Assembly: GCF_029892045.1 (NCBI RefSeq)
Contig: NZ_CP120367.1
Span: 434,001-498,000 of the forward strand
Direction of reading: 5' to 3'
Source: Sinorhizobium numidicum
GTDB taxonomy: Bacteria; Pseudomonadota; Alphaproteobacteria; Rhizobiales; Rhizobiaceae
Length of the DNA: 64,000 bases
In this document: in pieces, positions 1 to 64,000 of the stretch
How positions within the stretch are numbered: the stretch's first letter is position 1
Layout of the letters: each line of letters starts with the position of its first letter
Made by a program: the position numbers and the translations under genes
The notes under the pieces: generated by a model
Told to the model about the DNA's origin: nothing
Databases searched by the model: none
The model's input: the letters and a program-made list of their open reading frames with translations, nothing else

Positions 1-1366
1 CCTCCAAACGTCGCCACAGGTCCGCGATCTCCCGCCTGGCGAGCGCCACAAGATGTCCGGACGCTTCATCGGACAGCGAAACGGGTTCATGCGGCGGTCG
101 GGAAAGACAAAGTGAGAGCGCGGTTTCGAAGGCATGCAGCGCTGCCGGCGCATCGCTCTCCTTGAGGCAGACGCCTAGGTAGAACTGGGGTGCCGCGAGC
201 GTTGTGTCCAGATAGATGACGCGCCGCAAGGCGGCCGCAGCCTCTTCAGTCGATCGCTCGCCCAGAAATGAGAGGCCCTGCAGGTAGTGCAATTCGGCCG
301 AGAGGGGATGGGCTTCGATCGCTTCTTCCGCGAGCTGAGCGGCACTGCGGATATCGCCCCGGCGCAGAAGGGTCCGAATCTTGCGGGCAATCGAGTTGGC
401 CCGGTCGTCATGAGCCGAGTCTGGCGCATGAGGGGAGTGGCCCGGAGTGGGCGGGATCTCGCTTAGCGCACGTTTTGCCCGGCGCGCTGAAACAGGCCCG
501 GTAGCGGCGATGAGGCTGTTGTTGGCCTGCCGCGGGGCCTCCAAGGGACGCCGATAAACCACGCCTGCAGATGTGATCGAAGTCTCGAACGGTGCATGCT
601 TCCAAAGCGGGGGATCGGCTGGAGCGGTCAGCAGCCAACCTCCCTTCGTCAGGCAGGCATACAACTGAAGCGCGATGCGCTGGACTGCGGCCGCGTCAAG
701 ATAGACGAGCACGTTGCGGCAAAGGATCAGGTCGAAATCGGAGAGACCTTTATCAGGTGCCGGAAGCGCGTCGGCTCCAAGAGTGTGGTGCGTGAAGCTC
801 AGCCGACGCGCCAAATCACTCTTCAGCCGAAACCGCGCTCCGTGCTTAGAAAAGTACCTTTCCTTCAGAATTTTGTCCGTATTTCTCAGAGACCATTCGC
901 TGTAATCACCCTTCATGGCGTCGGCGAGCGCGTTGCGGGATATATCGGATGCGGCTATCCGCGCATCTTCCGTAAGGCCATCTTCTTCGCAGAGAATGGC
1001 AAGCGAGTAGGGTTCTTCCCCTTTCGCGCAGCCGGCGCTCCACATCCGGAACGGCAAGCCCTGAGATCGGCTCCGGCGCAATTGCGGAAGAACCGTGCGT
1101 CTGACGAAGTCAAACTGGGCAGGACCGCGGAAGAAATAGCTTTCCCCAACAGTGACCTCGTCCACGAGCTCGTCTGTCAAATTCTGGTTTGTGTCGATCT
1201 GCTCAAGGAGGAGCCGGAGATCGTCGATGCCGCGCCGGGCCATCACCCGGCGGATTGCCGTGCCAGCAGCTTCTTCCCGGGATTGCGAAAGGCTCAGCCC
1301 CAGCTTCTCTGCTATCGCGGTAACGAGAACGGCGAACTGGACAGAATTTGCGCTTTTGACCTTCAC
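1..1366 (-). CDS. CheR-type protein-glutamate methyltransferase with C-terminal TPR-like region (partial, runs off the window)
   Basis: An open frame reads leftward from a GTG at 1366 to the window edge, about 455 residues without a stop. It predicts a SAM-dependent methyltransferase that would methylate glutamates of a chemoreceptor. Residues 1-70 resemble the helical CheR N-domain, followed by TVGESYFFR (72-80), the SAM-binding motif SAGCAKGEEPYS (110-121) and CRNVLVYL (about 216-223). After about residue 300 the sequence becomes helical and Ala/Leu-rich in a TPR-like way, as in CheR proteins of non-motility chemosensory systems such as WspC or FrzF. The GTG is preceded by a G-rich stretch, but an in-frame ATG at 1459 is possible. 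The neighbours downstream on the same strand lie outside the window, so the chemosensory system itself cannot be seen. Family assignment is firm; the specific pathway is inference. Confidence 0.85.
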   Translation of the reverse strand, partial: MKVKSANSVQFAVLVTAIAEKLGLSLSQSREEAAGTAIRRVMARRGIDDLRLLLEQIDTNQNLTDELVDEVTVGESYFFRGPAQFDFVRRTVLPQLRRSRSQGLPFRMWSAGCAKGEEPYSLAILCEEDGLTEDARIAASDISRNALADAMKGDYSEWSLRNTDKILKERYFSKHGARFRLKSDLARRLSFTHHTLGADALPAPDKGLSDFDLILCRNVLVYLDAAAVQRIALQLYACLTKGGWLLTAPADPPLWKHAPFETSITSAGVVYRRPLEAPRQANNSLIAATGPVSARRAKRALSEIPPTPGHSPHAPDSAHDDRANSIARKIRTLLRRGDIRSAAQLAEEAIEAHPLSAELHYLQGLSFLGERSTEEAAAALRRVIYLDTTLAAPQFYLGVCLKESDAPAALHAFETALSLCLSRPPHEPVSLSDEASGHLVALARREIADLWRRLE

Positions 1367-1546
1367 AACGTACCCCCGCCGGTAGATGCGGGATTCGCGG
1401 CGGCAACTGCCCGGCAGGGTCTGACGTTTGCAAGGGTTTGGCGCATTCTCGTTCCACATCCATTTCGCTCAACTATCGTAACTACGTCCTCGCAACGATT
1501 CGGGCTATTCGGCCGGATGGCTTAGAAAGCGGCCTAGCCGACCGGA

Positions 1547-2239
1547 CTAGCGCGAGCCTCTTTCGGCCATGGGCAACAGACGAGCGCCGGCCGCGGCAGC
1601 CTCCTGGCGGTTTCTCACCCGAAGGCTGCGGAAGAGCGCCGCCATATGGATCTTTACGGTTCCCTCGCCGAGGCGAAGCTTGCGGGCAATTTCCTTGTTC
1701 GAGAAGCCCTGGACGAGAAGCAATAGGACTTCGCGTTGCCTAGGGGTGAGGAATTCGACAGCCCGATGGACAAGCTCTTCGGGGCGCCCTTTCGTGGCCG
1801 GAGCCGACTCCATCTCCTGCGAAGGGGCGGTGCGGCCAGCCAACGAGGGCGGTACATAGATCGCGCCGCTCAAAATGGCGCGGATCGCTTCGGCAAGATC
1901 GTTTGCGCCGAGCCCTTTCGGCACATAGCCGTTTATGCCCGCAGACAAGGCAGACAAGATGTCCGAACGGCGTGATGACGCCGAGACGACGGCAACTTTC
2001 AGATCGGGGTGGACGTCGCGAACGGCGGCAAGACTGGCGGCACTCTCCATGCCAGGCATCGCGAGGTCGAACAATGCGAGCGAAATGTCGTCGCGCTCGG
2101 AAAGGCGCTCAATGGCTTCATCGAGTGACCTCGCTTCGATCACATCCGTAAAACCAAGCTTGGTCTTCAAGATAAAACTGAGCGCTATCCTGAAGAATTC
2201 ATCGTCATCGGCAATAAGTGCGACGTGTAACGCATCCAT
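1547..2239 (-). CDS. NarL/FixJ-type two-component response regulator
   Basis: This 230-residue protein has a receiver domain (about 1-120) followed by a LuxR-type helix-turn-helix (about 160-225). Acidic residues D11-D13, the phospho-acceptor D58 in LALFDLAMPG and a lysine in YVPKG match a functional receiver. The output domain carries LTPRQREVLLLL and SNKEIARKL, typical of GerE/LuxR recognition helices. It should bind DNA as a phosphorylation-driven dimer. No histidine kinase is adjacent. Its neighbours on the same strand are a CheR-like methyltransferase and a PAS-GGDEF-EAL protein, so it probably belongs to a sensory group. A 231-bp gap upstream (2240-2470) holds its promoter and no gene. 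Target genes are unknown. Confidence 0.9.
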   Translation of the reverse strand: MDALHVALIADDDEFFRIALSFILKTKLGFTDVIEARSLDEAIERLSERDDISLALFDLAMPGMESAASLAAVRDVHPDLKVAVVSASSRRSDILSALSAGINGYVPKGLGANDLAEAIRAILSGAIYVPPSLAGRTAPSQEMESAPATKGRPEELVHRAVEFLTPRQREVLLLLVQGFSNKEIARKLRLGEGTVKIHMAALFRSLRVRNRQEAAAAGARLLPMAERGSR

Positions 2240-2470
2240 TGCACTCTCCTCGCCGGCCGTCTGGCACTATGCGTGACCTTCAACCTTGGCGCCCGGCCTA
2301 CAACTAACGATCGTCTTCGCAAGAGTTCCCGTCATGCATTCTCGCGTTCAGTCTCAATGCGCGGTAGTGATGAGATAGTGCCACACACGTGCGGCAACGT
2401 GTACCCTTAAATCCCAACGGGTTAGGCTGCCGCCTGTGGCGGCGAACCAGCGGGAAACCGATAGGATGAT

Positions 2471-5400
2471 CTAATCTTCTCCTCTCAGTGGGCCGTCGGC
2501 GATCAGTTTGGAAATTTCCGACGCCGGCAAAGGGCGCGAGAAAATATAGCCCTGTACCTCGTCGAAACCTTCGGCGTTCACGGTTTTCAGCTGATCCTCA
2601 GTTTCGACCCCCTCGACGGTTGTCATCATGCCGAGGCTCTGTCCAAGACCCGCAACGGCCCTGACGATTGCGAGCGACTCTTTCCCCTCCGGCAGATCCC
2701 GAACGAAGGTGCGATCGACTTTGATCTTGTCAAAGGGAAAACTACGGAGATAACCGAGAGACGAGTAGCCGGTGCCGAAATCGTCCATGGCGATCTTGAC
2801 GCCAAGCTCCCGTAATTGCTGAAGGAGCTCAAGATTGTGCTCGCTTTCGTCGAGCAGAACCGACTCTGTGATCTCCAACTGCAGCCGCGCAGGGTTCAGA
2901 CGAGCAGCCGAGATTGCATCGGCGACTGCCTTGACGAGCTTCGGGTGCTTGAACTGAACCGGTGACAGATTGACAGCGACGCTCACGTGCTCCGGCCAGG
3001 ATGAGGCCTGGAGACAGACTTGCTGCAAGACCCATGCACCGATCGGCACGATCAATCCGGTCTCTTCGGCAATAGGTATGAACTCCGAGGGTGCAATCAT
3101 GCCTCTTTCGGGATGACGCCAGCGCAACAAAGCTTCGCACCCTGTCACGTGTCGAGTCTGCAGGCTCACCAACGGCTGATAATGGAGCTCGAATTGGCCC
3201 CTTGCGAGCGCGTCACGCATCGTGAGCTTCATTTGCTGATGCGCTTGCAACTGCGCATGCATTGCGGCATTGAAGCGTCTATAGGTCCCGCGCCCGCCAG
3301 CTTTCGCGCTGTATAGTGCGATATCCGCAGCCTTGATCAGTTCGTCTGCGGAAGTCCCATCTTCAGGCGCAAAAGCAAGACCGACGCTGGCGCCGATCGT
3401 AATGTTGACGCCCTCGACATTGAACGGCTCGCTGAGGGTATCGATAATCCGCTGTGCCAAGGAAAAAGCATCGTCACGGCCCCTCGCCAGCGGCTGTATC
3501 ACCGCGAACTCATCACCACCGAGCCGCGCGACGGTGTCGATAATCCGAACAGACTGGATAAGCCGAGCCGATACGAGACGCAGCAGCGCGTCGCCGGTCG
3601 GATGCCCGTACGTGTCATTGACGGTTTTAAAGCCGTCGAGATCGAGACAGAGCACCGCCATGTGCTGAGAAGCGCCGCCCTTGCTCAAAGCCCTGTCAAA
3701 GCATTCACGGAAGAACATACGGTTCGCAAGCCCGGTCAGCATGTCGTGACGAGCCATGTGCGCCATCTGTTTGTGTGCCAGGAGACTATCCTCCTCCGCC
3801 CGCCGGCGATCGGTTATGTCTCGGAAGAAAACGGAAATGCCTTCCTGTGTGGGCGAGGCGTTTGCCTCGAGCCATATGTCGAGAGAAGGCAAATAATCCT
3901 CGAAGGCTGCACGGACGCGTCGATCCATGACATCCCGGCATCGCCTCGCGAAGGTTCCTTTTTTTTCCTGGGGGAATAATTTCCAAAGAACAGTTCCAAG
4001 CGCTTCATCCCCGATCTGCAGGAGTTTCTTGGCATTCTCATTCAGATAGCGAATGCGCCACCGTGCATCGAGCAGCATGACACTATCCATTGTGCTGTCG
4101 AGAACTGCGGAAAGTTGCTGGGCGGCAGCTTCGGCCCGCTTTTGTGCTTGAGCGATTTCTTCGCTGGCGCGCCTCGCCTGCGTGATGTCACGCCAGATCG
4201 ACAGCATGCGAGCGGGCTTTCCGTCAGGCCCGATGATCGGAGCTGCGATCACATCCATGCATCGGTCTTCGCCCTGGGCATTTCGAACCGTGATCTCGAA
4301 ACGAGCCGTCTCGCCCTCTCTGACCTTATCCCAGCCAGCTTCGACTATATGCGCATCGGAAGGCTTGCCGATAGCATCCCACGTTTGTGCTGCAACCTCG
4401 GCGTCATCGGTCAGGCCGAAGATCCTCCGCCCGGCCTTGTTCATAATAAGCGGGCGGCCTTCCATATCGAGAACGCGCACGCAGTCGGGACTGCTATCGA
4501 AAATGCTTCTGATGAAGGCCTGTGATTCCTGTTGGGCCAGTTCAGCGGCTCGACGCTCAGTTATATCGAGGGCTGAGCCCACATATCCGAGAAACGTTCC
4601 GTCGGCGGAAAACCGCGGTTGGCCGACATCGAGCATCCATGCCCAGCTTCCATCGGCACGCCGCAATCGGTACTCGCTGCGCACCGGCTCCTGGCTCGTG
4701 TGTGCCTCAAAGAAGGCTTGTGTCACCTTCTCTCGGTCATCGGGGTGGATGACATCGACCCAGCCGAAACCCAGCGCCTCTTCCTCCGTCTGTCCGGTGG
4801 TGTCCAGCCAAAGGCGGCTGAAGAAGCTTGTGTCGCCGTTCGGGTCTGCAACCCAGATCATCACCGGCGCGTCGTCGGCGATCGCTCGAAAACGTGCTTC
4901 ACTTTCACGCAAGGCATCAGTTGCGCGTCGGCGCTCGTCGACATCTTCCAAAACACCGTACCATCGCAAGATCCTGCCATCCGGCCCCCGCCGCGCTGCC
5001 GCACGCGCCCGGAACCAGCGATAGGACCCATTGGTGGTCAAAATCCTATACTCAAGATCCAAGGGCTCGCCACTGGAGAGCGATCGGCTCCATCGCTCCT
5101 GGAACGCGGTGGCGTCTTGCGGATGGACTGCCTTTGACCATCCGGTTCCAAGGGCTTCTCTTTTGGGTAAGCCGGTGAGCTCAGTCCATCGCCGGCCGAC
5201 TTCCAACACCTCTCCCGAGGCGTCTGCAGTCCAAGGGACTTGGGGGTGAAGGTCGACGAGAGATCGGTAGTGCGCTTCACTTGCTCTGAGCGTTTCTTCG
5301 GTCTCGCGAAGGTGAGTAATGTCCGCGATTACGGCTATTAGAAATTTCTCCTCCGTCGCGCCGACGGGGACCTTCACGCAGCGTTTCTTCGTCAGGAGTG

Positions 5401-5701
5401 TCCGAGTGAGACCGTCTGGTGCCGTAATTTGTTCTTCTAGCTGGTGATCCTCACCGGTCGAAAGTACGACCCTGTCGAGGGCCACGATCCTGTCGGCTTC
5501 CTCCCTTGGCAATATGTCATGGTCTGTCCGTCCGATGAGCTCATCCCGAGCTACGCCTAAGAGGTCGCACGCCGCCCTGTTGATGAAAACAAATCGCGAC
5601 GTATCGTCCTTGATAATCACGGGTTCGGCGATACCGTCGATAAGACGTTGAAAGAAGTCATGTGATTTTTTGGGCGAACTTTCGGACAGTGGAGCATTCA
5701 T
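2471..5701 (-). CDS. Multi-PAS GGDEF-EAL protein (putative bifunctional c-di-GMP cyclase/phosphodiesterase)
   Basis: A 1076-residue cytoplasmic protein with five successive PAS/PAC modules (about residues 20-640), a GGDEF domain and an EAL domain. The diguanylate cyclase signature GGDEF is intact at 728-732 and is preceded at the right distance by RIID, an RxxD inhibitory I-site. The phosphodiesterase signature EAL is intact at 856-858, and DDFGTGYSSL is present, so both activities are possible. No membrane segment or signal peptide is seen. I chose ATG 5701 because GGGGGA lies just upstream; a longer frame to 5773 exists without a ribosome site. PAS domains imply sensing of redox, oxygen or a small ligand, but no cofactor-binding residue can be named from sequence alone. 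The 217 bp upstream hold no gene. Confidence 0.93.
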   Translation of the reverse strand: MNAPLSESSPKKSHDFFQRLIDGIAEPVIIKDDTSRFVFINRAACDLLGVARDELIGRTDHDILPREEADRIVALDRVVLSTGEDHQLEEQITAPDGLTRTLLTKKRCVKVPVGATEEKFLIAVIADITHLRETEETLRASEAHYRSLVDLHPQVPWTADASGEVLEVGRRWTELTGLPKREALGTGWSKAVHPQDATAFQERWSRSLSSGEPLDLEYRILTTNGSYRWFRARAAARRGPDGRILRWYGVLEDVDERRRATDALRESEARFRAIADDAPVMIWVADPNGDTSFFSRLWLDTTGQTEEEALGFGWVDVIHPDDREKVTQAFFEAHTSQEPVRSEYRLRRADGSWAWMLDVGQPRFSADGTFLGYVGSALDITERRAAELAQQESQAFIRSIFDSSPDCVRVLDMEGRPLIMNKAGRRIFGLTDDAEVAAQTWDAIGKPSDAHIVEAGWDKVREGETARFEITVRNAQGEDRCMDVIAAPIIGPDGKPARMLSIWRDITQARRASEEIAQAQKRAEAAAQQLSAVLDSTMDSVMLLDARWRIRYLNENAKKLLQIGDEALGTVLWKLFPQEKKGTFARRCRDVMDRRVRAAFEDYLPSLDIWLEANASPTQEGISVFFRDITDRRRAEEDSLLAHKQMAHMARHDMLTGLANRMFFRECFDRALSKGGASQHMAVLCLDLDGFKTVNDTYGHPTGDALLRLVSARLIQSVRIIDTVARLGGDEFAVIQPLARGRDDAFSLAQRIIDTLSEPFNVEGVNITIGASVGLAFAPEDGTSADELIKAADIALYSAKAGGRGTYRRFNAAMHAQLQAHQQMKLTMRDALARGQFELHYQPLVSLQTRHVTGCEALLRWRHPERGMIAPSEFIPIAEETGLIVPIGAWVLQQVCLQASSWPEHVSVAVNLSPVQFKHPKLVKAVADAISAARLNPARLQLEITESVLLDESEHNLELLQQLRELGVKIAMDDFGTGYSSLGYLRSFPFDKIKVDRTFVRDLPEGKESLAIVRAVAGLGQSLGMMTTVEGVETEDQLKTVNAEGFDEVQGYIFSRPLPASEISKLIADGPLRGED

Positions 5702-5918
5702 GTCGGTCCCCCAAAACCATTTAAGCGGCCATCGATGTTCCATATAACAGAAGTCGAACCGCCGCCGGATCATACAACCTGCATTAACGGTTGCAGCAGC
5801 CGTCTGGTTCCCGCGTCGTCGCGTTTTTTATGATTTCCCACAAGGACTTGCTCGCGAACGCCGGGCGACGTCATCGCGGGGCCGAGGGGATGCATCAGAA
5901 ATGGCCGGTGAGACGGGC

Positions 5919-6950
5919 TCAGATATTCTCAGGAGTATAAATGTCGAAGGGCAGGAAAGTCTGTCCCGGAACGCCGGCCGCCCCCCGATTGATCGAGCCG
6001 ATCATCAGGTTGATCGTTTCTCGTGCGAGCGCTGAAACGGGTGTGGCGACCGCCATCATCACTCCCTCATCGGCAAGTGCGGCGCGTGACTCCGGTGTCA
6101 GTTCATTGACGACCACCAGCAGCTTGCCTTCGAGCTTTTCCTCACGGATTGCCGAAATCGCGCCCTCCATGCCGCCGCCGCAGACATAGAAGCCGATGAG
6201 GTCGGGATGCCGCTGCAACAGGTCGAGCGTCGCTTCATGGGTGATCTCGGGCGTGTCCAGGTTGACCATCGTGTCGAGGACTTCGAAATCGGGCGCGTTT
6301 TCACGAAAATAAGAGCGAAAACCGATCTCGCGCAGTTCATGCCCATGAAAGCGGTGACTGCCGACGAAGGCTGCGACCTTTCCTGGCCTTTTTGCCGCCT
6401 TGGCGATCATCCAGGCGGCAGTCCTTCCAACCTTCTGGTTGTTCAGCCCGATATAGCCTTCACGTACCCCGGCCGCAAAGTCGGAAAGGAGTGAAAAAAC
6501 GGGTATGCCGCGTTCCTTGAGTTCCTCGACGGCGGCCGCTACGGCCGGATAGTCGGGGGCAACGAGGGCAATCGCTTGATTGCGCGCCGCCATCGACTTG
6601 AGCTTCTCGGTGATGCCTGAAGGCGTTGAATTGGCGAGGAAATCAATCTGGGGGACGGCGCGGACGTTCGGCAGTGACAGCGCTGCGTTTTCGATTTCCT
6701 TTGCCACCGACTGATAGAAAGATTGCTGAGGTTTTTGCAGAAGAAAGCCCAGCCGATATTGGGGAAGATCCTCAAATACACGCTGCCGAAGAAGACCGAC
6801 CGCGTGATAGTCGATCGCCTTTGCCGCGTCATAGACCCGCCGCGCCGTTTCTTCCCGCACTGGATGGCGCCCGTTCAACACACGGTCGACCGTTGCAACA
6901 CTCACACCCGCCGCCCGAGCGAGGTCCGCGATTGTCGGCCTGCTGCTCAT
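5919..6950 (-). CDS. LacI-family transcriptional regulator
   Basis: A 343-residue protein. Its N-terminal LacI helix-turn-helix reads TIADLARAAGVSVATVDRVL, followed by the hinge helix and a periplasmic-binding-protein-like effector domain (about 60-340). I chose ATG 6950 because AGGGAGGAG lies upstream with normal spacing and the HTH starts at residue 5, as usual for LacI proteins; a longer frame to 7025 is unlikely. The gene is divergent from the moc-like demethylase operon and shares a 164-bp promoter region containing several inverted repeats. It is therefore the likely local regulator of that operon. The PBP-like domain resembles sugar/inositol-type effectors, which fits a rhizopine- or inositol-like inducer, but this is inference. 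Confidence 0.92.
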   Translation of the reverse strand: MSSRPTIADLARAAGVSVATVDRVLNGRHPVREETARRVYDAAKAIDYHAVGLLRQRVFEDLPQYRLGFLLQKPQQSFYQSVAKEIENAALSLPNVRAVPQIDFLANSTPSGITEKLKSMAARNQAIALVAPDYPAVAAAVEELKERGIPVFSLLSDFAAGVREGYIGLNNQKVGRTAAWMIAKAAKRPGKVAAFVGSHRFHGHELREIGFRSYFRENAPDFEVLDTMVNLDTPEITHEATLDLLQRHPDLIGFYVCGGGMEGAISAIREEKLEGKLLVVVNELTPESRAALADEGVMMAVATPVSALARETINLMIGSINRGAAGVPGQTFLPFDIYTPENI

Positions 6951-6976
6951 GGCCGCTCTCCTCCCTGACATTATTC

Positions 6977-7000
6977 CCTCATTCATGAGGTGGCCCACCT
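6977..7000. promoter_or_regulatory. Two abutting perfect inverted repeats in the lacI-moc divergent promoter
   Basis: CCTCATTCATGAGG (6977-6990) is a 14-bp palindrome with 6-bp arms. AGGTGGCCCACCT (6988-7000) is a second one with 6-bp arms. They overlap by three bases. Both lie between the regulator start (6950) and the operon start (7115), where a LacI-family operator is expected. Binding is not shown, only the symmetry. Confidence 0.5.
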
Positions 7001-7012
7001 GATGGTATTTGA

Positions 7013-7062
7013 GAGAATATATCATGACTGCATTGAGAACTCGCAGAAGTCAACATATTCTC
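7013..7062. promoter_or_regulatory. Widely spaced inverted repeat GAGAATAT...ATATTCTC
   Basis: GAGAATAT at 7013-7020 has an exact inverted copy, ATATTCTC, at 7055-7062. The start-to-start spacing is 42 bp, about four helical turns. The repeat lies in the divergent promoter region upstream of the mocD-like gene and could be a bipartite operator or a set of half-sites for a looping or activating protein. Confidence 0.4.
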
Positions 7063-7114
7063 GTTTTCATCGAATGGAGGCGCCGATCGGGAGTGGGCGC
7101 TTCGGGAGACAGGG

Positions 7115-8200
7115 ATGACGACGGTTCCCACGAAACGAGATTACAGCCTGCTCGGTCGCGATGCGGAGGCAGCCGTCGCCAACGGCCTTTCGGCCGCTGA
7201 GTGGTATCACACGGATATTCCGCGCAAGCAGATGAAAGAGCTGATGAAGCGCGAGGATGGCCCAGCTATCCGAGATACTCTCATATGGCTCGCCAGCTTG
7301 GCTCTCTTTGGCGGGCTTGGCATCTATTTTTGGGGCACCTGGTGGGCGATCCCGTTCTTTCTTGCCTATGGCGTCCTATACGGTTCGGCTTCCGACAGCC
7401 GCTGGCATGAATGCGGCCATGGCACCGCCTTCAAGACGATGTGGATGAACGACGCCGTCTACCAGATCGCCTGTTTCATGATCATGCGCAATCCGGTGAC
7501 CTGGCGCTGGAGCCATACCCGTCACCACACCGATACGGTCATTGTTGGTCGCGACCCGGAAATCGCCGTCATGCGGCCCCCCGACCTCCTGCGTCTCATC
7601 CTCAATTTCTTCGGGATCATCGACGTCTGGCATGCCGTTATCGACATGGTTCGGAACGCCTTCCGGGTGATCAGCGCCGCCGAGAAGACCTTCATCCCGG
7701 AAATGGAGCGGCCGAAGGCGATCCTCGTTGCCCGCATCTGGCTGGCGATCTATCTCGGTGCGATCGGCCTTTCGATCTATCTCAGCTCGATCCTGCCTTT
7801 GATGCTGATCGGACTGCCCCGGCTCTATGGCGCCTGGCATCACGTGCTGACCGGTTTGTTGCAGCACGGCGGTCTTGCCGACAACGTCACCGATCACCGG
7901 CTGAACAGCCGCACCGTCTATATGAATCCGGTCAGCCGCTTCATCTACTGGAACATGAATTACCACGTTGAACATCACATGTTCCCGATGGTGCCCTATC
8001 ATGCGCTGCCGAAACTGCATGAAATGATCAAGCACGATCTGCCGGCAGCCAATCCGTCGATGCTTCACGGTTATCGTGAAATGATCCCGGCCTTCCTCAG
8101 ACAGCTGCGCAACGAGGATTATTTCCTGAAGCGCGAATTGCCGCCGACGGCGAGGCCCTATCGCGAAGAGTTCCACAACGACCGGATCGCGGCCGAGTGA
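7115..8200 (+). CDS. mocD: Membrane di-iron oxygenase/desaturase family protein, MocD-like
   Basis: A 361-residue integral membrane protein of the fatty-acid desaturase/hydroxylase family. The three histidine boxes that bind the di-iron centre are present: H98ECGH102, H134TRHH138 and H284VEHH288. Hydrophobic segments surround them (about 56-92 and 205-245). GGGAGACAGGG precedes the ATG. The next two genes encode a Rieske ferredoxin and a ferredoxin reductase, so this is the terminal oxygenase of a three-component system. In rhizobial rhizopine catabolism MocDEF is reported as an oxygenase complex demethylating 3-O-methyl-scyllo-inosamine. Assignment to that substrate is inference, since the mocABC genes are not in the window. 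Other O- or N-methylated substrates are possible. Confidence 0.85.
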   Translation: MTTVPTKRDYSLLGRDAEAAVANGLSAAEWYHTDIPRKQMKELMKREDGPAIRDTLIWLASLALFGGLGIYFWGTWWAIPFFLAYGVLYGSASDSRWHECGHGTAFKTMWMNDAVYQIACFMIMRNPVTWRWSHTRHHTDTVIVGRDPEIAVMRPPDLLRLILNFFGIIDVWHAVIDMVRNAFRVISAAEKTFIPEMERPKAILVARIWLAIYLGAIGLSIYLSSILPLMLIGLPRLYGAWHHVLTGLLQHGGLADNVTDHRLNSRTVYMNPVSRFIYWNMNYHVEHHMFPMVPYHALPKLHEMIKHDLPAANPSMLHGYREMIPAFLRQLRNEDYFLKRELPPTARPYREEFHNDRIAAE

Positions 8201-8256
8201 GGCGCCGGGTAGCGCGCACCTGGCAATCAAGACAACTCGCATGAATGGAGGAAACC

Positions 8257-8574
8257 ATGAGCTCGAACTGGGTCGAGGTTTGTGCGGCCGGCGAAATCGA
8301 CGAGGAAGACGTGATCCGCTTCGACCATGAAGGACGCACCTTCGCCGTCTATCGCAGCCCCGATGACGAGTATTTTGCGACCGATGGGCTTTGCACCCAC
8401 GAGCACATTCATCTGGCCGACGGCCTGGTGATGGACGATATCATCGAATGTCCGAAGCATAATGGCCGCTTTAATTACAAGACCGGCCAGGCCAGGGGCG
8501 CGCCTGTCTGCGTCAACCTCAGGACCTATCCGGTCAAGGTCGAGGGCGGTAGTGTCTTCATAGCGATCGCTTGA
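8257..8574 (+). CDS. mocE: Rieske-type [2Fe-2S] ferredoxin, MocE-like
   Basis: A 105-residue soluble ferredoxin. The Rieske ligands are visible as CTHEH and, about 18 residues later, CPKHNG. It would carry electrons from the reductase encoded downstream to the MocD-like oxygenase. I chose ATG 8257 (MSSNWVEV) because GGAGGAAACC sits directly upstream; an in-frame ATG at 8245 has no ribosome site. It lies 56 bp after mocD and 34 bp before the reductase gene. The length is normal for biphenyl-dioxygenase-type ferredoxins. The role as oxygenase partner is well supported by context. Confidence 0.92.
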   Translation: MSSNWVEVCAAGEIDEEDVIRFDHEGRTFAVYRSPDDEYFATDGLCTHEHIHLADGLVMDDIIECPKHNGRFNYKTGQARGAPVCVNLRTYPVKVEGGSVFIAIA

Positions 8575-8608
8575 AGATCAACGTCCGAGCGCGGGAAGGG
8601 AGGAAAGC

Positions 8609-9835
8609 ATGATGCACATTGTCATCGTTGGCGCCGGCGAATGCGGCGCGAGAGCCGCCTTTGCCCTTCGGGAAAAGGCTTTTGACGGCGAGATTACGCT
8701 GATCGGCGCCGAAACGCATCTTCCCTACGAGCGTCCGCCGCTTTCGAAAGATGGGCTTGTGAGCGCCGCACCTCCCAAGTACGTGGCGGACGCCGATCGC
8801 TACGATGAGGCGGGCATAACCGTGCTGACGGATGCTGTCGTCGAGAAGATCGACCGCGGGGGCAAGGCAGTGATGCTCTCCGACGGCCGTTCGATCGAAT
8901 ATGATCGGCTGCTCTTGGCAACCGGTGCACGGCCGCGGGCCTTTCCAGGCGTCCCGGAAGGCTCACCGCATATTCGCATGCTGAGAACCCATGCCGATGC
9001 GCTCGCGATCCGCGCGGCCCTTGAGCCGGGCAGGAGGATCGCGATTATCGGCGGCGGCTTCATTGGTCTGGAGCTCGCCGCCACCGCGCGCAAACTGGGT
9101 GCCGGGGTCACGCTCCTCGAGGGCCTGCCGAGGGTCTTGAGCCGAGGCGTACCGGAAGAGATCGCGGCGGTGATTGCTGAAAGGCACCGGAGCGAGGGGG
9201 TCGAAATCATCTGCGGCGCCACGATTTCAGGAATTGAGGACAACGGTAACGGCGCGCTCATACTGCTTGCCGATGGCGGCAGCATCTCCGCCGATATTGT
9301 GGTCGTCGGCATAGGGGCTATCCCCAATGCCGATCTTGCCGAGGCGGCCGGGCTCGCGATCGAAAATGGTATCGCTGTCGACGAGACGCTGCGGACGTCC
9401 GATTCTGATATCTATGCCGCCGGCGACTGCTGTTCTTATCCGCTCACGCACTATGGCGGCCGCCGGGTGCGGCTAGAAGCCTGGCGCAATGCTCAGGATC
9501 AGGGGACATTGGTCGCCACTAATCTGATCGGAGGATCAGAGCCTGTCTCAAGCGTTCCCTGGTTCTGGTCGGATCAGTATGAGCTCACCCTGCAGATCGC
9601 AGGCCTTGCCGATGGTGCGGCAAGAACGGTTAGGCGCGACATGGAGGAGGGGGCCTTCATTCTCTTCCACTTGGACGCTGACGGCCGGCTGATTGCGGCG
9701 AGCGGCATCGGCCCGGGCAATGCCGTCGCCCGGGACATCCGCCTTGCCGAAATCCTGATTGCAGCCGGCGCCCGGCCCGACCCGGCAGCGCTTGCCTCTC
9801 CCGAGACCAAGCTCAAGAAGCTCCTGGCGGCCTGA
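8609..9835 (+). CDS. mocF: FAD-dependent ferredoxin reductase, MocF-like
   Basis: A 408-residue NAD(P)H:ferredoxin oxidoreductase. It has an N-terminal FAD-binding motif (VIVGAGECGARAA, about 4-16), the family motif YERPPLSK (about 40-47), an NAD-binding motif (IIGGGFIGLELA, about 147-158) and the C-terminal FAD contact YAAGDC. This matches the rubredoxin/ferredoxin reductase family that serves Rieske ferredoxins. GGGAGGAAAGC precedes the ATG. It would pass electrons from NAD(P)H to the ferredoxin encoded just upstream and from there to the di-iron oxygenase. Confidence 0.92.
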   Translation: MMHIVIVGAGECGARAAFALREKAFDGEITLIGAETHLPYERPPLSKDGLVSAAPPKYVADADRYDEAGITVLTDAVVEKIDRGGKAVMLSDGRSIEYDRLLLATGARPRAFPGVPEGSPHIRMLRTHADALAIRAALEPGRRIAIIGGGFIGLELAATARKLGAGVTLLEGLPRVLSRGVPEEIAAVIAERHRSEGVEIICGATISGIEDNGNGALILLADGGSISADIVVVGIGAIPNADLAEAAGLAIENGIAVDETLRTSDSDIYAAGDCCSYPLTHYGGRRVRLEAWRNAQDQGTLVATNLIGGSEPVSSVPWFWSDQYELTLQIAGLADGAARTVRRDMEEGAFILFHLDADGRLIAASGIGPGNAVARDIRLAEILIAAGARPDPAALASPETKLKKLLAA

Positions 9836-9894
9836 GCACCGCCAGGACGCGCGAACTTGACCCATTGCGTTACGCATTTTCCTTGGAGATTTCG

Positions 9895-10716
9895 ATGAGA
9901 AACCGTCGTCCGACAGTTGCCGACCTGTTATCGATGAAGGGCAAGAGGCAACTGACCATGCTGCGCGTCGTGACGCTCGAGGAGGCGGAAGCCGCCGAGA
10001 AGGCCGCCATCGATCTCGTCTCCGTTCCGCCGGCGCTGCTCGGACCTGAGTTTCGTGAAGCCGCACCCACCTGCTTTGCCTTTCCCGGGCTCGAATATGG
10101 CGACTACTGCACCGCCGACGATTATATCCGCGCGGCCTTCAAGGCACTTAAGGCAGGCGGTGACGCCGTCTATTGTGCGGCAAGCCTCTCGACCGTCAGA
10201 CGAATGCGCGACGAAGGTATTCCCGTCTGCGGACATGTCGGGCTGATCCCGTCCAAGGCCACCTGGACCGGCGGCTTCCGAGCCGTCGGCAAGACGGCCG
10301 ATAGTGCGCTCGAGGTCTGGCGCCAGACGAAAGCACTCGAAGAGGCCGGAGCCTTCGCCGCCGAAATCGAAGTCGTCCCCGGAGAGGTGGCGACCGCCAT
10401 CTCGAAGCGCACATCGCTCCTGATGCTCTCCATGGGCGCTGGCACTGGATGCGATGGGCAATACCTCTTCGCCGACGACGTGCTTGGTGAAAATCGCGGA
10501 CATTATCCGCGTCATGCGAAGGTCTACCGCAACTTTGCCGCCGAATTCGATCGGCTTCAGCAGGAGCGCATCGCAGCCTTCCGCGAATATGCCGAAGACG
10601 TCCGCTCCGGCGCCTATCCGGAAAAGGCGCATATGGTCGGCATAGCGCCAGGGGAATTAGAGGATTTCCTGAAGCAAATCGACATGCAGGAACAGGCTGC
10701 TTTTCGCGCAAGGTGA
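9895..10716 (+). CDS. Divergent PanB-like (ketopantoate hydroxymethyltransferase family) protein
   Basis: A 273-residue TIM-barrel protein recognisably related to PanB, which moves a one-carbon unit from 5,10-methylene-tetrahydrofolate. Shared landmarks are IPVCGHVGLIPSKA, an EEAGAF helix, GAGTGCDGQ followed by DDVLG, and a C-terminal EYAEDVRSG segment. The PanB metal and substrate residues are mostly replaced: no GDS motif in strand two (VSVPPALLG instead), no aspartate in CFAFPGLEYG, and no VKLEGG (AVYCAASLS instead). The base corresponding to Glu181 may remain in IEVVPGE. It is therefore unlikely to be a true PanB. ATG 9895 has TTGGAG upstream. Its position between a demethylase and PurU suggests a role with formaldehyde or folate-bound C1 units; this is inference. 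Confidence 0.75.
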   Translation: MRNRRPTVADLLSMKGKRQLTMLRVVTLEEAEAAEKAAIDLVSVPPALLGPEFREAAPTCFAFPGLEYGDYCTADDYIRAAFKALKAGGDAVYCAASLSTVRRMRDEGIPVCGHVGLIPSKATWTGGFRAVGKTADSALEVWRQTKALEEAGAFAAEIEVVPGEVATAISKRTSLLMLSMGAGTGCDGQYLFADDVLGENRGHYPRHAKVYRNFAAEFDRLQQERIAAFREYAEDVRSGAYPEKAHMVGIAPGELEDFLKQIDMQEQAAFRAR

Positions 10717-10759
10717 TAATAGCGGCTCGGCGCTGCAACAGGTGACATAAGGACGAATC

Positions 10760-11644
10760 ATGCACACTTACGTTTTAACGGTAACCTGCAAATCGACGCG
10801 CGGGATCGTGGCCGCCATTTCCGGCTATCTCGCCGAACAGGGCTGCAACATCATCGACAGCTCGCAGTTCGACGATCTCGGCACAGGCCGCTTTTTCATG
10901 CGCATCAGCTTCATCTCCGAGGAGGGAGCCGGCCGCGAGGCGCTCGAAAAGGGCTTCGCGCCGATCGCCGAGAAATTCGCCATGGAAGCCGAGATGCGTG
11001 ATGCGAATGAGCGCATGAAGGTGCTGTTGATGGTGTCGCGCTTCGGCCATTGCCTCAACGACCTGCTCTACCGCTGGAAGATCGGTGCGCTGCCGATCGA
11101 TATCGTCGGCGTCGTCTCCAACCATTTCGACTACCAGAAGGTCGTCGTCAACCACGACATCCCGTTCCACCACATCAAGGTGACGAAGGAGAACAAGCCG
11201 CAGGCCGAAGCGCGGCTGATGGAGATCGTCGAGCAGAGCGAGGCCGAGCTGATCGTGCTCGCCCGCTACATGCAGGTGCTGTCCGACCCGCTCTGCAAGA
11301 AGATGTCGGGGAAGATCATCAACATCCACCATTCCTTCCTGCCGAGCTTCAAGGGCGCCAATCCGTACAAGCAGGCCTATGAGCGCGGCGTCAAGCTGAT
11401 CGGCGCAACGGCGCACTACGTCACCGCCGATCTCGATGAGGGCCCGATCATCGAGCAGGACATCGCCCGCATCACCCATGCGCAGAGCGCCGAGGACTAT
11501 GTGTCGATCGGCCGCGACGTCGAAAGCCAGGTGCTGGCGCAGGCCGTGCACGCCCATATCCACCAGCGCTGCTTCATCAACGGCAACCGCGTCGTCGTCT
11601 TCCCGCCGAGCCCCGGCAGCTACGCCTCCGAGCGCATGGGCTGA
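10760..11644 (+). CDS. purU: Formyltetrahydrofolate deformylase
   Basis: A 294-residue protein that hydrolyses 10-formyl-tetrahydrofolate to formate and tetrahydrofolate. Residues 1-80 form an ACT regulatory domain (YVLTVTCKSTRGIVAAIS). The rest is the formyltransferase-fold catalytic domain with SRFGHCLNDLLYRW, the formyl-folate motif IINIHHSFLPSFKGANPY (His-Pro region) and a conserved aspartate in TADLDEGPII. Length and domain order are standard for PurU. It is the last gene of the operon, 43 bp after the PanB-like gene. In this setting it would regenerate free folate after one-carbon units from demethylation have entered the folate pool. A housekeeping role in purine balance is also possible. 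Confidence 0.96.
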   Translation: MHTYVLTVTCKSTRGIVAAISGYLAEQGCNIIDSSQFDDLGTGRFFMRISFISEEGAGREALEKGFAPIAEKFAMEAEMRDANERMKVLLMVSRFGHCLNDLLYRWKIGALPIDIVGVVSNHFDYQKVVVNHDIPFHHIKVTKENKPQAEARLMEIVEQSEAELIVLARYMQVLSDPLCKKMSGKIINIHHSFLPSFKGANPYKQAYERGVKLIGATAHYVTADLDEGPIIEQDIARITHAQSAEDYVSIGRDVESQVLAQAVHAHIHQRCFINGNRVVVFPPSPGSYASERMG

Positions 11645-11760
11645 CTTCTGACTGGTGAAATTCGAAGCGGCCCCGCCAAAAATTTTGCCAGTAAGGGCGG
11701 ATTGTGGAATATGCCGCGGGCGCGGGGTGGGGTGATTTGGATATAGCCCCGCGTCACGTC

Positions 11761-11865
11761 TACAGCGCCGTGCGTCTTTTCAGACGCACAAAGATCGCTG
11801 TAGCACTTTGAATTGCTGCATGTTTTTACCCTTAAATCGGCTCCGATTTTAAGGAAACATGCAGT
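11761..11865. repeat. RIME1-like rhizobial intergenic mosaic element
   Basis: About 105 bp made of two imperfect palindromes in tandem. The first has GTGCGTC/GACGCAC arms with an outer ACAGCG/CGCTGT pair. The second is bounded by CTGCATGTTT and AAACATGCAG with an inner TTAAATCGG/CCGATTTTAA pair. This layout matches the RIME1 family found between genes in Rhizobiaceae. It sits between purU and the permease gene and may act as a transcript-processing or attenuating structure. It supports the taxonomic placement. Confidence 0.75.
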
Positions 11866-11888
11866 AGGGGAATCACGCGGGGCAAGAC

Positions 11889-12665
11889 GTGAAGCTTATT
11901 GAACAGCACATCAGAGTGACGGCCGCCTTGATCGTTCGCGAGATGTCGACGCGCTACGGTTCCAAGCCCGGCGGCTATCTCTGGGCGATCTTCGACCCGG
12001 TGGCGCATGTCGCGATGATGACGCTGATCTTCCAGGCATTTGCCCGCATGCCGGCGCTGGGCTTGAGCTTTCCGCTATTCTTTGCAAGCGGCTATCTGCC
12101 CTTCACCTTTTACCAGCGCATGTCGTCCTTCATGGCGGGGACGATGAAGGCGAACAAGACGCTTCTTTCCTATCCGGTCGTCTCGCCCTTCGATGCGATC
12201 ATCTCGCGCTTCGTCCTGCAGCTCATGACCGATGCCCTGGTCACCGCTCTCATTCTGATGATGATCCTTGCGATGAGCGGCGCCACCGCGTCGATGAACA
12301 CCGCGGGCATGATCGAGGCCGCCGGTGCCGCTGCTGTCCTAGGCCTCGGGGTAGGCACGATCAACATCGTCATGTTCGCCCGTTTCCCGCTTTACGAGCA
12401 GATCTTCGGCATCATCAACCGACCGCTGTTCATGGTATCGGGCGTCTTCTTCCTGCCGGAGAACCTGCCGAACCCGTTCAGGGATTACATCCTCTATAAT
12501 CCGCTCGTGCATATCATCATGTGGTTCCGCCAGAGCGTGTACCCGGAATACCGTGCCGACGGGCTGGACAAGGGCTACGTGATCGAATTCGCGCTCGTCT
12601 GCTTCGTTCTTGGGCTGCTGCTGCTGACGACGTCGATGCGTGAGATCCGCGAGGATCGGCTTTAG
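11889..12665 (+). CDS. rkpT: KpsM/RkpT-type polysaccharide ABC transporter permease
   Basis: A 258-residue ABC-2 family permease with about six hydrophobic segments, for export of capsular (K-antigen) polysaccharide. The N-terminal amphipathic segment REMSTRYGSKPGGYLWAI and the NPLVHIIMWFRQ region before the last helices are hallmarks of KpsM-like capsule exporters. It is a clear paralogue of the permease at 23104-23874. No ATPase gene is adjacent here; the only one in the window is at 22448-23107. It is followed by a convergent KpsC-like gene. A RIME1 element lies upstream, so the promoter position is unclear. Family is firm; substrate is inferred from context. Confidence 0.9.
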   Translation: MKLIEQHIRVTAALIVREMSTRYGSKPGGYLWAIFDPVAHVAMMTLIFQAFARMPALGLSFPLFFASGYLPFTFYQRMSSFMAGTMKANKTLLSYPVVSPFDAIISRFVLQLMTDALVTALILMMILAMSGATASMNTAGMIEAAGAAAVLGLGVGTINIVMFARFPLYEQIFGIINRPLFMVSGVFFLPENLPNPFRDYILYNPLVHIIMWFRQSVYPEYRADGLDKGYVIEFALVCFVLGLLLLTTSMREIREDRL

Positions 12666-12685
12666 GGCGCTAGTAAAGTGGAGTC

Positions 12686-13873
12686 TTACGCCGCCATCTG
12701 CTCCGAACGCATCCTGGCGAGCACCTCCAACGCCTCCTCGATCTCGATCGGCGTCTTGGTGATCGGGTGGAGATATTTCGGATAAAGAATATAGGCAGCC
12801 GCAAAGACCTGATCGATCGTAAGCTTCCGGTTGCGACGCGGATTGGGTTGCCGGTCGTCCGTCAGCCCCCATCCGGAATAAAAGGGGGAACCGATCGTCG
12901 TGACCTTGATGCCACGCAGCAACGCCTCGAAGCCCGAAAGCGAGGTGATGGTATAGACGTGATCGACCGTTTCGAAGGCATCGGCGAGGCTGATATCCCG
13001 ATCCAGGATCATCGCAATGTCGCGGACAAGCTTCGGATTTGACTTTGCCAGGGCCGTCCTCTTGAGCACTTCCGGGTGCGGCTTGTAGATGACCTGCGCA
13101 TCAGGGTTCTCGTGTCTCGCAAGCCTGACCAGATCGTTGTTCGTGACCTTCTGTGCGCAGCCGTAGGCAATCGATGCATCGCGCTCGACCTGCCCGATCA
13201 CCAATATGCGCTTTCCCCTTTTCTCGCCATAGATGGAGGCGATGTCGACCGAATGCCCGGAATTGTATTTGCTGAGCCGGCTCGCGAGCAGCCATTCCCG
13301 GGTGGCCCTTGCCCGTTTCATCAGCGCGTAGTCGCTCTCGAAATCATAGTTTTGCAGAATGTCTTCGAGATCGGTGGGACCCTTGGAGTTGAAGTACATG
13401 TCCTGCGCGTCGAACGCCAAGGAAAGCGGAGGCACTCGTAAGGCGCCGAGCGCCACGGAGCGAAGGAACCCGTCCTCCACGTAGTGAAAGGGGATCTCAT
13501 GACGGAGACAAAATTCCTTAAGTTTCGGCGGCCCCCTGTATTGCCACGCTAGAACATGCGCGCCGGGCTTCTGCAGAAGTCGCCGCTGCCAGACAAGATC
13601 AAACTCCAACGGCAGGAGATTTCGCCTTGAGAAAATCACATCGGCGTCCGGGAACCAGTCGTGCATGAAGTTTTTCCAGCGACTGAACCCGAAGAGGAAC
13701 AGGGGAGGCTTGCGCGCGGCCGGCGTAATTTTGGCAGATAAGAAGAACATCCATGTCACCGCGCTACCGTCGCAGCAAAGCCTTGCAAATTCTGGCGCCG
13801 GTTCAAACCGCTGCCGTTTGATTGTTTCCGGGTCGCGTCCGTCAGCGCCCAGTCGGAAATAGATCCTCTGCAT
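12686..13873 (-). CDS. Single-domain KpsC-like capsule Kdo-transferase
   Basis: A protein of about 395 residues from the capsule synthesis (KpsC/LipA-type) family, which builds the poly-Kdo linker of group 2/K-antigen capsules. Visible landmarks are FHYVEDGFLRSVALGA, RILVIGQVERDASI, VIYKPHPEV and FYSGWGLTDDR. Enterobacterial KpsC has two such domains in tandem, whereas this protein has one. It shares all the landmarks with the divergent gene at 13978-15018, so the two are paralogues. The start is uncertain: ATG 13873 has AAGGAG too close, a TTG at 13891 and an ATG at 13750 are alternatives, and homology with the paralogue begins near 13710. It converges with the upstream permease gene. Confidence 0.85.
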   Translation of the reverse strand: MQRIYFRLGADGRDPETIKRQRFEPAPEFARLCCDGSAVTWMFFLSAKITPAARKPPLFLFGFSRWKNFMHDWFPDADVIFSRRNLLPLEFDLVWQRRLLQKPGAHVLAWQYRGPPKLKEFCLRHEIPFHYVEDGFLRSVALGALRVPPLSLAFDAQDMYFNSKGPTDLEDILQNYDFESDYALMKRARATREWLLASRLSKYNSGHSVDIASIYGEKRGKRILVIGQVERDASIAYGCAQKVTNNDLVRLARHENPDAQVIYKPHPEVLKRTALAKSNPKLVRDIAMILDRDISLADAFETVDHVYTITSLSGFEALLRGIKVTTIGSPFYSGWGLTDDRQPNPRRNRKLTIDQVFAAAYILYPKYLHPITKTPIEIEEALEVLARMRSEQMAA

Positions 13874-13977
13874 CTCCTTATAGCGATTCAAGCTCTAACG
13901 ACAACCGGCTGAACCTTGATTTGGCGTTGTCACTTGGCGCCCGATCGGCCATATATTCCGCGCAAATGGAGAGGCTC

Positions 13978-15018
13978 ATGGCACGTCAAGCCGCTTTCTT
14001 CGGTTTCGAGCCGTGGAAGGACTATATTCCCCGGTGGTTCCCCGACCGGAAGTGCAAAGTCATAACTCGTAAAACGGAGTTGATGTTGCTCCGGGGCTGG
14101 CCATTTCGGCTGCTTCTATCGCCAAGACAGGATGTATTCGTCTGGGGCTTCAAGCATCCGCCATTTCTGAAGAAATTCTGCCGGTTCTTCGGCATTCCTT
14201 TCTACCATGTAGAAGACGGGTTCGTTCGTTCGGTGTCGCTGGGTGCGATGAGGGCGGCCCCGGCCTCGCTGATCATAGACAAAAGGACGATGCACTATGA
14301 CGCGCAAAACCCATCAGATCTCGAGAGCACCCTGCAGTCCTACGATTTTGCTGCGGACGCGGCTTTGATGGTACGTGCCGACCAATGCATCCGCATGCTG
14401 CTCGATCTGCGCGTGAGCAAATATAATCTCGGCAAGCGCGTTGGCATCGACACCATGCTCGGGCCGAAGACCAAGAGGCGAGTCCTCGTCATCGGCCAAG
14501 TCGAGACGGACGCCGCAATCGCCTTCGGCTGTGACCGGCCGTTTAGCAACAACGATCTCGTAATACTTGCGGCATCGGAAAATCCGGACGCCCAGATCGT
14601 TTACAAGCCTCATCCGGAGGTTCTGCATGGCACGCGTGCGGGCGTATCCGATCCCGCTGAGGTGGCGCATCTCTGCACCATTCTAAACGAGGACGTGACG
14701 CCCGCCGACGCGCTCGACGGAGCCGACCACGTCTATACGATCACGTCGCTCATGGGTTTTGAAGCATTGCTGCGCGGTATACCCGTAACCTGCATCGGCC
14801 TTCCCTTCTATGCGGGCTGGGGCGCGACCGACGACCGGCAAGTGAGCCCGCGCCGAACGAGACAGCTCTCGCCCGTTGAGATCTTCGCCGCTGCTTATCT
14901 GCTGCATTCGCGGTATTTCGACCCGGAAACCGGAGAGCCCAGTGACTTGGAGCGCGTCATACGGCGGTTGAGCGATATGCGCCAGCGGGACACGCGACTT
15001 CAGTCGACTGAATATTGA
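13978..15018 (+). CDS. Single-domain KpsC-like capsule Kdo-transferase (divergent paralogue)
   Basis: A 346-residue protein paralogous to the gene on the opposite strand at 12686-13873. It shows the same ordered landmarks: FYHVEDGFVRSVSLGA, RVLVIGQVETDAAI, IVYKPHPEVL, TITSLMGFEALLRG and FYAGWGATDDRQ. I chose ATG 13978 because GGAGAGG lies just upstream; ATG 13966 and longer frames to 13822 are weaker. Members are retaining Kdo transferases acting in the cytoplasm on the lipid-linked capsule primer. The divergent pair may divide between them the two activities that enteric KpsC carries in one chain; this is inference. The next 186 bp hold no gene. Confidence 0.85.
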   Translation: MARQAAFFGFEPWKDYIPRWFPDRKCKVITRKTELMLLRGWPFRLLLSPRQDVFVWGFKHPPFLKKFCRFFGIPFYHVEDGFVRSVSLGAMRAAPASLIIDKRTMHYDAQNPSDLESTLQSYDFAADAALMVRADQCIRMLLDLRVSKYNLGKRVGIDTMLGPKTKRRVLVIGQVETDAAIAFGCDRPFSNNDLVILAASENPDAQIVYKPHPEVLHGTRAGVSDPAEVAHLCTILNEDVTPADALDGADHVYTITSLMGFEALLRGIPVTCIGLPFYAGWGATDDRQVSPRRTRQLSPVEIFAAAYLLHSRYFDPETGEPSDLERVIRRLSDMRQRDTRLQSTEY

Positions 15019-15204
15019 AAAAAAGCCGAGATCAGCATTGTTCGGACCTTCGGGCGTTTAACATTTTTACGGACTGGGGTTCGCGTTGCCTCGGTACAAC
15101 TCACCACTCGGCTGATGTTTGTATCGTCACTGGAGAAAACGAATGTAGCCTTGACGATATAGCATCCATATGCAGGATGCCTTCGAATTGCGAGGGAGCC
15201 GGAA

Positions 15205-15903
15205 ATGCCGACGTGTCCGATTTGTAGTGGAACAACATTTGCCGCCTACCGGGGCAGATTGAATGCGAGATGCGCGGGATGTGGTTCCAAGGAACGTGCC
15301 CGTCTAATGGCCCTCGTCATCCGTCGATTTGCTCCGGCCAAAAATGGGAAGCCGGTTTTTCATTTTGCTCCTGAAGAGGCTATTGCGGATATTCTCATCG
15401 AAACCTACGGAGAGAATTATTTCCCCGCCGATTATGTACCTGAGGAATATTCGTGGTCGAAGGTTCCTGTCACGAAAGTCGACCTAAGCAGACCCCTAGA
15501 GTATTTGCCGCGCAACGGTCTCAACGGATTGGTCCATTCGCACGTTCTCGAACACATTCCCGGTTCAGTTGAGCGAGTTATTTGTGAAATGAACGAAGCC
15601 TTAGTGATAGGTGGTTTCCACCTATTTCAAGTGCCGATTGAACGCGGCTGGTATCGGGAGGATATGAACCCGTCCATGCCGCGTGAACAGCGAGAGGCTA
15701 TGTTCCTGCAATTCGATCATCTACGCGTTTTTGGAAAGGAAGACTTCGAAGATAGATGCCTTCGATTGTTTAAGGATTTTGAGCGAATTAATCTCAAGGA
15801 GAAAATTTCTGACGGGGAACTTGCGGCTGCCGCCGTTCCTCCAAGCTCTTTAACTACCTACAATGGGCATACGGCTTTTTTGTTCATAAAGCGAGCATCA
15901 TAG
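15205..15903 (+). CDS. Class I SAM-dependent methyltransferase with N-terminal Cys4 motif
   Basis: A 232-residue protein starting with a zinc-ribbon-like CPIC...CAGC motif (residues 4-7 and 23-26), then a degenerate Rossmann methyltransferase core: HFAPEEAI at the SAM site and GLVHSHVLEHIPGSVERVI, the HVLEH signature of motif post-II. GGGAGCCGGAA precedes the ATG. Proteins of this type occur in polysaccharide loci, where they methylate sugars. Base composition is slightly more AT-rich than the genes to its left. It is isolated in orientation, facing a small convergent gene. Substrate unknown. Confidence 0.8.
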   Translation: MPTCPICSGTTFAAYRGRLNARCAGCGSKERARLMALVIRRFAPAKNGKPVFHFAPEEAIADILIETYGENYFPADYVPEEYSWSKVPVTKVDLSRPLEYLPRNGLNGLVHSHVLEHIPGSVERVICEMNEALVIGGFHLFQVPIERGWYREDMNPSMPREQREAMFLQFDHLRVFGKEDFEDRCLRLFKDFERINLKEKISDGELAAAAVPPSSLTTYNGHTAFLFIKRAS

Positions 15904-15912
15904 GGATGAGAA

Positions 15913-16299
15913 TCAGTCCTCTTCCTCTGCTTCTCTTATCTTAAGCGCTGCGATGCAAAGCGCCAAAGCGGGAGTTGCTGCACGGCAATAAGGACCTCCG
16001 TTTATGACGGCGGTACCGCAGTGGCCGTCCGTCTCGTCAGACCAACTCACTCCTCCCGTAGACCGAGGCGCGACGAGGTCCACCAGTTGCAGAGCAGAGT
16101 CGATGGTCTCGGTGAAACGGGGAAGGCGTGCAGTTTTCTCGCCGTGCAAAAACCAAATGACGTTTCGCGACGCTTCACCGTTTTCTTGTGTGTATTCGAC
16201 CCTCCTTTGCCAACCCACAAGGAGACCGATTTTCACGTCGACTTCGCGGCTAGCATGTTTGAGGTTCTGTAGTTCTTGTATCAAGTCAGCGATTGCCAT
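15913..16299 (-). CDS. Phage ABA-sandwich domain protein
   Basis: A 128-residue protein whose central and C-terminal parts match the small phage 'ABA sandwich' domain: FTETIDSALQLVDL in the middle and the typical ending ATPALALCIAALKIREAE. Such genes occur in prophages of alphaproteobacteria; their function is unknown. It is convergent with the methyltransferase to its left with only 9 bp between stops. It is probably a stray phage gene inside the polysaccharide locus. Confidence 0.6.
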   Translation of the reverse strand: MAIADLIQELQNLKHASREVDVKIGLLVGWQRRVEYTQENGEASRNVIWFLHGEKTARLPRFTETIDSALQLVDLVAPRSTGGVSWSDETDGHCGTAVINGGPYCRAATPALALCIAALKIREAEEED

Positions 16300-16396
16300 T
16301 TACAGGGTCCGTGACGGTTACAGAGAGTTCTAGGGCCCGAGGCATGCCAATCTGGATCGGTATGACGGCCAGTGTGCGCAGCCAGCGATCAGTTGC

Positions 16397-17095
16397 TTAC
16401 TCCTTGATCGCGATCCATGCGATATGCCCCGCGATAAGCAGTTTGGTAAAGTTACGCTCCCAAGCCGTCGCCCTCCTAAGGTTTCCATCAATGAAATGGT
16501 TAAAAATACTTTCAAAGCTGAAAAACTCACTGAATTTCTCTCTGCTGATGATACGCCGCATCGTCAAAGTAATCCCGTCAATGCCGGGCCGAAGCTGCGT
16601 GACAGATAATCCGTGAGATCCAAGAACCTGCACTAATCCGTAAGCAGTCCAGTTAAAAATGCTGTGGCTATGGTATGGCTCCAGCTGAGATACCGAACCA
16701 ACGAAAATACCGCCCTTCTTAAGAACGCGCGCAACTTCAGCGATTACATCGTCGGGGTAGCGAACGTGTTCCAGAACCTGCTTGCAAAAAACCACATCAA
16801 AGCGGCCATCGGGAAAAGGCATTGTTCTCCCGTCGTACGTTTTAAATTCCAAGTCTTTGCGCGTGCGGACTTCGACCTCCGGGGAACTTTCTATGTCCAG
16901 ACCAACATAGTGTATTCCTGGCATCTGCTGCCTAAGTCTCTCGTAAGACTCCCCCGTCCCTGCACCGAGATCAAGGAGACTCTCGTGCCCCTGAAATTGT
17001 GGCTTATTTAGCTCGATCATCCTAAACACATCCACCTGAGCGGCGGTATCTGTTGGAATTTTGTTCTTCAAAACGTCTCGGATTGTATCCGTCAT
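16397..17095 (-). CDS. Class I SAM-dependent methyltransferase (UbiE/Methyltransf_11 type)
   Basis: A 232-residue methyltransferase with an intact SAM-binding motif LLDLGAGTGESYERL (about 41-55), the acidic end of strand two (YVGLDIESS), FDVVFCKQVLEHVRYPDD and VLKKGGIFVGSV. It is the last gene of a leftward run of polysaccharide genes. Its likely substrate is a sugar or glycan intermediate. The sequence is more AT-rich than the flanking export genes, as is common for strain-specific surface-polysaccharide genes. Confidence 0.85.
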   Translation of the reverse strand: MTDTIRDVLKNKIPTDTAAQVDVFRMIELNKPQFQGHESLLDLGAGTGESYERLRQQMPGIHYVGLDIESSPEVEVRTRKDLEFKTYDGRTMPFPDGRFDVVFCKQVLEHVRYPDDVIAEVARVLKKGGIFVGSVSQLEPYHSHSIFNWTAYGLVQVLGSHGLSVTQLRPGIDGITLTMRRIISREKFSEFFSFESIFNHFIDGNLRRATAWERNFTKLLIAGHIAWIAIKE

Positions 17096-17133
17096 TTACA
17101 CTCCATTCGTAGAGCCGCTGTGTAGTAACGCAA

Positions 17134-17748
17134 CTACATGCGATGCTCCTTTTCGTATATGTAAAAGTCAGCGAAGCTAGTGTCCTGTGGACGCATCATG
17201 TCATGTGGGTAGTGATTGACTTCTCGTTCAATAAGCCTCCATCCGGCGACATTTTGCTCTATCCAGCGAGTAAATTTCCGATGGCGCACATGCGGAGCAG
17301 GCGATGGGTCATCCTCATTGCTGCTATAGATAATCACGTAACGCGTCGCCCAGGCGAATAGATCTCGGATGTATTTCTCGAATATGTTATCTTCCACCAA
17401 ATGGAAGATAACATCGAGTGACAAAGCTAGTTCCTGTGGTGGAAGTCCATTGAGAAGGTCGTAGCAGATAAAACACTTCGTATAGTCCTCAGCGAACGAT
17501 CGTTGACATGCTTCTACTGCGGCGGGGGCGATGTCTAGACCAATATACTGAGGATAGCGCGCTAGATCGAGTTGCGCCCCGTCGCCGCACCCAAATTCAA
17601 TTACGGAAAAAATTTGGTGAGCTGCAACAAAATCATTGATGAAGTCAGCTTTGTATACTGCCAGCCGACCGTAAGATCCATCTCCGGAGTCCCTTCGTTT
17701 TTGATAGCGATGCTCCCAATACGCTCCGGAGTCAAAATCCTGGGACAT
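17134..17748 (-). CDS. Class I SAM-dependent methyltransferase
   Basis: A 204-residue protein when started at ATG 17748, which overlaps the stop of the upstream glycosyltransferase gene (TAATG), indicating translational coupling. The SAM motif is VIEFGCGDGAQLDLA, followed by YIGLDIAPAAVEAC and LSLDVIFHLVEDNIFEKYI. It resembles the methyltransferases found with glycosyltransferases in surface-polysaccharide clusters. The frame stays open upstream to 17817, but that part overlaps the previous gene. Confidence 0.85.
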   Translation of the reverse strand: MSQDFDSGAYWEHRYQKRRDSGDGSYGRLAVYKADFINDFVAAHQIFSVIEFGCGDGAQLDLARYPQYIGLDIAPAAVEACQRSFAEDYTKCFICYDLLNGLPPQELALSLDVIFHLVEDNIFEKYIRDLFAWATRYVIIYSSNEDDPSPAPHVRHRKFTRWIEQNVAGWRLIEREVNHYPHDMMRPQDTSFADFYIYEKEHRM

Positions 17749-18641
17749 TAAGCTTTCAATCCATTCTTCAGAGTGTGAGCGAGAAATGCTTTTGGTCTTG
17801 CCTTTAGAGCCCTCCACATGTACTGACGCGTGAGTTTTGCGCTCTTATTGTTCTGGGCAAAACGAGCGGACAGCATCTCCATATTGTAAAGCCGCATGGC
17901 CCTAAAGCTTTCACCATAGCGGTTGAAAAGAACTCGATGTTTGTCGAAGATATGAGCGTTGCAGGCCCGTATCTCGTCGGCATTCCGGCCAATGTCCGAC
18001 TTGTGGTAGACGCAGAGAGCGCCGTCGTGTCGGACGTTCTTTATCACGCCTCCATGCGTCAAAAATCGGACGAAATAGTCAAGGTCCTGCAATCGGGGCA
18101 GGCGCTCATCGAACCAGCCTACATCCTTGAATGATTGTGCGGGACCCAGCAGAGTCCAGAGGTAAGCTCGTAAAGTCGACCCGATAAGCAGGCCCTTCAT
18201 CTGGTCCTGGTCGGTTCTTTGAGTATTTTTCTTCTTCTTTCGTCCTGCCCAGGCCCAATCATAGTTGCAGGTCACCCAAAACGGCCTGTTCATGTGAGCA
18301 GACTCGACTAGGGTAACATGGTCGAACTGGCGATCCAGCTTGTCCGGATACCACTCGTCACCCGCGTCAAGCCAAGCAACGTATGGACTTTCGATCGAAT
18401 CCAACAGCACATTTCGCGTATAGGGTCGGCCCCGATTAACTTGGTTGAAGATCGGGTCAATCCTCATCTCAGAATGCTCGGCGATTGCTTCCACTGCTTT
18501 TCGGAGATCCGGACGTGACCCATCGTCCGCAATCACGATGCGTTTCTCTCCCGGCCAAGACTGTCGCGCAATTGATCGCAGACTCAGGGCGAGTGCTTCG
18601 GGATCGTTGTAGTGTGGGATCAATATGTCCAGCGTAGCCAT
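17748..18641 (-). CDS. Family 2 glycosyltransferase
   Basis: A 297-residue GT-A fold glycosyltransferase. The N-terminal nucleotide-binding strand is LDILIPHYNDPEAL, with IVIADDGS and the metal-binding DXD-like VAWLDAGDEWYPDKL. The start ATG overlaps the stop of the upstream glycosyltransferase gene (TGATG) and the stop overlaps the start of the methyltransferase gene, so the three are translationally coupled. It adds a sugar to the K-antigen or a related glycan; donor and acceptor unknown. Confidence 0.9.
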   Translation of the reverse strand: MATLDILIPHYNDPEALALSLRSIARQSWPGEKRIVIADDGSRPDLRKAVEAIAEHSEMRIDPIFNQVNRGRPYTRNVLLDSIESPYVAWLDAGDEWYPDKLDRQFDHVTLVESAHMNRPFWVTCNYDWAWAGRKKKKNTQRTDQDQMKGLLIGSTLRAYLWTLLGPAQSFKDVGWFDERLPRLQDLDYFVRFLTHGGVIKNVRHDGALCVYHKSDIGRNADEIRACNAHIFDKHRVLFNRYGESFRAMRLYNMEMLSARFAQNNKSAKLTRQYMWRALKARPKAFLAHTLKNGLKA

Positions 18642-19846
18642 CAGTTCGCCCTTTCTGTGAGCGTCTCGATAAGGTTCACCCAGTTGGCGCGATACCGATC
18701 CAACGTGAATTCACTTACGCTTTCGGGCGCATTTCTGCTGAGTGACTCCCTCAAGGTTTGGTCTTCCATCAGCCGGCGTAGCGCCTTGGCCAGGCCGTCG
18801 TCGCCTCCGTTACGCTCGACCGCTAACCCGTTGTATCCGTCCTTGACGAACTGGTTAACACCTGGGCAATCCGCGTAGGACACCACGGGGACGCTCATGT
18901 GAAGGGCTTCTGCTGGCGACAGGCCAAAGCCTTCGAAATGGGCGGGGTGGCAGAATATTGCGGCTCTATCATATTCGCGCCCCAAATCACTGCGGTGTCC
19001 ACCGAGCTCGAAGCTCTTCGTTAGCCCCAGTTTCACGATTTCTTCCTTCAACTCACGTTGTTGGGGGCCCGTCCCATAGACGATGACTTTCCAGTCTGGG
19101 AAATCATTGGCGAGAGTCGCCCACGACCGCAGGAGTTGCGTATAGTTCTTCACCTCCGCCAAGCGTCCGACTGCCAGGATCAGTTTATCGCGTACTGCTT
19201 TTGGCCGCCGCGCGAATTCCGGTGAGACGTAGTTGGGTATGGCAACGACTCGTTCCTTCAGATGCGCTGGAAACCAGTCCCCGAAGCTAGGAAACAAGAC
19301 ATGTATGGCGGCAGCATAATCGAGCACGTCCCTGCGAAGCTTACGGTCGACCGGATTCGGATCCCAGCGATGCGGAGATTCGTAGTCCTCTTTGGGCACG
19401 TTATGATTCGTCGCGACCACCTTCACGGAGGTTCCCGCCGCAGCTAGGAGCGTAACGGTATTTGCCGGTGGCATGAGGCTGATCGCTAGTACGGGCTTGG
19501 CAAACAGAAAATATTCCCGCAGCTGTGACAGGAAAAAATCGTTTTTCTGATCCCACAGCGCCCGGTTTTTTGCGTCGGTAGAGACGAAGGGGAGGCGCTG
19601 CGTCAGCATTGCCCTCCGCTGCTTTTTGGTATTTGTTTTTCCATAAAGGTTGATCAACTCCGCCTTCGGACTGATCGGGTAAAAGGGTGGCGTATCTTTG
19701 GTGTCAAAGTGTAGACATGTTACGCGATAGCCACTCTCGATGAGGACGTTAGCGAGTTCGCAGTAAATTCGCTCAGCGCCGCCGCTTCTTCCTCCGAGCT
19801 GGCGGATCACGAGTGCGATGTGTTTCGCGTTCTTGAATTCCTTCAC
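18641..19846 (-). CDS. Family 4 glycosyltransferase
   Basis: A 401-residue GT-B fold retaining glycosyltransferase. The N-domain holds RQLGGRSGGAERIYCELANV. The C-domain has LILAVGRLAEVKNYTQLL and the E-x7-E donor site motif HFEGFGLSPAEALHMSVPVV. It is the first of three translationally coupled genes. About 118 bp separate it from the next gene upstream on the same strand, with no gene in between. It acts in the cytoplasm in surface-polysaccharide assembly. Confidence 0.92.
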   Translation of the reverse strand: MKEFKNAKHIALVIRQLGGRSGGAERIYCELANVLIESGYRVTCLHFDTKDTPPFYPISPKAELINLYGKTNTKKQRRAMLTQRLPFVSTDAKNRALWDQKNDFFLSQLREYFLFAKPVLAISLMPPANTVTLLAAAGTSVKVVATNHNVPKEDYESPHRWDPNPVDRKLRRDVLDYAAAIHVLFPSFGDWFPAHLKERVVAIPNYVSPEFARRPKAVRDKLILAVGRLAEVKNYTQLLRSWATLANDFPDWKVIVYGTGPQQRELKEEIVKLGLTKSFELGGHRSDLGREYDRAAIFCHPAHFEGFGLSPAEALHMSVPVVSYADCPGVNQFVKDGYNGLAVERNGGDDGLAKALRRLMEDQTLRESLSRNAPESVSEFTLDRYRANWVNLIETLTERAN

Positions 19847-19964
19847 TCAATCTTTCCTCAATGATAACGGTGCGGCGCATGTTTAATGGAGCCCACAGAG
19901 CGGTCAAGGCAAAAACACTAATCTCCAGGGGTGTGAATCGGCATGAGGTCGATCGGGCTGCAGC

Positions 19965-20996
19965 TCAGGCCATGAGCTTCTGAATGAGGTCGCGGTGTTC
20001 GCTGACCTGAGCCCTAATACTCTCGTCCTGCAGCAGCCGATCCATTGCACAACGATAGCGAGAATAGCGTCTCTGCCGCAGAGAAGGCGGAGGAAAAATG
20101 CGGAAATATCCGCGCAGTACGCACTCGGCTGCCGCTCGAAATGGGCCGGCGGGACACCTTTTCAAGGCAATCGAGCTGGCGAAGAACGACGCTGCTTTGG
20201 ATCTGTTCCCGAGTTCCTGGTAGTCTTCCGTGATGTTTTGTAGGAACTCGGCTTTAATTGTCTCGTCGGTTTTTGCGGCGCGTCGGATGTGATTTCGGTA
20301 CATGGCGATGTGACCTAAAAGTTTCTTCCGGTAGTTCAGCGTTATTCGATCGTGACTATGATCGACATAAACGCAAAGCGGTTCAGCGATCGCCACATAT
20401 TGTACATGGTCAGACAATCTAATGAAAAAGTCCCAGTCCTGAGATGCTGGGAGTGTCTCATTAAAGCCGCGAACCTGGCGAGCAATTCCAGCCTCAACGA
20501 CGACTGAGCTCAGAGTTCCGATAAAGTTTGATTTTCTGATCTTTTGATCATTCAGGACATTCCCGCCGAATTGTCTCGCAATGATTTCCCCACGATCATC
20601 AACGCGATAACGGCCTGTGGCAGACAGCACGGGTTTTTCGTTCGCAGCCTTGGCCTTTTCAATCGCATCGAGCTGTTGTTTTAGTTTTTCTGGAAGCCAT
20701 AGATCATCACTGTCCAGAAACGCGATGTAACGACCACCCGCAGCGAAGATGCCCTTGTTTCTTGCATGGTTTGCCCCGAGGTTTTTATCGTTAAGAATGA
20801 GCTTAATGTTGAGATCTGTGGGAAAATCCGAGACAATGCATTTCACGTCTTGGAGAATGCTTTCTTCCGAACAGTCGTCGACGACTATTACTTCGGTGGG
20901 GCGCGCTGTTTGTTGGACGACCGAGTTCAATGCCCTGCGCAGAAGTGACGCTCGGTTATAGGTTGGAATAACTACACTGACATCACATACGCGCAT
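19965..20996 (-). CDS. Family 2 glycosyltransferase
   Basis: A 343-residue GT-A glycosyltransferase when started at ATG 20996 (MRVCDVSVVIPTYNRASLL); a longer frame opens at a TTG (21080) but adds residues outside the domain. The donor-binding features are VSVVIPTYN, VIVVDDCS, NKGIFAAGGRYIAFLDSDD (the DXD motif) and a mid-domain ASQDWDFFIRLS. It follows the export genes rkpR/S/T on the same strand and is probably part of the same surface-polysaccharide transcription unit. Confidence 0.9.
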   Translation of the reverse strand: MRVCDVSVVIPTYNRASLLRRALNSVVQQTARPTEVIVVDDCSEESILQDVKCIVSDFPTDLNIKLILNDKNLGANHARNKGIFAAGGRYIAFLDSDDLWLPEKLKQQLDAIEKAKAANEKPVLSATGRYRVDDRGEIIARQFGGNVLNDQKIRKSNFIGTLSSVVVEAGIARQVRGFNETLPASQDWDFFIRLSDHVQYVAIAEPLCVYVDHSHDRITLNYRKKLLGHIAMYRNHIRRAAKTDETIKAEFLQNITEDYQELGNRSKAASFFASSIALKRCPAGPFRAAAECVLRGYFRIFPPPSLRQRRYSRYRCAMDRLLQDESIRAQVSEHRDLIQKLMA

Positions 20997-21106
20997 TCTT
21001 TTGTGCTTAGCCTTTAAGACCGTGGACTCATAGGATAGGAGATCACCGCACAAAGACGGCGCAAATGCCTCGGCAGGCAAGTATACGGAACTCCGACTGG
21101 GAAGAG

Positions 21107-22447
21107 TTAAGCTCGGTCCCGAATATTGTAATAGCTCATCACGCCAATCCCCCAGGCGAAGAGCAGCCCAAGTGTCACAAGAAGCGCATTGATCAACCGG
21201 CTCGGATATTGCGCTAGCTGCGACAGCGTCGGTTCGATGAAGAGCGCGAGATAGCGCTGGCGATTGTTCGCTTCGATACGCGCTTTCTCGAGAGATCCTA
21301 ACGCCGCCGTATAGGCGCGCTCGGCGAATTCGCGCTCCGTCTCCAGTTCCTCGAACTGTGCGATGCGCCCTGCGACGTCTGGCGAGTTGGCGTCGGCGCT
21401 TGAGTTAAAGTTCCTTTCGCCGGTGCCGAGTCGTTGGCGTTCGACGTCCAGCTGCTGTTCCAGGCTCTCGATGCGTGTCTTCAAGACCCGGGTGCGCGGC
21501 GTATTCTCGCCCATCTGGCTCTTGGCTGTCGCAAGGTCCGCATTCAACTGCGTCAGCTGCTGCTCCAGCGATCCGATGAGCTGGATCGCCAGCTTCGCCC
21601 CTTCTTCCGGGCTGATTTCCTGCGACTTATCGCGGTAGTCGCGCAGCGCCGCGCGCGCTTTTGAAAGCCGTGCCTCGCCCGCCAGCACCTCGTCCTGCGC
21701 GGCGCGCAGCACGTCGTTGCGTGCCGAGAGCGAAAGGCTGTTCACGAGATTGTCGCTCTGATCGACGATGAACTGCGCGATCTCCTGCGACTGCTTCGGA
21801 TCGAAGGCCTTGACAGTCACCTGCATGATGCCGGAGGCGTGGTCGAAATTCACAGTCACCATATCTCGCCAGTAGGCGAGCTTGTCCTCAATCGGCAGAT
21901 CGGAGCCGATGCCGTAGAAATAATCGAGGCCGCGGGTGGCATAGACGTCCTCAAGCTTGAACTTGCGATCGGCAGCCTCGACCATCCTCTCGCTGAGGAT
22001 ATAGTCCATGAGGATATAGCTGTCCGAGACGGTGCTGCCGCCGGAGGCCTGCGTGAACATGCCGAGGATATCGGAAGAAACACCGCCCTCGATGCTCCGG
22101 ACGGCAAAGGAACTCGAGCTGTGATATTGGTCGGCGGCGATGAAGGCCATGTAGAGCGAGGCGAGCGTCGCCGGCACTGCGACCAGTCCGAGGAACGAGG
22201 CGCCGATGACCGCGTGGCGCCAGCGCAGCTTCTTCAGCCATCCGGGCTTCCAGTCCGCCTCTTTGGCGGGCTCGATCTTGTTGCGCCGCTCCTGCAGCGG
22301 GATGACTGGTGCGCTCTCTTTTCCAAGCAGCCCTTCTAGAACGGCGATGCCCTTGTTCTTTGCGGCGGCCTTGGCGGTCGTTTCCGCTTTGTCGGCGGTC
22401 TGCGCGGAACCGGGCTTGTTCACTGCCGCCTCTTTACTGACCCCCAT
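21107..22447 (-). CDS. rkpR: KpsE/RkpR-type capsule polysaccharide export inner-membrane protein
   Basis: A 446-residue protein with a cytoplasmic N-terminus of about 75 residues, a first transmembrane helix (about 78-100), a large periplasmic coiled-coil region rich in Glu/Gln/Arg (about 240-390) and a second transmembrane helix near the C-terminus (LINALLVTLGLLFAWGIG). This two-helix, coiled-coil layout is that of polysaccharide co-polymerases of the KpsE/BexC group, which link the ABC exporter to the outer-membrane channel. The start is immediately after the stop of the ATPase gene. No outer-membrane KpsD-like gene is seen in the window. Confidence 0.92.
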   Translation of the reverse strand: MGVSKEAAVNKPGSAQTADKAETTAKAAAKNKGIAVLEGLLGKESAPVIPLQERRNKIEPAKEADWKPGWLKKLRWRHAVIGASFLGLVAVPATLASLYMAFIAADQYHSSSSFAVRSIEGGVSSDILGMFTQASGGSTVSDSYILMDYILSERMVEAADRKFKLEDVYATRGLDYFYGIGSDLPIEDKLAYWRDMVTVNFDHASGIMQVTVKAFDPKQSQEIAQFIVDQSDNLVNSLSLSARNDVLRAAQDEVLAGEARLSKARAALRDYRDKSQEISPEEGAKLAIQLIGSLEQQLTQLNADLATAKSQMGENTPRTRVLKTRIESLEQQLDVERQRLGTGERNFNSSADANSPDVAGRIAQFEELETEREFAERAYTAALGSLEKARIEANNRQRYLALFIEPTLSQLAQYPSRLINALLVTLGLLFAWGIGVMSYYNIRDRA

Positions 22448-23107
22448 TTAATTTTCCCTCATGTTCTTGTCGTGTGCGCGGATCGCGTCCTCGACATCGT
22501 CATAATAAATCAGCTTGCCTGTTTCCAGCACGACGCCGCAGTCGCAATAGTCGCGGATCGTTTTGGTGCTGTGCGAGACCATCACTACGTCGGAATCCTG
22601 AAGCTTGGTCTCGAAGACAGCTTGGCACTTTTTCTTAAAATTTGAGTCACCAACGGCGGTAATTTCGTCGACGAGATAATAGTCGAAGTTGACGCCCATA
22701 CTCAAGCCAAAGGCTAGCCGCGCCTTCATGCCGGAGGAATAGGTGCCGACCGGGGCTTTGAAGAAGGGGCCGAGCTCGGCGAAATCCTCGACGTAACCGA
22801 TCAACTGCTCGGTATCGACGCCATAGATGCGGGCGACGAAGCGGACGTTCTGCTCGCCGGTCATGGATCCCTGGAAACTGCCGGCGAAGCCGAGCGGCCA
22901 GGAGATCTTGCCGCGGCGGATGATTCGGCCGTTGTCGAGCTTGATCGCGCCGGCGATGAGCCTCAGAAGCGTGGATTTGCCCGCGCCGTTGCGGCCGAGC
23001 AGCCCGACGCTCTTGCCGCGGTTGAGGGTGAGCGAAGCCTCCTCGATGATCGGCTTCTTGATACCCTTGGTGCGGGCATATTTCGTAGCCTGCTCGAACC
23101 GGATCAT
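22448..23107 (-). CDS. rkpS: KpsT/RkpS-type polysaccharide ABC transporter ATP-binding protein
   Basis: A 219-residue ATPase with Walker A GRNGAGKST, a YSSGMKARL signature in place of LSGGQ as in capsule exporters, and a Walker B strand ending in YYLVDE followed by the H-loop VMVSHS. The start ATG 23107 overlaps the stop of the permease gene (ATGA), so the two are translationally coupled. The same frame stays open further upstream to 23464, but that part overlaps the permease gene and is not used. It powers export of K-antigen polysaccharide together with the KpsM-type permease. Confidence 0.95.
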   Translation of the reverse strand: MIRFEQATKYARTKGIKKPIIEEASLTLNRGKSVGLLGRNGAGKSTLLRLIAGAIKLDNGRIIRRGKISWPLGFAGSFQGSMTGEQNVRFVARIYGVDTEQLIGYVEDFAELGPFFKAPVGTYSSGMKARLAFGLSMGVNFDYYLVDEITAVGDSNFKKKCQAVFETKLQDSDVVMVSHSTKTIRDYCDCGVVLETGKLIYYDDVEDAIRAHDKNMREN

Positions 23108-23874
23108 TCGTTTCTCAGCGTCTTTGATGAAAAAGTGAACACGAGCATTCCGGCAAACAATGTCAGAAATGCGATTCCGTAAAGGTAGTTCATGTCGAGG
23201 CCGATCGCCCGATATTCCGGATAAAACCCCTGGCGAAAGCCCATGATGATGTGAACCAGCGGATTGAGCAGGACGAGATGGTTGTAGGGAGCGGGAATCG
23301 CATCGGGCAGGAAGAACACACCCGATATCATAAAGAGCGGACGGTTGACGATGCTGAAGACCTGCTCGTAAAGCGGATATTTCAGGAATAGCACACTGTT
23401 GATCATCGCCACGCCGAGGCCGAAAACGCAGGCCATTGAGACGGCCTCCAGGATCGACGGCCAATGGAGGCTGGTCTCGACGCGCATTGTCGCGATGATG
23501 GTTCCGAGCACGACGACAGCGACGAGCGACGTCGTGCAGACCTGCAGGATGAAGCGCGCGACGATCGTATCGATGGGCGCAACGTTGGGATAGCTGAGCA
23601 GTGCCCTGTTGGCCCTGACGGCGCTGTTCAGATAGGAGGTCATCGCCTGATAGAACTGGAAGGCGATGTAACCGGTAGCGAAAAACAGTGCAAAGCTTGG
23701 GCCCAACGCCGGCGTGCGGGCGATCGCCCCGAAGACTAACGTCATCAGGAAAATGTGGGCAGCCGGATCGAGCAGCGCCCAGATATAGCCGCCGGGCTTG
23801 GATCCGAACCGCGTCGACATCTCCCGCACGAGAAGCGCGCCGACGACGCGAAAATGGGTGGATAGATAGCTCAC
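23104..23874 (-). CDS. rkpT: KpsM/RkpT-type polysaccharide ABC transporter permease
   Basis: A 256-residue ABC-2 permease with about six membrane segments. It is paralogous to the permease at 11889-12665: both have LVREMSTR(Y/F)GSKPGGY, FPLYEQ/YPLYEQ, NRPLFM(V/I)SGVFFLP and NPLVHIIM. It is the first gene of the leftward export set and overlaps the ATPase start by four bases. It forms the channel for lipid-linked capsule polysaccharide. Confidence 0.94.
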   Translation of the reverse strand: MSYLSTHFRVVGALLVREMSTRFGSKPGGYIWALLDPAAHIFLMTLVFGAIARTPALGPSFALFFATGYIAFQFYQAMTSYLNSAVRANRALLSYPNVAPIDTIVARFILQVCTTSLVAVVVLGTIIATMRVETSLHWPSILEAVSMACVFGLGVAMINSVLFLKYPLYEQVFSIVNRPLFMISGVFFLPDAIPAPYNHLVLLNPLVHIIMGFRQGFYPEYRAIGLDMNYLYGIAFLTLFAGMLVFTFSSKTLRNE

Positions 23875-24354
23875 GTGTCAGTTATCCGAAAGGATCGAGA
23901 ATGCGCCAGCTTTCCGCAGCTCTGGTCGAAAATTTTGCGGAAGGATGCGGATATTTGAAATTCGATATCACAGGGGCGGTCGATCGGTGACCGCCCAATA
24001 ACGCCGTCCGGCCACGGTCCACTATGCCTGCGGACGTGCCTTCGGCGTCTACGTTGCCAAGTTTCTATCGCGATAGTTGTTACTCGATTTCGTTCCTTTC
24101 AATACCAAGGTCGTGAAGATAGAGAAGATAACCACCGCATACAAGCTAATTGGCGCTGATTGCTGGTGACACGTTTGGCTCGGGACTAACAGACCCCTGC
24201 CAATGTCATGATGTGGTGCTTGTTTATGCTATCGGCTTTGCCAAGAGCGATTAGCAGATCGTTTCCGTCGGTAGCAGTGCCGGCGTTCGAGGGATAGCGA
24301 TTGCCTGCAACCTTAGAATGAGTTATCGGTGGAGTGTCCACAAGAGAGGGTATT
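23875..24354. other. 480-bp intergenic region with a hairpin and an antisense RTX-like fragment
   Basis: This stretch separates the leftward capsule export genes from the rightward RTX gene and should hold both promoters. GGGCGGTC/GACCGCCC (23974-23996) forms a perfect 8-bp stem with a 7-base loop but has no T-tract. On the minus strand, about 24186-24310 reads AGTATDGNDLLIALGKAD, which resembles an RTX-type calcium-binding segment and may be the end of a lost RTX gene. Confidence 0.35.
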
Positions 24355-25167
24355 ATGGGCGCGACAATCACAATCAACTCGATCTATAACTTCAACTCCA
24401 ATCTTCCTGATTTTAGCTCCATCTACTATGCAGAGTCGTATTACCGGAATTCGACGGTTTTTCGCGCGACCTACGACACGGGGGAGGCCGAGGAATTCCG
24501 GGGCAGCGGCTTTCGCTACAACAGCGATGGAGTTCCGATTGCCGGCACGGTGACAAGCTATTCGCTCATATACAATGGAAATGTCGAGATCAGCATCAAG
24601 GGAATATCGATTGCCGCAGCCTCGTTCGTTGCGGTGGCCGACACGGGTGGCATAGACGATGATGCGGCACTGATCGCAAGGGCTCTTACCGGCCATGATA
24701 CTTTCAGCGGCGGCTCTGGCTCCGATACATTTAACGGCCAGGCCGGCAACGATAAGCTGAGTGGGAACTACGGCAGGGACACGCTTATTGGCGGACGCGG
24801 CAACGACGTCCTGCACGGCGGGCGCGACCAGGACTTCCTGACAGGTGGATCTGGAGCCGATACCTTCATGTTCTACTCGGTCAAGGAATCTCGTGCCAAT
24901 AGCTCGGAACGTGACAACATCTATGGGTTTACGAGCGAGGACAGGATCGATCTGTCCGCCATGGATGCGAACGCTCTCACGAGAACCAACAACACCTTCA
25001 CCTTCCTCGGTGAGTCCGAATTTACCGGCCGACCAGGTCAGCTTCGTTACGAGAAAACGGCGTCCGGCACCGAGATCTATGCCGACATCAATGGCGACGC
25101 GGTGGCCGACATGTCGATCTTTCTCGACACAATGATGACGCTCGACAAGGGCTACTTCGTACTCTGA
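24355..25167 (+). CDS. RTX-type calcium-binding secreted protein
   Basis: A 270-residue protein with no Sec signal peptide. It has a unique N-domain (1-110), four to five glycine/aspartate-rich RTX nonapeptides around residues 115-160 (e.g. GGSGSDTF, GQAGNDKLSG, GGRGNDVLHG) and a C-terminal module ending in FVL. The last 100 residues parallel those of the serralysin-like protease at 28448-29953 (ADTFMF..., IYGF, DLSAMDA, LRYEK, Y(A/G)D(I/V)NGD). That module is the usual type I secretion signal region, so the protein is probably exported by an ABC/MFP/TolC system encoded elsewhere. ATG 24355 has GAGAGGG upstream. A strong terminator follows. Function of the N-domain unknown. Confidence 0.85.
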   Translation: MGATITINSIYNFNSNLPDFSSIYYAESYYRNSTVFRATYDTGEAEEFRGSGFRYNSDGVPIAGTVTSYSLIYNGNVEISIKGISIAAASFVAVADTGGIDDDAALIARALTGHDTFSGGSGSDTFNGQAGNDKLSGNYGRDTLIGGRGNDVLHGGRDQDFLTGGSGADTFMFYSVKESRANSSERDNIYGFTSEDRIDLSAMDANALTRTNNTFTFLGESEFTGRPGQLRYEKTASGTEIYADINGDAVADMSIFLDTMMTLDKGYFVL

Positions 25168-25194
25168 GTCGATCACTCTTCAGCAAAGATTAGG

Positions 25195-25217
25195 CCCCGC
25201 TTCGGCGGGGTTTTTTT
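25195..25217 (+). terminator. Rho-independent terminator after the RTX gene
   Basis: CCCCGC-TTCG-GCGGGG forms a 6-bp GC stem with a stable TTCG tetraloop, followed by seven Ts, 28 bp after the RTX stop codon. This is the clearest intrinsic terminator in the window. Confidence 0.9.
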
Positions 25218-25462
25218 GCCCAGGACAGAGACTTCCGCCTCCGTCGCGCGTTGCAGGTGAGGTCCGCCGCCCACTGCGGAAACGGCAGTTTCTGACCGCC
25301 TGAAAATGAGGGGATGGGCGGTGCCCTGCCACCGAAATTACCAGTCTACGCTCGATCGACAAAGTGAGGCCACGAGCAGCCGATCTCAATAACTCAATGA
25401 CAGGTGTTGCGTTAGCAGCCGCACCAGGGCCCCCTTCTTAAATCACTGCCACAGCCGATAAT

Positions 25463-26754
25463 CAGCGGCTCAGGCTTGTTGCGGCTGCCAAAGCGGCGGT
25501 TGCTGATCTCTAGCATTTGTTGCTGAAGTGAGCGTTGCCGAGCCCCGTGCCGATCGTCAGGACTCCCCAGCCTGATACGTCCTGCATGAAGGGGATTTGC
25601 GACAGTCCTTGAACGACGGCGTCGTTGTGCATGATCACCAAGGTTTCGTCTTCACCGATTTGTGGAATGGCGCTCGTGAGGGCGACGGGCAGATTGAAGT
25701 GTTCGCTCTCCCAATTGCTGCCCGGCAGGTTTTGCCCGCCACGCGCAATCGACCCATCCGCGTTGATGATACCGGGACAGGCCACGCCGATGACGGGTGC
25801 CGGCGTGAGATCTGCCTTGTCCGCTTTGGCAATAAGCTTTTCGATCATCGCGACGAGACGTTCGATCGTGGCTGCGATTAGGTTCGTCGTCCGCATGTCG
25901 CCAGATATCCGACTTCCAGACCTTGGCCTTTGAGAGGTCCGGGTCCTCCTTCAAATGCAGCTCGACTATTCCGACGCGAACATTCGTGCCGCCGATATCA
26001 ACGGCGAGAATCGCCTTGTGACCCTTCAGCATCCAAGATGGCACAAGATGGACGGCTCCGATAAGTCCGGCATCATGTGGATGGTGGACGATAGGGTTGA
26101 GTTCTATCTTGAAACCCTCGGCTTTTAGCAGCACCATCGCACGGGCAATTGCGAGTTCGCCGATAGCGCTCGCTCTAAAGCCGCCGCCAACCACGACACG
26201 TTCAGTATTCTTCCAGCTTTTCTGGCGCAAAAAACGGCCGAGAACATTGGCTAGTTCGCCCGCGAAATCGTCAACCGCCCCTATAATCAGGGCGGCTGCC
26301 TCCTTGTCCTCACTGCGTAGAAGGGCATCGATCTGCTTTTTCGACAAATTATTGGTTGGTGTCTTCCCGAGCGGATCGCTGCCGCCCTTGCGTACGCGCT
26401 TGCGCCAGGCATCGAGCTTTTCTTGAAAGGCGAACTTGTTTGCCTTGTCGCCTAAGAAACTGTCGCCGTCGCGCAGTTCCGTATTGTAGTCGTCGACTGT
26501 GACTGACCGCAGATCACCGGCACCATGGGTGAGAGGAGCGCCGTTTTGCTTCTCTTTCTCCGATTTGCCCACGCTGCCTCCCTTATGATGCCTCGCCCGG
26601 ACTTCCTCCGTCCTGACGTAAATCGACGACGTTCCCGCGCTACGCCGGTCCTTTGCGATCAAGCAAAGCCCGACCATCTTGTCTAACGTTATCCTCGCTA
26701 TCCAGCTTAGGCCATGAACGACCAAAGACGGAACCATTCCGCAAGACGATGCTC
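25463..26754. repeat. Copy 1 of a 1.3-kb duplicated segment (ROK-family gene)
   Basis: This segment is nearly identical to 42298-43605, in the same orientation. The match starts at CAGCGGCTCAGGCTTG and ends at GACGATGCTC. Copy 1 differs by a few substitutions, by a 2-bp deletion inside the gene (near 25875) and by a 14-bp deletion in the leader (near 26627) between two TAAATC direct repeats. The flanks are unrelated beyond these ends. Confidence 0.95.
25510..26572 (-). pseudogene. ROK-family protein, frameshifted copy
   Basis: This is the disrupted twin of the intact gene at 42345-43409. The start is a GTG (26572) behind AAGGGAGG. The frame is normal through LAVDIGGTNVRVGIVEL and breaks where copy 2 reads GTGGCGCTGCG and copy 1 reads GTGGCTGCG: two bases are missing. 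The downstream third (25510-25870) is preserved in another frame. The breakage removes the ADP/phosphate loop region at the C-terminus, so the protein should be inactive. See the intact copy for the domain analysis. Confidence 0.9.
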
Positions 26755-26956
26755 CCCAACCCCGGCGAAACGGCCGCTGGCGGAATGTCTACGGCTACCT
26801 TGTCGCGAACGTGCGCACCGGGCGCACCGGCAGAGCTTTACGCTGGGCACGAGGTGGGAAAGCCGGAGATGTCTGTCGTCAAGATCTATCGTCCCGAGGA
26901 TCAGGAACCAAGCCCTGCAATCAGCCCGGCGGCTTTCACGTGCATCGGAGATAGAC

Positions 26957-27274
26957 ATGGCCGGTTACGACACAGATCAGGGCTTCCGGGATCATGCGAC
27001 GGCGGCCGGCTATGCCATCCCCGAGGCCACGACCGATCCTCAGTTTGCCGCCGCGACTCAACGCGGCTCTCTGGTGAACGATCGATATGAGCCGCGGTTC
27101 AGCGGCAAGCGCACCGGCGGCTTCGCACAGGAGCGTGCATGGCCGCGCACCGGTGCCACGACCTATTATGGCGAAGCGATTCCTTCTGATGGGACCCCGG
27201 TCGTCATCATTCACGCCTCATACGAGGCTGCTTTCCTTGAGCGGACGAACCCCGGCGGCTTTCGCCAGTGGTGA
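26957..27274 (+). CDS. Phage DnaT-like/head-tail connector protein remnant
   Basis: A 105-residue frame that looks like the phage family often annotated as DnaT-like ssDNA-binding protein or neck protein: MAGYDTDQGF..., GSLVNDRYEPRFSGK, GGFAQERAWPRTGAT and VIIHASYEAAFLE. The normal C-terminal continuation (VTGTSTVKRVKIGQL) is present in another frame at 27271-27318, so a frameshift has cut the last 15 residues. It is probably a decaying prophage gene, followed by a further phage pseudogene. Confidence 0.6.
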   Translation: MAGYDTDQGFRDHATAAGYAIPEATTDPQFAAATQRGSLVNDRYEPRFSGKRTGGFAQERAWPRTGATTYYGEAIPSDGTPVVIIHASYEAAFLERTNPGGFRQW

Positions 27275-27448
27275 CCGGCACGTCAACGGTGAAGCGCGTG
27301 AAGATCGGACAGCTTTAGGTCGAGCATTCAACCTCTACTTCAACGGCTACCGATGATCTTGTTGCGCTCGCAATGGCGGTCGTAACCACGATCGAGGGGC
27401 TGCTCTGGCCGTTTCTCGTTCCGTGCTGGCGGGTGCGATAGTGGTCTG

Positions 27449-27790
27449 ATGGCGAACCCGATCTATGCCCGCCTTCAGGCGGCAGCGCAGCGCCTCATAG
27501 GCAAGTACGGTCAGACCGGAGCAGTGAAGCGGGAGACGCCGCCGATCCGGTCTACGGCGGAGAGCCCGTAGCGACTCCTATCCGGTCCGGCAACTCTCGT
27601 CCCGATGGCCTACGAGGCGGCTACGTCGACGGCACCACGATCAAAACCGGCGACATGCAGATCTACATCTCGTCGGTAGAACTAGCGATTGAGCCGACGG
27701 TCGGCGACGTCGTCACGGCGAATGGCACCGATTGCGCTATATCAACGGCGACCCGAACAAATACTATGGCATCACGCCGTGCGTCTTCGT
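27449..27790 (+). pseudogene. Phage structural-gene remnant
   Basis: ATG 27449 opens MANPIYARLQAAAQRLIGKYG, then the frame breaks near 27545 at CGCCGATCCGG, where one base is missing. It resumes in another frame as MAYEAATSTAPRSKPAT... and MQIYISSVELAIEPTVGDVV. This pattern matches small head-tail joining proteins of alphaproteobacterial siphophages, and it follows the DnaT-like gene as in such phages. It is non-functional. Confidence 0.5.
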
Positions 27791-27821
27791 TATTGAAGAG
27801 TTGCTGCGTGAGCCAACGCCA

Positions 27822-28232
27822 TCATATATCAGATGGATTGGGCTTCGCCCCTGACTCGCTCCAGTCCTTGAGAGCGCCTGGGTTATAGACCCGCTCATAA
27901 CCAAGATCTTTCAGCGTCTTTCCGCTCAACGCGGAACGGCCATCGGATGCGCAATAGAGGATGATAGGACGGTCTTTCGAAAATGCTTCGTCGTGGTACG
28001 GCGTCTCTGCGTCCGCTCGGAACTCCAGCATGCCTCGCGGCACATGTAGAGCTCCGGACACTTTGCCGCTGGCCTGAAACTCAGGCGTGTCGCGGACATC
28101 AACGAGATAGCATTTTCTTCCTCCACCATTCTGCGAGTCAAGGAAGGCGAGAAGTCCACAGAGAGTCGAATAAAGGCAGCCGAGGATAAAGCCGAAAAGG
28201 CGTCTACGGATCTCGCCGCCAATAAACTTCAT
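27822..28232 (-). pseudogene. Rhodanese-domain protein, N-terminally truncated
   Basis: The 136-residue frame contains the second half of a rhodanese (sulfurtransferase) domain: CYLVDVRDTPEFQASG, the catalytic-cysteine loop YCASDGRSAL and KDLGYERVYNPGAL. The first 30 or so residues (28140-28232) do not fit a rhodanese. They lie antisense to a phage-like reading frame, so the original N-terminus has been replaced at about 28137. A shortened protein could still be made, but loss of the first strand and helix probably destroys the fold. Confidence 0.6.
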
Positions 28233-28391
28233 ACCGCAAAGGTTTACGTCTCTAAGCAGGGGCTTCGCGAAACCACCGAGCAGATTTTGGCGGCGATCGG
28301 TGGCGTGAAAGACGCTGTCGACAGTATGACGCTGCGCGTTGATCGCCTCATCGAGAATCAGGTGCAGAAGCGCACGACGAGAATAGGGTAG
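28140..28391 (+). pseudogene. Phage coiled-coil protein fragment
   Basis: In this frame the plus strand reads GEKSTESRIKAAEDKAEKA... through VSKQGLRETTEQILAAIGG to RLIENQVQKRTTRIG and a stop at 28389. The heptad-like, charged pattern is that of small phage coiled-coil membrane proteins near lysis genes. The 5' end is missing, replaced by the rhodanese fragment. A deletion junction lies near 28138. Confidence 0.45.
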
Positions 28392-28447
28392 TTTTGTCCT
28401 CGGACAGCGGGTCCGGCACGACGTATTCCAGCGTGCCGGTTAGCCGT

Positions 28448-29953
28448 CTACAGCACGAAGTGGTCCTTTTCCAGCGTGATCGCGTCGTCAAGATAAATGG
28501 CGAAATCCGCGTTCTTGTCGCCGTTCACATCGCCGTAGATGTAAGTTCCGGAAGTGTCTTGGTCATAGCGCAATTCTCCCTTGCTGCCGCTAAAGGCGGC
28601 TGTTTCGACGAAGAGAAAGGCCTGATTGCTCCGACCTAGCTGGGCGTCGATCGCGGAGAGACTGATCTTGTCGGACTGCGAGGGCAGGAAGTCGTAGATC
28701 GTGTCACGGCCGGTCGAGGCGACGGTGCTCTCGGACAGCCTCTTGAACACAAACGTGTCGGCCCCCGTTCCGCCGCTCAAGTGGTCTGCTCCGCCACCTC
28801 CCAGTATCCGATCATTTCCGTCGCCGCCGCGGACCTTGTCCCTGCCGAGCCCGCCGTACAGTGCATCATTGCCGGAATCGCCGTTCAGCACGTCGCTGCC
28901 GTCGTTGCCCCAAAGCGTGTTGGCCGCCTGGTTGCCGGTGATCGTGTCTGCGGCCGAGCCTCCATTGACGTTCTCGATCAGCGAGCGCGTGTCGCCGTGA
29001 TAGAGCAGCGCGTTGAAGATGTTGCCGGCGGCAAAGCCGTTGTTGGCGCCGCCGCCGAGCCAGGCGAGCTGGTCGACGCTCAAGGTCGAGGCCATACCCG
29101 GCCTGAGATCGATCTTGAGTCCGGTCGTGTAAGCCGTCAGATCGAAGGTATCGTTGCCGCCGCCGTCCCATATCGTGGCGAAGATCCGGTTGCCGCCCGG
29201 AGAGATGGCGGCCGCGCCATTGACGAGCGTGGCGCCGCTGCTGGGCGTCCATTTGTAGACCGAGTTGCCGCTGTTGGTCGTGAAGTCGGCGCCGTACATT
29301 TCCTGGAGCGCGGCGATGTCGGCCATCATGAAGGACTGCGGCGCGCCGTATTGTTCGTAGTAATAGCCGTTGGCGCCGACATAGCCCCTATAGGTCATGA
29401 TCGAATATTCGATCGAGTCGTATTGGGCTGGCAGTGCGTTGAAGGCGCCCTCTACCTCATGGCCGTGCTTCAGCCCGAGCGCATGGCCGAGCTCGTGCAG
29501 CAGCGCATGCCAGGCGTAGTTGCCCGCGGCCGGCTTGCGGTAGTCTGCGACGGTGCCGGCATAGGCGGTGCCGAACCAGATATCGCCGGCCTGGTCATAG
29601 GCGCCGGGCATATAGGCGTAGGCTGTCTTCGGAACAGTCGATTGCGCAAAGCGGATGGTCGCGGTGGCAGCGCTTCCTGAAGTGAAGTTGGCATTGGTGA
29701 AGCCCTCGACGGAAAAACCGTCATTGGCGGCGGAACCGTAGGACTGCTCCACGCCGAAAAGCGCGGCGTTTGTCTGCGCTTGCGATATCGCGGCGAAACC
29801 GCTGTCTTTCTCGCCGCCGTAGCTGTAGCTGCTGCCCGATGTCGGAAAAGCATAGGTGACGGTGCTGTTCCAGGTCAAACCCGACAGCACGCCGTCGATC
29901 AGGTCGTTGCCGGTCGGGTTTACAGTTTTGAGGGTCTTACCGGTGCCGCTCAT
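28448..29953 (-). CDS. Serralysin-like (M10B) secreted metalloprotease with RTX repeats
   Basis: A 501-residue protease secreted by a type I system. The zinc site HELGHALGLKH starts at H153, and the Met-turn SIMTYRGY follows about 35 residues later. The middle part (about 200-340) matches the serralysin C-terminal beta-roll entry. RTX nonapeptides run from about residue 345 to 395 (e.g. GNDGSDVLNG, GGLGRDKVRG, GGDGNDRILG). The last 100 residues parallel the RTX protein at 24355-25167 and end in FVL, the usual type I signal. No Sec signal peptide is present. The promoter region and N-terminal code are repeated at 37028-37664 and 48994-49573. No dedicated secretion genes are nearby. Confidence 0.93.
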   Translation of the reverse strand: MSGTGKTLKTVNPTGNDLIDGVLSGLTWNSTVTYAFPTSGSSYSYGGEKDSGFAAISQAQTNAALFGVEQSYGSAANDGFSVEGFTNANFTSGSAATATIRFAQSTVPKTAYAYMPGAYDQAGDIWFGTAYAGTVADYRKPAAGNYAWHALLHELGHALGLKHGHEVEGAFNALPAQYDSIEYSIMTYRGYVGANGYYYEQYGAPQSFMMADIAALQEMYGADFTTNSGNSVYKWTPSSGATLVNGAAAISPGGNRIFATIWDGGGNDTFDLTAYTTGLKIDLRPGMASTLSVDQLAWLGGGANNGFAAGNIFNALLYHGDTRSLIENVNGGSAADTITGNQAANTLWGNDGSDVLNGDSGNDALYGGLGRDKVRGGDGNDRILGGGGADHLSGGTGADTFVFKRLSESTVASTGRDTIYDFLPSQSDKISLSAIDAQLGRSNQAFLFVETAAFSGSKGELRYDQDTSGTYIYGDVNGDKNADFAIYLDDAITLEKDHFVL

Positions 29954-30232
29954 GCGAAATTCCCAATTGCGAAGCTCAAGGCCATTGCTTCGGTTCCAAA
30001 AACGCGAATCGTGCTAGCGACGATAGGGCCCAGTACCTACTATTGCCGTAACGGTTCAGTAAGATTGGAGGGAATTGTGCCGTTTCAGTGATCTCAGCAG
30101 CGCGCGATTCACGTTGTCCAATCTGCTGTCTATCTGCAGCGGAAGGCTTTTCTGGCTGCACTACACGTCGCCATCGAACGCGGGTCTTAACGCCAGACAT
30201 GCGGACAGTCCATTAGACCCAGTGGACTAGAC
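29605..30232. repeat. Protease-promoter module, copy A
   Basis: About 630 bp holding the first 115 codons of the intact protease gene and about 280 bp upstream. It recurs at 37028-37664 (B) and 48994-49573 (C) in the same orientation. All three end at the same sequence, AGTCCATTAG followed by CAGTGGACTAGAC, which is itself an imperfect inverted repeat (AGTCCA/TGGACT). The shared upstream part should contain the protease promoter. Confidence 0.9.
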
Positions 30233-30660
30233 ATATGCCTTGACGGGCAACCCAATATCTTTCGCAACCCACATTCTCGCCCGCGCGATGCCATAGGCGA
30301 ACCTGCGGTCGAACTCGTAGACGTTTGTTTGTTTGACGCCGACTGAGTCCTCACCGATTGACTGGCAGTTGGAGATTGCTGACATTGGGAACGGCTCTCG
30401 CGGGCTCACGCTCCACGGAGCCTTTTCCCGTCGCCAATATTGCTCGGCGGGATCGCGCGCCTCTCCCGAAAAAGATGAATTCCGCAGTTGTGCCTCATGG
30501 CGCGACTTCCATTCCGGCGTGTGTTCGAAACAGAACCAGTTCGGCTCGGACGTCCCAACCGCAAAGCCGAACAGGCCCACTTCTTGCATCCGGGGTGCTC
30601 GCCGTAGTGAAGATACGGCGCGGCCTCGTGATGCGGCCTCGCGCCATTCTCGTCACTCAT
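30227..30660 (-). pseudogene. Conserved rhizobial hypothetical protein (EHPGCKKW motif), frameshifted
   Basis: ATG 30660 opens MSDENGARPHHEAAPYLHY, then EHPGCKKW, after which one base is missing (GTGGGCCTG). The protein continues in another frame as GLFGFAVGTSEPNWFCFEH. The Cys/His spacing suggests a small zinc-binding protein. A paralogue at 38490-38713, also frameshifted, lies directly upstream of the SRAP gene. Function unknown. Confidence 0.55.
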
Positions 30661-30794
30661 GTTCGGTCCTCCATCGCGAAAGCTATGTGGTAACGGATCC
30701 GCGTCAACCTCCGACAGCTTTCTTGCCGCCACTGCCGAATTGCGCTTCGAAGGCTGCCTCTCCCAGTTGGGTTGGGCCGTCGAGCCGACATGTT

Positions 30795-31157
30795 TCAGTC
30801 GCTCAAAGCGGTAGCGACACAGCAATGCCGACGAAATCTGCGCGGCAATTCGGCTGCGTGCGGCTTCGCCTTCAGCCTGCTGCGGTCGCACGCCTCAATG
30901 CGCAGTTCCATCGGCACAGCCGAAAGAGCGCGCGGCACGAAAGTGGTCATCGCAAGGAAGCGGTGGACCTGATCGCCATCCCAGATGGCGAATGGGGCAA
31001 AGGATTCCGCCATTTTTGCCGCAAGTTCCTCCGGGCCCCGCACTTCGACCGTGCGTCCGTACTGATCCCGCCCCGCAAAGGCTCGCCGTTCACTTGGCTT
31101 CAACGCAGCTAATCTGACGGCGATGAGGATTTTGATCTCGTCTTCGAGCGTTCGCAT
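30795..31157 (-). CDS. Hypothetical protein
   Basis: A 120-residue frame starting at ATG 31157 behind GGGGTGCGCC. It is charged and has no membrane segment. Recognisable stretches are MRTLEDEIKILIAVRLAALK and FAPFAIWDGDQVHRFLAM. I do not recognise a family. Codon use looks coding in the first 90 residues, while the C-terminal 30 residues look less natural and may reflect a frameshift. Confidence 0.4.
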   Translation of the reverse strand: MRTLEDEIKILIAVRLAALKPSERRAFAGRDQYGRTVEVRGPEELAAKMAESFAPFAIWDGDQVHRFLAMTTFVPRALSAVPMELRIEACDRSRLKAKPHAAELPRRFRRHCCVATALSD

Positions 31158-31507
31158 GGCGCACCCCTATGAACCGCATGAGCGGTATTCCTGCCCCTGA
31201 ATTTCGGAAATGGCGCGCCGCATCGCCGATGGATGTTCTTATTATGTTCTCATGCTCTTGAGCGTCAATCCAGCGATTTTCGGAATCCGAAATGCTGCCA
31301 TTTTTAACGGTACTAAACGTACAAGTTTCCGGTGTAACCTTCCTTCGTCACGGCGGTTTCTTGGGTAGTGCACCAGCAGTGACAACTTGGACGCGCCGCC
31401 GGTCTTCCAAGCTGCGTAAGGCCGGCGGCAGCGCTGGGCGACACGCGGATTAAAGACAGCGGGAGTCCGCGTCGATTCCCAGGCCTTGTGCGTTATTGGC
31501 GCTTGGC

Positions 31508-31935
31508 CAAAGCATCCTCGAAGAAAGCCACCCGAACGCCTTTGCCCGACCCATGGCGAGTCGTGTCGATCCTTGATTGGCGATGCTAGTCGACAGGCCG
31601 CCAAAAGGGCTGGACTGGGTCTTTGAGGGGAAATGGGACGCCTACCGGATCGCGGTGCACATCGAGCCTGATCGCGCGTGCGGATACTTACTCGTGGGGG
31701 CTATGACTGGACAACGAAATTCCCCGCCCTCGCGGCCGAGGCAAACTGAAGACCGCCATTCTCAACGGCGAAGCGGTAATGCTCGGCAGCCAGGGCCGCT
31801 CCGACTTCGGCATGCTAGGTCGCCGGCCTGCCGCGCATGAACCGGATGAAATCATCCTTTACGTCTTCGATGTCCTTTATCTCAACGGATGCGATCTGCG
31901 GCGTCTGCCTCTGAACGTCTTCATTTCGAGTACAT
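31508..31935 (+). pseudogene. ATP-dependent DNA ligase, degraded copy
   Basis: This stretch aligns with the 5' half of the intact ligase gene at 40971-41945. It has the same leader (TGCGTTATTGGCGC near 31490), then MLVDRPPKGLDWVFEG, LNGEAVMLG, SDFGML and LYVFDVLYLNG. The nucleotidyl motif KLDG is altered to KWDA, several frameshifts are present, and the 3' half is absent. It ends where a fragment of an unrelated gene begins. Confidence 0.75.
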
Positions 31936-32084
31936 GATGCGGGACGGCGAAAATGACGTTACCTGGTTGGACACCTGGAGCGGTCAGGCTCGGCTTCCGC
32001 TCGCGGTGCGCTTTCGCTCAGCATTGTCGTAAAAGATCACGCTGTTGAGATCTCGCGAACAATATCGCTTACCGGCAGATGAGG
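31925..32084 (+). pseudogene. Type II secretion pseudopilin (GspJ-like) C-terminal fragment
   Basis: The plus strand reads FEYMMRDGENDVTWLDTW and SGQARLPLAVRFR, then after a one-base shift LSIVVKDHAVEISRTISLTG and a stop. The W-x3-W and LP-AVR features resemble the C-terminus of GspJ-type minor pseudopilins. There is no start, and no other Gsp genes are seen. It is directly fused to the end of the ligase remnant. Confidence 0.35.
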
Positions 32085-32198
32085 CTAGATAATGACTTGC
32101 CCGCTCGTTACTCATCGACTGCACTGGTTCTGAGGCTCGCCCTCGCGTGATATCAGCGATGCCGCTAATGTCGCGAGGCGTATTCGAGCCCTGAGCGT

Positions 32199-32465
32199 CT
32201 ACAGTTTCCTCGGCTTCCTCCCGGACCGCAGAGGTGCAGGACGTGAGGCTTTGTCGTCCACTTCGGTGAACAATTCAGAGACATTTACGTCCATAACACG
32301 CGCGAGTGCCTCGAGCGCGGAAACGGTGACGTTCTCCATGCCGCGCTCAATTCGGCCGACATACGAGCGATCGATGTTCGCCTCCAAGGCAAGGCGCTCC
32401 TGAGAGAGGCCCCTGCTGACGCGGAGCCTGCGCAGATTCCAGCCGATGGTTTGCCTGATGTCCAT
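32199..32465 (-). CDS. XRE-family transcriptional regulator
   Basis: An 88-residue protein that is almost entirely a lambda-repressor-type helix-turn-helix: LRRLRVSRGLSQERLALEAN, DRSYVGRIERG and VSALEALARVMDVNVSELF. The C-terminal tail is basic. It is divergent from the LysR gene at 32598 across a 132-bp promoter region containing TTGACAATCGACGGACTGTC. It probably acts as a small phage- or island-type repressor; target unknown. Confidence 0.9.
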   Translation of the reverse strand: MDIRQTIGWNLRRLRVSRGLSQERLALEANIDRSYVGRIERGMENVTVSALEALARVMDVNVSELFTEVDDKASRPAPLRSGRKPRKL

Positions 32466-32597
32466 GAGACACCATGCGATATTGGCGGCTTGACAATCGA
32501 CGGACTGTCAGTCCCTTAATATGCGCTAAGGTGCTGGGAAAAACTGCTGGCTTAAGTGGGTTGGCTGGTCCCATTACCCCGATGAGGACACACGATC

Positions 32598-33488
32598 ATG
32601 GAACTGCGTCAGCTGAGCTATTTCGTTGCGGTTGCCGAGGAACTGCATTTCGGTCGGGCGGCGGCACGGCTGCATATCGCCCAGCCGGCGTTGAGCAATC
32701 AGGTGCAGGCGCTGGAGAAGGAACTCGGCGTCCAGCTCCTCACCCGGACGACGAGACGGGTGGCGCTGACCAGGGCAGGGGAGGTGTTTCATGATCGCTG
32801 CATCAGGATCCTAAGAGATGTCGATCTCTCCACCGAGGCGACCCGCTCGGTCGCCGGCAAGAACGTCAAGAAGATCAAGATCGGCACCATCTACCCGGCG
32901 ACCATCGGCGTGCTGCCTTCCTTTCTGGCAAGGATCGCGAGGAAATATCCGGAGATCCAGTTGCACATCTCGAGCGGCTCGACCAACGACATCATCCGGA
33001 GTATCGAGACGGGCCAGATCAATCTCGGCTTCATCCGGCCGGTCGAAAACATCGGCGCCTTACGCTTCTTCTCGATCGCGCAGGAGCGCTATCTGTTGGC
33101 GGTGGAAAAGCAAAGCGCGCTTGCCGCTCAAAGCGAGATCGGCATTGACGATCTCAGAGACCAGAAGATCATCTCCTTCTCCAGGGCCAACCTCTCCTAC
33201 ACCGAGCGCTACTTTGCCGAGAAGTTCGAGGAGCACGATCTGACGAAAAACATCGCCTATAGCTGCGACGACACCTTCTCGCTCGTCTCGCTGGTCTCCG
33301 CCGGTCTCGGCATCGGCTTTGCGCCGGAATGGACGCAGGACCTGCCGAACCGTAATTTCGAACTCAGGAGGGTGCGGGGTGTCGATTTCCGGGTCGGGCT
33401 AGGGGTTGCGTGGAACAAGGAGGACCCGACTGCAGCCCGTGACGACATCATTGACATTGCACGGTCGCTCGTGAGACCGGGCAGGTGA
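32598..33488 (+). CDS. LysR-family transcriptional regulator
   Basis: A 296-residue regulator. The N-terminal winged helix-turn-helix is MELRQLSYFVAVAEELHFGR, with AARLHIAQPALSNQVQALE; the effector-binding domain (about 90-290) follows. It is closest in style to LysR proteins controlling aromatic or organic acid catabolism, but no catabolic operon is adjacent. The 3' half of a paralogous gene is present at 60103-60579, with shared stretches KIISFSRANLSYTERYF/RIISFSRSNLSYTEKYF. It is divergent from a small XRE gene. Confidence 0.93.
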   Translation: MELRQLSYFVAVAEELHFGRAAARLHIAQPALSNQVQALEKELGVQLLTRTTRRVALTRAGEVFHDRCIRILRDVDLSTEATRSVAGKNVKKIKIGTIYPATIGVLPSFLARIARKYPEIQLHISSGSTNDIIRSIETGQINLGFIRPVENIGALRFFSIAQERYLLAVEKQSALAAQSEIGIDDLRDQKIISFSRANLSYTERYFAEKFEEHDLTKNIAYSCDDTFSLVSLVSAGLGIGFAPEWTQDLPNRNFELRRVRGVDFRVGLGVAWNKEDPTAARDDIIDIARSLVRPGR

Positions 33489-33598
33489 GGGGAGCTCCAC
33501 GAACTAAAACGGAGCAGCTTGCCGGCGGCGGTTCCGGATTCCGCCGCTTTCGAGCGGCGCTATACTAAACTCCTGCGGCTGCCTTTCTTCAGTCAAGC

Positions 33599-33784
33599 TC
33601 AGGTCGCCTTCAGCGTCTCAGCCAGCGCATTCGCCTTCTCGCGCGAGTTGCCCGCTTCCTTGATGATCTTGCGTGCCTGGTCATCGGTGAGCTTGTGCTT
33701 TCTCTTGAAATAGCTCAGCTCGTGCGGCTGCTCAGATGCGACGCGCTGACGATCGCGGCCGACGGATTTCTTGTTGTCTGGCAT
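33599..33784 (-). CDS. DUF3606 family small protein
   Basis: A 61-residue protein with the DUF3606 pattern: DNKKSVGRDRQRV at the start and LSYFKRKHKLTDDQARKII in the middle. GAGGGAGGAAC precedes the ATG. The family is common in Rhizobiales and is of unknown function. Its start lies inside the 3' part of the frame at 33715-34011. Confidence 0.85.
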   Translation of the reverse strand: MPDNKKSVGRDRQRVASEQPHELSYFKRKHKLTDDQARKIIKEAGNSREKANALAETLKAT

Positions 33785-34011
33785 ATGTTCCTCCCTCGTT
33801 GGCGGAAATAAACGGTGCGGGAGGAGATAAGTTCCACCTCTGGTTGGAGCATGCGAGGCTGATCGGATGGTCGGTGTCCTAGCTCGGGCTGAGGAACCAC
33901 CGCCGGTGGAATGGGTGGCGCCTCATCGCCTGGGCTTAATGCTAGGATACTCAACACGAGAGCGATGAGTATGCAGATAAGCACTAGGAAGGCGATGCCG
34001 GCTTTGTCCAT
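33715..34011 (-). CDS. Hypothetical small membrane protein (3' end doubtful)
   Basis: The first 25 residues (MDKAGIAFLVLICILIALVL) form a clear transmembrane helix followed by a proline-rich segment. The frame then runs into the DUF3606 gene, which suggests a frameshift or a lost stop near 33840. A fragment of the same gene (MDKAGIAFLVLG) occurs at about 45962-45998 on the minus strand. Function unknown. Confidence 0.35.
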   Translation of the reverse strand: MDKAGIAFLVLICILIALVLSILALSPGDEAPPIPPAVVPQPELGHRPSDQPRMLQPEVELISSRTVYFRQRGRNICQTTRNPSAAIVSASHLSSRTS

Positions 34012-34056
34012 TGATCATCATGGTGATGTGAATGTGAAATATTAGAGGCTAAGCGG

Positions 34057-34245
34057 TTACTCTTCCCAAAGCATTTCCATGATCTCGTCAGGTGGCTCCT
34101 GAACCTTGAGCATCCCGCAGGCCCCGCTATTTGGCGCGAAGGTGACGAGAGTGGTGCGCCGCTGCCCCTCTACCCGCTGGAAGTGCGTAACAGTGTCCAT
34201 GTTGATGAAGATCGGTCCATTGTTGTCGTGCAATTTGAGCCACAC
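34057..34245 (-). CDS. FlbD-like small protein
   Basis: A 62-residue protein when started at GTG 34245, behind AGAGAGGACG. It reads VWLKLHDNNGPIFINMDTV, then TTLVTFAPNSG and VQEPPDEIMEMLWE. The beta-rich layout 'L..NG..I.IN...V....' resembles the FlbD/small flagellar-locus family, but no flagellar genes are near. A degraded copy is at about 46450-46625. Function unknown. Confidence 0.5.
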   Translation of the reverse strand: MWLKLHDNNGPIFINMDTVTHFQRVEGQRRTTLVTFAPNSGACGMLKVQEPPDEIMEMLWEE

Positions 34246-34634
34246 AGGGGCGTCCTCTCTAATTAGCGGTTCATTGAGATATAGCACAGGTGCGCGGCCA
34301 GGACGGCGACACGCTGCACGGTGCAATTCTCCTAGCTGTAGCCCTTATGGTGCACGATGCGGGTTCCCGGGAGGCCCGCCCGTCCCTGACTGTTCCCAAT
34401 CCGTCACAGCAGAACGCATGTTCCTCATCCAATTGGGTTTAGACAGAGCCCCTTGGGCGCTTTCCGTACTCCGGGCGGTCCGTCCTCGTTCGAGGATATT
34501 TCAAATTTTTCTGAATTTCGACGTAGCCCAATCTAGGTAGCGATTGGAGGGGTATGCCTCATTCGTCTACCTGTCATGACGGTGTCAAGAACCCTCCCTA
34601 AGTGTTCAGGCCCAAATGTCCCGGGAGGGGAAAA

Positions 34635-34877
34635 ATGGCAAACGTTCGTTTTGACCGCGCTGTTTACATTCAGCGTAAGCATTTCATCGACGAAATCACA
34701 GACCTCGACGAGGTGCTCGACTATCTAGAAAGTTGGCCGAAAGAACGACGAGATCTGTCATATGACACGCTGCTGAAGGCGTGCCGTGACTCTGCCGGCG
34801 GACGGTTTCCGCTGAGCGCCGTGCGCGAGAATTTTCGACGTTTTGTCAAGAAGGCCGGCATGCTGGCTGAAATGTAA
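34635..34877 (+). CDS. DUF982 family protein
   Basis: An 80-residue protein started at ATG 34635 behind GGGAGGGG. The DUF982 pattern is visible: EVLDYLESWPKERRDLSYDT, LLKACRDSAGG and VRENFRRFVKKAGML. Two other DUF982 members lie in this window (44183-44428 and 45101-45343). The family is expanded in Rhizobiaceae, especially on plasmids, and its function is unknown. Confidence 0.85.
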   Translation: MANVRFDRAVYIQRKHFIDEITDLDEVLDYLESWPKERRDLSYDTLLKACRDSAGGRFPLSAVRENFRRFVKKAGMLAEM

Positions 34878-35085
34878 GTTCCAAGCTTCGCTACGACGCA
34901 GGCTTTCTCGACACGTCAAAGATTACAGGCCGCCACCGGAGTTTTGCCACCCGGACATTTTTATACACCGTGATCGTTGACGAGGACGAGCGCGCCATGC
35001 GGTCGAGAACCGTATCAACGCCGCGGTCCGTCATTGCCAGATTGGCAAGGTCCGCCCGCAGCGCCGCGGCATTGGAAGGCTGCCA

Positions 35086-35126
35086 GCCTCATAGTCTGGT
35101 GCTCTATCCAGCTGAGCTACGGGTGC
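35086..35126 (-). tRNA. tRNA-Arg 5' fragment (pseudo-tRNA)
   Basis: Read leftward from 35126, GCACCCGTAGCTCAGCTGG followed by ATAGAGCACCAGACTA is the acceptor strand, D-arm and 5' anticodon arm of a rhizobial tRNA-Arg(ACG). The anticodon loop is altered (CTATGAG) and the sequence diverges after the anticodon stem, with no T-arm or 3' acceptor strand. It is a 41-base remnant, probably left by site-specific integration or deletion at a tRNA gene. Confidence 0.65.
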
Positions 35127-35296
35127 TTCGATTTAAGACGCTGATTTCCTTGTCACGCTTCGATTGAACACTGCTCCACCATCGTGCCAAGACCTATCTT
35201 GGTGTGACACGATTGTGACCGATTAATCCGCAAAAGCTACCTTGGTGTCCCCGTTCAGGCAAGGAAGGGTGCCACCTTTATTTCCCGGATTTTAAA

Positions 35297-35611
35297 TGAC
35301 GTTTTCTGGCCGTCGTGCCGGCCACGCACCGGGTCGAGCTCTCCACCTTGCAGGACGTCATGCACAGGCGTCTTGGCCTTGCCTCGGAGGAAGAGGTCAG
35401 CACGCTCTTCTCCGATTGCGACATCGGCGCGGTTCCGCCCATCGGATCGGCCTATAGCATACCGGTCATCCTCGACGAAAGCCTCGACAAGGCCAGCGAC
35501 ATCTATTTCGAAGGCGGTGACCACAGGACGCTGGTGGATATGAGCGGCACCAATTTCCGCAACCTGACGAAGGATGCGCAGGTCGCTCGATTCAGCCATC
35601 CGAGCTATTAG
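35297..35611 (+). pseudogene. YbaK/ProX-type aminoacyl-tRNA deacylase, N-terminally truncated
   Basis: The frame holds the second half of a YbaK-domain protein: VVPATHRVELSTLQ, LGLASEEEVSTLFSDCD, GAVPPIGSAYSIPVI, YFEGGDHRTLVDMSG and FSHPSY. The first 60 or so residues, including most of the tRNA-binding part, are missing. A GTG at 35315 could restart translation. It lies next to the tRNA fragment, consistent with a deletion boundary. Confidence 0.7.
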
Positions 35612-35787
35612 CGGGCAAACCGGTCGAGTTGCCGACAGCGTGGGACTGACGCTTCCGCGGCATTACGCGACGCGAGAAATCGCGTGATCGCGGAGTGGTA
35701 ATTGCATCCGTGGGAGAAGAATGGCGCGCCGGACGAAATGAAACTGGGCACCGCTATGTCATTGTAGCTGCTTTATAATTCCTCGTC

Positions 35788-36723
35788 CTAACGGCTGACC
35801 AGAAGCGCCCGTACATCCAAATCCTCGCGGGGAATAAATAGATAGTCACACTCAACGCGACTTTCTACGCAATAGGCGCGGCTTGGAAAGCTTCCAACTG
35901 GAATGAGATCACAGACCGCTAGTTTGTCATGTGACTTTTTGAGTCGTAGAACGGCGTACGCGAGATTATCAAGAAAATCCAGCAAATCATTATTTCTATT
36001 TGTATGTAATTCTCGGTCGGCAGCTACATCTCTATCAAGAACTTCACATATAATCCATGGGCGATTTATAGTTATGGAATCACGCATCCCCTGCAGCACC
36101 ATCAATTCACCCCCTTCTACATCAATTTTTATTACTCCTATTTTGTCACTAAACCCAGCATCTTTCCAAAGATCATCAAATCTATATGCAGGAATGAAAT
36201 CAACCTTATTTTGTTTTTTGGGACGGAAATCAGCAATCAGTGTTGCTCCTGAATCAGTAGCAATATTAGCGTCTCTGTACAGCTTTAGTATTGAATTTGA
36301 ATTTGACAACGCAACAGGTATAATAAAACAATTCCCACAATTGTTATCATTAATTAAACGCCAAACTTGTTTCGCGCAAATGGTTATTGGTTCAAAGCCA
36401 ATATATTTTACACGGGATGTGGCCGCGCGATAGTCAAGAAAGGTTTGCCCGACGTTGGCGCCAACGTCGATGAACGCTCCGCCTCGCAACTCCAGCGTGT
36501 CGCTTATGAGTTTTGTCTTCCAGTCAGGCCGCCAACGCGCGAGTTCTGCAGTTTCGGTTTCGACATGAATGTGCATTAGCTCGTCCCCGACGCGCATTCT
36601 GACAAGACGAGCCGAGATCAACCTCGTCCTAAGTTCCGTGGCCACCCTTCCATATCCTCGAACGGCAACCCCCTTGAACCCTTCTCTCATGTATGCACTT
36701 CGCACTCCGGCAATGAAATTCAT
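35788..36723 (-). CDS. FkbM-family methyltransferase
   Basis: A 311-residue SAM-dependent O-methyltransferase of the FkbM type. Motif I is AFIDVGANVGQTFLDYRA (about 83-100), then YIGFEPI, and the family signature IGVIKIDVEGGELMVLQGM (about 195-213). Such enzymes often methylate surface glycans or secondary metabolites. The gene is markedly more AT-rich than its neighbours, with many AAT/ATA/TTA codons, which suggests recent acquisition. It stands alone between repeats. Confidence 0.9.
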   Translation of the reverse strand: MNFIAGVRSAYMREGFKGVAVRGYGRVATELRTRLISARLVRMRVGDELMHIHVETETAELARWRPDWKTKLISDTLELRGGAFIDVGANVGQTFLDYRAATSRVKYIGFEPITICAKQVWRLINDNNCGNCFIIPVALSNSNSILKLYRDANIATDSGATLIADFRPKKQNKVDFIPAYRFDDLWKDAGFSDKIGVIKIDVEGGELMVLQGMRDSITINRPWIICEVLDRDVAADRELHTNRNNDLLDFLDNLAYAVLRLKKSHDKLAVCDLIPVGSFPSRAYCVESRVECDYLFIPREDLDVRALLVSR

Positions 36724-36928
36724 ATCCCGGCCCCCTGAATGATGGCGAGCATCGCAAGCTCCGCTGAAATCCTATCAAACGAAACAGCCAAGGCAGCTTC
36801 CGCCTCTTACGCCTTTAGGGGGGCGAATCGTAAAACGTAAGGTGAGCAGCAGTCATTCGCGAAGGGACGTAGCACCGACCTTCGGATACATCCAGGCTAC
36901 CGCCGATGGTGCCGAGCAAGAAAACGTG

Positions 36929-37378
36929 TCAAACGGCGCTGTGCCGTTCCGACGGCCCATCAGGGTCTGTCGACCGACCACTTCTCGGTCGACGGCACAC
37001 TGATCGAGGCGTGGCCCGGCCGTAGGTACCCGGCATATAGGTATAGGCGGTCTCCGGGACATTCGATTGCGCGAAACGGACCGTCGCACTGGCGACGTTG
37101 CCGGCAGCGAAGTTGGCATTGGTGAAGCCCTCGATGGAAAAACCGTCATTGGCGACGGAACCGTAGGACTGCTCCATGCCGAAAAGCGCTGCGTATTGCT
37201 GCGCCGCCGATATGGGGTTGAAGCCGCTGCCTTGCTCGCCGCCGTAGCTGTAGCTGCTGCCTGACGTCGGAAAGGCATGGGTGATGGTGCTGTTCCACGC
37301 CGAACCCGACAGCGCGCCGTCGATCAGGTCGTTGCCGGTCGGGTTTACAGTTTTGAGGGTCTTACCGGTGCCGCTCAT
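36929..37378 (-). pseudogene. Serralysin-like protease, N-terminal fragment (copy B)
   Basis: The first 115 or so residues match the N-terminus of the intact protease at 28448-29953 (MSGTGKTLKTVNPTGNDLID, GTSGSSYSYGGE-type segment, SYGSVANDGFSIEGF). The homology stops at YMPGTYGRA (about 37017), before the zinc site, and the frame then runs through unrelated sequence to 36929. The start codon and upstream region are preserved. The product could not be a protease. Confidence 0.9.
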
Positions 37379-37664
37379 GCGAAATTCCCAATTGCGAAGC
37401 TCAAAGCCATTGCTTCGGTTCCAAAAACGCGAATCGTGCTAGCGACGATAGGCCCAGTACCTACTATTGCCGTAACGGGTTCAGTAAGATTGGAGGGAAT
37501 TGTGCCGTTTCAGTGATCTCAGTAGCACGCGATTCACGTTGTCCAATCTGCTGTCTATCTGCCACTGAGAGCGGAAGGCTTTTCTGGCTGCACTACACGT
37601 CGCCATCGAACGCGGGTCTTAACGCCAGACATGCGGGCAGTCCATTAGAGCCAGTGGACTAGAC
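37028..37664. repeat. Protease-promoter module, copy B
   Basis: Second copy of the protease N-terminus and promoter module (see 29605-30232). It continues without a break into the SRAP region, and the combined stretch 37104-37980 recurs at 49012-49890. Compared with A, B carries a 5-base insertion (CTATCTGCCACTGAGAGCGG against CTATCTGCAGCGG) and an extra G in a GGG run upstream of the gene. Confidence 0.9.
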
Positions 37665-38476
37665 CTGTCGCGCGGCCGGTAATCGGATCGGCAGCACGCG
37701 CAGGATGAGAGGGAACGATCGCCAGAAGCAGGATCGCGACAGCAGGTAGGCAACGGAGAAACTTCATAGAGTGGGTTCAATCGGATCGAGGTATCGGGCA
37801 TGTCGTTCTTGGGTGATCCGACCTTCCTGTCAATGGCCCACATCGTCATCGGTTCGGCCGGGAAGGGTTGCATCAGATCGAAGGGGTCTGGCTCCGGCGA
37901 AAGCCAGCGCGCGTAATCCTCGCGCTGCAGGATTACTGGCATCCGGTCGTGGATTGTCGCCATCATTTCGTTCGGCGGGCAGGTGATGACGCAGAAGGTG
38001 CGGATATCCTCATCCGTCTCCGGGTTGCGCCAGGTGTCCCATATGCCGGCCAACGCAAACGGCTCGCCCGATTTCATGGCGATGGCGTAGGGCTGCTTGT
38101 TCTTGCCCGTGCCGTAAATGTCCTTCCATTCGAAGAAGCCATCGATCGGAATCAGGCAGCGCCGGCTGCGGTAGGCGTCCTTGAACATGCCGCTGGTCGC
38201 GATGCCTTCGCAGCGGGCATTGACCGGAGGCGGCCGGCTGGGCTTTTGCTCCTTGATCCAGTACGGAATGAGACCCCAGCGTGCGCTGATGAAGACCGGG
38301 CCGAAGAGGTCGGGTTCACGGATCACGCCGCGGATGATGATCGGATAATCGAGCGACGGTGCGCCGTTATAGCGCGGGAACTGGTTTGCCAGACCCTCGA
38401 CGCCTTGGCGCTGTGCGAAAGAGAACTCGCGCAGCAGTCCTTCCAGATTGGTCTTGATATAGATGCGTCCGCACAT
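37619..38476 (-). CDS. SRAP-domain (YedK/HMCES) abasic-site protein
   Basis: A 285-residue protein started at ATG 38476 so that the catalytic Cys is residue 2 (MCGRIY). This residue forms a thiazolidine crosslink with abasic sites in single-stranded DNA after removal of Met. Other family residues are present: NARCEG, IDGFFEWKD and TIHDRMPVIL (catalytic His). The normal domain ends near VGSPKND (about 37800). The last 55 residues overlap, in another frame, a thermonuclease signal-peptide remnant and are Cys/Ser-rich, so the C-terminus is probably an artificial extension. Two damaged paralogues are at 49528-49890 and 50736-51318. GGGAAAGC precedes the ATG. Confidence 0.9.
   Translation of the reverse strand: MCGRIYIKTNLEGLLREFSFAQRQGVEGLANQFPRYNGAPSLDYPIIIRGVIREPDLFGPVFISARWGLIPYWIKEQKPSRPPPVNARCEGIATSGMFKDAYRSRRCLIPIDGFFEWKDIYGTGKNKQPYAIAMKSGEPFALAGIWDTWRNPETDEDIRTFCVITCPPNEMMATIHDRMPVILQREDYARWLSPEPDPFDLMQPFPAEPMTMWAIDRKVGSPKNDMPDTSIRLNPLYEVSPLPTCCRDPASGDRSLSSCACCRSDYRPRDRSSPLALMDCPHVWR
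37645..37767 (-). pseudogene. Thermonuclease signal-peptide remnant
   Basis: ATG 37767 opens a 40-residue frame, MKFLRCLPAVAILLLAIVPS then ending PARAADPITGRATGLVHWL. It is a Sec signal peptide followed by the first residues expected of a periplasmic SNase-like nuclease (compare DRTIAGRASVIDGDTIE in the intact gene at 49923-50417). The match ends at GRA(T/S), exactly where the repeat module begins. The same remnant recurs at about 49554-49676. Confidence 0.5.
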
Positions 38477-38489
38477 AGCTTTCCCTCTC

Positions 38490-38713
38490 TCACCCAAACA
38501 AGTCGGTGCCGCCGGCGTCAGTTGCGCAAGTGCTCATAGTTGGGACGACCACCCGCTGTCGCCATTCCGGCCGGTGCTCGAAACAGAACCAGTTCGGCTT
38601 GGCCTTCCCGGTCGCAAAACCAAAGGCGCCCCACTTCTTGCATCCGGGGTGCTCCCAGTAGTGAAGATACGGCCCGGCCTCGAAATGCGGCTTCGCGCTT
38701 GTTCGTCACTCAA
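38490..38713 (-). pseudogene. Conserved rhizobial hypothetical protein (EHPGCKKWGAFGF), frameshifted
   Basis: Read leftward, AKPHFEAGPYLHYWEHPGCK, KWGAFGFATGKAKPNW and FCFEHRPEWRQR form a compact Cys/His-rich protein. The start at TTG 38713 (behind GAGGAG) is out of frame with this by one base, so the 5' end is broken. It lies 14 bp upstream of the SRAP gene on the same strand, and the paralogue at 30227-30660 is also broken. Confidence 0.55.
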
Positions 38714-38809
38714 CAGATAACTCCTCGAGGAAAGCCCTCATTCTCAAATCTTTGGGGGTTCGCGCATTGATCCATTGTTCTCTGTTTGTTCTTACGTTAC
38801 CGCACCGCC

Positions 38810-39076
38810 ATGGTCGAGACAATTGGCGAAGCTTTCAGCCTAGGATGGAAACTTAAGGCGCGATGCGCGTACGGCAATCGTGAGGGAATGAAGTCTGTCC
38901 GTCAATGCGTCTGGACTTATGACCTCGATATGCTGACGCTTGTCGCCACGCGGGGCAGAGACTTCCCACTTTCGATCGTTGCCAGTCGTCTTCGCTGTCC
39001 CCGGTGCGGTTCAAGGTCGGTGACCGTCGTCTTCATGCCCCCGTCGGACAGCGACAGGCGGAGAGGGGCTGCGTGA
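38810..39076 (+). CDS. Hypothetical zinc-ribbon-like protein
   Basis: An 88-residue protein beginning MVETIGEAFSLGWKLKARCA, with CPRCGSRSVTVVFMPPS near the C-terminus, a possible half zinc ribbon. A degraded copy of its last third is at about 39880-40016 (LGCPRSDSRAVTVVFMPPS). I do not recognise the family name. Similar short proteins are frequent in rhizobial accessory DNA. Confidence 0.55.
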   Translation: MVETIGEAFSLGWKLKARCAYGNREGMKSVRQCVWTYDLDMLTLVATRGRDFPLSIVASRLRCPRCGSRSVTVVFMPPSDSDRRRGAA

Positions 39077-39139
39077 GGGGAAGAAGCGCTGGCAGCGTTT
39101 ACGCAAGGCCACTGTCATCCCGCCGTAACAAACAAGACG

Positions 39140-39379
39140 CTAAATTAGCATCCCGCACACATAAGACTCGGCCCCCCTAAACCGGAGAGGGCCTTTCTTT
39201 TGTTTGCTAATCTGGAATATCGCGAAGCGGCTTCCGTCTCGGCTTCGGCTCCGGCGGTTGACTTGATGACCTGCTCCCACCACGTCTGGATCACTGGTGA
39301 TTGGGTAGCCATAGCCCTTTAAGCGCACGCGCATGATGCCATTGTCGTCTACCCAAATGACCTCGCCGCGCACGAGCAC
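39140..39379 (-). CDS. Hypothetical small protein (doubtful)
   Basis: A frame of 79 residues whose first 30 look coding: VRGEVIWVDDNGIMRVRLKG. The open frame extends upstream of 39379 without a clear start. The last 35 residues are basic and low-complexity and overlap the hairpin at 39170-39199, so the natural protein probably ended earlier. Confidence 0.25.
   Translation of the reverse strand: MLVRGEVIWVDDNGIMRVRLKGYGYPITSDPDVVGAGHQVNRRSRSRDGSRFAIFQISKQKKGPLRFRGAESYVCGMLI
39170..39199 (+). terminator. Hairpin with T-rich tail
   Basis: GGCCC...GGGCC arms followed by TTTCTTTTG. A second, similar hairpin (39492-39522) is followed by the same sequence, AATCTGGAA(T/A)ATCGCG(A/G)AGCGGCT, showing that this terminator region is duplicated in direct orientation about 320 bp apart. 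Confidence 0.5.
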
Positions 39380-39491
39380 GTCATCCCCTTTTTCTATCTT
39401 TTTCGCATTGCGGCCACCAGACGAAAGACGCGCACAACCTAGACAACGAACAAGAGGGCGCCAGTATAAGCTCGCATGATACTCCAGTCTC

Positions 39492-39522
39492 GGCCCTCTC
39501 CCTTACCGGAGGGGGCCTTTTT
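39492..39522 (+). terminator. Rho-independent terminator
   Basis: GGCCCTCTCCCTTACCGGAG followed by GGGGCC and TTTTTG: a long GC-rich stem with a short loop and a T-run. It is the second copy of the hairpin at 39170-39199. Confidence 0.7.
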
Positions 39523-39830
39523 GTTGATTAATCTGGAAAATCGCGGAGCGGCTGCAGCAGTCCAAGAAAACCAGCCACCGAGGCGAAGGAAAGTTGAATA
39601 TTCGTAACAACTTTTGACCTGAGCTAATAATCCGATTTGCGCTACAATGCTTTACACTATACCAACGAGAAACCCCTAAAAATGCATTGCCTCATCCAGC
39701 TTTAGGTGTAATATCCGTTCTGCGCGGGCGCAACCTTTAAGTATTGAGCGATTTTTGCATGGAACGACTTGAAATCGTATTGCCATGTCAGCGATTTATA
39801 TTGTGCGACTTGGGGTTGGATGAAATGAAC

Positions 39831-39850
39831 CCTGACCGGTACCGGTCAGG
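39831..39850. promoter_or_regulatory. Perfect 20-bp palindrome
   Basis: CCTGACCGGTACCGGTCAGG is a perfect palindrome with no central spacer, in a mainly non-coding stretch downstream of AT-rich DNA. Such symmetry is typical of operators for dimeric regulators (LuxR/TraR boxes are 18-20 bp). It does not match a known box that I recall. Confidence 0.45.
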
Positions 39851-40115
39851 ACTCTCATTTTGGTGCGCCGCACCCACCTACGCGTCGATGATCTCGCGAG
39901 AGCTTCTCACTCCGCAATTCCCGTCGAGGCTGGGCTGTCCGCGGAGCGATTCGAGGGCGGTGACAGTCGTGTTCATGCCGCCGTCTGAGGGGACAGGCGG
40001 CGAGGGGCGGCTTAGGTACGATGGAAGAGAAATCGATCTAGTCTCAATGAGTTAGTCGACAAATCGGCCGGATCTGTCACAATGACGATAGCCAGATTAT
40101 TGGCCTAAACTCTAT

Positions 40116-40149
40116 GAGCCCGCTGGCCCCTCCCTGATATCGCGGGCTC
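40116..40149. terminator. Hairpin, possible terminator
   Basis: GAGCCCGC and GCGGGCTC form an 8-bp stem with an 18-base loop, followed by TTGCTTCTT. The long loop and imperfect T-run make termination uncertain. Confidence 0.35.
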
Positions 40150-40269
40150 TTGCTTCTTCCCGATACCGGCTCCTCAAGCTGCGGCTTTGAGTGTTTCTCG
40201 CAGAATGGCGGCCCACCTGATGCCATCTTGATAAAGAGCTATGATGCCTTGCGGCCTTTTCGCAAGTCC

Positions 40270-40320
40270 GTGCGTTAATGGCGCATGGCAAAACGTCATC
40301 GAAGATACCTACCCGCTCGA
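40270..40320 (+). pseudogene. DNA ligase leader and start-codon remnant
   Basis: TGCGTTAATGGCGCATGGC and AAAACGTCATCGAAGA match the leader and first codons of the intact ligase gene (GCGCGTTAATAGCCGAATGG at 40955). The similarity is lost after about 50 bp. It is the third trace of this gene in the window. Confidence 0.6.
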
Positions 40321-40383
40321 TAAGCCCTCCCGATAGATCATGGCGCCCTAGCGCGGCATTTAAGGGCGCGGTAATATGCCGGA

Positions 40384-40587
40384 ATGGCCCAGCGATATGA
40401 ATTGAAGGATGACGGCAACGGACTGTGGAGCGTGATTGACCGCTTTACTAGAATGCCCGCACGTTGGGAGGGCGTGCTGCAGACTGGCTTGCAGCTAGAC
40501 GCTGCGGACGATCTAAACGACTTGCTCAACCTGCTAGACGAACGCCGGCGTGCAAAGGGCAAACCAGAGCGAGGCCAACTGTTGTGA
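40384..40587 (+). CDS. Small hypothetical protein, first of a coupled paralogous pair
   Basis: A 67-residue protein: RYELKDDGNGLWSVIDRFTR, then MPARWEGVLQTGLQLDAADD. It parallels the next protein (RYTIQQNENGSWNLVDTETG, RPVVWHSGR...). The stop TGA overlaps the GTG start of the next gene. Both have a beta-hairpin-like N-terminal half and a helical end. Family not recognised. Confidence 0.55.
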   Translation: MAQRYELKDDGNGLWSVIDRFTRMPARWEGVLQTGLQLDAADDLNDLLNLLDERRRAKGKPERGQLL

Positions 40588-40820
40588 GCGAGACGCCGCG
40601 CTACACGATCCAGCAGAACGAGAACGGTAGCTGGAACCTCGTCGACACCGAAACGGGTCGCCCCGTTGTCTGGCATAGTGGCCGCGACAGTGGTCTAAGT
40701 GAGAGCATGGCGCGCGCCTTAGCGGCCAGCATGAACCGGATTGACGGACGCATGGGTATCGTTCAAGGGCGGCCTAAAGCGGCAGGTTTGCGGGTCGTCA
40801 AGGGCGGCAAAAAGGATTGA
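40584..40820 (+). CDS. Small hypothetical protein, second of a coupled paralogous pair
   Basis: A 78-residue protein starting at GTG 40584, overlapping the preceding stop (GTGA), which indicates translational coupling. It reads SETPRYTIQQNENGSWNLVD, then WHSGRDSGLSESMARALAAS, with a basic tail. The gene ends 150 bp before the ligase gene on the same strand. Function unknown. Confidence 0.55.
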   Translation: MSETPRYTIQQNENGSWNLVDTETGRPVVWHSGRDSGLSESMARALAASMNRIDGRMGIVQGRPKAAGLRVVKGGKKD

Positions 40821-40970
40821 TGCATCCTGTCAGTCACGGACGTAAGCAAAAGCGCATAGCCTCGCCTTGATCCATAAAACCCTCCGCTTTGACGTTCCTG
40901 CGGCCAAACCGATTAGCAGGATCGAATCAAAGGTTGGGGCATTTTCGCGGTTTTGCGCGTTAATAGCCGA

Positions 40971-41945
40971 ATGGCCAAAACATCGTCGAAAACACCGCGC
41001 GGCACCTCATCGCCGGACCCGATGCCGGATCGGGTTGATCCATGCTTGGCGATGATCGTCGACAAGCCGCCAAAAGGGCCGGACTGGGCCTTCGAGGTGA
41101 AATTGGACGGCTACCGGCTGGCCGTTCACGTCGAGTCGGACCGGGTACGGATAATCACACGCGGCGGCTACGACTGGACGGCCCGCTTTGCCTCGATCGC
41201 CGCCGAGGCGCGCGAGCTCGGACACAAGAGCTTGATCCTCGACGGTGAGGCAGTGGTGCTTGACGATCAGGGCCGGTCGGATTTCGGCATGCTTCAGCGC
41301 GCCCTCGGCAAGCGACCTAGTCTGCATGATCCCCGCGAAATTATCTTCTTTGCCTTCGACCTTCTCTATCTCGACGGTTGGGACCTGCGGCGACTGCCGC
41401 TGCGCGAACGCAGGTGGCTGCTCGATCCGATCGTCGCCGGTCGTGACGGTGCCATCCGGCTGTCGGAAGAGGTGGAAGCGGACGGAGAGGAGTTCTATCG
41501 CGTTGCCTGCGAACATGGCCTTGAAGGCATCGTCGGCAAGCGGCAAGACAAGCCCTATCGATCCGGCCGCTATGGCGACTGGCAGAAGATCAAATGCGTG
41601 CGCACCGATAGCTTCGTGATTGTCGGCTTCGAGCCGTCGACTGTGCCAGGCGCAATTGGGCGCCTGCTGCTGGCGGCAAAGAAAGGTGAGGGGCTTGCCT
41701 ACGTCGGCGGCTGCGGTACCGGCTGGACCAGTGAGATGTCGAAGGAGCTCCGCAAGCTGCTCGAAGGCATCGTCACGAAATCTCCGGCCGTAAACCTCAA
41801 GCGGAAGAATGCCGTCTTCACCGAACCGCTGCTCGTCGCCGAGGTCGAATATCGCGCCTGGACGGAAGATGGAAAGCTGCGGCATCCGTCGTTCAAGGGG
41901 ATTAGGGAGCGGGCGGATGGCGCGACGATATATGAGCTGAAATAG
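40971..41945 (+). CDS. ATP-dependent DNA ligase (LigD ligase-domain type)
   Basis: A 324-residue ligase consisting of a nucleotidyltransferase domain and an OB-fold domain, without LigD polymerase or nuclease domains. The adenylated lysine is K44 in FEVKLDGYR. Other motifs are LILDGEAVV (III/IIIa region), EGIVGKR (IV) and DWQKIKC (V). The C-terminal OB-fold contains VGGCGTGWT and the typical ending LRHPSFKGIRERADG. Rhizobia carry several such ligases linked to Ku-dependent end joining; no ku gene is in the window. I chose ATG 40971; the leader TGCGCGTTAATAGCC is repeated at two pseudogene copies. Confidence 0.93.
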   Translation: MAKTSSKTPRGTSSPDPMPDRVDPCLAMIVDKPPKGPDWAFEVKLDGYRLAVHVESDRVRIITRGGYDWTARFASIAAEARELGHKSLILDGEAVVLDDQGRSDFGMLQRALGKRPSLHDPREIIFFAFDLLYLDGWDLRRLPLRERRWLLDPIVAGRDGAIRLSEEVEADGEEFYRVACEHGLEGIVGKRQDKPYRSGRYGDWQKIKCVRTDSFVIVGFEPSTVPGAIGRLLLAAKKGEGLAYVGGCGTGWTSEMSKELRKLLEGIVTKSPAVNLKRKNAVFTEPLLVAEVEYRAWTEDGKLRHPSFKGIRERADGATIYELK

Positions 41946-42082
41946 CTCGGCTCGCATACACCGATGCCCCAGAGCATTTTTAAGCATCGTGTCTTCAACA
42001 CAGCCCAGAGCCACTTGCAAAAATGCGAGTTGAAGGCACGGAAACTCCAGACAATCATCACGCCGCTCGGGCGGGAGCGGAT

Positions 42083-42114
42083 CCAAGGCAGTAACACGTC
42101 GCTGACGCGGCGCA
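42083..42114. other. oriT-like sequence of Ti/rhizobial plasmid type
   Basis: CCAAGGCAGTAACACGTCGC followed by TGACGCGGCG resembles the conserved oriT core of Ti and rhizobial conjugative plasmids, which from memory reads CCAAGGGCGC..TATACGTCGC then TGACGCGACG. The part around the nick (GGGCGCAATTA) has diverged. It sits 53 bp upstream of a traA relaxase start fragment, where such an oriT belongs. Confidence 0.5.
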
Positions 42115-42166
42115 CGTTTGTGCCTCCGCAGAGCCAAGACCTCGTTTGCAACTGGAGGCCGTGTCC

Positions 42167-42243
42167 GTGGCGATACCTCATTTCTCAGTCAAGACCGTCA
42201 GCCGCGGCAGCGGCCGCAGCGCGGTTATGGCGGCGGCTTGCCG
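42167..42243 (+). pseudogene. traA: TraA relaxase N-terminal fragment
   Basis: From GTG 42167, behind TGGAGG, the frame reads VAIPHFSVKTVSRGSGRSAV then MAAACR. This is the start of the MobA/TraA-type relaxase of rhizobial plasmids (AIxHFSxxxVSRGSGRSAV). The match ends after about 25 codons, and the rest of the gene is absent. Together with the oriT-like sequence it marks a deleted conjugation module. Confidence 0.6.
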
Positions 42244-42297
42244 AGCGGCCGGGGCTGACGCTGAACTGACTGTGGTGCAGGAAGCCAATGTGCAATC

Positions 42298-43605
42298 CAG
42301 CGGCTCAGGCTTGTTGCGGCTGCCAAAGCGGCGGTTGCTGATCTCTAGCATTTGTTGCTGAAGTGAGCGTTGCCGAGCCCCGTGCCGATCGTCAGGACTC
42401 CCCAGCCTGATACGTCCTGCATGAAGGGGATTTGCGACAGTCCTTGAACGACGGCGTCGTTGTGCATGATCACCAAGGTTTCGTCTTCACCGATTTGTGG
42501 AATGGCGCTCGTGAGGGCGACGGGCAGATTGAAGTGTTCGCTCTCCCAATTGCTGCCCGGCAGGTTTTGCCCGCCACGCGCAATCGACCCATCCGCGTTG
42601 ATGATACCGGGACAGGCCACGCCGATGACGGGTGCCGGCGTGAGATCTGCCTTGTCCGCTTTGGCAATAAGCTTTTCGATCATCGCGACGAGACGTTCGA
42701 TCGTGGCGCTGCGATTAGGTTCGTCGTCCGCATGTCGCCAGATATCCGACTTCCAGACCTTGGCCTTTGAGAGGTCCGGGTCCTCCTTCAAATGCAGCTC
42801 GACTATTCCGACGCGAACATTCGTGCCGCCGATATCAACGGCGAGAATCGCCTTGTGACCCTTCAGCATCCAAGATGGCACAAGATGGACGGCTCCGATA
42901 AGTCCGGCATCATGTGGATGGTGGACGATAGGGTTGAGTTCTATCTTGAAACCCTCGGCTTTTAGCAGCACCATCGCACGGGCAATTGCGAGTTCGCCGA
43001 TAGCGCTCGCTCTAAAGCCGCCGCCAACCACGACACGTTCAGTATTCTTCCAGCTTTTCTGGCGCAAGAACCGGCCGAGAACATTGGCTAGTTCGCCCGC
43101 AAAATCGTCAACCGCCCCTATAATCAGGGCGGCTGCCTCCTTGTCCTCACTGCGCAGAAGGGCATCGATCTGCTTTTTAGACAATTTATTGGTTGGTGTC
43201 TTCCCGAGCGGATCGCTGCCACCCTTTCGTACGCGCTTGCGCCAGGCATCGAGCTTTTCTTGAAAGGCGAACTTGTTTGCCTTGTCACCTAAGAAACCGT
43301 CGCCGTCGCGCAGTTCCATATTGTAGTCGTCGACTGTGACTGACGGCAGATCATCGGCACCATGGGTGAGAGGAGCGCCGTTTTGCTTCTCTTTCTCCGA
43401 TTTGACCACGCTGCCTCCCTTATGATGCCTCGCCCGAACTTCCTCCGTCCTGGCGTAAATCTAACAACATAAATCGACGACGTTCCCGCGCAACGCCGGT
43501 CCTTTGCGATCAAGCAAAGCCCGACCATCTTGTCTAACGTTATCCTCGCTATCCAGCTTAGGCCATGAACGACCAAAGACAGAACCATTCCGCGAGACGA
43601 TGCTC
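42298..43605. repeat. Copy 2 of the 1.3-kb duplicated segment (ROK-family gene)
   Basis: Near-identical to 25463-26754, same orientation. This copy is longer by 16 bp (2 bp in the gene and 14 bp in the leader) and keeps the gene intact, so it is the likely parental form. Its left end adjoins the traA remnant. Confidence 0.95.
42345..43409 (-). CDS. ROK-family protein with apparently circularly permuted domain order
   Basis: A 354-residue protein from GTG 43409, behind AAGGGAGG. ROK sugar kinases normally begin with the phosphate-1 loop, then the substrate/connect region and GTGxG, and end with a GGG...DAGLIGA helix region. Here the normal C-terminal half comes first: AALIIGAVDDFAGELANVLG, VVVGGGF and HDAGLIGAVHL (about residues 93-175). 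A typical ROK N-terminus follows: AILAVDIGGTNVRVGIVEL (about 183-201), VACPGIINADGSIARGG, NLPGSNW, then NDAVVQG and TIGTGLGN at the very end. The zinc-binding motif and the GE-GH substrate motif that usually follow GTGxG are not visible. The first 90 residues are charged. Catalytic activity is uncertain. A frameshifted duplicate is at 25510-26572. Confidence 0.75.
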   Translation of the reverse strand: MVKSEKEKQNGAPLTHGADDLPSVTVDDYNMELRDGDGFLGDKANKFAFQEKLDAWRKRVRKGGSDPLGKTPTNKLSKKQIDALLRSEDKEAAALIIGAVDDFAGELANVLGRFLRQKSWKNTERVVVGGGFRASAIGELAIARAMVLLKAEGFKIELNPIVHHPHDAGLIGAVHLVPSWMLKGHKAILAVDIGGTNVRVGIVELHLKEDPDLSKAKVWKSDIWRHADDEPNRSATIERLVAMIEKLIAKADKADLTPAPVIGVACPGIINADGSIARGGQNLPGSNWESEHFNLPVALTSAIPQIGEDETLVIMHNDAVVQGLSQIPFMQDVSGWGVLTIGTGLGNAHFSNKC

Positions 43606-43974
43606 TCTAATTTGGTGAAAGGGCCGCCGGAGGAGGGAAGACGAGCAGTCGGAGCTACGTCACGCCGATTCAGCCGGACGAAAATGGCCCTGACCGCCCG
43701 ATCGCCGAGGGCAGCCGGGAATTTTTTCAGAACGTTGGGCGTCGGCGTGAGCGTCAGGATCCGAGGCGAACCTGGTCTTCGCGATCTTTTTTCCCGAAGG
43801 TGTGCCCATCCTGACGAACAGGGCGCCCTGGCACTCGCGTTGGTTTCGGATGAAACGCTCAGAAGCACTCCTATGTCGGCGCGAAGCCTGGTCAATCTGT
43901 TACAAAACGCAGCATGGAATTTCTCCGCTTGTTCGTGACCGCGAGAAAGCTGAGGAAATGCGTTAGGGCGAAGA

Positions 43975-44186
43975 TCGCGAGCAAGGATGGCCAGCGCATA
44001 GCCGCCCGTCAGGTCATGCAAGAAACCGGCAATAACGGGACCGCCAGCCATGCCGGCGCCGGATGCGAAGCGGCAGATACCGAGCAGGCCGGCAAGCGCC
44101 CACAGGCTGACGATGAGGCATGCGCCATTGGCGAGCAGCACCTGCTGGCCACCGAAGCTGATTCCGAGGTGGCGGCGTGATGTCAA
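43975..44186 (-). pseudogene. MFS transporter C-terminal fragment
   Basis: The minus strand reads GGQQVLLANGACLIVSLWAL, AGLLGICRFASGAGMAGGP and VIAGFLHDLTGGYALAI, which looks like the last transmembrane helices of a major facilitator. No start or upstream part is present. Its left flank to 43620 has no recognisable gene. Confidence 0.4.
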
Positions 44187-44428
44187 CGCAGCTTCTTTAT
44201 TTTAGCCTCGTCGACTGCAGCGATGAACGCATCGCGGGCCTGCTCCCGCGGAGAGGTGCCCATCATTGCATCGGTGCAGACATTGAGAGCCGTGGAGTAA
44301 GCGGCACCGTATTCGACGGGCCAACATTCGCTGAGCAACCGAGCTGCGTGAGCTGGCGTCCATACAATCTCAACGCCGTTTGGGTTGGGCAGTTGGATGA
44401 TGACGCAATCTCCCCAGACGTCGGTCAT
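44183..44428 (-). CDS. DUF982 family protein
   Basis: An 81-residue protein with the DUF982 pattern: AARLLSECWPVEYGAAYSTA, LNVCTDAMMG and AREQ/ARDAFIAAVDEA. It is one of three members in the window. It lies between an MFS remnant and a phage methyltransferase remnant. Function unknown. Confidence 0.8.
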   Translation of the reverse strand: MTDVWGDCVIIQLPNPNGVEIVWTPAHAARLLSECWPVEYGAAYSTALNVCTDAMMGTSPREQARDAFIAAVDEAKIKKLR

Positions 44429-44514
44429 GGTATCTTCTCTGCTTTCGATGCTGCCCTAACCACACACGCTTGCCTTGGTTCCTATCCCGCTGCTTCTAGA
44501 GCGGAGGAACGCGC

Positions 44515-45010
44515 GTGACGGTCGTCGCCTCCAAATACGCCCGCATCGAGAACGACCTTTACCAGACCGAACCCTGGGCTACGGAAGCGCTGCTGCGTCA
44601 CTTCCCGGTTAAGGGATGCTGATTTGGGAGCCGGCCGCCGGGAACCACCTGATCGTCGTGGCGCGGCGGTCGTCATATCGGACATTGCCACTTACGGCCG
44701 AGAACACACCTTCGCGCCTTACGACTTCTTGTCCGATGATCAGGACGGTCCAGACGCCGACGGCATCGTTTCAATCCGCCGTACGGTGTCCAGAACCAGA
44801 CAGCCGTCAAGTTCGTGGAGAAGGCGCTCGCGCGCTGCGATGGTCTCGTCGCGCTGCTTTTGACCGCAAAGTTCGATTCCGGGAGCACCCGCGCTCATCT
44901 ATTCCGCGACAATTATCGCTTCGCCGCAAAGATCGTTCTCGTCGATTGGATCAGCTGGCTTCAACGGCGAGACCGGGACGGAAGATCGCGCCTGGTACAT
45001 CTGGATTGAG
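44515..45010 (+). pseudogene. Phage DNA adenine-methyltransferase-like gene, multiply frameshifted
   Basis: Segments in three frames follow the order of a phage SAM-dependent DNA methyltransferase: VTVVASKYARIENDLYQTEP and WATEALLRHFP from GTG 44515, then IWEPAAGNH (SAM motif), VISDIATYGREHTFAPYDFL, PPYGVQNQTAVKF-type sequence around 44780, EKALARCDGLVALLLTAKFD and FAAKIVLVDWISW. At least three frameshifts are needed. It is a prophage remnant. Confidence 0.6.
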
Positions 45011-45100
45011 GCGCCACGCCTGCCGCGCACCGATGCTCCATGCAGGGAGGGCCCTGTGAACCAGCTCATCACTCGCGCTGTCGGGATTGCACAGCATCTC

Positions 45101-45343
45101 TCACTGGACGATCAGCGATGCTTCTTTCGAGGCGGCGATGAACGTCTCGCGCGCTTCGTCGGGCGTTTTGACGTGCTCCAACGCAGCGTAGCACTGGCGT
45201 TTCGCTTTTTCATAGAACTCGCCATGGTCCGTGGGCCACATCTGCAAGAGGCAGTTCAGGCCGTCTCGCGGGCCATCGATCGACATGCGGGTGCCGTCTT
45301 CGAAACGCAGCCGGACTGGTGTGCTCCAAGGTATCTCATGCAT
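45101..45343 (-). CDS. DUF982 family protein
   Basis: An 80-residue protein: VRLRFEDGTRMSIDGPRDGL, NCLLQMWPTDHGEFYEKAKR, QCYAALE and ARETFIAASKEA. It fits DUF982 along its whole length. It lies antisense between two phage pseudogenes, so it may have been carried by the phage or inserted later. Confidence 0.8.
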   Translation of the reverse strand: MHEIPWSTPVRLRFEDGTRMSIDGPRDGLNCLLQMWPTDHGEFYEKAKRQCYAALEHVKTPDEARETFIAASKEASLIVQ

Positions 45344-45453
45344 GGCGTTTCGTCTCGCAGTTCGGTTCCGGTGCCGAGTAAACGGCTGGCCGCGGTCTTG
45401 GTTCCGCGTGGTGAATCCGGTGCTGAGCCACCGAAACAGGAGGCTCTGGCGCC

Positions 45454-45990
45454 ATGAGCGAACGCCCGTTCATGCAGCTCTATGTCTCCGACTTCATAGG
45501 CGACACCTTGCATTTGAGCACGAGCAGATCGGGGCTTACATGCTGATGCTCATGGCCATGTGGAATGCTGGCGGCAAGCTGCCGAACGGTGACGCAAAGC
45601 TCGCGCGGGTCGCCAGGATAAGCGTCAAGAAATGGAAGTCGATCGAGGGCGATCTTCTCGGCTTCTTCGACGTCACGGGCTCGGACATTTCCCATAATCG
45701 TCTGACGAAAGAGTTGCAAAAAAGCGAGCGAAAATCTCAATCGAGAGCCGACGCCGGGGCGAAGGGTGGTAGCGCTAAGGCGTTAAAAGATAAAGAAGCA
45801 CGTCTAGCAAATGCTAGAGGTTTGCCACGGCATTCTTCAGATACCAGACCAGAGATATACCCTCCTCACTTCGTTCGGAGGAGGCGCAGGCGCCTCGCAA
45901 ACGGGCGAGCCGTCTTCCCGAGCAATTGGGATTTCGCATCGGGACTTGGCCTCAATCGCCCCCAAGCACTAGAAAGGCGATGCCAGCTTT
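45454..45990 (+). pseudogene. Phage DUF1376-type replication protein, frameshifted
   Basis: ATG 45454 opens MSERPFMQLYVSDFIGDTLH, then one base is missing at GAGCACGAGCAG and the protein continues in another frame: EQIGAYMLMLMAMWNAGGKL, KLARVARISVKKWKSIEGDL and RKSQSRADAGAKGGSAKALK. This is the DUF1376 N-domain found in phage replication initiators. A later part (PSNWDFASGLGLNR) is followed by the small membrane-protein fragment at 45962. Confidence 0.65.
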
Positions 45991-46090
45991 GTCCATTCCC
46001 CATTTGCTTTTGCAATGTGAGAAATTCGGGGCATTGCTCACGAGATCGGGAAGGTAGCGCAACTGCATCGCGGATCGTTAAGTTGCGGCC

Positions 46091-46267
46091 ATGTTGTCTA
46101 CAGGTGATCCAAAGCTCACATTCAAGATAATCGCGATCTGCGTTCCTATCTTCCTTTTGGCGGCTGCGATTGCAGAGTGGCTTGGCGCAGTCGCGGGCAT
46201 GTTCGCGGGAGCAATTGGATTCACCGGAGTGACGACTTGTCTACTTGTCTCGCCTTGTCAGGCTTAG
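46091..46267 (+). CDS. Small membrane protein
   Basis: A 58-residue frame starting at ATG 46091: MLSTGDPKLTFKIIAICVPI, then a hydrophobic segment, an AEWLGAVAGMFAGAIGF helix and a Cys-containing end. It predicts two transmembrane helices. No ribosome site is obvious (TTGCGGCC upstream). The surrounding DNA is mostly remnants, so it may not be expressed. Confidence 0.3.
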   Translation: MLSTGDPKLTFKIIAICVPIFLLAAAIAEWLGAVAGMFAGAIGFTGVTTCLLVSPCQA

Positions 46268-46449
46268 TAAACAGTAAAAGCAACGGCGCGGGCGAGCATT
46301 CGTTGAAGGCCATCTATGCGGCAGGGTGGTCGCCTTGATTACGGAGACAGCGCCGAGAATGGCGGCAAATCCGCTGCGGTGTTAAATTGTCAACTGCACG
46401 ATGTGAGAGAACGGCGTCATCGCCCACTTGCCGCTATCATCGTTTGCGG

Positions 46450-46625
46450 TCTTGGGTGACGAGAGTGGTGCGCCGCTGTCCCTCTACCCGCTGGAAGTGC
46501 GTAACAGGGTCCATGGTTGATGAAGATCGGTCCATTGTTGTTGTGCAATTTGAGCCAAACAGGGGGCGTCCTCTCTAATTTAGCGGTTCATTGAGATATA
46601 GCACAGGAGCGTGGCCAGGACGGCG
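46450..46625 (-). pseudogene. FlbD-like gene, degraded copy
   Basis: This aligns with 34138-34320: TGACGAGAGTGGTGCGCCGC, CTCTACCCGCTGGAAGTGCG and AAGATCGGTCCATTGTTG are shared almost exactly. Inserted bases (GGTCCATGGTTGATG against GTCCATGTTGATG) break the frame. The similarity continues upstream of the gene to about 46670. Confidence 0.7.
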
Positions 46626-46674
46626 ACACGGTGCAATTCTCGGGAGGCCCGCCCGTCCCGACTGTTCCCAAGCC

Positions 46675-46990
46675 CGCGCCCGGGCAGAGATGCAGATCAA
46701 GCAGGGGTTCGACTTCATCCTTGATTTCATCATCACGCTGGACGCCGAATACTGCCGAGAGTGCGGAGACGCCTAGTTCGTGGCGCTCGTCGAGCACGAG
46801 CTCTATCACGCCGCGCGCAGGAGACGGATGCATTCGGCGCGCCCAAGTTCAGCAGATCGGCGGGGCGGCCGATCGTCACCATCCGAGATCACGATGTCGA
46901 AGAGTTCGGTCTCGTCCTCAAACAATGGCACCTCGGATGCCATCCTCGCGATGGACTCGACGTGCCGCGAAGTCATACGCCCAAGCAAAA
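46675..46990 (+). pseudogene. Phage putative metallopeptidase, frameshifted
   Basis: AEMQIKQGFDFILDFIITLD then EYCRECGDA, a stop, and FVALVEHELYHAA (an HE-x2-H zinc motif). A shift follows to ETDAFGAPKFSRSAGRPIVT and IRDHDVEEFGLVL. The order matches phage metallopeptidase-like proteins found near packaging genes. The in-frame stop and the shift make it inactive. Confidence 0.5.
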
Positions 46991-47098
46991 AGAGCCAGAG
47001 TCCGAAAAGAGATAGGCGGCGGGCTTTGGCCTTATCGTGTCCAAAGGCCAATGCGCGGCTTCGTGGGACGCCAAGGAATAGAGTAAAGGTCGGCAGAC

Positions 47099-47255
47099 TT
47101 AAATGGCAGTCACCGGCAAGCCGGGGAGCAGCTTGTCCAAGGTGATCGGGAATTCGCGCACGCGGACACCGGTCGCGTTGTAGATGGCGTTGGCAATGGG
47201 GCGCCTGCGCCGCAGACGCCGAGTTCGCCTAGCCCCTTGGCGCCAAGCGGATTGG
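47099..47255 (-). pseudogene. Molybdopterin dehydrogenase (xanthine/aldehyde dehydrogenase large subunit) C-terminal fragment
   Basis: The minus strand reads PLGAKGLGELGVCG, then after a one-base shift APIANAIYNATGVRVREFPI and TLDKLLPGL, with a stop at 47099-47101. The GAKGxGE motif contains the catalytic glutamate region of the XDH family. Only the last 50 residues remain. Confidence 0.6.
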
Positions 47256-47292
47256 CTTTGTCGTCGTATCGCCGCAATGACTACGTTTGCTT

Positions 47293-47874
47293 TCAGGTCG
47301 CTTCATGCGTCGACCGCTCGCTTTCGTTGTCGCTTGCCGCACCTTCCGAATGCTCGCGGCTTATCTCGCCCTTAAGCGTAACGAGATCGATGAAGTGATC
47401 GGCCTCGCGGCGCAGCTCGTCTGCAATCATCGGCGGATTGGTCGACATGGTCGAAACCACAGAAACTTTGCATCCCTTGCGCTGCAGTGCCGCGACGAGC
47501 GTCGTGAAGTTGCCGTCGCCCGAGAAAATCACGAAGTGGTTGACGGCTTCGCGCATTTCCATGGCGTCGATCGCCAGCTCCACGTCCATATTGGCCTTGA
47601 TCTTGCGTCGCCCGAGTGAATCGGTGAATTCCCTGGCCGCTTTAGTGACGACCTGATAGCCATTATAGTCGAGCCAGTCGATCAGTGGGCGGATCGAGGA
47701 ACTTTCCTGGTCTTCGATCAGTGCTGTGTAATAGTAGGCCCTCAGCAGATAGGCGCGCTTCTGAAATGCCTCAAGCAGCTTTCGGTAGTCGACCTCGAAG
47801 CCAAGACTCTTTGATGTGGCATAGAAATTGGCGCCGTCGATGAAAATTGCGATTTTCTCGCGGGGGTCGAACAT
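47293..47874 (-). CDS. NYN-domain (LabA/DUF88-type PIN-fold) protein
   Basis: A 193-residue protein. The N-terminal IAIFIDGANFYATSKSLGFE carries the first conserved aspartate of the NYN domain. Further acidic positions are in ANMDVELAIDAM and VIFSGDGNFTTLVAALQRKG. NYN proteins are predicted PIN-like metal-dependent ribonucleases. The last 25 residues are Ser/Glu-rich and variable. GAGAGGGTCGCA precedes the ATG. It looks intact and stands alone between a dehydrogenase remnant and a short secreted ORF. Confidence 0.92.
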   Translation of the reverse strand: MFDPREKIAIFIDGANFYATSKSLGFEVDYRKLLEAFQKRAYLLRAYYYTALIEDQESSSIRPLIDWLDYNGYQVVTKAAREFTDSLGRRKIKANMDVELAIDAMEMREAVNHFVIFSGDGNFTTLVAALQRKGCKVSVVSTMSTNPPMIADELRREADHFIDLVTLKGEISREHSEGAASDNESERSTHEAT

Positions 47875-48045
47875 TGCGACCCTCTCCCTAACGTAGCGGG
47901 TAGGTTCCCAAACCGAAGCTCATCACCTATGCGGCGGAGACCTGTGCAAAGCATTATACGCGAAAGTGCCCCACTGGCGTTTAGTTCATTGGGCTAAGGT
48001 GCCCTCAGTGATAAGGCGGATCAGCCGACAGGGGCAAATCGGGTC

Positions 48046-48195
48046 ATGAAATCATTAATTCCGGGGGGCTTCGCAGCTCTTCTTATCGCATTTCCGGCAT
48101 TGGCTGATGAAGCCGTCCGCGGAACTGTCGTCACTCAAGTGGCCGACGACTACTGCGGCCGAGTAGTGTTTTTGGCGATCAACACGCTCTCGTAA
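48046..48195 (+). CDS. Short secreted protein (possibly truncated)
   Basis: A 49-residue frame: MKSLIPGGFAALLIAFPALA is a Sec signal peptide with an ALA-D cleavage site, followed by DEAVRGTVVTQVADDYCGRV. The mature part is only about 30 residues with one cysteine. The frame may be a remnant of a longer periplasmic protein, since sequence after the stop shows no continuation I can recognise. Confidence 0.35.
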   Translation: MKSLIPGGFAALLIAFPALADEAVRGTVVTQVADDYCGRVVFLAINTLS

Positions 48196-48526
48196 TATTC
48201 ACGGACACCACGCAGATCAGCAAGGATTAAGCCGACCTCTGACGATCGCCGCGGCAAAAAAGGGTGACGGCTCCAGCGAGGAACGTAAAGGCGCAGGCCC
48301 GCAACATCTTCATTCGGCGAGGTCGCTCGCCGGTCCAGTCGTAGCCCATCATGTGGTCCGAACTCTCAACCGCTTTTGGTTGAGCACTTCTTCTTCAGAA
48401 AAGAAAATCAGATGGAACCCGCGGCGCGGCGATCCTGCTTGCCTTCATCGAGATAACCAAAGACCCGTGATCCTGGCGGGGACGGGTCAGGCCGTAGCCA
48501 GGCCTACGAGAGGTGGCCGACGGTTG

Positions 48527-48700
48527 CTATTCGGAGCTTGCTTCGGGCTTGACGTCAGGCTCAATCGATATCGGCTGCTCAACCGGCACTGTGGCCAACA
48601 CCTTGATATCCTCGGCCAAGGCAGCGAGTTGAGCCGCAATTCCTAAGAGGTCAGAAGCCGGTTTTGTATGGCTGGCGCTTTCGGTATCGCGGTCGTCCAT
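48527..48700 (-). CDS. Small acidic hypothetical protein
   Basis: A 57-residue frame from ATG 48700: MDDRDTESASHTKPASDLLG, then IAAQLAALAEDIKVLATVPV and an acidic tail. One amphipathic helix is predicted. Codon use is consistent with coding DNA. No family recognised. Confidence 0.35.
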   Translation of the reverse strand: MDDRDTESASHTKPASDLLGIAAQLAALAEDIKVLATVPVEQPISIEPDVKPEASSE

Positions 48701-48948
48701 GTTCTCAGTCCGTCATCCGTGGCTGATAGGCCAAGAGTATTTTCCATTTCGCTGAAGTGAAAACCATTCTCTCACTGGTCGCAGGGCGAGGCCCGCCGCC
48801 AAGTGCGGGTGGCGAGAGGGCCTCTGAGCGCGTGCTCGACGGGACAGGCGGCTACAGAAAGCAAACTACGCCGCTGAGCTGAAGGCAATTCGCCTTTCGG
48901 GCTTAATCCAGCCCGCACATTCGCATCCACATCAAGCAATTAAGAGAC

Positions 48949-49287
48949 CTAAATGGCTCGGGAAACTCTTCCGTCGCCCTCGAACTCATGTTCGGGAGTG
49001 GCAGCACTTCCTGAAGTGAAGTTGGCATTGGTGAAGCCCTCGACGGAAAAACCGTCATTGGCGGCGGAACCGTAGGACTGCTCCACGCCGAAAAGCGCTG
49101 CGTATTGCTGCGCCGCCGATATGGGGTTGAAGCCGCTGCCTTGCTCGCCGCCGTAGCTGTAGCTGCTGCCTGACGTCGGAAAGGCATGGGTGATGGTGCT
49201 GTTCCACGCCGAACCCGACAGCGCGCCGTCGATCAGGTCGTTGCCGGTCGGGTTTACAGTTTTGAGGGTCTTACCGGTGCCGCTCAT
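48949..49287 (-). pseudogene. Serralysin-like protease, N-terminal fragment (copy C)
   Basis: The first 97 residues match the intact protease N-terminus and then stop at FTSGSAAT (about 48995); the remaining 15 residues are unrelated. The last part (FSVEGFTNANFTSGSAA) matches copy A, while the earlier part (HAFPTSG, GSGFNPISAAQQYAALF) matches copy B. It is therefore a mosaic. Start codon and promoter region are intact. Confidence 0.9.
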
Positions 49288-49573
49288 GCGAAATTCCCAA
49301 TTGCGAAGCTCAAAGCCATTGCTTCGGTTCCAAAAACGCGAATCGTGCTAGCGACGATAGGCCCAGTACCTACTATTGCCGTAACGGGTTCAGTAAGATT
49401 GGAGGGAATTGTGCCGTTTCAGTGATCTCAGTAGCACGCGATTCACGTTGTCCAATCTGCTGTCTATCTGCCACTGAGAGCGGAAGGCTTTTCTGGCTGC
49501 ACTACACGTCGCCATCGAACGCGGGTCTTAACGCCAGACATGCGGGCAGTCCATTAGAGCCAGTGGACTAGAC
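48994..49573. repeat. Protease-promoter module, copy C
   Basis: Third copy of the module at 29605-30232 and 37028-37664. With its right-hand extension to 49890 it repeats 37104-37980 (protease start, thermonuclease signal remnant, SRAP 3' end). Confidence 0.9.
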
Positions 49574-49890
49574 CTGTCGCGCGGCCGGTAATCGGATCGG
49601 CAGCACGCGCAGGATGAGAGGGAACGATCGCCAGAAGCAGGATCGCGACAGCAGGTAGGCAACGGAGAAACTTCATAGAGTGGGTTCAATCGGATCGAGG
49701 TATCGGGCATGTCGTTCTTGGGTGATCCGACCTTCCTGTCAATGGCCCACATCGTCATCGGTTCGGCCGGGAAGGGTTGCATCAGATCGAAGGGGTCTGG
49801 CTCCGGCGAAAGCCAGCGCGCGTAATCCTCGCGCTGCAGGATTAATGGCATCCGGGGTCTTGGATTGTCGCCACCATCTCATTCGGCGGG
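49528..49890 (-). pseudogene. SRAP protein, C-terminal fragment
   Basis: This is identical or nearly identical to the last third of the SRAP gene at 37619-38476 (REDYARWLSPEPDPFDLMQP, VGSPKNDMPD and the unusual Cys-rich tail). The match stops near 49890, where CGGCGGGCA continues into other sequence. It lacks the catalytic Cys2 and the NAR-x-E part. The thermonuclease signal-peptide remnant is also present within it at about 49554-49676. Confidence 0.85.
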
Positions 49891-49922
49891 CATTTCCCGA
49901 TCCATGATCTTGGTGTCATCGC

Positions 49923-50417
49923 TCAACAGGACGGGTTGTTTCTGTTTCGGATCTTACATGGCAACTCGAACGCACCGCCCCATAAACCAACGCCTGCCGC
50001 CTGTGCAAACTTCTGGAATTTCGAGTAGCCGCCGCCGCTGTATTTCGGCCAATCCAGCGCGTGACCGAACTCGACAAGCCAGCGATTGACGTCCTTACCG
50101 TCGGCGCGGAAACAGACACCGACTGATCTTCTATGATCGCGGCCGAGGAGCACGCACCGGGTCGGGCGTGACGCCTTCAGGAAAGTATCAAGAGCAAGGG
50201 CGGCTTCCTGCCCGCAACGATAAGGCTGGCCCGCCCTGTCGGAACATACCTGAGAGCTTTCCGGCGCGTCGATGCCGTGCAGGCGGATTCGCTCGCCTTC
50301 GATTTCTATTGTGTCCCCATCGATTACCGACGCGCGGCCCGCGATTGTTCGGTCGCCGAAAGCGGGGACGCAAGAAAGTGCTCCAATGATCCCAGCTAAT
50401 AGGGTTTGCTTGTACAC
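49923..50417 (-). CDS. Secreted thermonuclease-like (SNase) protein
   Basis: A 164-residue protein with a signal peptide (MYKQTLLAGIIGALSCVPAF) and a staphylococcal-nuclease OB-fold: ASVIDGDTIEIEGERIRLHG, then IDAPESSQVC, which supply the calcium-binding and catalytic Arg/Glu positions, and a C-terminal WLVEFGHALDWPKYSGG. Such proteins cut DNA or RNA in the periplasm or outside the cell. It lies just upstream of the SRAP remnant on the same strand, echoing the SRAP-thermonuclease arrangement seen at 37645-38476. Confidence 0.88.
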   Translation of the reverse strand: MYKQTLLAGIIGALSCVPAFGDRTIAGRASVIDGDTIEIEGERIRLHGIDAPESSQVCSDRAGQPYRCGQEAALALDTFLKASRPTRCVLLGRDHRRSVGVCFRADGKDVNRWLVEFGHALDWPKYSGGGYSKFQKFAQAAGVGLWGGAFELPCKIRNRNNPSC

Positions 50418-50735
50418 GACAGTGCCTTTGCATTGCTCGCAATTACTCGCGTTTTACGCGCATTCAGTAAAAAGTGCCAGTTTTTGCAGACTGTCAAGTA
50501 GGAAGCAGTGCCCGCGGGAGAGGAGGGGCGAACACTGCTCGTTACAGGTTTTGGGGAACCTGATGTCGCGGGGAGCGAGGTGTGCCAACCTGCTAGGTGC
50601 AGAATTGTTGGAGTCGGATTAGTTAAGGATCACCGATCGTGTTTTCAGTGTTCGCCCCCATTGTCCATGCCAGGTCTCCTTTTCGCCCGACGGTAGGCAA
50701 GGGCAGAAAGCATGGTGACTAGCAAATGTATTAGT
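50418..50735. other. Intergenic region, no gene seen
   Basis: This 318-bp stretch lies between the thermonuclease start and the end of the third SRAP copy. I see no coding frame, strong hairpin or repeat match in it; it should contain the thermonuclease promoter. Confidence 0.4.
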
Positions 50736-51318
50736 TCACGTGGTGGAATCGACAGGATCGAGGATATCAGCTGTGTCGTTCTTAGGTGATCCGACCTTCC
50801 TGTCAATCGGCCACATCGTCATCAGCTCGGACGGGAATGATTTCATCAGGTCGTAAGGGTCTGGCTCCGGCGAAAGCCAGCGCGGATAATCCTCGCGGTG
50901 CAGGATCACTTGCATACGGTCGTGGATTGCCGCTATCATCTCATTCGGCGGGCAGGTGATGACGCAGAAGGTGCGGATATCCTCGCGGGTTTCCGGGTTG
51001 CGCCAGGTCTCCCAGATGCCGGCCAGCGCGAACGGCTCGCCCGATTTCATGGCGATGGCGTAGGGCTGTTTGTTCTTGCCCGTGCCGTAGATGTCCTTCC
51101 ATTCGAAAAAGCCATCGATCGGGATGAGGCAGCGGCGGCTGCGACAGGCGTCCTTGAACATGCCGCTGGTCCCGATGCCTTCGCAGCGCGCACTGACCAG
51201 AGGCGGGCGTTCGGCTTCCCCTTGATCCAACGCGGAATGAGGCCCAGCGCGCGCTGATGAAGACCGGGCCGAAGAGGTCCGGTTCACGGATCACGTCGCG
51301 GATGATGATCGGATATCA
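50736..51318 (-). pseudogene. SRAP protein, third copy, truncated and frameshifted
   Basis: The frame preserves ARCEGIGTSGMFKDACRSRR, CLIPIDGFFEWKDIYG and AAIHDRMQVILHREDYPRWL. It diverges at many positions from the other two copies, so it is an older paralogue. The first 60 residues, including Cys2, are missing: sequence similarity ends at IIIRDVIREPDLFG (51318), with a frameshift near 51235. Confidence 0.8.
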
Positions 51319-51329
51319 GTTCATGTGGG

Positions 51330-51710
51330 CAACTTGGTAGATCTCTCTAAAGCCATTCCGACGATCAGCGGAACGGATCTCTTAACGCCCGACCCGCTTA
51401 GTTATCGGTTGCCCGACCTACAATGGCGGTTATCCGGGCTTATTCAAGCATCTATTTGACCTGCCCGACCCAAACGACTTACGCGGGAAGCCGGTTCTCT
51501 TTACTGCTGCCGGAGGTGGAGAGCGGGGCATGCGCTGATGGTCGAGCACCAGCTTCGGCCGCTCTTTGGGTTCTTCATCACTCATACCTTGCCGACGAGG
51601 GTCTATGCTTCGGAACGCGATTTCACCGATTATCGCATTCTCTCCGGGCGATTGAAAAAGCGCATCGCCGGTGCGGTTGACGAGTTCGCCGCTTCTTTCC
51701 GAATTGCAAT
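51330..51710 (+). pseudogene. NADPH-dependent FMN reductase, truncated and frameshifted
   Basis: The plus strand reads GGYPGLFKHLFDLPDPNDLR, GKPVLFTAAGGGERG, then after a one-base shift HALMVEHQLRPLFGFFITHT and VYASERDFTDYRI. This is the C-terminal half of an SsuE/MsuE-type flavin reductase. The flavin-binding N-terminal half is absent. Confidence 0.6.
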
Positions 51711-51744
51711 TCGATGCTCGCAGCGGAGTGATGTGCTCCCCTGT

Positions 51745-52070
51745 TATCTATGAGGGGCATGGCCAGCGCCAAGGCTCCGGCCGTTGCGGACTAACCACAT
51801 AGGACATCTCCCGCAGCAGTGCCGCCGAGAGGGAAGGTTTTTTTGACGAGAAGAGCTGCGTCTCGCAGCCGCCTATTGAAGCTTCCGAAGAAGGGTTCTG
51901 GATCGGTTTGCCTGGCGCGATGTAGTGCCAATCCAACTTTCCCCGATCAATTCATTGCAGAATGGCGTCGCTGGTGAATTCGCTGCCGTTGTCGCTGACG
52001 ATCATTCTGGGCTTGCCACGTTCCTCGATTATCCCATCCAGCTCACGGGCGACCCGCAGGCCGGAGAGCG
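51745..52070 (-). mobile_element. IS3-family transposase remnant
   Basis: The minus strand encodes RVARELDGIIEERGKPRMIV, SDNGSEFTSDAIL, a stop, then LDWHYIAPGKPIQNPSSEA. These are the second half of the DDE integrase core (SDNG-EF and IAPGKP-QN). The active-site Asp of SDNGSEF is present and the final Glu region (ESFNG) is damaged. No terminal inverted repeats are recognisable. It truncates a glycosyltransferase gene. Confidence 0.75.
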
Positions 52071-52996
52071 CTTGCTTTCCCCGCAGCACAGCAGCCGAAA
52101 CGACAGCATCCCAATTCTGCAGGATACGGTCTGGTCGATATTTTTGTGCAGTCGCCTGTGCATTGCTTGCCAATTTCGCTCTCAGATTACTGTCGCTCAG
52201 CACGAGATCCAAAGCTTCTCCGAGTGCATCAACATCGTTTCTCGGCACGAGAATTCCGTCGCTGCCATTCGTCACCATCGCACCTGGTCCCCATTCACAG
52301 TCGAAGGCAACGACGGGAAGGCCGGCGGCCATTGCCTCAAGCAGGGCAATGCCCCAGCCTTCAAAGCGCGAAGACAGCACGAAGGCGTCGGCCGTCTCGA
52401 TCCATTCTCCTGGGCGAGAGGTCAATCCCGGCATCTCGACCCGGGCAGCGAGGCCGAGGGCGTCGCGCTGCGCCTCCAGTTTCCCGCGCTCGTCGCCATC
52501 GCCCCAAATCACCAGCTTCCAGTCGGGATGTTTGGCCGCTATCGACGAGAATGCCTGAATCAATAGATCGAAACCTTTCTGATGCGTCAGCCGGCCAACC
52601 GCCGTCAAAATGTTGTTTCCGCGCCTCCTTTGCCAGGCCGGTGGCAGGTTGACGGCATTGGCGATGACCCACCCCCGTGTGCTCTGGGAAATAGTTGAGT
52701 GCGCCTTCAGTCATTGTCACCAGTCCAAAAGCGCGCGGATACAAGTAGCTTCGAAGCTTCTTCCAGATTTGACCGAAAGGTTGAAGCGCCGGATTGTTGC
52801 GCTCGGATACCATCACTGGGACCCCCATTCCGATTGTGGCTGACAGCGTCATGACAATGGTCCGGGTGAGAAAACTCAGGACGAGATCGGGTTGAGACGA
52901 ACGGATAGCTGAGCGCAAGGGCGCCCTCAGCTCCCCTACGCTGGAGCCTATAGAGGGGCATAGTCTCAACCCTAAATCGGCGAGACGGCGGGGCAC
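52070..52996 (-). pseudogene. Family 4 glycosyltransferase, frameshifted and cut by IS remnant
   Basis: The N-domain (LRSAIRSSQPDLVLSFLTRT, VPVMVSERNNPALQPFGQIW) is in one frame and the C-domain (VGRLTHQKGFDLLIQAF, SSRFEGWGIALLEAMAAGLP) in another. The shift lies near 52685 (CACACGGGGGTGGG). The C-terminus continues directly into the transposase remnant, so about the last residues are lost. It lies upstream of and opposite to the rfb operon, so it probably belonged to the same O-antigen or polysaccharide locus. Confidence 0.75.
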
Positions 52997-53246
52997 CGGA
53001 ATGAACGCTCCGTCTCATGGTCCGGATCATTGCCACCGCCTGGAACTGATCCTCCTCCTACTTCGTACGCCGTTGCATTTCAGAGGTAAGGATTGCCGGC
53101 AATCGCGCCGCGAATTCGACGTGAGTGCTACGTCAACCGAAAAGTGCGACGAAGGCGCACTTAAAGACCAGGTTCCCACACTTTCGAACCTGTCTCAATT
53201 CGGCTATGAGAGACACTATTGCGAGCGGCAGACAGCGAGAACACCG

Positions 53247-53813
53247 ATGCAATTTGAGCCGACTGAGATCCCCACCGTTTTCTTGGTTCACACGCGAAAG
53301 TTTTGCGATGCTCGGGGGTTCTTCATCGAGTCTTTTCGGCAATCCCTCTTCGATGAGGCGATCGGACATTACAGTTTCGTACAGGATAATCATTCCCTTT
53401 CCAAAGATGTGGGCGTGGTCCGCGGTCTGCATTTTCAGCTCGCACCTGCAGCGCAAGGCAAGCTCGTGCGCTGCATCGCAGGGGCAATCCTCGACGTGGC
53501 GGTCGATATCCGCAGAGGATCCCCAACCTTCGGCACGCAGGTCGCGCGCGAACTGTCAGCGGCAAACGGTTCGCAGCTTTGGGTCCCACCAGGCTTTGCT
53601 CACGGCTTTTGCACTTTGGAGCCAAATACTGAAGTGGTTTACAAGGTGACCAATTATTACAGTTCCGCTCATGATCGCGGCCTTCTCTGGAACGATCCGG
53701 CCTTGAACATTGCGTGGCCAGTCTCCGCAAGTGCAGCAATCCTATCAGAAAAGGACAAGATGCATCCCCGTCTTTCTGAGCTGGAGGATGCTTTCACCTA
53801 CGGTGAGATCTAA
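53247..53813 (+). CDS. rfbC: dTDP-4-dehydrorhamnose 3,5-epimerase
   Basis: A 188-residue cupin-fold epimerase, the third step of dTDP-L-rhamnose synthesis. The catalytic His is in VGVVRGLHFQ, and substrate contacts are in QGKLVRC, DVAVDIRRGSPTFG and VPPGFAHGFCTLE. I chose ATG 53247, since the longer frame to 53001 has no homology. It is the first gene of rfbCBDA. The 250 bp before it hold the promoter and no gene. Confidence 0.96.
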   Translation: MQFEPTEIPTVFLVHTRKFCDARGFFIESFRQSLFDEAIGHYSFVQDNHSLSKDVGVVRGLHFQLAPAAQGKLVRCIAGAILDVAVDIRRGSPTFGTQVARELSAANGSQLWVPPGFAHGFCTLEPNTEVVYKVTNYYSSAHDRGLLWNDPALNIAWPVSASAAILSEKDKMHPRLSELEDAFTYGEI

Positions 53814-53877
53814 GAGGCGGCGCAGGAAAGGACTATTTTCTCAGGTCAGTCCCTGATCCTTCTAAAAAGGAATCGGC

Positions 53878-54951
53878 ATGCGTGTTTTGGTGACCGGCGG
53901 CGCCGGATTTATCGGATCGGCTGTGGTCCGACATCTGGTCCTTAAAAAGGGCCATGAAGTGCTCACCGTCGACAAGTTGACCTATGCAGGCACTCAAACG
54001 TCACTCGCGGCCGTAGCGGATCACTCTAATCACAGGTTTCTGAAGGCGGATATCTGCGACCAACGGCTGATCACCGAAGCATTTGAAACATTCCGTCCCG
54101 ACCGAGTGATGCACCTTGCTGCGGAAAGCCATGTCGATCGTTCCATTACCGGTGCACGAGCGTTCATCGAAACCAATGTCTTCGGCACGTTCAACATGCT
54201 GGAATGTGCGCGGTGCTACTGGATGTCGCTGGAGCCGAAGCAAAGGCAAGTCTTTCGCTTCCTCCATGTTTCGACTGACGAAGTCTATGGTTCGCTTAGC
54301 GATCAGGGCCTCTTTACCGAGCAGACCGCTTATGATCCAAGTTCGCCCTATTCCGCCTCGAAGGCTTCCTCGGACCATTTGGCAAAGGCATGGGCAAGAA
54401 CTTATGGGCTGCCGGTCGTAGTTTCGAACTGCTCCAACAATTATGGCCCCTATCACTTCCCCGAGAAGCTGATTCCTCTCGTCATCATCAACGCCCTCGA
54501 AGGAAGGCCACTTCCGGTATATGGGACCGGTGCGAACGTTCGTGACTGGCTCTACGTTGAGGATCACGCTCGGGCCCTGGATCTCATCGCGGAGCGTGGA
54601 CTTATCGGGGAGACGTACAACGTCGGCGGTAGCAACGAACGGCGCAACATCGAGGTCGTGAAGCGGATTTGCGAGCTGATGGACAAGCACCGGCCGCAAC
54701 CTTCGCCGCATGAATCACTTATCTCATTTGTCGCAGATCGCCCCGGCCACGATACGCGCTACGCGATCGACGCAACGAGACTGGAGAAAGAATTGGGTTG
54801 GAAGGCTGTCGAAAACTTCGACAGCGGCATAGAAAAAACCGTTCTCTGGTACCTCGAAAATGAGTGGTGGTGGAATCCCCTGAGAGAGGGGTACTCGGGC
54901 GGCAGGCTCGGTCTTCTGGACGAACTCGCAGAACGGACTTCAGCAGCATGA
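53878..54951 (+). CDS. rfbB: dTDP-glucose 4,6-dehydratase
   Basis: A 357-residue extended short-chain dehydrogenase/reductase, the second step of dTDP-L-rhamnose synthesis. The NAD-binding motif is [11 protein letters not shown] (about 6-16). The active site shows STDEVYGSL (Thr, Asp and Glu of the dehydratase) and [11 protein letters not shown] (Tyr-x3-Lys). AAAAGGAATC precedes the ATG. Its stop overlaps the start of rfbD (ATGA). Confidence 0.97.
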
Positions 54952-55850
54952 GCGGCACAAAGAAGAAGATGGTTGTCACCGGAACCGAAGGTCAGGTGGC
55001 AAGAAGCCTTCTGGAGCGAGCCCGCTCGATAGAGGATCTCGATTTGGTTGCGCTAGGTCGACCACGGCTCGATTTGGCAGACCTTTCTAGCATCGCTAAG
55101 TCCCTGATCTCAGAAAAGCCTGATGTCATCGTTTCCGCTGCAGCCTACACATCCGTCGACAAGGCGGAAGAGGATAGCGAAGCGGCGTTCAAAGTGAATG
55201 GCCACGCCCCTGGAGAGATCGCGAGGGTGGCTGCCGATCTTAATATTCCACTCGTGCACATTTCCACGGATTACGTGTTCGATGGTGGAAAGAATGAAGC
55301 ATACACGGAAGGTGACATCACGGCGCCAGCGGGGGTCTACGGGCATTCAAAACTGCTCGGCGAACAAACTGTCCGCGAGCATACTACAAACCATGTGATA
55401 CTGCGCACCGCATGGGTCTACAGCCCGTTCGGCAAGAATTTTCTGCTGACGATGCTGCGGCTTGCAGAAGGTCGGGACGTGATAAACGTGGTCGACGATC
55501 AAATCGGAAATCCGACATGTGCACTTGCTCTTGCCGACGGCATACTGACAGTTGCCAGAAACTTGATATCGAGTGATGCGCCCGAACTCCGTGGTGTGTT
55601 TCACGCTGCCGGCAGCGGAAGTGCGAGCTGGGCAGATTTTGCCGCCTACATCTTTGAGACGTCCAGGCGCTATGGCGGACCGTTCGCGGAGGTACAAAGA
55701 ATTCCGACGTCGGCGTACCCGACGCCCGCACGTCGTCCCGCAAACTCAAGGCTCGATTGTGCAAAGCTAGAGGCCGCTCACGGGGTCTTGTTGCCGTTTT
55801 GGAAGCAGTGCACGGAAATGATTGTGAGAAGACTGTTAGTCGATCGCTGA
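54948..55850 (+). CDS. rfbD: dTDP-4-dehydrorhamnose reductase
   Basis: A 300-residue reductase for the last step of dTDP-L-rhamnose synthesis. The nucleotide-binding start is [14 protein letters not shown], with [13 protein letters not shown], the STDYVFDG motif and the catalytic YGHSKLLGE (Tyr-x3-Lys). The start overlaps the rfbB stop by four bases, indicating translational coupling. It is followed 36 bp later by rfbA. Confidence 0.96.
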
Positions 55851-55886
55851 TGCGAACAGATATCATCGAAATGGAGTATTTGAGAA

Positions 55887-56765
55887 ATGAAGGGGATCAT
55901 CCTCGCCGGCGGTAGCGGAACGCGACTTCACCCTATGACGTTGGTGACCTCCAAACAGTTGTTGCCAGTCCACGACAAGCCGATGATTTATTATCCGCTC
56001 TCAACTCTGATGTTGGCAGGCATCCGAGATATATTGATTATCACCACACCTCAGGACATGCCAAACTTCCAGCGTCTCTTGGGCGACGGCACCAACTGGG
56101 GCATTGAATTGAGCTATGCCGTTCAACCTTCACCGGAGGGCCTGGCGCAAGCCTATGTCATTGGGGCGGATTTTGTCGGGTCGAGCCGTTCCTGCCTCAT
56201 ACTAGGAGACAACATCTTTTATGGGCACGGGATTACCGATCTCTTTCGCGCCGCTACAAAACGGTCGGAGGGGGCTACAGTCTTTGCCTACCACGTCACC
56301 GATCCCGAGCGGTACGGCGTGGTTGAGTTCGATTCGACAATGAGAGCGATTTCCATCGAAGAGAAACCCGCTAGGCCCAAATCCTCCTGGGCTGTAACCG
56401 GCCTGTACTTTTACGACTCGGATGTGATCGAAATTGCCGCCAACCTGAAGCCCTCGGCACGCGGCGAGTTGGAGATAACAGACGTCAATCGCGCGTATCT
56501 GGAACGGGGTAAACTCAGTGTAGAGCTGATGGGAAGAGGTTACGCCTGGCTTGATACAGGTACGCCCGACAGCCTTTTGGATGCGAGCGATTTTGTCGCC
56601 ACACTGGAGCGCCGGCAGGGTTTCAAGATTTCATGCCCGGAGGAAATAGCCTTCAACATGAATTTTATCTCGGCACAGCAGCTGGAGAGACTAGCTGGGG
56701 CAATGGGGAAAGGTTCCTACGGCCAATACCTAATGAAACTAGCGGCGATGGCTTCGCTGCCCTAA
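55887..56765 (+). CDS. rfbA: Glucose-1-phosphate thymidylyltransferase
   Basis: A 292-residue nucleotidyltransferase, the first step of dTDP-L-rhamnose synthesis. The N-terminal signature is [20 protein letters not shown], with [27 protein letters not shown] (metal-binding Asp) and [12 protein letters not shown]. Length and motifs are standard for RmlA. It is the last gene of the operon, and no intrinsic terminator is obvious after it. Confidence 0.97.
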
Positions 56766-57421
56766 GCGTGTTTCAGGACCCCCGCGTAGCCTATCCGCTG
56801 GTTGATCTCTATGCATGTCGATCACCCCGCTAGCGAAATGGACCCGTGGACTCGCAGCCGGATCTCGCCATGCCTCTTCCAACGAGCGGATCAACCCTCA
56901 AGCGTCTCCCACGCATTCCCCGCGCGATCAATCATCTGACAAAGATATTCTCTTCCCGACCGTTCGATCCATTAGCGCCGCGAGTTGACGCTCGTTGCTT
57001 ATCCACACCTCATAAGGTTGTTCGAGATCGATCAGTACGACGCTGCTCGTCGGAAAACGGAATGACGTACTCAACCACTGGCTCTTGTTCGCATTTTCCT
57101 TGATTTCGCACTTCTGCAGACAAAAGAGAATATAACAACGTCTTATTCTTTGTTGACGCATCTTTAGCGAGAGAAGTGCAATTCGACAGCACCATTTTGA
57201 GAAACGCGGCCGTAGATCATCACTAGGGTTGGCGTCAGAAACCCTGCCTCTTACATCATTCGGCTCTTCGACGCCGCTATAGGACCCACGGCGACGCGAA
57301 GGAGGATGTATTCGACTAAATCGAACGCTTCTACAACCCGAAGCATCGCCATCTCCCCTAGGCTGTCTCAGCCCGAATGGTGCGTGTTTGTCCGCTTGTC
57401 TTCCTCCTGAACAAGACAGTA
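56766..57421. other. Intergenic region with an IS3-type transposase remnant
   Basis: Most of this 656-bp stretch shows no credible gene. At 57287-57385 the plus strand reads DAKEDVFD, a stop, then IERFYNPKHRH: the C-terminal tail of an IS3-family OrfB (normally VFDYIERFYNPKRRH). A leftward frame near 56928-57110 (SSVVLIDLEQPYEVWISNER) could be coding but has no identifiable start or family. Confidence 0.5.
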
Positions 57422-57787
57422 TCATTTGGGATACTTTCCTCCCTGTAAGGCACGAATCTTTTCCAGAAGTTCCGGCGCAATCTCGAACTGCCGTGCCTTT
57501 CCGCGACCCATCGAGTTCTTCACGAACCTTTCGGTCAACAGGCCCCGCTCTACCAACGGGTCTATCGTTTCGGTCACACCGGTGCGCGTAAGGCCGGTAT
57601 TTTCAACGATATTTGAAAGCGTTAGCGGCTGATGGCCCTGATGCATGATGTAGAGCACGCTCATCATGCCGATCTGCTTGAGCCGCGACTGAGGCGTCTC
57701 ATCCGCCAAGGGGTTGTCGAAGATTTCATGGAAGATGAAGCCCGAGAAGGCAAGGCTGTGCCATTGAACGTTTAATGCTCTTGTCAT
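57422..57787 (-). CDS. MarR-like transcriptional regulator
   Basis: A 121-residue winged-helix protein: MMSVLYIMHQGHQPLTLSNI, VENTGLTRTGVTETIDPLVE, RGLLTERFVKNSMGRGKARQ. The recognition helix and the basic wing fit MarR/ArsR-type DNA binding. It is divergent from the TrbM-like/virB genes across a 95-bp region and is a candidate regulator of them. The C-terminal tail is short. Confidence 0.75.
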   Translation of the reverse strand: MTRALNVQWHSLAFSGFIFHEIFDNPLADETPQSRLKQIGMMSVLYIMHQGHQPLTLSNIVENTGLTRTGVTETIDPLVERGLLTERFVKNSMGRGKARQFEIAPELLEKIRALQGGKYPK

Positions 57788-57882
57788 CTGTTTAACTGCA
57801 TCATATAAGTCTGTATAAGAGATTCGCGGCGCCGATCATGGCAGACAAATCCCTGATACCGCGATCATGGAGGCTTGGGTTC

Positions 57883-58404
57883 ATGAAAAACCTTTTGGTC
57901 CGCGCTGTGCTTGCTGTTGTTGGTACCGCAGCATCCTATCTCATTTCAGAGAGTAATGTGCGGGCTGATGATTGGGGATGCAAGGTTATCCTCTGCCTTT
58001 CGAGCCCTGGCGGCCCCTTGCAATACGCGGAATGCCGGCCGCCTATCCAGAAGCTTTGGCGCGAGCTTGCGCAAGGACACTCGTTTCCGATCTGCAGCGG
58101 CGTAGGGTTCCGGGCATCCAGCCCGGCGTATGAGCCTTACTATTGCGATGAGGGTTACGGGCTCACAACGCGATATGGCGACAGCGGACGAGAGGCAAGC
58201 TGCATCTCAAGGAAATCGCAAACCGTCTCAAACAGGGAATGCTATTCCGATCGCGCCGGCGGAATCCTTTCTTCCCGCTGGTACTGGAACGGAAGCGAGC
58301 GGCAATGCCGCCGTTACGTGACCCGGCGGCCGCATATACGCTCGCAACCCCATTACGTCGACGTGATCATCGATGGAATCGGAAGACAAAGGGTGTGGTA
58401 CTAG
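57883..58404 (+). CDS. TrbM-like secreted Cys-rich protein of a type IV secretion locus
   Basis: A 173-residue protein with a signal peptide (MKNLLVRAVLAVVGTAASYL). The mature part starts with DDWGCKVILCLSSPGG, then YAECRPPIQKLWRELAQGHS, matching the TrbM-type domain of conjugation and type IV secretion loci. It contains ten or so cysteines. I chose ATG 57883 because GGAGGCTTGG lies upstream; an ATG at 57838 adds residues before the signal peptide. It lies directly upstream of virB1 and probably works in the periplasm on pilus assembly. Confidence 0.7.
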   Translation: MKNLLVRAVLAVVGTAASYLISESNVRADDWGCKVILCLSSPGGPLQYAECRPPIQKLWRELAQGHSFPICSGVGFRASSPAYEPYYCDEGYGLTTRYGDSGREASCISRKSQTVSNRECYSDRAGGILSSRWYWNGSERQCRRYVTRRPHIRSQPHYVDVIIDGIGRQRVWY

Positions 58405-58406
58405 TC

Positions 58407-59063
58407 ATGCCCGTTGCTTTCGTAGATCTCGCGCGAACATGCGCTCCTGACTTCGCGGTCGAAACCATCGCCGCCGTTGTCAGCCTGGAGAGTAATTTCC
58501 AGCCCTTCGCGATCCGCATCAACAGCGGCCCTCCGCTTGCTGATCAGCCCGAAACCATGGCTGAAGCGATAGAGGCCGCAACAGTGTTAATCGCCGATCA
58601 TCAAGATATTCAACTTGGCCTTGGCGGTTTGGGATTGAGCGAACTCAGCAAGCTCGATCTCACGGTCTCTGATGCCTTTGATGCGTGCCGGAATCTAAAG
58701 GCGACAGCGACATTGCTCGATAGCCATTACCGATTGGCGCTCCGTGCCGGCGCGACGTCGGCTGAAGTCGAGCGGGTCATGCTGCAATCCTTCTATGGGC
58801 GAGGCGATGCTTCGGTCGGTGCGATGGTCAAATACGATGAACAGGTCCGGCGCGAAGCAAAACGGCTTTCCGCGAAGCTGACCTCGTTGGCGGTACGTCA
58901 GGAGGCGCCCGAGCGTGATCAAGCAGCGTCGGCTGTCACGGAAAGCGACGCGGTCCGTTCCGAGAAGCATGAGGCAAACGAGTCGCCCTGGGATGTCTTC
59001 ACTTCGGGACGGAAAGCTTCCGTTCTCGTCTATCGAAATGATCAACAGGAGCAGTACAAATGA
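58407..59063 (+). CDS. virB1: VirB1-type lytic transglycosylase
   Basis: A 218-residue protein with an SLT domain: VETIAAVVSLESNFQPFAIR carries the catalytic glutamate, with LGLGGLGLSELSKLDL and AFDACRNLKATATLLDSHY following. It would open the peptidoglycan for the type IV secretion channel. ATG 58407 follows the TrbM-like stop by two bases. No signal peptide is visible at this start. The C-terminal 50 residues are charged and variable, as in VirB1. The gene overlaps virB2 by four bases. Confidence 0.88.
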   Translation: MPVAFVDLARTCAPDFAVETIAAVVSLESNFQPFAIRINSGPPLADQPETMAEAIEAATVLIADHQDIQLGLGGLGLSELSKLDLTVSDAFDACRNLKATATLLDSHYRLALRAGATSAEVERVMLQSFYGRGDASVGAMVKYDEQVRREAKRLSAKLTSLAVRQEAPERDQAASAVTESDAVRSEKHEANESPWDVFTSGRKASVLVYRNDQQEQYK

Positions 59064-59362
59064 TGTCGAGAGTCAGAGTGTGTCCGCTTGTCACCGCCAC
59101 TTTCATGGCAGCCGCTTTCTCGATCGGCATGATCGAGCCAGCCTTTGCGCAGGCTACCGGCGGTATTGAAAGCGTCCTGCAGAACATCGTCGACATGCTG
59201 ACCGGCAATATCGCCAAGCTCCTGGCGACGATTGCCGTCATTATCGTCGGCATTGCCTGGATGTTCGGATATCTCGATCTGCGAAAGGCGGCCTATGTCG
59301 TGCTTGGCATAGGCATCATCTTCGGCGCATCGCAGATCGTCAGCACGATTTCCGGGGCTTGA
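59060..59362 (+). CDS. virB2: VirB2-type major pilin
   Basis: A 100-residue pilin precursor. The long signal peptide ends at MIEPAFAQA, and the mature part has two hydrophobic helices: IAKLLATIAVIIVGIAWMFG and AAYVVLGIGIIFGASQIVS. This is the VirB2/TrbC layout. The start overlaps the virB1 stop (ATGA). Confidence 0.92.
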   Translation: MMSRVRVCPLVTATFMAAAFSIGMIEPAFAQATGGIESVLQNIVDMLTGNIAKLLATIAVIIVGIAWMFGYLDLRKAAYVVLGIGIIFGASQIVSTISGA

Positions 59363-59367
59363 CGTGC

Positions 59368-59706
59368 ATGGTCGGGGAGATTGCTCTCGAAGAAGACACT
59401 CTGTTCCTCGCCTGTACGCGGCCTGCGATGGTCGCAGGTGTGACTTTGCAGGCGATGGGTCTAAATGTGATGCTGACGACGATCTTCTACATAGTCGCGG
59501 GATCGGTGGCCTACGCGATAGTCGGCGTTGCCTTTCATTTGTTCTTCCGTGCCCTCGTGAAGCACGACCATAACATGTTCCGGGTGCTGATTGCCTGGGT
59601 CGAGACCCGCGGCCGCTCGCGGAATGGTGTCCACTGGGGCGGCGCCACATTGACACCTCTGAAGCTAGTCCGACGTTATGATGAAAGGGATCTCGGCCTT
59701 GCCTAA
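59368..59706 (+). CDS. virB3: VirB3-type inner-membrane protein
   Basis: A 112-residue protein with an N-terminal LFLACTRPAMVAGVTLQAMG and a hydrophobic stretch around residues 35-65, followed by a conserved polar C-terminus. The RPAM motif is typical of VirB3. I chose ATG 59368. Its end overlaps the virB4 start. Confidence 0.9.
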   Translation: MVGEIALEEDTLFLACTRPAMVAGVTLQAMGLNVMLTTIFYIVAGSVAYAIVGVAFHLFFRALVKHDHNMFRVLIAWVETRGRSRNGVHWGGATLTPLKLVRRYDERDLGLA

Positions 59707-60102
59707 CCTTGTCGCCATCAAATCTCGTGAGCTCGAGCCGGAAACGTTCATCCCGTACGTCCGCCATGTGGACGAGACGATAATCGCGCTGGATTCCCGG
59801 GCCCTGATGGCGATGGTGGCTTTGGAAGGAGTGTCGTTTGAGACCGCCGACGTTCTTGACTTGAACGGTCTTCATCGCGACCTCAACACACTCTACCGCA
59901 ACATCGCCGACGAGCGCCTGGCGATCTGGGCACATATCATCCGCCGCCGCGACAACGAATATCCCGAAGGCGCGTTCACAAGCCGGTTCGCGGCGTCACT
60001 CGACGCCAAATATCGCGAACGCATGGTGCGCGAGGATCTATTCCGCAACGACCTCTACCTGACCCTCGTCTGGTATCCGAGCCGTGACCCGGCCGAGAAG
60101 AT
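59678..60102 (+). pseudogene. virB4: VirB4 ATPase, N-terminal fragment
   Basis: About 140 residues of the VirB4 N-domain are present: NLVAIKSRELEPETFIPYVR, IIALDSRALMAMVALEGVSF and LNTLYRNIADERLAIWAHII. Homology ends at WYPSRDPAEK (about 60100), where the sequence joins the 3' half of a LysR gene. The ATPase domain with Walker motifs is missing, and virB5-virB11 are absent. The secretion system cannot function from this locus. Confidence 0.85.
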
Positions 60103-60579
60103 AACGAGCGCTACTTCCTGGCTGTGCCGCCGGGCAGCGCGCTGGCGGCAGCAGAAAGGGTTAGGATGATAGACCTGAAACAGGAACGGATCATCTCCTT
60201 CTCCCGCTCAAACCTGTCCTACACGGAAAAGTACTTCTTCGAGAAGTTCAGGGAGCATGGGCTGCTCGATAATGTCGCCTGCAGCTGCGACGACACTTTA
60301 TCGCTCGTTTCTCTGGTCTCTGCGGGAATTGGCGTGGGCTTCGTTCCGGAATGGACGAAAGATTTGCCCAATCGATCGTTTCTCCTTCGTGAGGTGGAGG
60401 GCATGGACTTCACGATCGGATTAGGGCTCGCTTGGAACAAGGAAGACCCTACGGCGAACCGCGACGAGATAGTTGAAATCGCTCGCTCGCTGGCGTCCGC
60501 ATCGCGACCACGTAAAGCTGCCGGGAAACATACAGACAAAAGTGGTCCCAAGCGCCATCAATCGCTGGATGGCGGGTGA
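60103..60579 (+). pseudogene. LysR-family regulator, C-terminal half
   Basis: The frame reads NERYFLAVPPGSALAAAERV, then RIISFSRSNLSYTEKYFFEK, DDTLSLVSLVSAGIGVGF and EWTKDLPNRS, collinear with residues about 150-296 of the intact LysR at 32598-33488. The DNA-binding half is missing. The frame could be translated from GTG 60124 or ATG 60166, but it has no helix-turn-helix. Confidence 0.85.
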
Positions 60580-60695
60580 CGAATCGAAAGTGCCGTGGAG
60601 GGGAACCAGCGCAACTATATCTTCGTGCGTTCGTCATCGGCTTCAAGGACGTTGATAGAGCGGGAAACGCGCTGACGGTATGCACGTGGTACAAA

Positions 60696-61415
60696 ATGGG
60701 ATTTCAGAAGGTGAATATCTGGTTTCAGAAGTTGACCAACATTTCGGCCTTGGCGCGCTCCAGGGAGATGTTCGAGGAAGCGCTCGCCGAGCTCACCGGA
60801 GAGCTCGGTTTCGATTGTTACGCCTACCTCAATCTTCAACCGATAGGAACATATGCCGTGTCGAACTATCCGGCTGAATGGCAGGATAGGTATTTTGCGA
60901 AGAAGTTTGATGAGCTCGATCCCATCGTCACGATTGCCAAATCGACGAAGAGGACCTTTACCTGGTCTTCCGACAACTCAAGAAGAAACACTTCGAAACG
61001 TATCCGACGGTTCTATCTGGATGCTGCCGAGTTCGGCATCCGATCGGGCATTACGATTCCGGTCGCAACGGCATTCGGGCGCATGTCCATGCTGACGATT
61101 GCCTCGCACAAGCCGAGCCTTTCGTTAGACAGAGACATTGATCCGATTATGGCGGCAACCGCCGTCGCCCAGCTCCACGCAGGAATTGAGCACGCGGAGA
61201 TCGACGCCACGGCGAAATCGAGCGTCAACTTGACGGCGAAACAGGCCTTGCTGCTCAAATGGTCGGCCGAGGGCAAAGCCATGCGAGCGATCGCCACTAT
61301 CGAGAACATGAGCTATTTCAACGTGAACTTTCATCTCAACAACGCTCGCAAAGCGCTCGATGCCGGCACTCTGCCGCAGGCGACGGCGACAGCGACAAAA
61401 CTCAAACTTATTTGA
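60696..61415 (+). CDS. TraR-like LuxR-family quorum-sensing regulator
   Basis: A protein of 239 residues from ATG 60696, or 234 from GTG 60711. The N-terminal autoinducer domain keeps the acyl-homoserine-lactone contacts in order: Trp and Tyr in AEWQDRYF, Asp in ELDPIV and Trp in FTWSS, followed by EFGIRSGITIPV. The C-terminal LuxR helix-turn-helix is LTAKQALLLKWSAEGKAMRA, ending TKLKLI. The whole layout parallels TraR of Ti/rhizobial plasmids. No luxI/traI gene is in the window. It would control conjugation genes, but only fragments of them remain here. Confidence 0.88.
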   Translation: MGFQKVNIWFQKLTNISALARSREMFEEALAELTGELGFDCYAYLNLQPIGTYAVSNYPAEWQDRYFAKKFDELDPIVTIAKSTKRTFTWSSDNSRRNTSKRIRRFYLDAAEFGIRSGITIPVATAFGRMSMLTIASHKPSLSLDRDIDPIMAATAVAQLHAGIEHAEIDATAKSSVNLTAKQALLLKWSAEGKAMRAIATIENMSYFNVNFHLNNARKALDAGTLPQATATATKLKLI

Positions 61416-62047
61416 CGCACTTCTGTACGCTGATGGGGCTGCGACTTGCCTGGTCGATGCTACGGGCGCTCGCGAGATGTTTGAGTGTTGCGACGTCTTC
61501 GACCGTGGCAGGGTTGCGTCGAGCGTGTTCAGCCCTTCGGCGCGGGCGAGCGTCGCATCGTTGCCGATCTTCGCACATGTGTCCTTCATCGCGACAATTC
61601 GCCCTTGGTACTAGACTTTGGTCACGAACCCGGCTTCGAGAAGCGATTTCCTCCGCGCCGGCGAGCGCCTTTCACGCAGCATCAACGTCTGTGCGCGAGA
61701 AAATCCTCGCCCTTGAAGAGTAGTGGCTCGTTACACGGCCAACGCATATGCCATGGAGGCGATCGAACCGGGCGAGCGCGCGACGTTGTAGGCGCGCCTG
61801 ACCTGGGCATGGAAGCTATTTCGGCGTTGCAGACTTCGTGCGGCCCTCGGATCGAGTCGAAGTAACTCTTGCCGCAGTGGTTCGGAATCAGGAGAAGAAC
61901 AGCGAGCGGACCTTTCCAAAGCGGCCACCGTCAAGCAAGACGACGGAGTTGCGGTCCGGCGCGACTCTTTGCGAACACGCATGACTGATGTGACCAGTCG
62001 ATAACTGCCCGCGCTGTGCTATTCTAGGCCCATTGGGCGGGCACAAG
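61416..62047. other. 632-bp region without an intact gene
   Basis: I see no complete gene. On the minus strand near 61425-61589, MKDTCAKIGNDATLARAEGL and, after a frame change, VEDVATLKHLASARSIDQAS look like coding remnants (a phasin-like helical protein is possible). The rest, 61620-62030, shows no recognisable product. Confidence 0.35.
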
Positions 62048-62404
62048 ATGAACTTCGTACGCGGCCTTTTTCGACTGTGGCTGATCGCCTCTTTGCTTTG
62101 GATGGTGACGCTTGTTGTCTACGTAGAAATCGAAGGACGGCGGCGGGACGTGGCAGATGGCGGCTCCGTCTTCGTGAAGGGTTGGGCAGTGATCGCTGAC
62201 GGTTGGAAAGCCGAACGAGAGGTGGCAGCCATGAGGGAAGTGGCGGCTGCGTCCGGGGGGATGAACATTGTCGTGCCAGACGAGACTTCGAAGCGAATTC
62301 GAAACGGCAAGGAAGTACAGAATGCTGCTTTGCTCTTCGGCGGCATGCTGCTGGGTCCGCCACTTATCCTGCTTGTCCTAGGAGCTTGGGTTATCCATGG
62401 TTAA
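62048..62404 (+). CDS. Hypothetical membrane protein
   Basis: A 118-residue protein starting at ATG 62048 with an N-terminal transmembrane helix (FRLWLIASLLWMVTLVVYVE), a polar middle of about 60 residues and a C-terminal transmembrane helix (ALLFGGMLLGPPLILLVLGA). Small proteins of this build are common in rhizobia and of unknown function. Codon use is normal and it looks intact. Confidence 0.7.
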   Translation: MNFVRGLFRLWLIASLLWMVTLVVYVEIEGRRRDVADGGSVFVKGWAVIADGWKAEREVAAMREVAAASGGMNIVVPDETSKRIRNGKEVQNAALLFGGMLLGPPLILLVLGAWVIHG

Positions 62405-62566
62405 GGCCTTCTCGGCAGATTTGGAGGCGGCTTGCTGGTTCATGATTTGGCGTTTGCCGCAAAGCCTTAGCGACATCGGGTTTTTGCCGTCAGTGCGACG
62501 GGTCCGACCGCTGCTTTTCGCCCACAATCCGTTTGTATAGATCGAACTGACACACGTGGCCATTCA

Positions 62567-62935
62567 ATGAAGTTCGTGAACCCACTGCCTTTCGTAAGCG
62601 ACATGGCTCGCTCAAAACAATTCTACTCCGAAGTCATGGGCCTTCGGATTTTGGAGGATCACGGTGATTTCGTCCGCTTTGATATTGGCTTCGCTCTGCA
62701 TGATGGAAAGTCACTGCGTCAGACGGTGTTTGGCAACGCATCGGACGTAGACCGCCCCTACGGACGGCTAAACCTTATACTTTGTTTTGAGATCGAAGAC
62801 ATCGATTCAGCGTTCGAGCGCATCGCCGAAAAAGTCGAACTCATCCACGAGGTAAGACGAGAGAGTTGGGGACAGCGCGTTTTCAGATTCTTCGACCCGG
62901 ACCGGCACATCGTGGAGATAGGCGAGCCGCAGTGA
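62567..62935 (+). CDS. VOC (glyoxalase/bleomycin-resistance) superfamily protein
   Basis: A 122-residue protein with one VOC repeat pair: PLPFVSDMARSKQFYSEVMG, LRILEDHGDFVRFDIGFALH and FRFFDPDRHIVEIGEP, the last containing the usual metal-ligand Glu. It is probably a dimeric metalloenzyme or binding protein; the substrate cannot be told. No RBS stronger than TTCA is visible before the ATG. Confidence 0.85.
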   Translation: MKFVNPLPFVSDMARSKQFYSEVMGLRILEDHGDFVRFDIGFALHDGKSLRQTVFGNASDVDRPYGRLNLILCFEIEDIDSAFERIAEKVELIHEVRRESWGQRVFRFFDPDRHIVEIGEPQ

Positions 62936-63031
62936 CGGCTGAAATTCTGCGGCGAAGGCCCAAGGAGGCCGTTGACTTGCTCCCGCCGCGTCCCAGTCGC
63001 GGCGGTGAAGTTCCTGACCTTCGGCTTCGTC

Positions 63032-63928
63032 TCAGCACAGATGATGCCTGGCTGCGGTCGTGATCTCGCGCGTCAGGTCAACCAGCCGGTCAGCGGCGAG
63101 ACGATTGATCTGCCAATACAGGGGAACGTCCAGTGGCGTTCCCGGGATCAGCTCGACCAGCCGCCCGGAGTCCAGGTGCTCGCGCACGAGCAGGGCCGGG
63201 TTCATGCCCCATCCCATGCCGGAAAGGCTGGCCTCGATGAAACCTTGCGTCGAAGGCAGCCAATGGGTCGGCGGGGTGAGGTCTTCGCCGAACACCTGAC
63301 GAATCCACCGGCTCTGGAGCCTGTCCTTCTGATTGAAGGTCAAGGCGGGCGCATTGCCGACCGCCTCTGCCCTGACGCCCTGCGGGAAATGCCGGGCGAT
63401 GAAATCGTGGCTCGCCGTCGCATGATAGCGGAGCGCGCCGAGAAACATGCGCCGGCAGCCCTGAACCGGCTTTTCCAGGCTGGTGACGGCCGCGATCACC
63501 CGCCCCCGCTGCAACCATTCGGCGGTATGGTCCTCGTCATCGATCGCGATGTTCAAGAGATACCCGGAACGTCGGGCGAAGTTGGATACGGGCGCCAGGA
63601 ACCAGGTGCCGAGACTGTCGGCATTCGTCGCGATGTGGAGCGTCACCCTCGGTTCGGGTTCCGCCGGATCGACGAGGGCGGGCAGATGCTCGAACAGCTC
63701 GGCCTCGAGAATGCCGACATTCTCCATATGCCGGCAGAGCCATTCTCCCTTCTCCGTCGCGGTGCAGGGATTGCCCCTGGCGATCAGCACGATGCCGAGG
63801 CGTTCCTCAAGGTGTTTGACGCGCTGCGACACGGCCGAGGGCGTCACGTTGAGAAGGGATGCGGCCTTTTCGAAGCTGCCTGTTTGAACCACCGCCGAAA
63901 CGGCGCGCAGAGCGGAATAGTCGAGCAT
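63032..63928 (-). CDS. argP: ArgP/LysG-type LysR-family regulator
   Basis: A 298-residue LysR-type regulator. The HTH reads MLDYSALRAVSAVVQTGSFE then KAASLLNVTPSAVSQRVKHL, which with the ARGNPCTATEKGE segment is characteristic of the ArgP/LysG subgroup. These proteins activate a divergently transcribed basic amino acid exporter (ArgO/LysE) in response to lysine or arginine. The 72 bp to its right, up to the window edge, would be that divergent promoter. The exporter itself is outside the window, so this is inference. Confidence 0.9.
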   Translation of the reverse strand: MLDYSALRAVSAVVQTGSFEKAASLLNVTPSAVSQRVKHLEERLGIVLIARGNPCTATEKGEWLCRHMENVGILEAELFEHLPALVDPAEPEPRVTLHIATNADSLGTWFLAPVSNFARRSGYLLNIAIDDEDHTAEWLQRGRVIAAVTSLEKPVQGCRRMFLGALRYHATASHDFIARHFPQGVRAEAVGNAPALTFNQKDRLQSRWIRQVFGEDLTPPTHWLPSTQGFIEASLSGMGWGMNPALLVREHLDSGRLVELIPGTPLDVPLYWQINRLAADRLVDLTREITTAARHHLC

Positions 63929-64000
63929 GGCTTAGCTTTGCTTAATCGGAGTTAGCAGCATTAACTATCCTGAATTCAGGAGACGCGATAGCGGAAAGGC
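63929..64000. promoter_or_regulatory. Upstream region of the ArgP-like gene
   Basis: This A/T-richer 72-bp stretch (TTTGCTTAATCGGAGTTAGC, then ATTAACTATCC) precedes the regulator and runs to the window end. By family precedent it carries the divergent promoter and the ArgP/LysG binding site with the T-N11-A type symmetry. No gene start is visible on the plus strand. Confidence 0.35.

What the first reader, a model, noticed from the sequence alone, without database searches (positions are those of the whole stretch)
42345..43409. ROK-family protein with motifs in circularly permuted order
Seen: the helix-rich ROK C-terminal signature (GGGF..., HDAGLIGAVHL) precedes the N-terminal phosphate loop (LAVDIGGTNVRVG), and the protein ends just after GTGLG. 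Known: ROK kinases and repressors have the opposite order and continue after GTGxG with the GE-GH and zinc motifs. Inference: this is a natural circular permutation of the actin-like ATPase fold, with a new charged N-terminal segment. If true, the new termini fall between the GTGxG strand and the substrate/zinc lobe, which would test how the two-domain closure tolerates permutation.
Basis: partly seen in the sequence, partly recalled or inferred. Interest (0 to 1): 0.78.

Follow-up and report, generated by a model that had tools for sequence, protein, structure and literature searches.

The report
Naturally rearranged ROK sugar-kinase family
A rhizobial gene encodes a sugar-kinase-like protein whose second half comes before its first, the same swapped order is conserved in relatives in other soil bacteria, and in many of them the gene sits behind a general-stress promoter motif.

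Summary
Observation confirmed, main inference supported. The 354-aa product of 42345-43409(-) is a circularly permuted ROK-fold protein. Residues 19-180 match ROK profile positions 161-302, residues 188-346 match 5-139 (E 2.9e-8, 3.8e-6). Rotating the family profile to start at residue 184 raises the ROK score from 63.8 to 105.0 and covers 5-302 of 305. Models of the whole protein and of its N-half match adjoining parts of one ROK chain (3vgk 2-142, 141-295) in swapped order. The order is shared by the 47 aligned members and by 38 of 297 genomes of the order, own included. Catalytic residues are kept; GE-x-GH and the zinc knuckle are lost. The 'new charged segment' is mostly the old post-GTGxG part; only about 16 residues are extra. 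The general-stress motif GGAAC-N16/17-CGTT lies upstream in 37 of 92 loci (0.76 expected), not cleanly in this window. otsB adjoins in 28 of 80 named loci. Best reading: a zinc-free permuted sugar kinase of the alphaproteobacterial stress response; activity and substrate untested. A frameshifted second copy lies 16.8 kb away.

The parts
42345..43409 (-). Circularly permuted ROK-fold protein gene, 354 aa, GTG start
42870..43355 (-). Residues 19-180: counterpart of the ROK C-terminal part (ROK profile 161-302 of 305)
42354..42848 (-). Residues 188-352: counterpart of the ROK N-terminal part (ROK profile 5-139)
43284..43298 (-). Residues 38-42 GFLGD: F39, G41 and D42 invariant in 47 of 47; region that stands where ROK has GE-x-GH / zinc loop
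42807..42845 (-). Residues 189-201 LAVDIGGTNVRVG: phosphate-1 loop, metal Asp D192
   Evidence: D192 in 47 of 47
42456..42461 (-). Residues N317-D318: D318 is the predicted catalytic base
   Evidence: N317 47 of 47, D318 46 of 47
42372..42386 (-). Residues 342-346 GTGLG: phosphate-2 loop, running into the last strand 345-352
   Evidence: each of 342-346 in 47 of 47; secondary structure
43463..43486 (-). Weakened EcfG-type promoter-like site, GGAAC-N16-GTT (TGTT instead of CGTT, spacer one short), ending 53 nt before the GTG
   Evidence: the strict motif is not met in the window but is in 37 of 92 loci
25510..26566 (-). Second copy of the gene, 97-99% identical in its two pieces, frameshifted near residue 235
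42294..43605 (.). Copy 1 of a direct duplication of about 1.3 kb (97.3% identical); copy 2 at 25460-26754

Best explanation
[quoted passage not shown] The old C-terminus is joined to the old N-terminus by about 7 residues (181-187), and new ends were opened in the beta-hairpin after the phosphate-2 loop GTGxG. The chain should still close into the usual two-lobed kinase. By homology with NagK, D192 would hold the metal, T196 and T343 the phosphates and D318 act as the catalytic base; G129-131 is the glycine motif that ROKs use at the adenosine (recalled). The zinc knuckle and the GE-x-GH sugar ligands of ROK are gone and are replaced by an invariant zinc-free segment (H16, GFxGD 38-42), which is therefore the likely seat of sugar specificity. 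In Rhizobiaceae and Phyllobacteriaceae at least, the gene is most likely read by the general-stress sigma factor EcfG/RpoE2. With trehalose-phosphatase OtsB often beside it, it most likely phosphorylates a sugar in stress-related sugar metabolism; feeding glucose-6-phosphate to trehalose synthesis is the leading guess. Shown by computation: the permutation, its conservation, the conserved catalytic residues, the promoter motif, the otsB neighbourhood. Inferred: kinase activity, sugar substrate, stress induction, trehalose link (about 0.35). The window's own gene looks intact, but its promoter-like site is weakened and a nearly invariant D166 is H.
For: Rotation scan peaks at residue 184, 105.0 against 63.8 in native order, ROK 5-302 of 305 covered. 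Complementary halves. Rotated P0111 matches Pfam ROK 2-292 of 294 in one stretch; native it gives two stretches. Models: pLDDT 89.5, pTM 0.88; N-half alone pLDDT 78, pTM 0.72. The same PDB entries cover both halves in swapped order: 3vgk 2-142 and 141-295, 5nck 1-144 and 143-269, 2gup 1-135 and 134-269. Catalytic residues conserved, purifying selection. Strict promoter motif in 37 of 92 upstreams, 0.76 expected, 37 distinct sequences; seven scrambled -35 boxes gave 0-2 of 92 strict and 0-4 loose. R. etli EcfG1 motif in print is GGAAC-N16-CGTT (PMC3892343, passages). otsB divergently adjacent in 28 of 80 named loci.
Confidence: 0.72

Rival explanations
1. A fusion of two ROK fragments from different parents rather than a permuted single ROK; it would look the same today if the halves happened to be complementary.
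For: Sequence order alone cannot tell a fusion of complementary halves from permutation by duplication and trimming. No tandem ROK-ROK intermediate was seen: the longest open frame around a listed match was 582 aa in a search of 297 genomes.
Against: The halves cover ROK 5-139 and 161-302 with no overlap and little but the breakpoint missing, meet to within a residue or two on single templates, and the 47 aligned members share the breakpoints.
Confidence: 0.12
2. A catalytically dead ROK-fold protein that works as a stress sensor or regulator (like ROK repressors, but without a DNA-binding domain), binding sugar or nucleotide.
For: Loss of motifs: CxCG..GC in 0 of 47 against 25 of 35 ordinary ROKs; GE-x-GH in 1 of 47 (off-place) against 28 of 35. 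Stress promoter motif.
Against: Metal Asp, both phosphate loops and the catalytic Asp are near invariant, which a mere sensor need not keep. Pfam shows no helix-turn-helix; the only DNA-binding name is a chance-level UvrA_DNA-bind hit in 1 of 47 (E 0.097).
Confidence: 0.2
3. A permuted hexokinase or group-A glucokinase rather than a ROK.
For: Pfam Hexokinase_1 matches 41 of 47 members weakly, best E 3.4e-4; GTGLGNA recalls the hexokinase GTGxNA motif (recalled, from no call).
Against: Profile score with group-A glucokinases 49.8 against 105.0 with ROK (glucokinase profile of 10 sequences); Pfam ROK matches 44 of 47, best 1.3e-12; the best structure matches are ROKs. A hexokinase profile was not tested by hhalign.
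Confidence: 0.08

Closest known systems
ROK kinases: GNE N-acetylmannosamine kinase (2yhy), S. griseus glucokinase (3vgk), F. nucleatum ManNAc kinase (5nck)
   Same: Two-lobe fold, DxGGTN, ND catalytic pair, GTGxG, GGG, AGLxGA near the old C-terminus
   Different: Order of halves swapped; no GE-x-GH, no zinc knuckle; extra tails at the new termini
Group-A glucokinases (PF02685) and hexokinases (PF00349/PF03727)
   Same: Same superfamily fold, phosphate loops
   Different: Canonical order; weaker profile match to group-A glucokinases
Circularly permuted GTPases (YlqF/YawG type and cpRAS; PMC2430557, start of abstract in the search listing)
   Same: A natural, conserved circular permutation of a widespread nucleotide-binding fold
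   Different: P-loop GTPase fold, unrelated (recalled)
EcfG/RpoE2 general-stress regulon genes, e.g. otsBA (PMC8877191, passages)
   Same: EcfG-type promoter motif and often otsB as neighbour
   Different: No statement on expression of the permuted ROK itself was found in the passages read here

Membership tests
ROK family (Pfam PF00480) | Pfam ROK gathering score | tested here: met
   27.3 bits against cut-off 22.9, but only profile 2-141 of 294
ROK family (Pfam PF00480) | Canonical order N-lobe then C-lobe | tested here: not met
   Swapped
ROK family (Pfam PF00480) | All fold elements present | tested here: met
   Doubled and rotated profiles align over ROK 5-302 of 305
ROK family (Pfam PF00480) | GE-x-GH sugar/zinc motif | tested here: not met
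   1 of 47, off-place at residue 107 of P0064; 28 of 35 ordinary ROKs
ROK family (Pfam PF00480) | CxCGxxGC structural zinc knuckle | tested here: not met
   0 of 47 against 25 of 35
ROK family (Pfam PF00480) | Metal Asp, catalytic ND, two phosphate loops | tested here: met
   D192 47, N317 47, D318 46, T343 47 of 47; T196 41 T and 6 S
ROK family (Pfam PF00480) | Sugar phosphorylation | not testable with these tools
   needs an assay
Natural circular permutant | Profile score peaks when the sequence is rotated | tested here: met
   Peak at residue 184 against the ROK profile; no clear peak against group-A glucokinases; an ordinary ROK profile against group-A glucokinases peaks unrotated
Natural circular permutant | Both halves match adjoining parts of one template | tested here: met
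   3vgk, 5nck, 2gup, 6q26; the two halves were not superposed in one frame
Group-A glucokinase (PF02685) | Profile match over the gathering score | tested here: not met
   13.5 bits against 22.1, native order; 14.1 rotated
EcfG/RpoE2 regulon | GGAAC-N16/17-CGTT upstream | tested here: met
   37 of 92 loci of the family; not met by the window's own, degraded site
EcfG/RpoE2 regulon | Expression depends on the sigma factor | not tested

The most novel reading that the evidence does not exclude
A whole family of circularly permuted, zinc-free ROK kinases with a rebuilt sugar pocket carries an undescribed activity in the alphaproteobacterial general stress response, for example phosphorylating trehalose or a related osmolyte, with the permutation tuning lobe closure or freeing the chain ends near the active site for regulation.
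Probability: 0.25. Interest if true: 0.85.

Novelty: new variant of a known kind. Interest (0 to 1): 0.66.

Why it matters
It gives a natural, evolutionarily kept experiment on how a two-domain actin-like kinase tolerates moving its chain ends from the small lobe into the hairpin beside the active site. It also shows that database entries annotated simply as ROK family protein or glucokinase include proteins in swapped order whose sugar site is not ROK-like, and it points to a sugar-kinase-like protein as a likely target of the alphaproteobacterial general stress response.

Tried and rejected
Single-sequence rotation against Pfam is insensitive: ROK bits, native to rotated, are 27.3 to 28.1 (window), 37.4 to 38.4 (P0111), 35.5 to 35.5 (L046), 30.9 to 31.0 (L097) and 24.1 to 24.8 (P0131); only P0111 is then matched end to end. 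Rotation against group-A glucokinases gives no clear peak (49.8-49.9 at many starts, native and 184 included). Sequential structure search of the whole model shows mainly the C-half, so the N-half was modelled alone.

Literature: 'ROK family' with 'circular permutation' gave one paper, on sequence clustering by title and abstract (not opened). Searches showed no report of a permuted ROK or sugar kinase in their listings (20 of 79, 25 of 552 and 3 of 3 papers listed). PMC12696579, PMC1079889 and PMC12667903 were searched for terms only. Most subscription papers are not in the library. 'EcfG' with 'glucokinase' and 'general stress response' gave none. Guessed S. meliloti locus tags gave nothing, so no tag is claimed for the 1021 gene.

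Gene neighbourhoods beyond otsB (rplU/rpmA beside many Bradyrhizobium copies, read by eye; DUF892; ATP-dependent DNA ligase; isochorismatase) differ between lineages and were not taken as functional evidence. Rows dropped: 4 of 96 loci without an anchor (L030, L038, L039, L050) before the promoter counts; 1 of 36 fetched ROK loci (L133) and 8 of 18 glucokinase loci were not in the profiles. The expected promoter rate was taken from the same loci, both strands, hits included. The notebook entry counted 15 full-length hits; the table gives 16, own genome included.

Full report
WHAT IS THERE. Window 42345-43409 on the minus strand is an open frame of 354 codons with a GTG start. It belongs to a large family: the homology search scored 8000 candidates (its cap), and the best 120 listed are colinear with the query over 96-100% of its length at 343-403 aa (the candidates further down, not listed, may include ordinary ROKs). 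Sources call them 'ROK family protein', 'glucokinase', 'predicted NBD/HSP70 family sugar kinase' or 'hypothetical protein'. dN/dS between the window gene and S. fredii, E. aridi and S. meliloti orthologues is 0.089, 0.115 and 0.081.

PERMUTATION, SEQUENCE. Pfam ROK matches only residues 189-352 with its positions 2-141, while the NCBIfam N-acetylmannosamine kinase profile matches residues 75-177 with its positions 193-286 of 291. A profile of 47 members (A2, 44-84% identical to the window protein) was compared by hhalign with a profile of 35 ordinary ROKs. The family's residues 19-180 align with ROK 161-302 (E 2.9e-8) and residues 188-346 with ROK 5-139 (E 3.8e-6): two complementary halves in swapped order. 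Doubling the family profile gives one alignment over ROK 5-302 of 305 (score 104.9). Rotating it in steps of nine gives the highest score, 105.0, at start residue 184, against 63.8 in native order. Group-A glucokinases score only 49.8 and show no clear peak on rotation; an ordinary ROK profile rotated against them peaks unrotated, as a control should. Rotating single sequences adds at most 1 bit to the Pfam ROK score.

WHAT WAS KEPT AND LOST. Against NagK (D6 metal, T10 and T132 phosphate, D105 base; PMC10031466, passages) the family keeps D192 (47 of 47), T196 (41 T, 6 S), T343 (47), N317 (47), D318 (46) and G129-131 (47). It has no CxCG..GC zinc knuckle (0 of 47; 25 of 35 ordinary ROKs) and no GE-x-GH in place (one off-place string in P0064; 28 of 35 ROKs have it). 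Invariant instead are H16, F39, G41, D42, F49 and R57. D42 is the best candidate for a replacement sugar ligand (inference).

DISTRIBUTION. In an even draw from the phylum 16 of 299 genomes, own included, have a full-length match; the 5 other matching genomes hold ordinary ROKs in canonical order. In the order, 39 of 297 genomes match at 1e-30, own included, 38 full length and one a fragment, in 16 of 123 genera. In the class of the Pseudoxanthomonas genome G031 it is 1 of 274, G031 itself, although the protein search from it lists named Pseudoxanthomonas, Luteimonas, Lysobacter, Stenotrophomonas and Vulcaniibacterium members. A tree of 107 members separates these gammaproteobacterial rows plus two genomes of another family (L097, L098) from the remaining rows (100/99; root at the midpoint only). 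No tandem ROK-ROK frame was seen in the listed matches. The permuted order thus appears older than the spread of the family (inference).

REGULATION AND NEIGHBOURS. In 330 nt upstream of the conserved HG codon, GGAAC-N16/17-CGTT occurs in 37 of 92 loci (0.0083 expected each, 0.76 in all), in 37 different sequences; seven scrambled -35 boxes gave 0-2. The looser GGAAC-N15..18-GTT occurs in 42 of 92, the window included (scrambled boxes 0-4). The loci are related, so these counts overstate independent evidence. The motif is that of R. etli EcfG1 in print (GGAAC-N16-CGTT; PMC3892343, passages). Shinella (7 of 7) has GGAAC..CATT and Bradyrhizobium (20 of 32) GCAAC..CGTT at a similar distance; these variants were chosen after inspection and weigh less. 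otsB (trehalose-6-phosphate phosphatase, Pfam checked on the Shinella gene) starts divergently next to the gene in 28 of 80 named loci; three more have it farther off. The 28 lie within one clade of the tree, which holds Rhizobium, Shinella, Metarhizobium and relatives. None of the 15 G-genome loci L112-L126 has it. OtsBA is described as RpoE2-mediated in E. aridi, and its pathway as using glucose-6-phosphate and UDP-glucose (PMC8877191, passages). Hence the working model: a stress-induced sugar kinase, perhaps feeding trehalose synthesis. No expression data for the gene itself were found; the supplementary tables of the S. meliloti RpoE2 study (PMC3616915, passages) could not be opened here.

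THE WINDOW'S OWN COPIES. The genome (6.72 Mb, 3 contigs; nearest rows in the tree Sinorhizobium) shows matches only here: the intact copy and a second, 97-99% identical copy at 25510-26566 with a frameshift near residue 235, inside a 1.3-kb direct duplication 16.8 kb away. The intact copy has a weakened promoter-like site (TGTT for CGTT, spacer one short; 43463-43486) and H166 where 46 of 47 have D, so it may be starting to decay even though its coding sequence shows purifying selection.

VERDICT. A real, conserved circular permutation of the ROK kinase fold, not found described in the open papers searched. My odds: fold and permuted order about 0.95, active kinase about 0.7, stress-sigma control about 0.85 for the Rhizobium/Sinorhizobium/Phyllobacterium lineage, trehalose link about 0.35.

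Noticed in passing
window 25460-26754 and 42294-43605: A 1.3-kb direct duplication (97.3% identical) carrying the gene; the copy at 25.5 kb is frameshifted.
   Followed up: partly
window 40953-41945 (+); L115 7432-8562 (-): ATP-dependent DNA ligase (Pfam DNA_ligase_A_M and A_C) convergent with the gene in the window; a distant homologue (L115) also has an ATP-dependent DNA ligase directly next to it.
   Followed up: partly
L113 10051-10767, L116 10259-10801: A DUF892 gene (ferritin-like by recall) close to the permuted ROK in two distant genomes.
   Followed up: no
L109 5585-6070 and L112 12207-12686: The same VOC-type gene (69% identical) lies a few kb from the permuted ROK in S. meliloti and in Pseudoxanthomonas.
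   Followed up: no
window 29665-29964, 37090-37389, 48999-49298: Three copies of a repeat of at least 300 nt (89-96% identical to the reference copy), not identified.
   Followed up: no
window 24334-25167 (+) and 28448-29953 (-): Two proteins with RTX calcium-binding repeats and a serralysin C-terminal domain by Pfam.
   Followed up: no
window 60576-61415 (+): Protein with an autoinducer-binding domain.
   Followed up: no
L124 13154-13444 (-): A short piece of the N-terminal part of the permuted ROK lies a few kb from the full gene in the genome G200 (also the 13-46 match), perhaps a remnant of a duplication.
   Followed up: no
L042 7011-7742 (-): The otsB neighbour in this Rhizobiales MAG is only 33-35% identical to the two otsB queries, yet sits in the same divergent place.
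   Followed up: no
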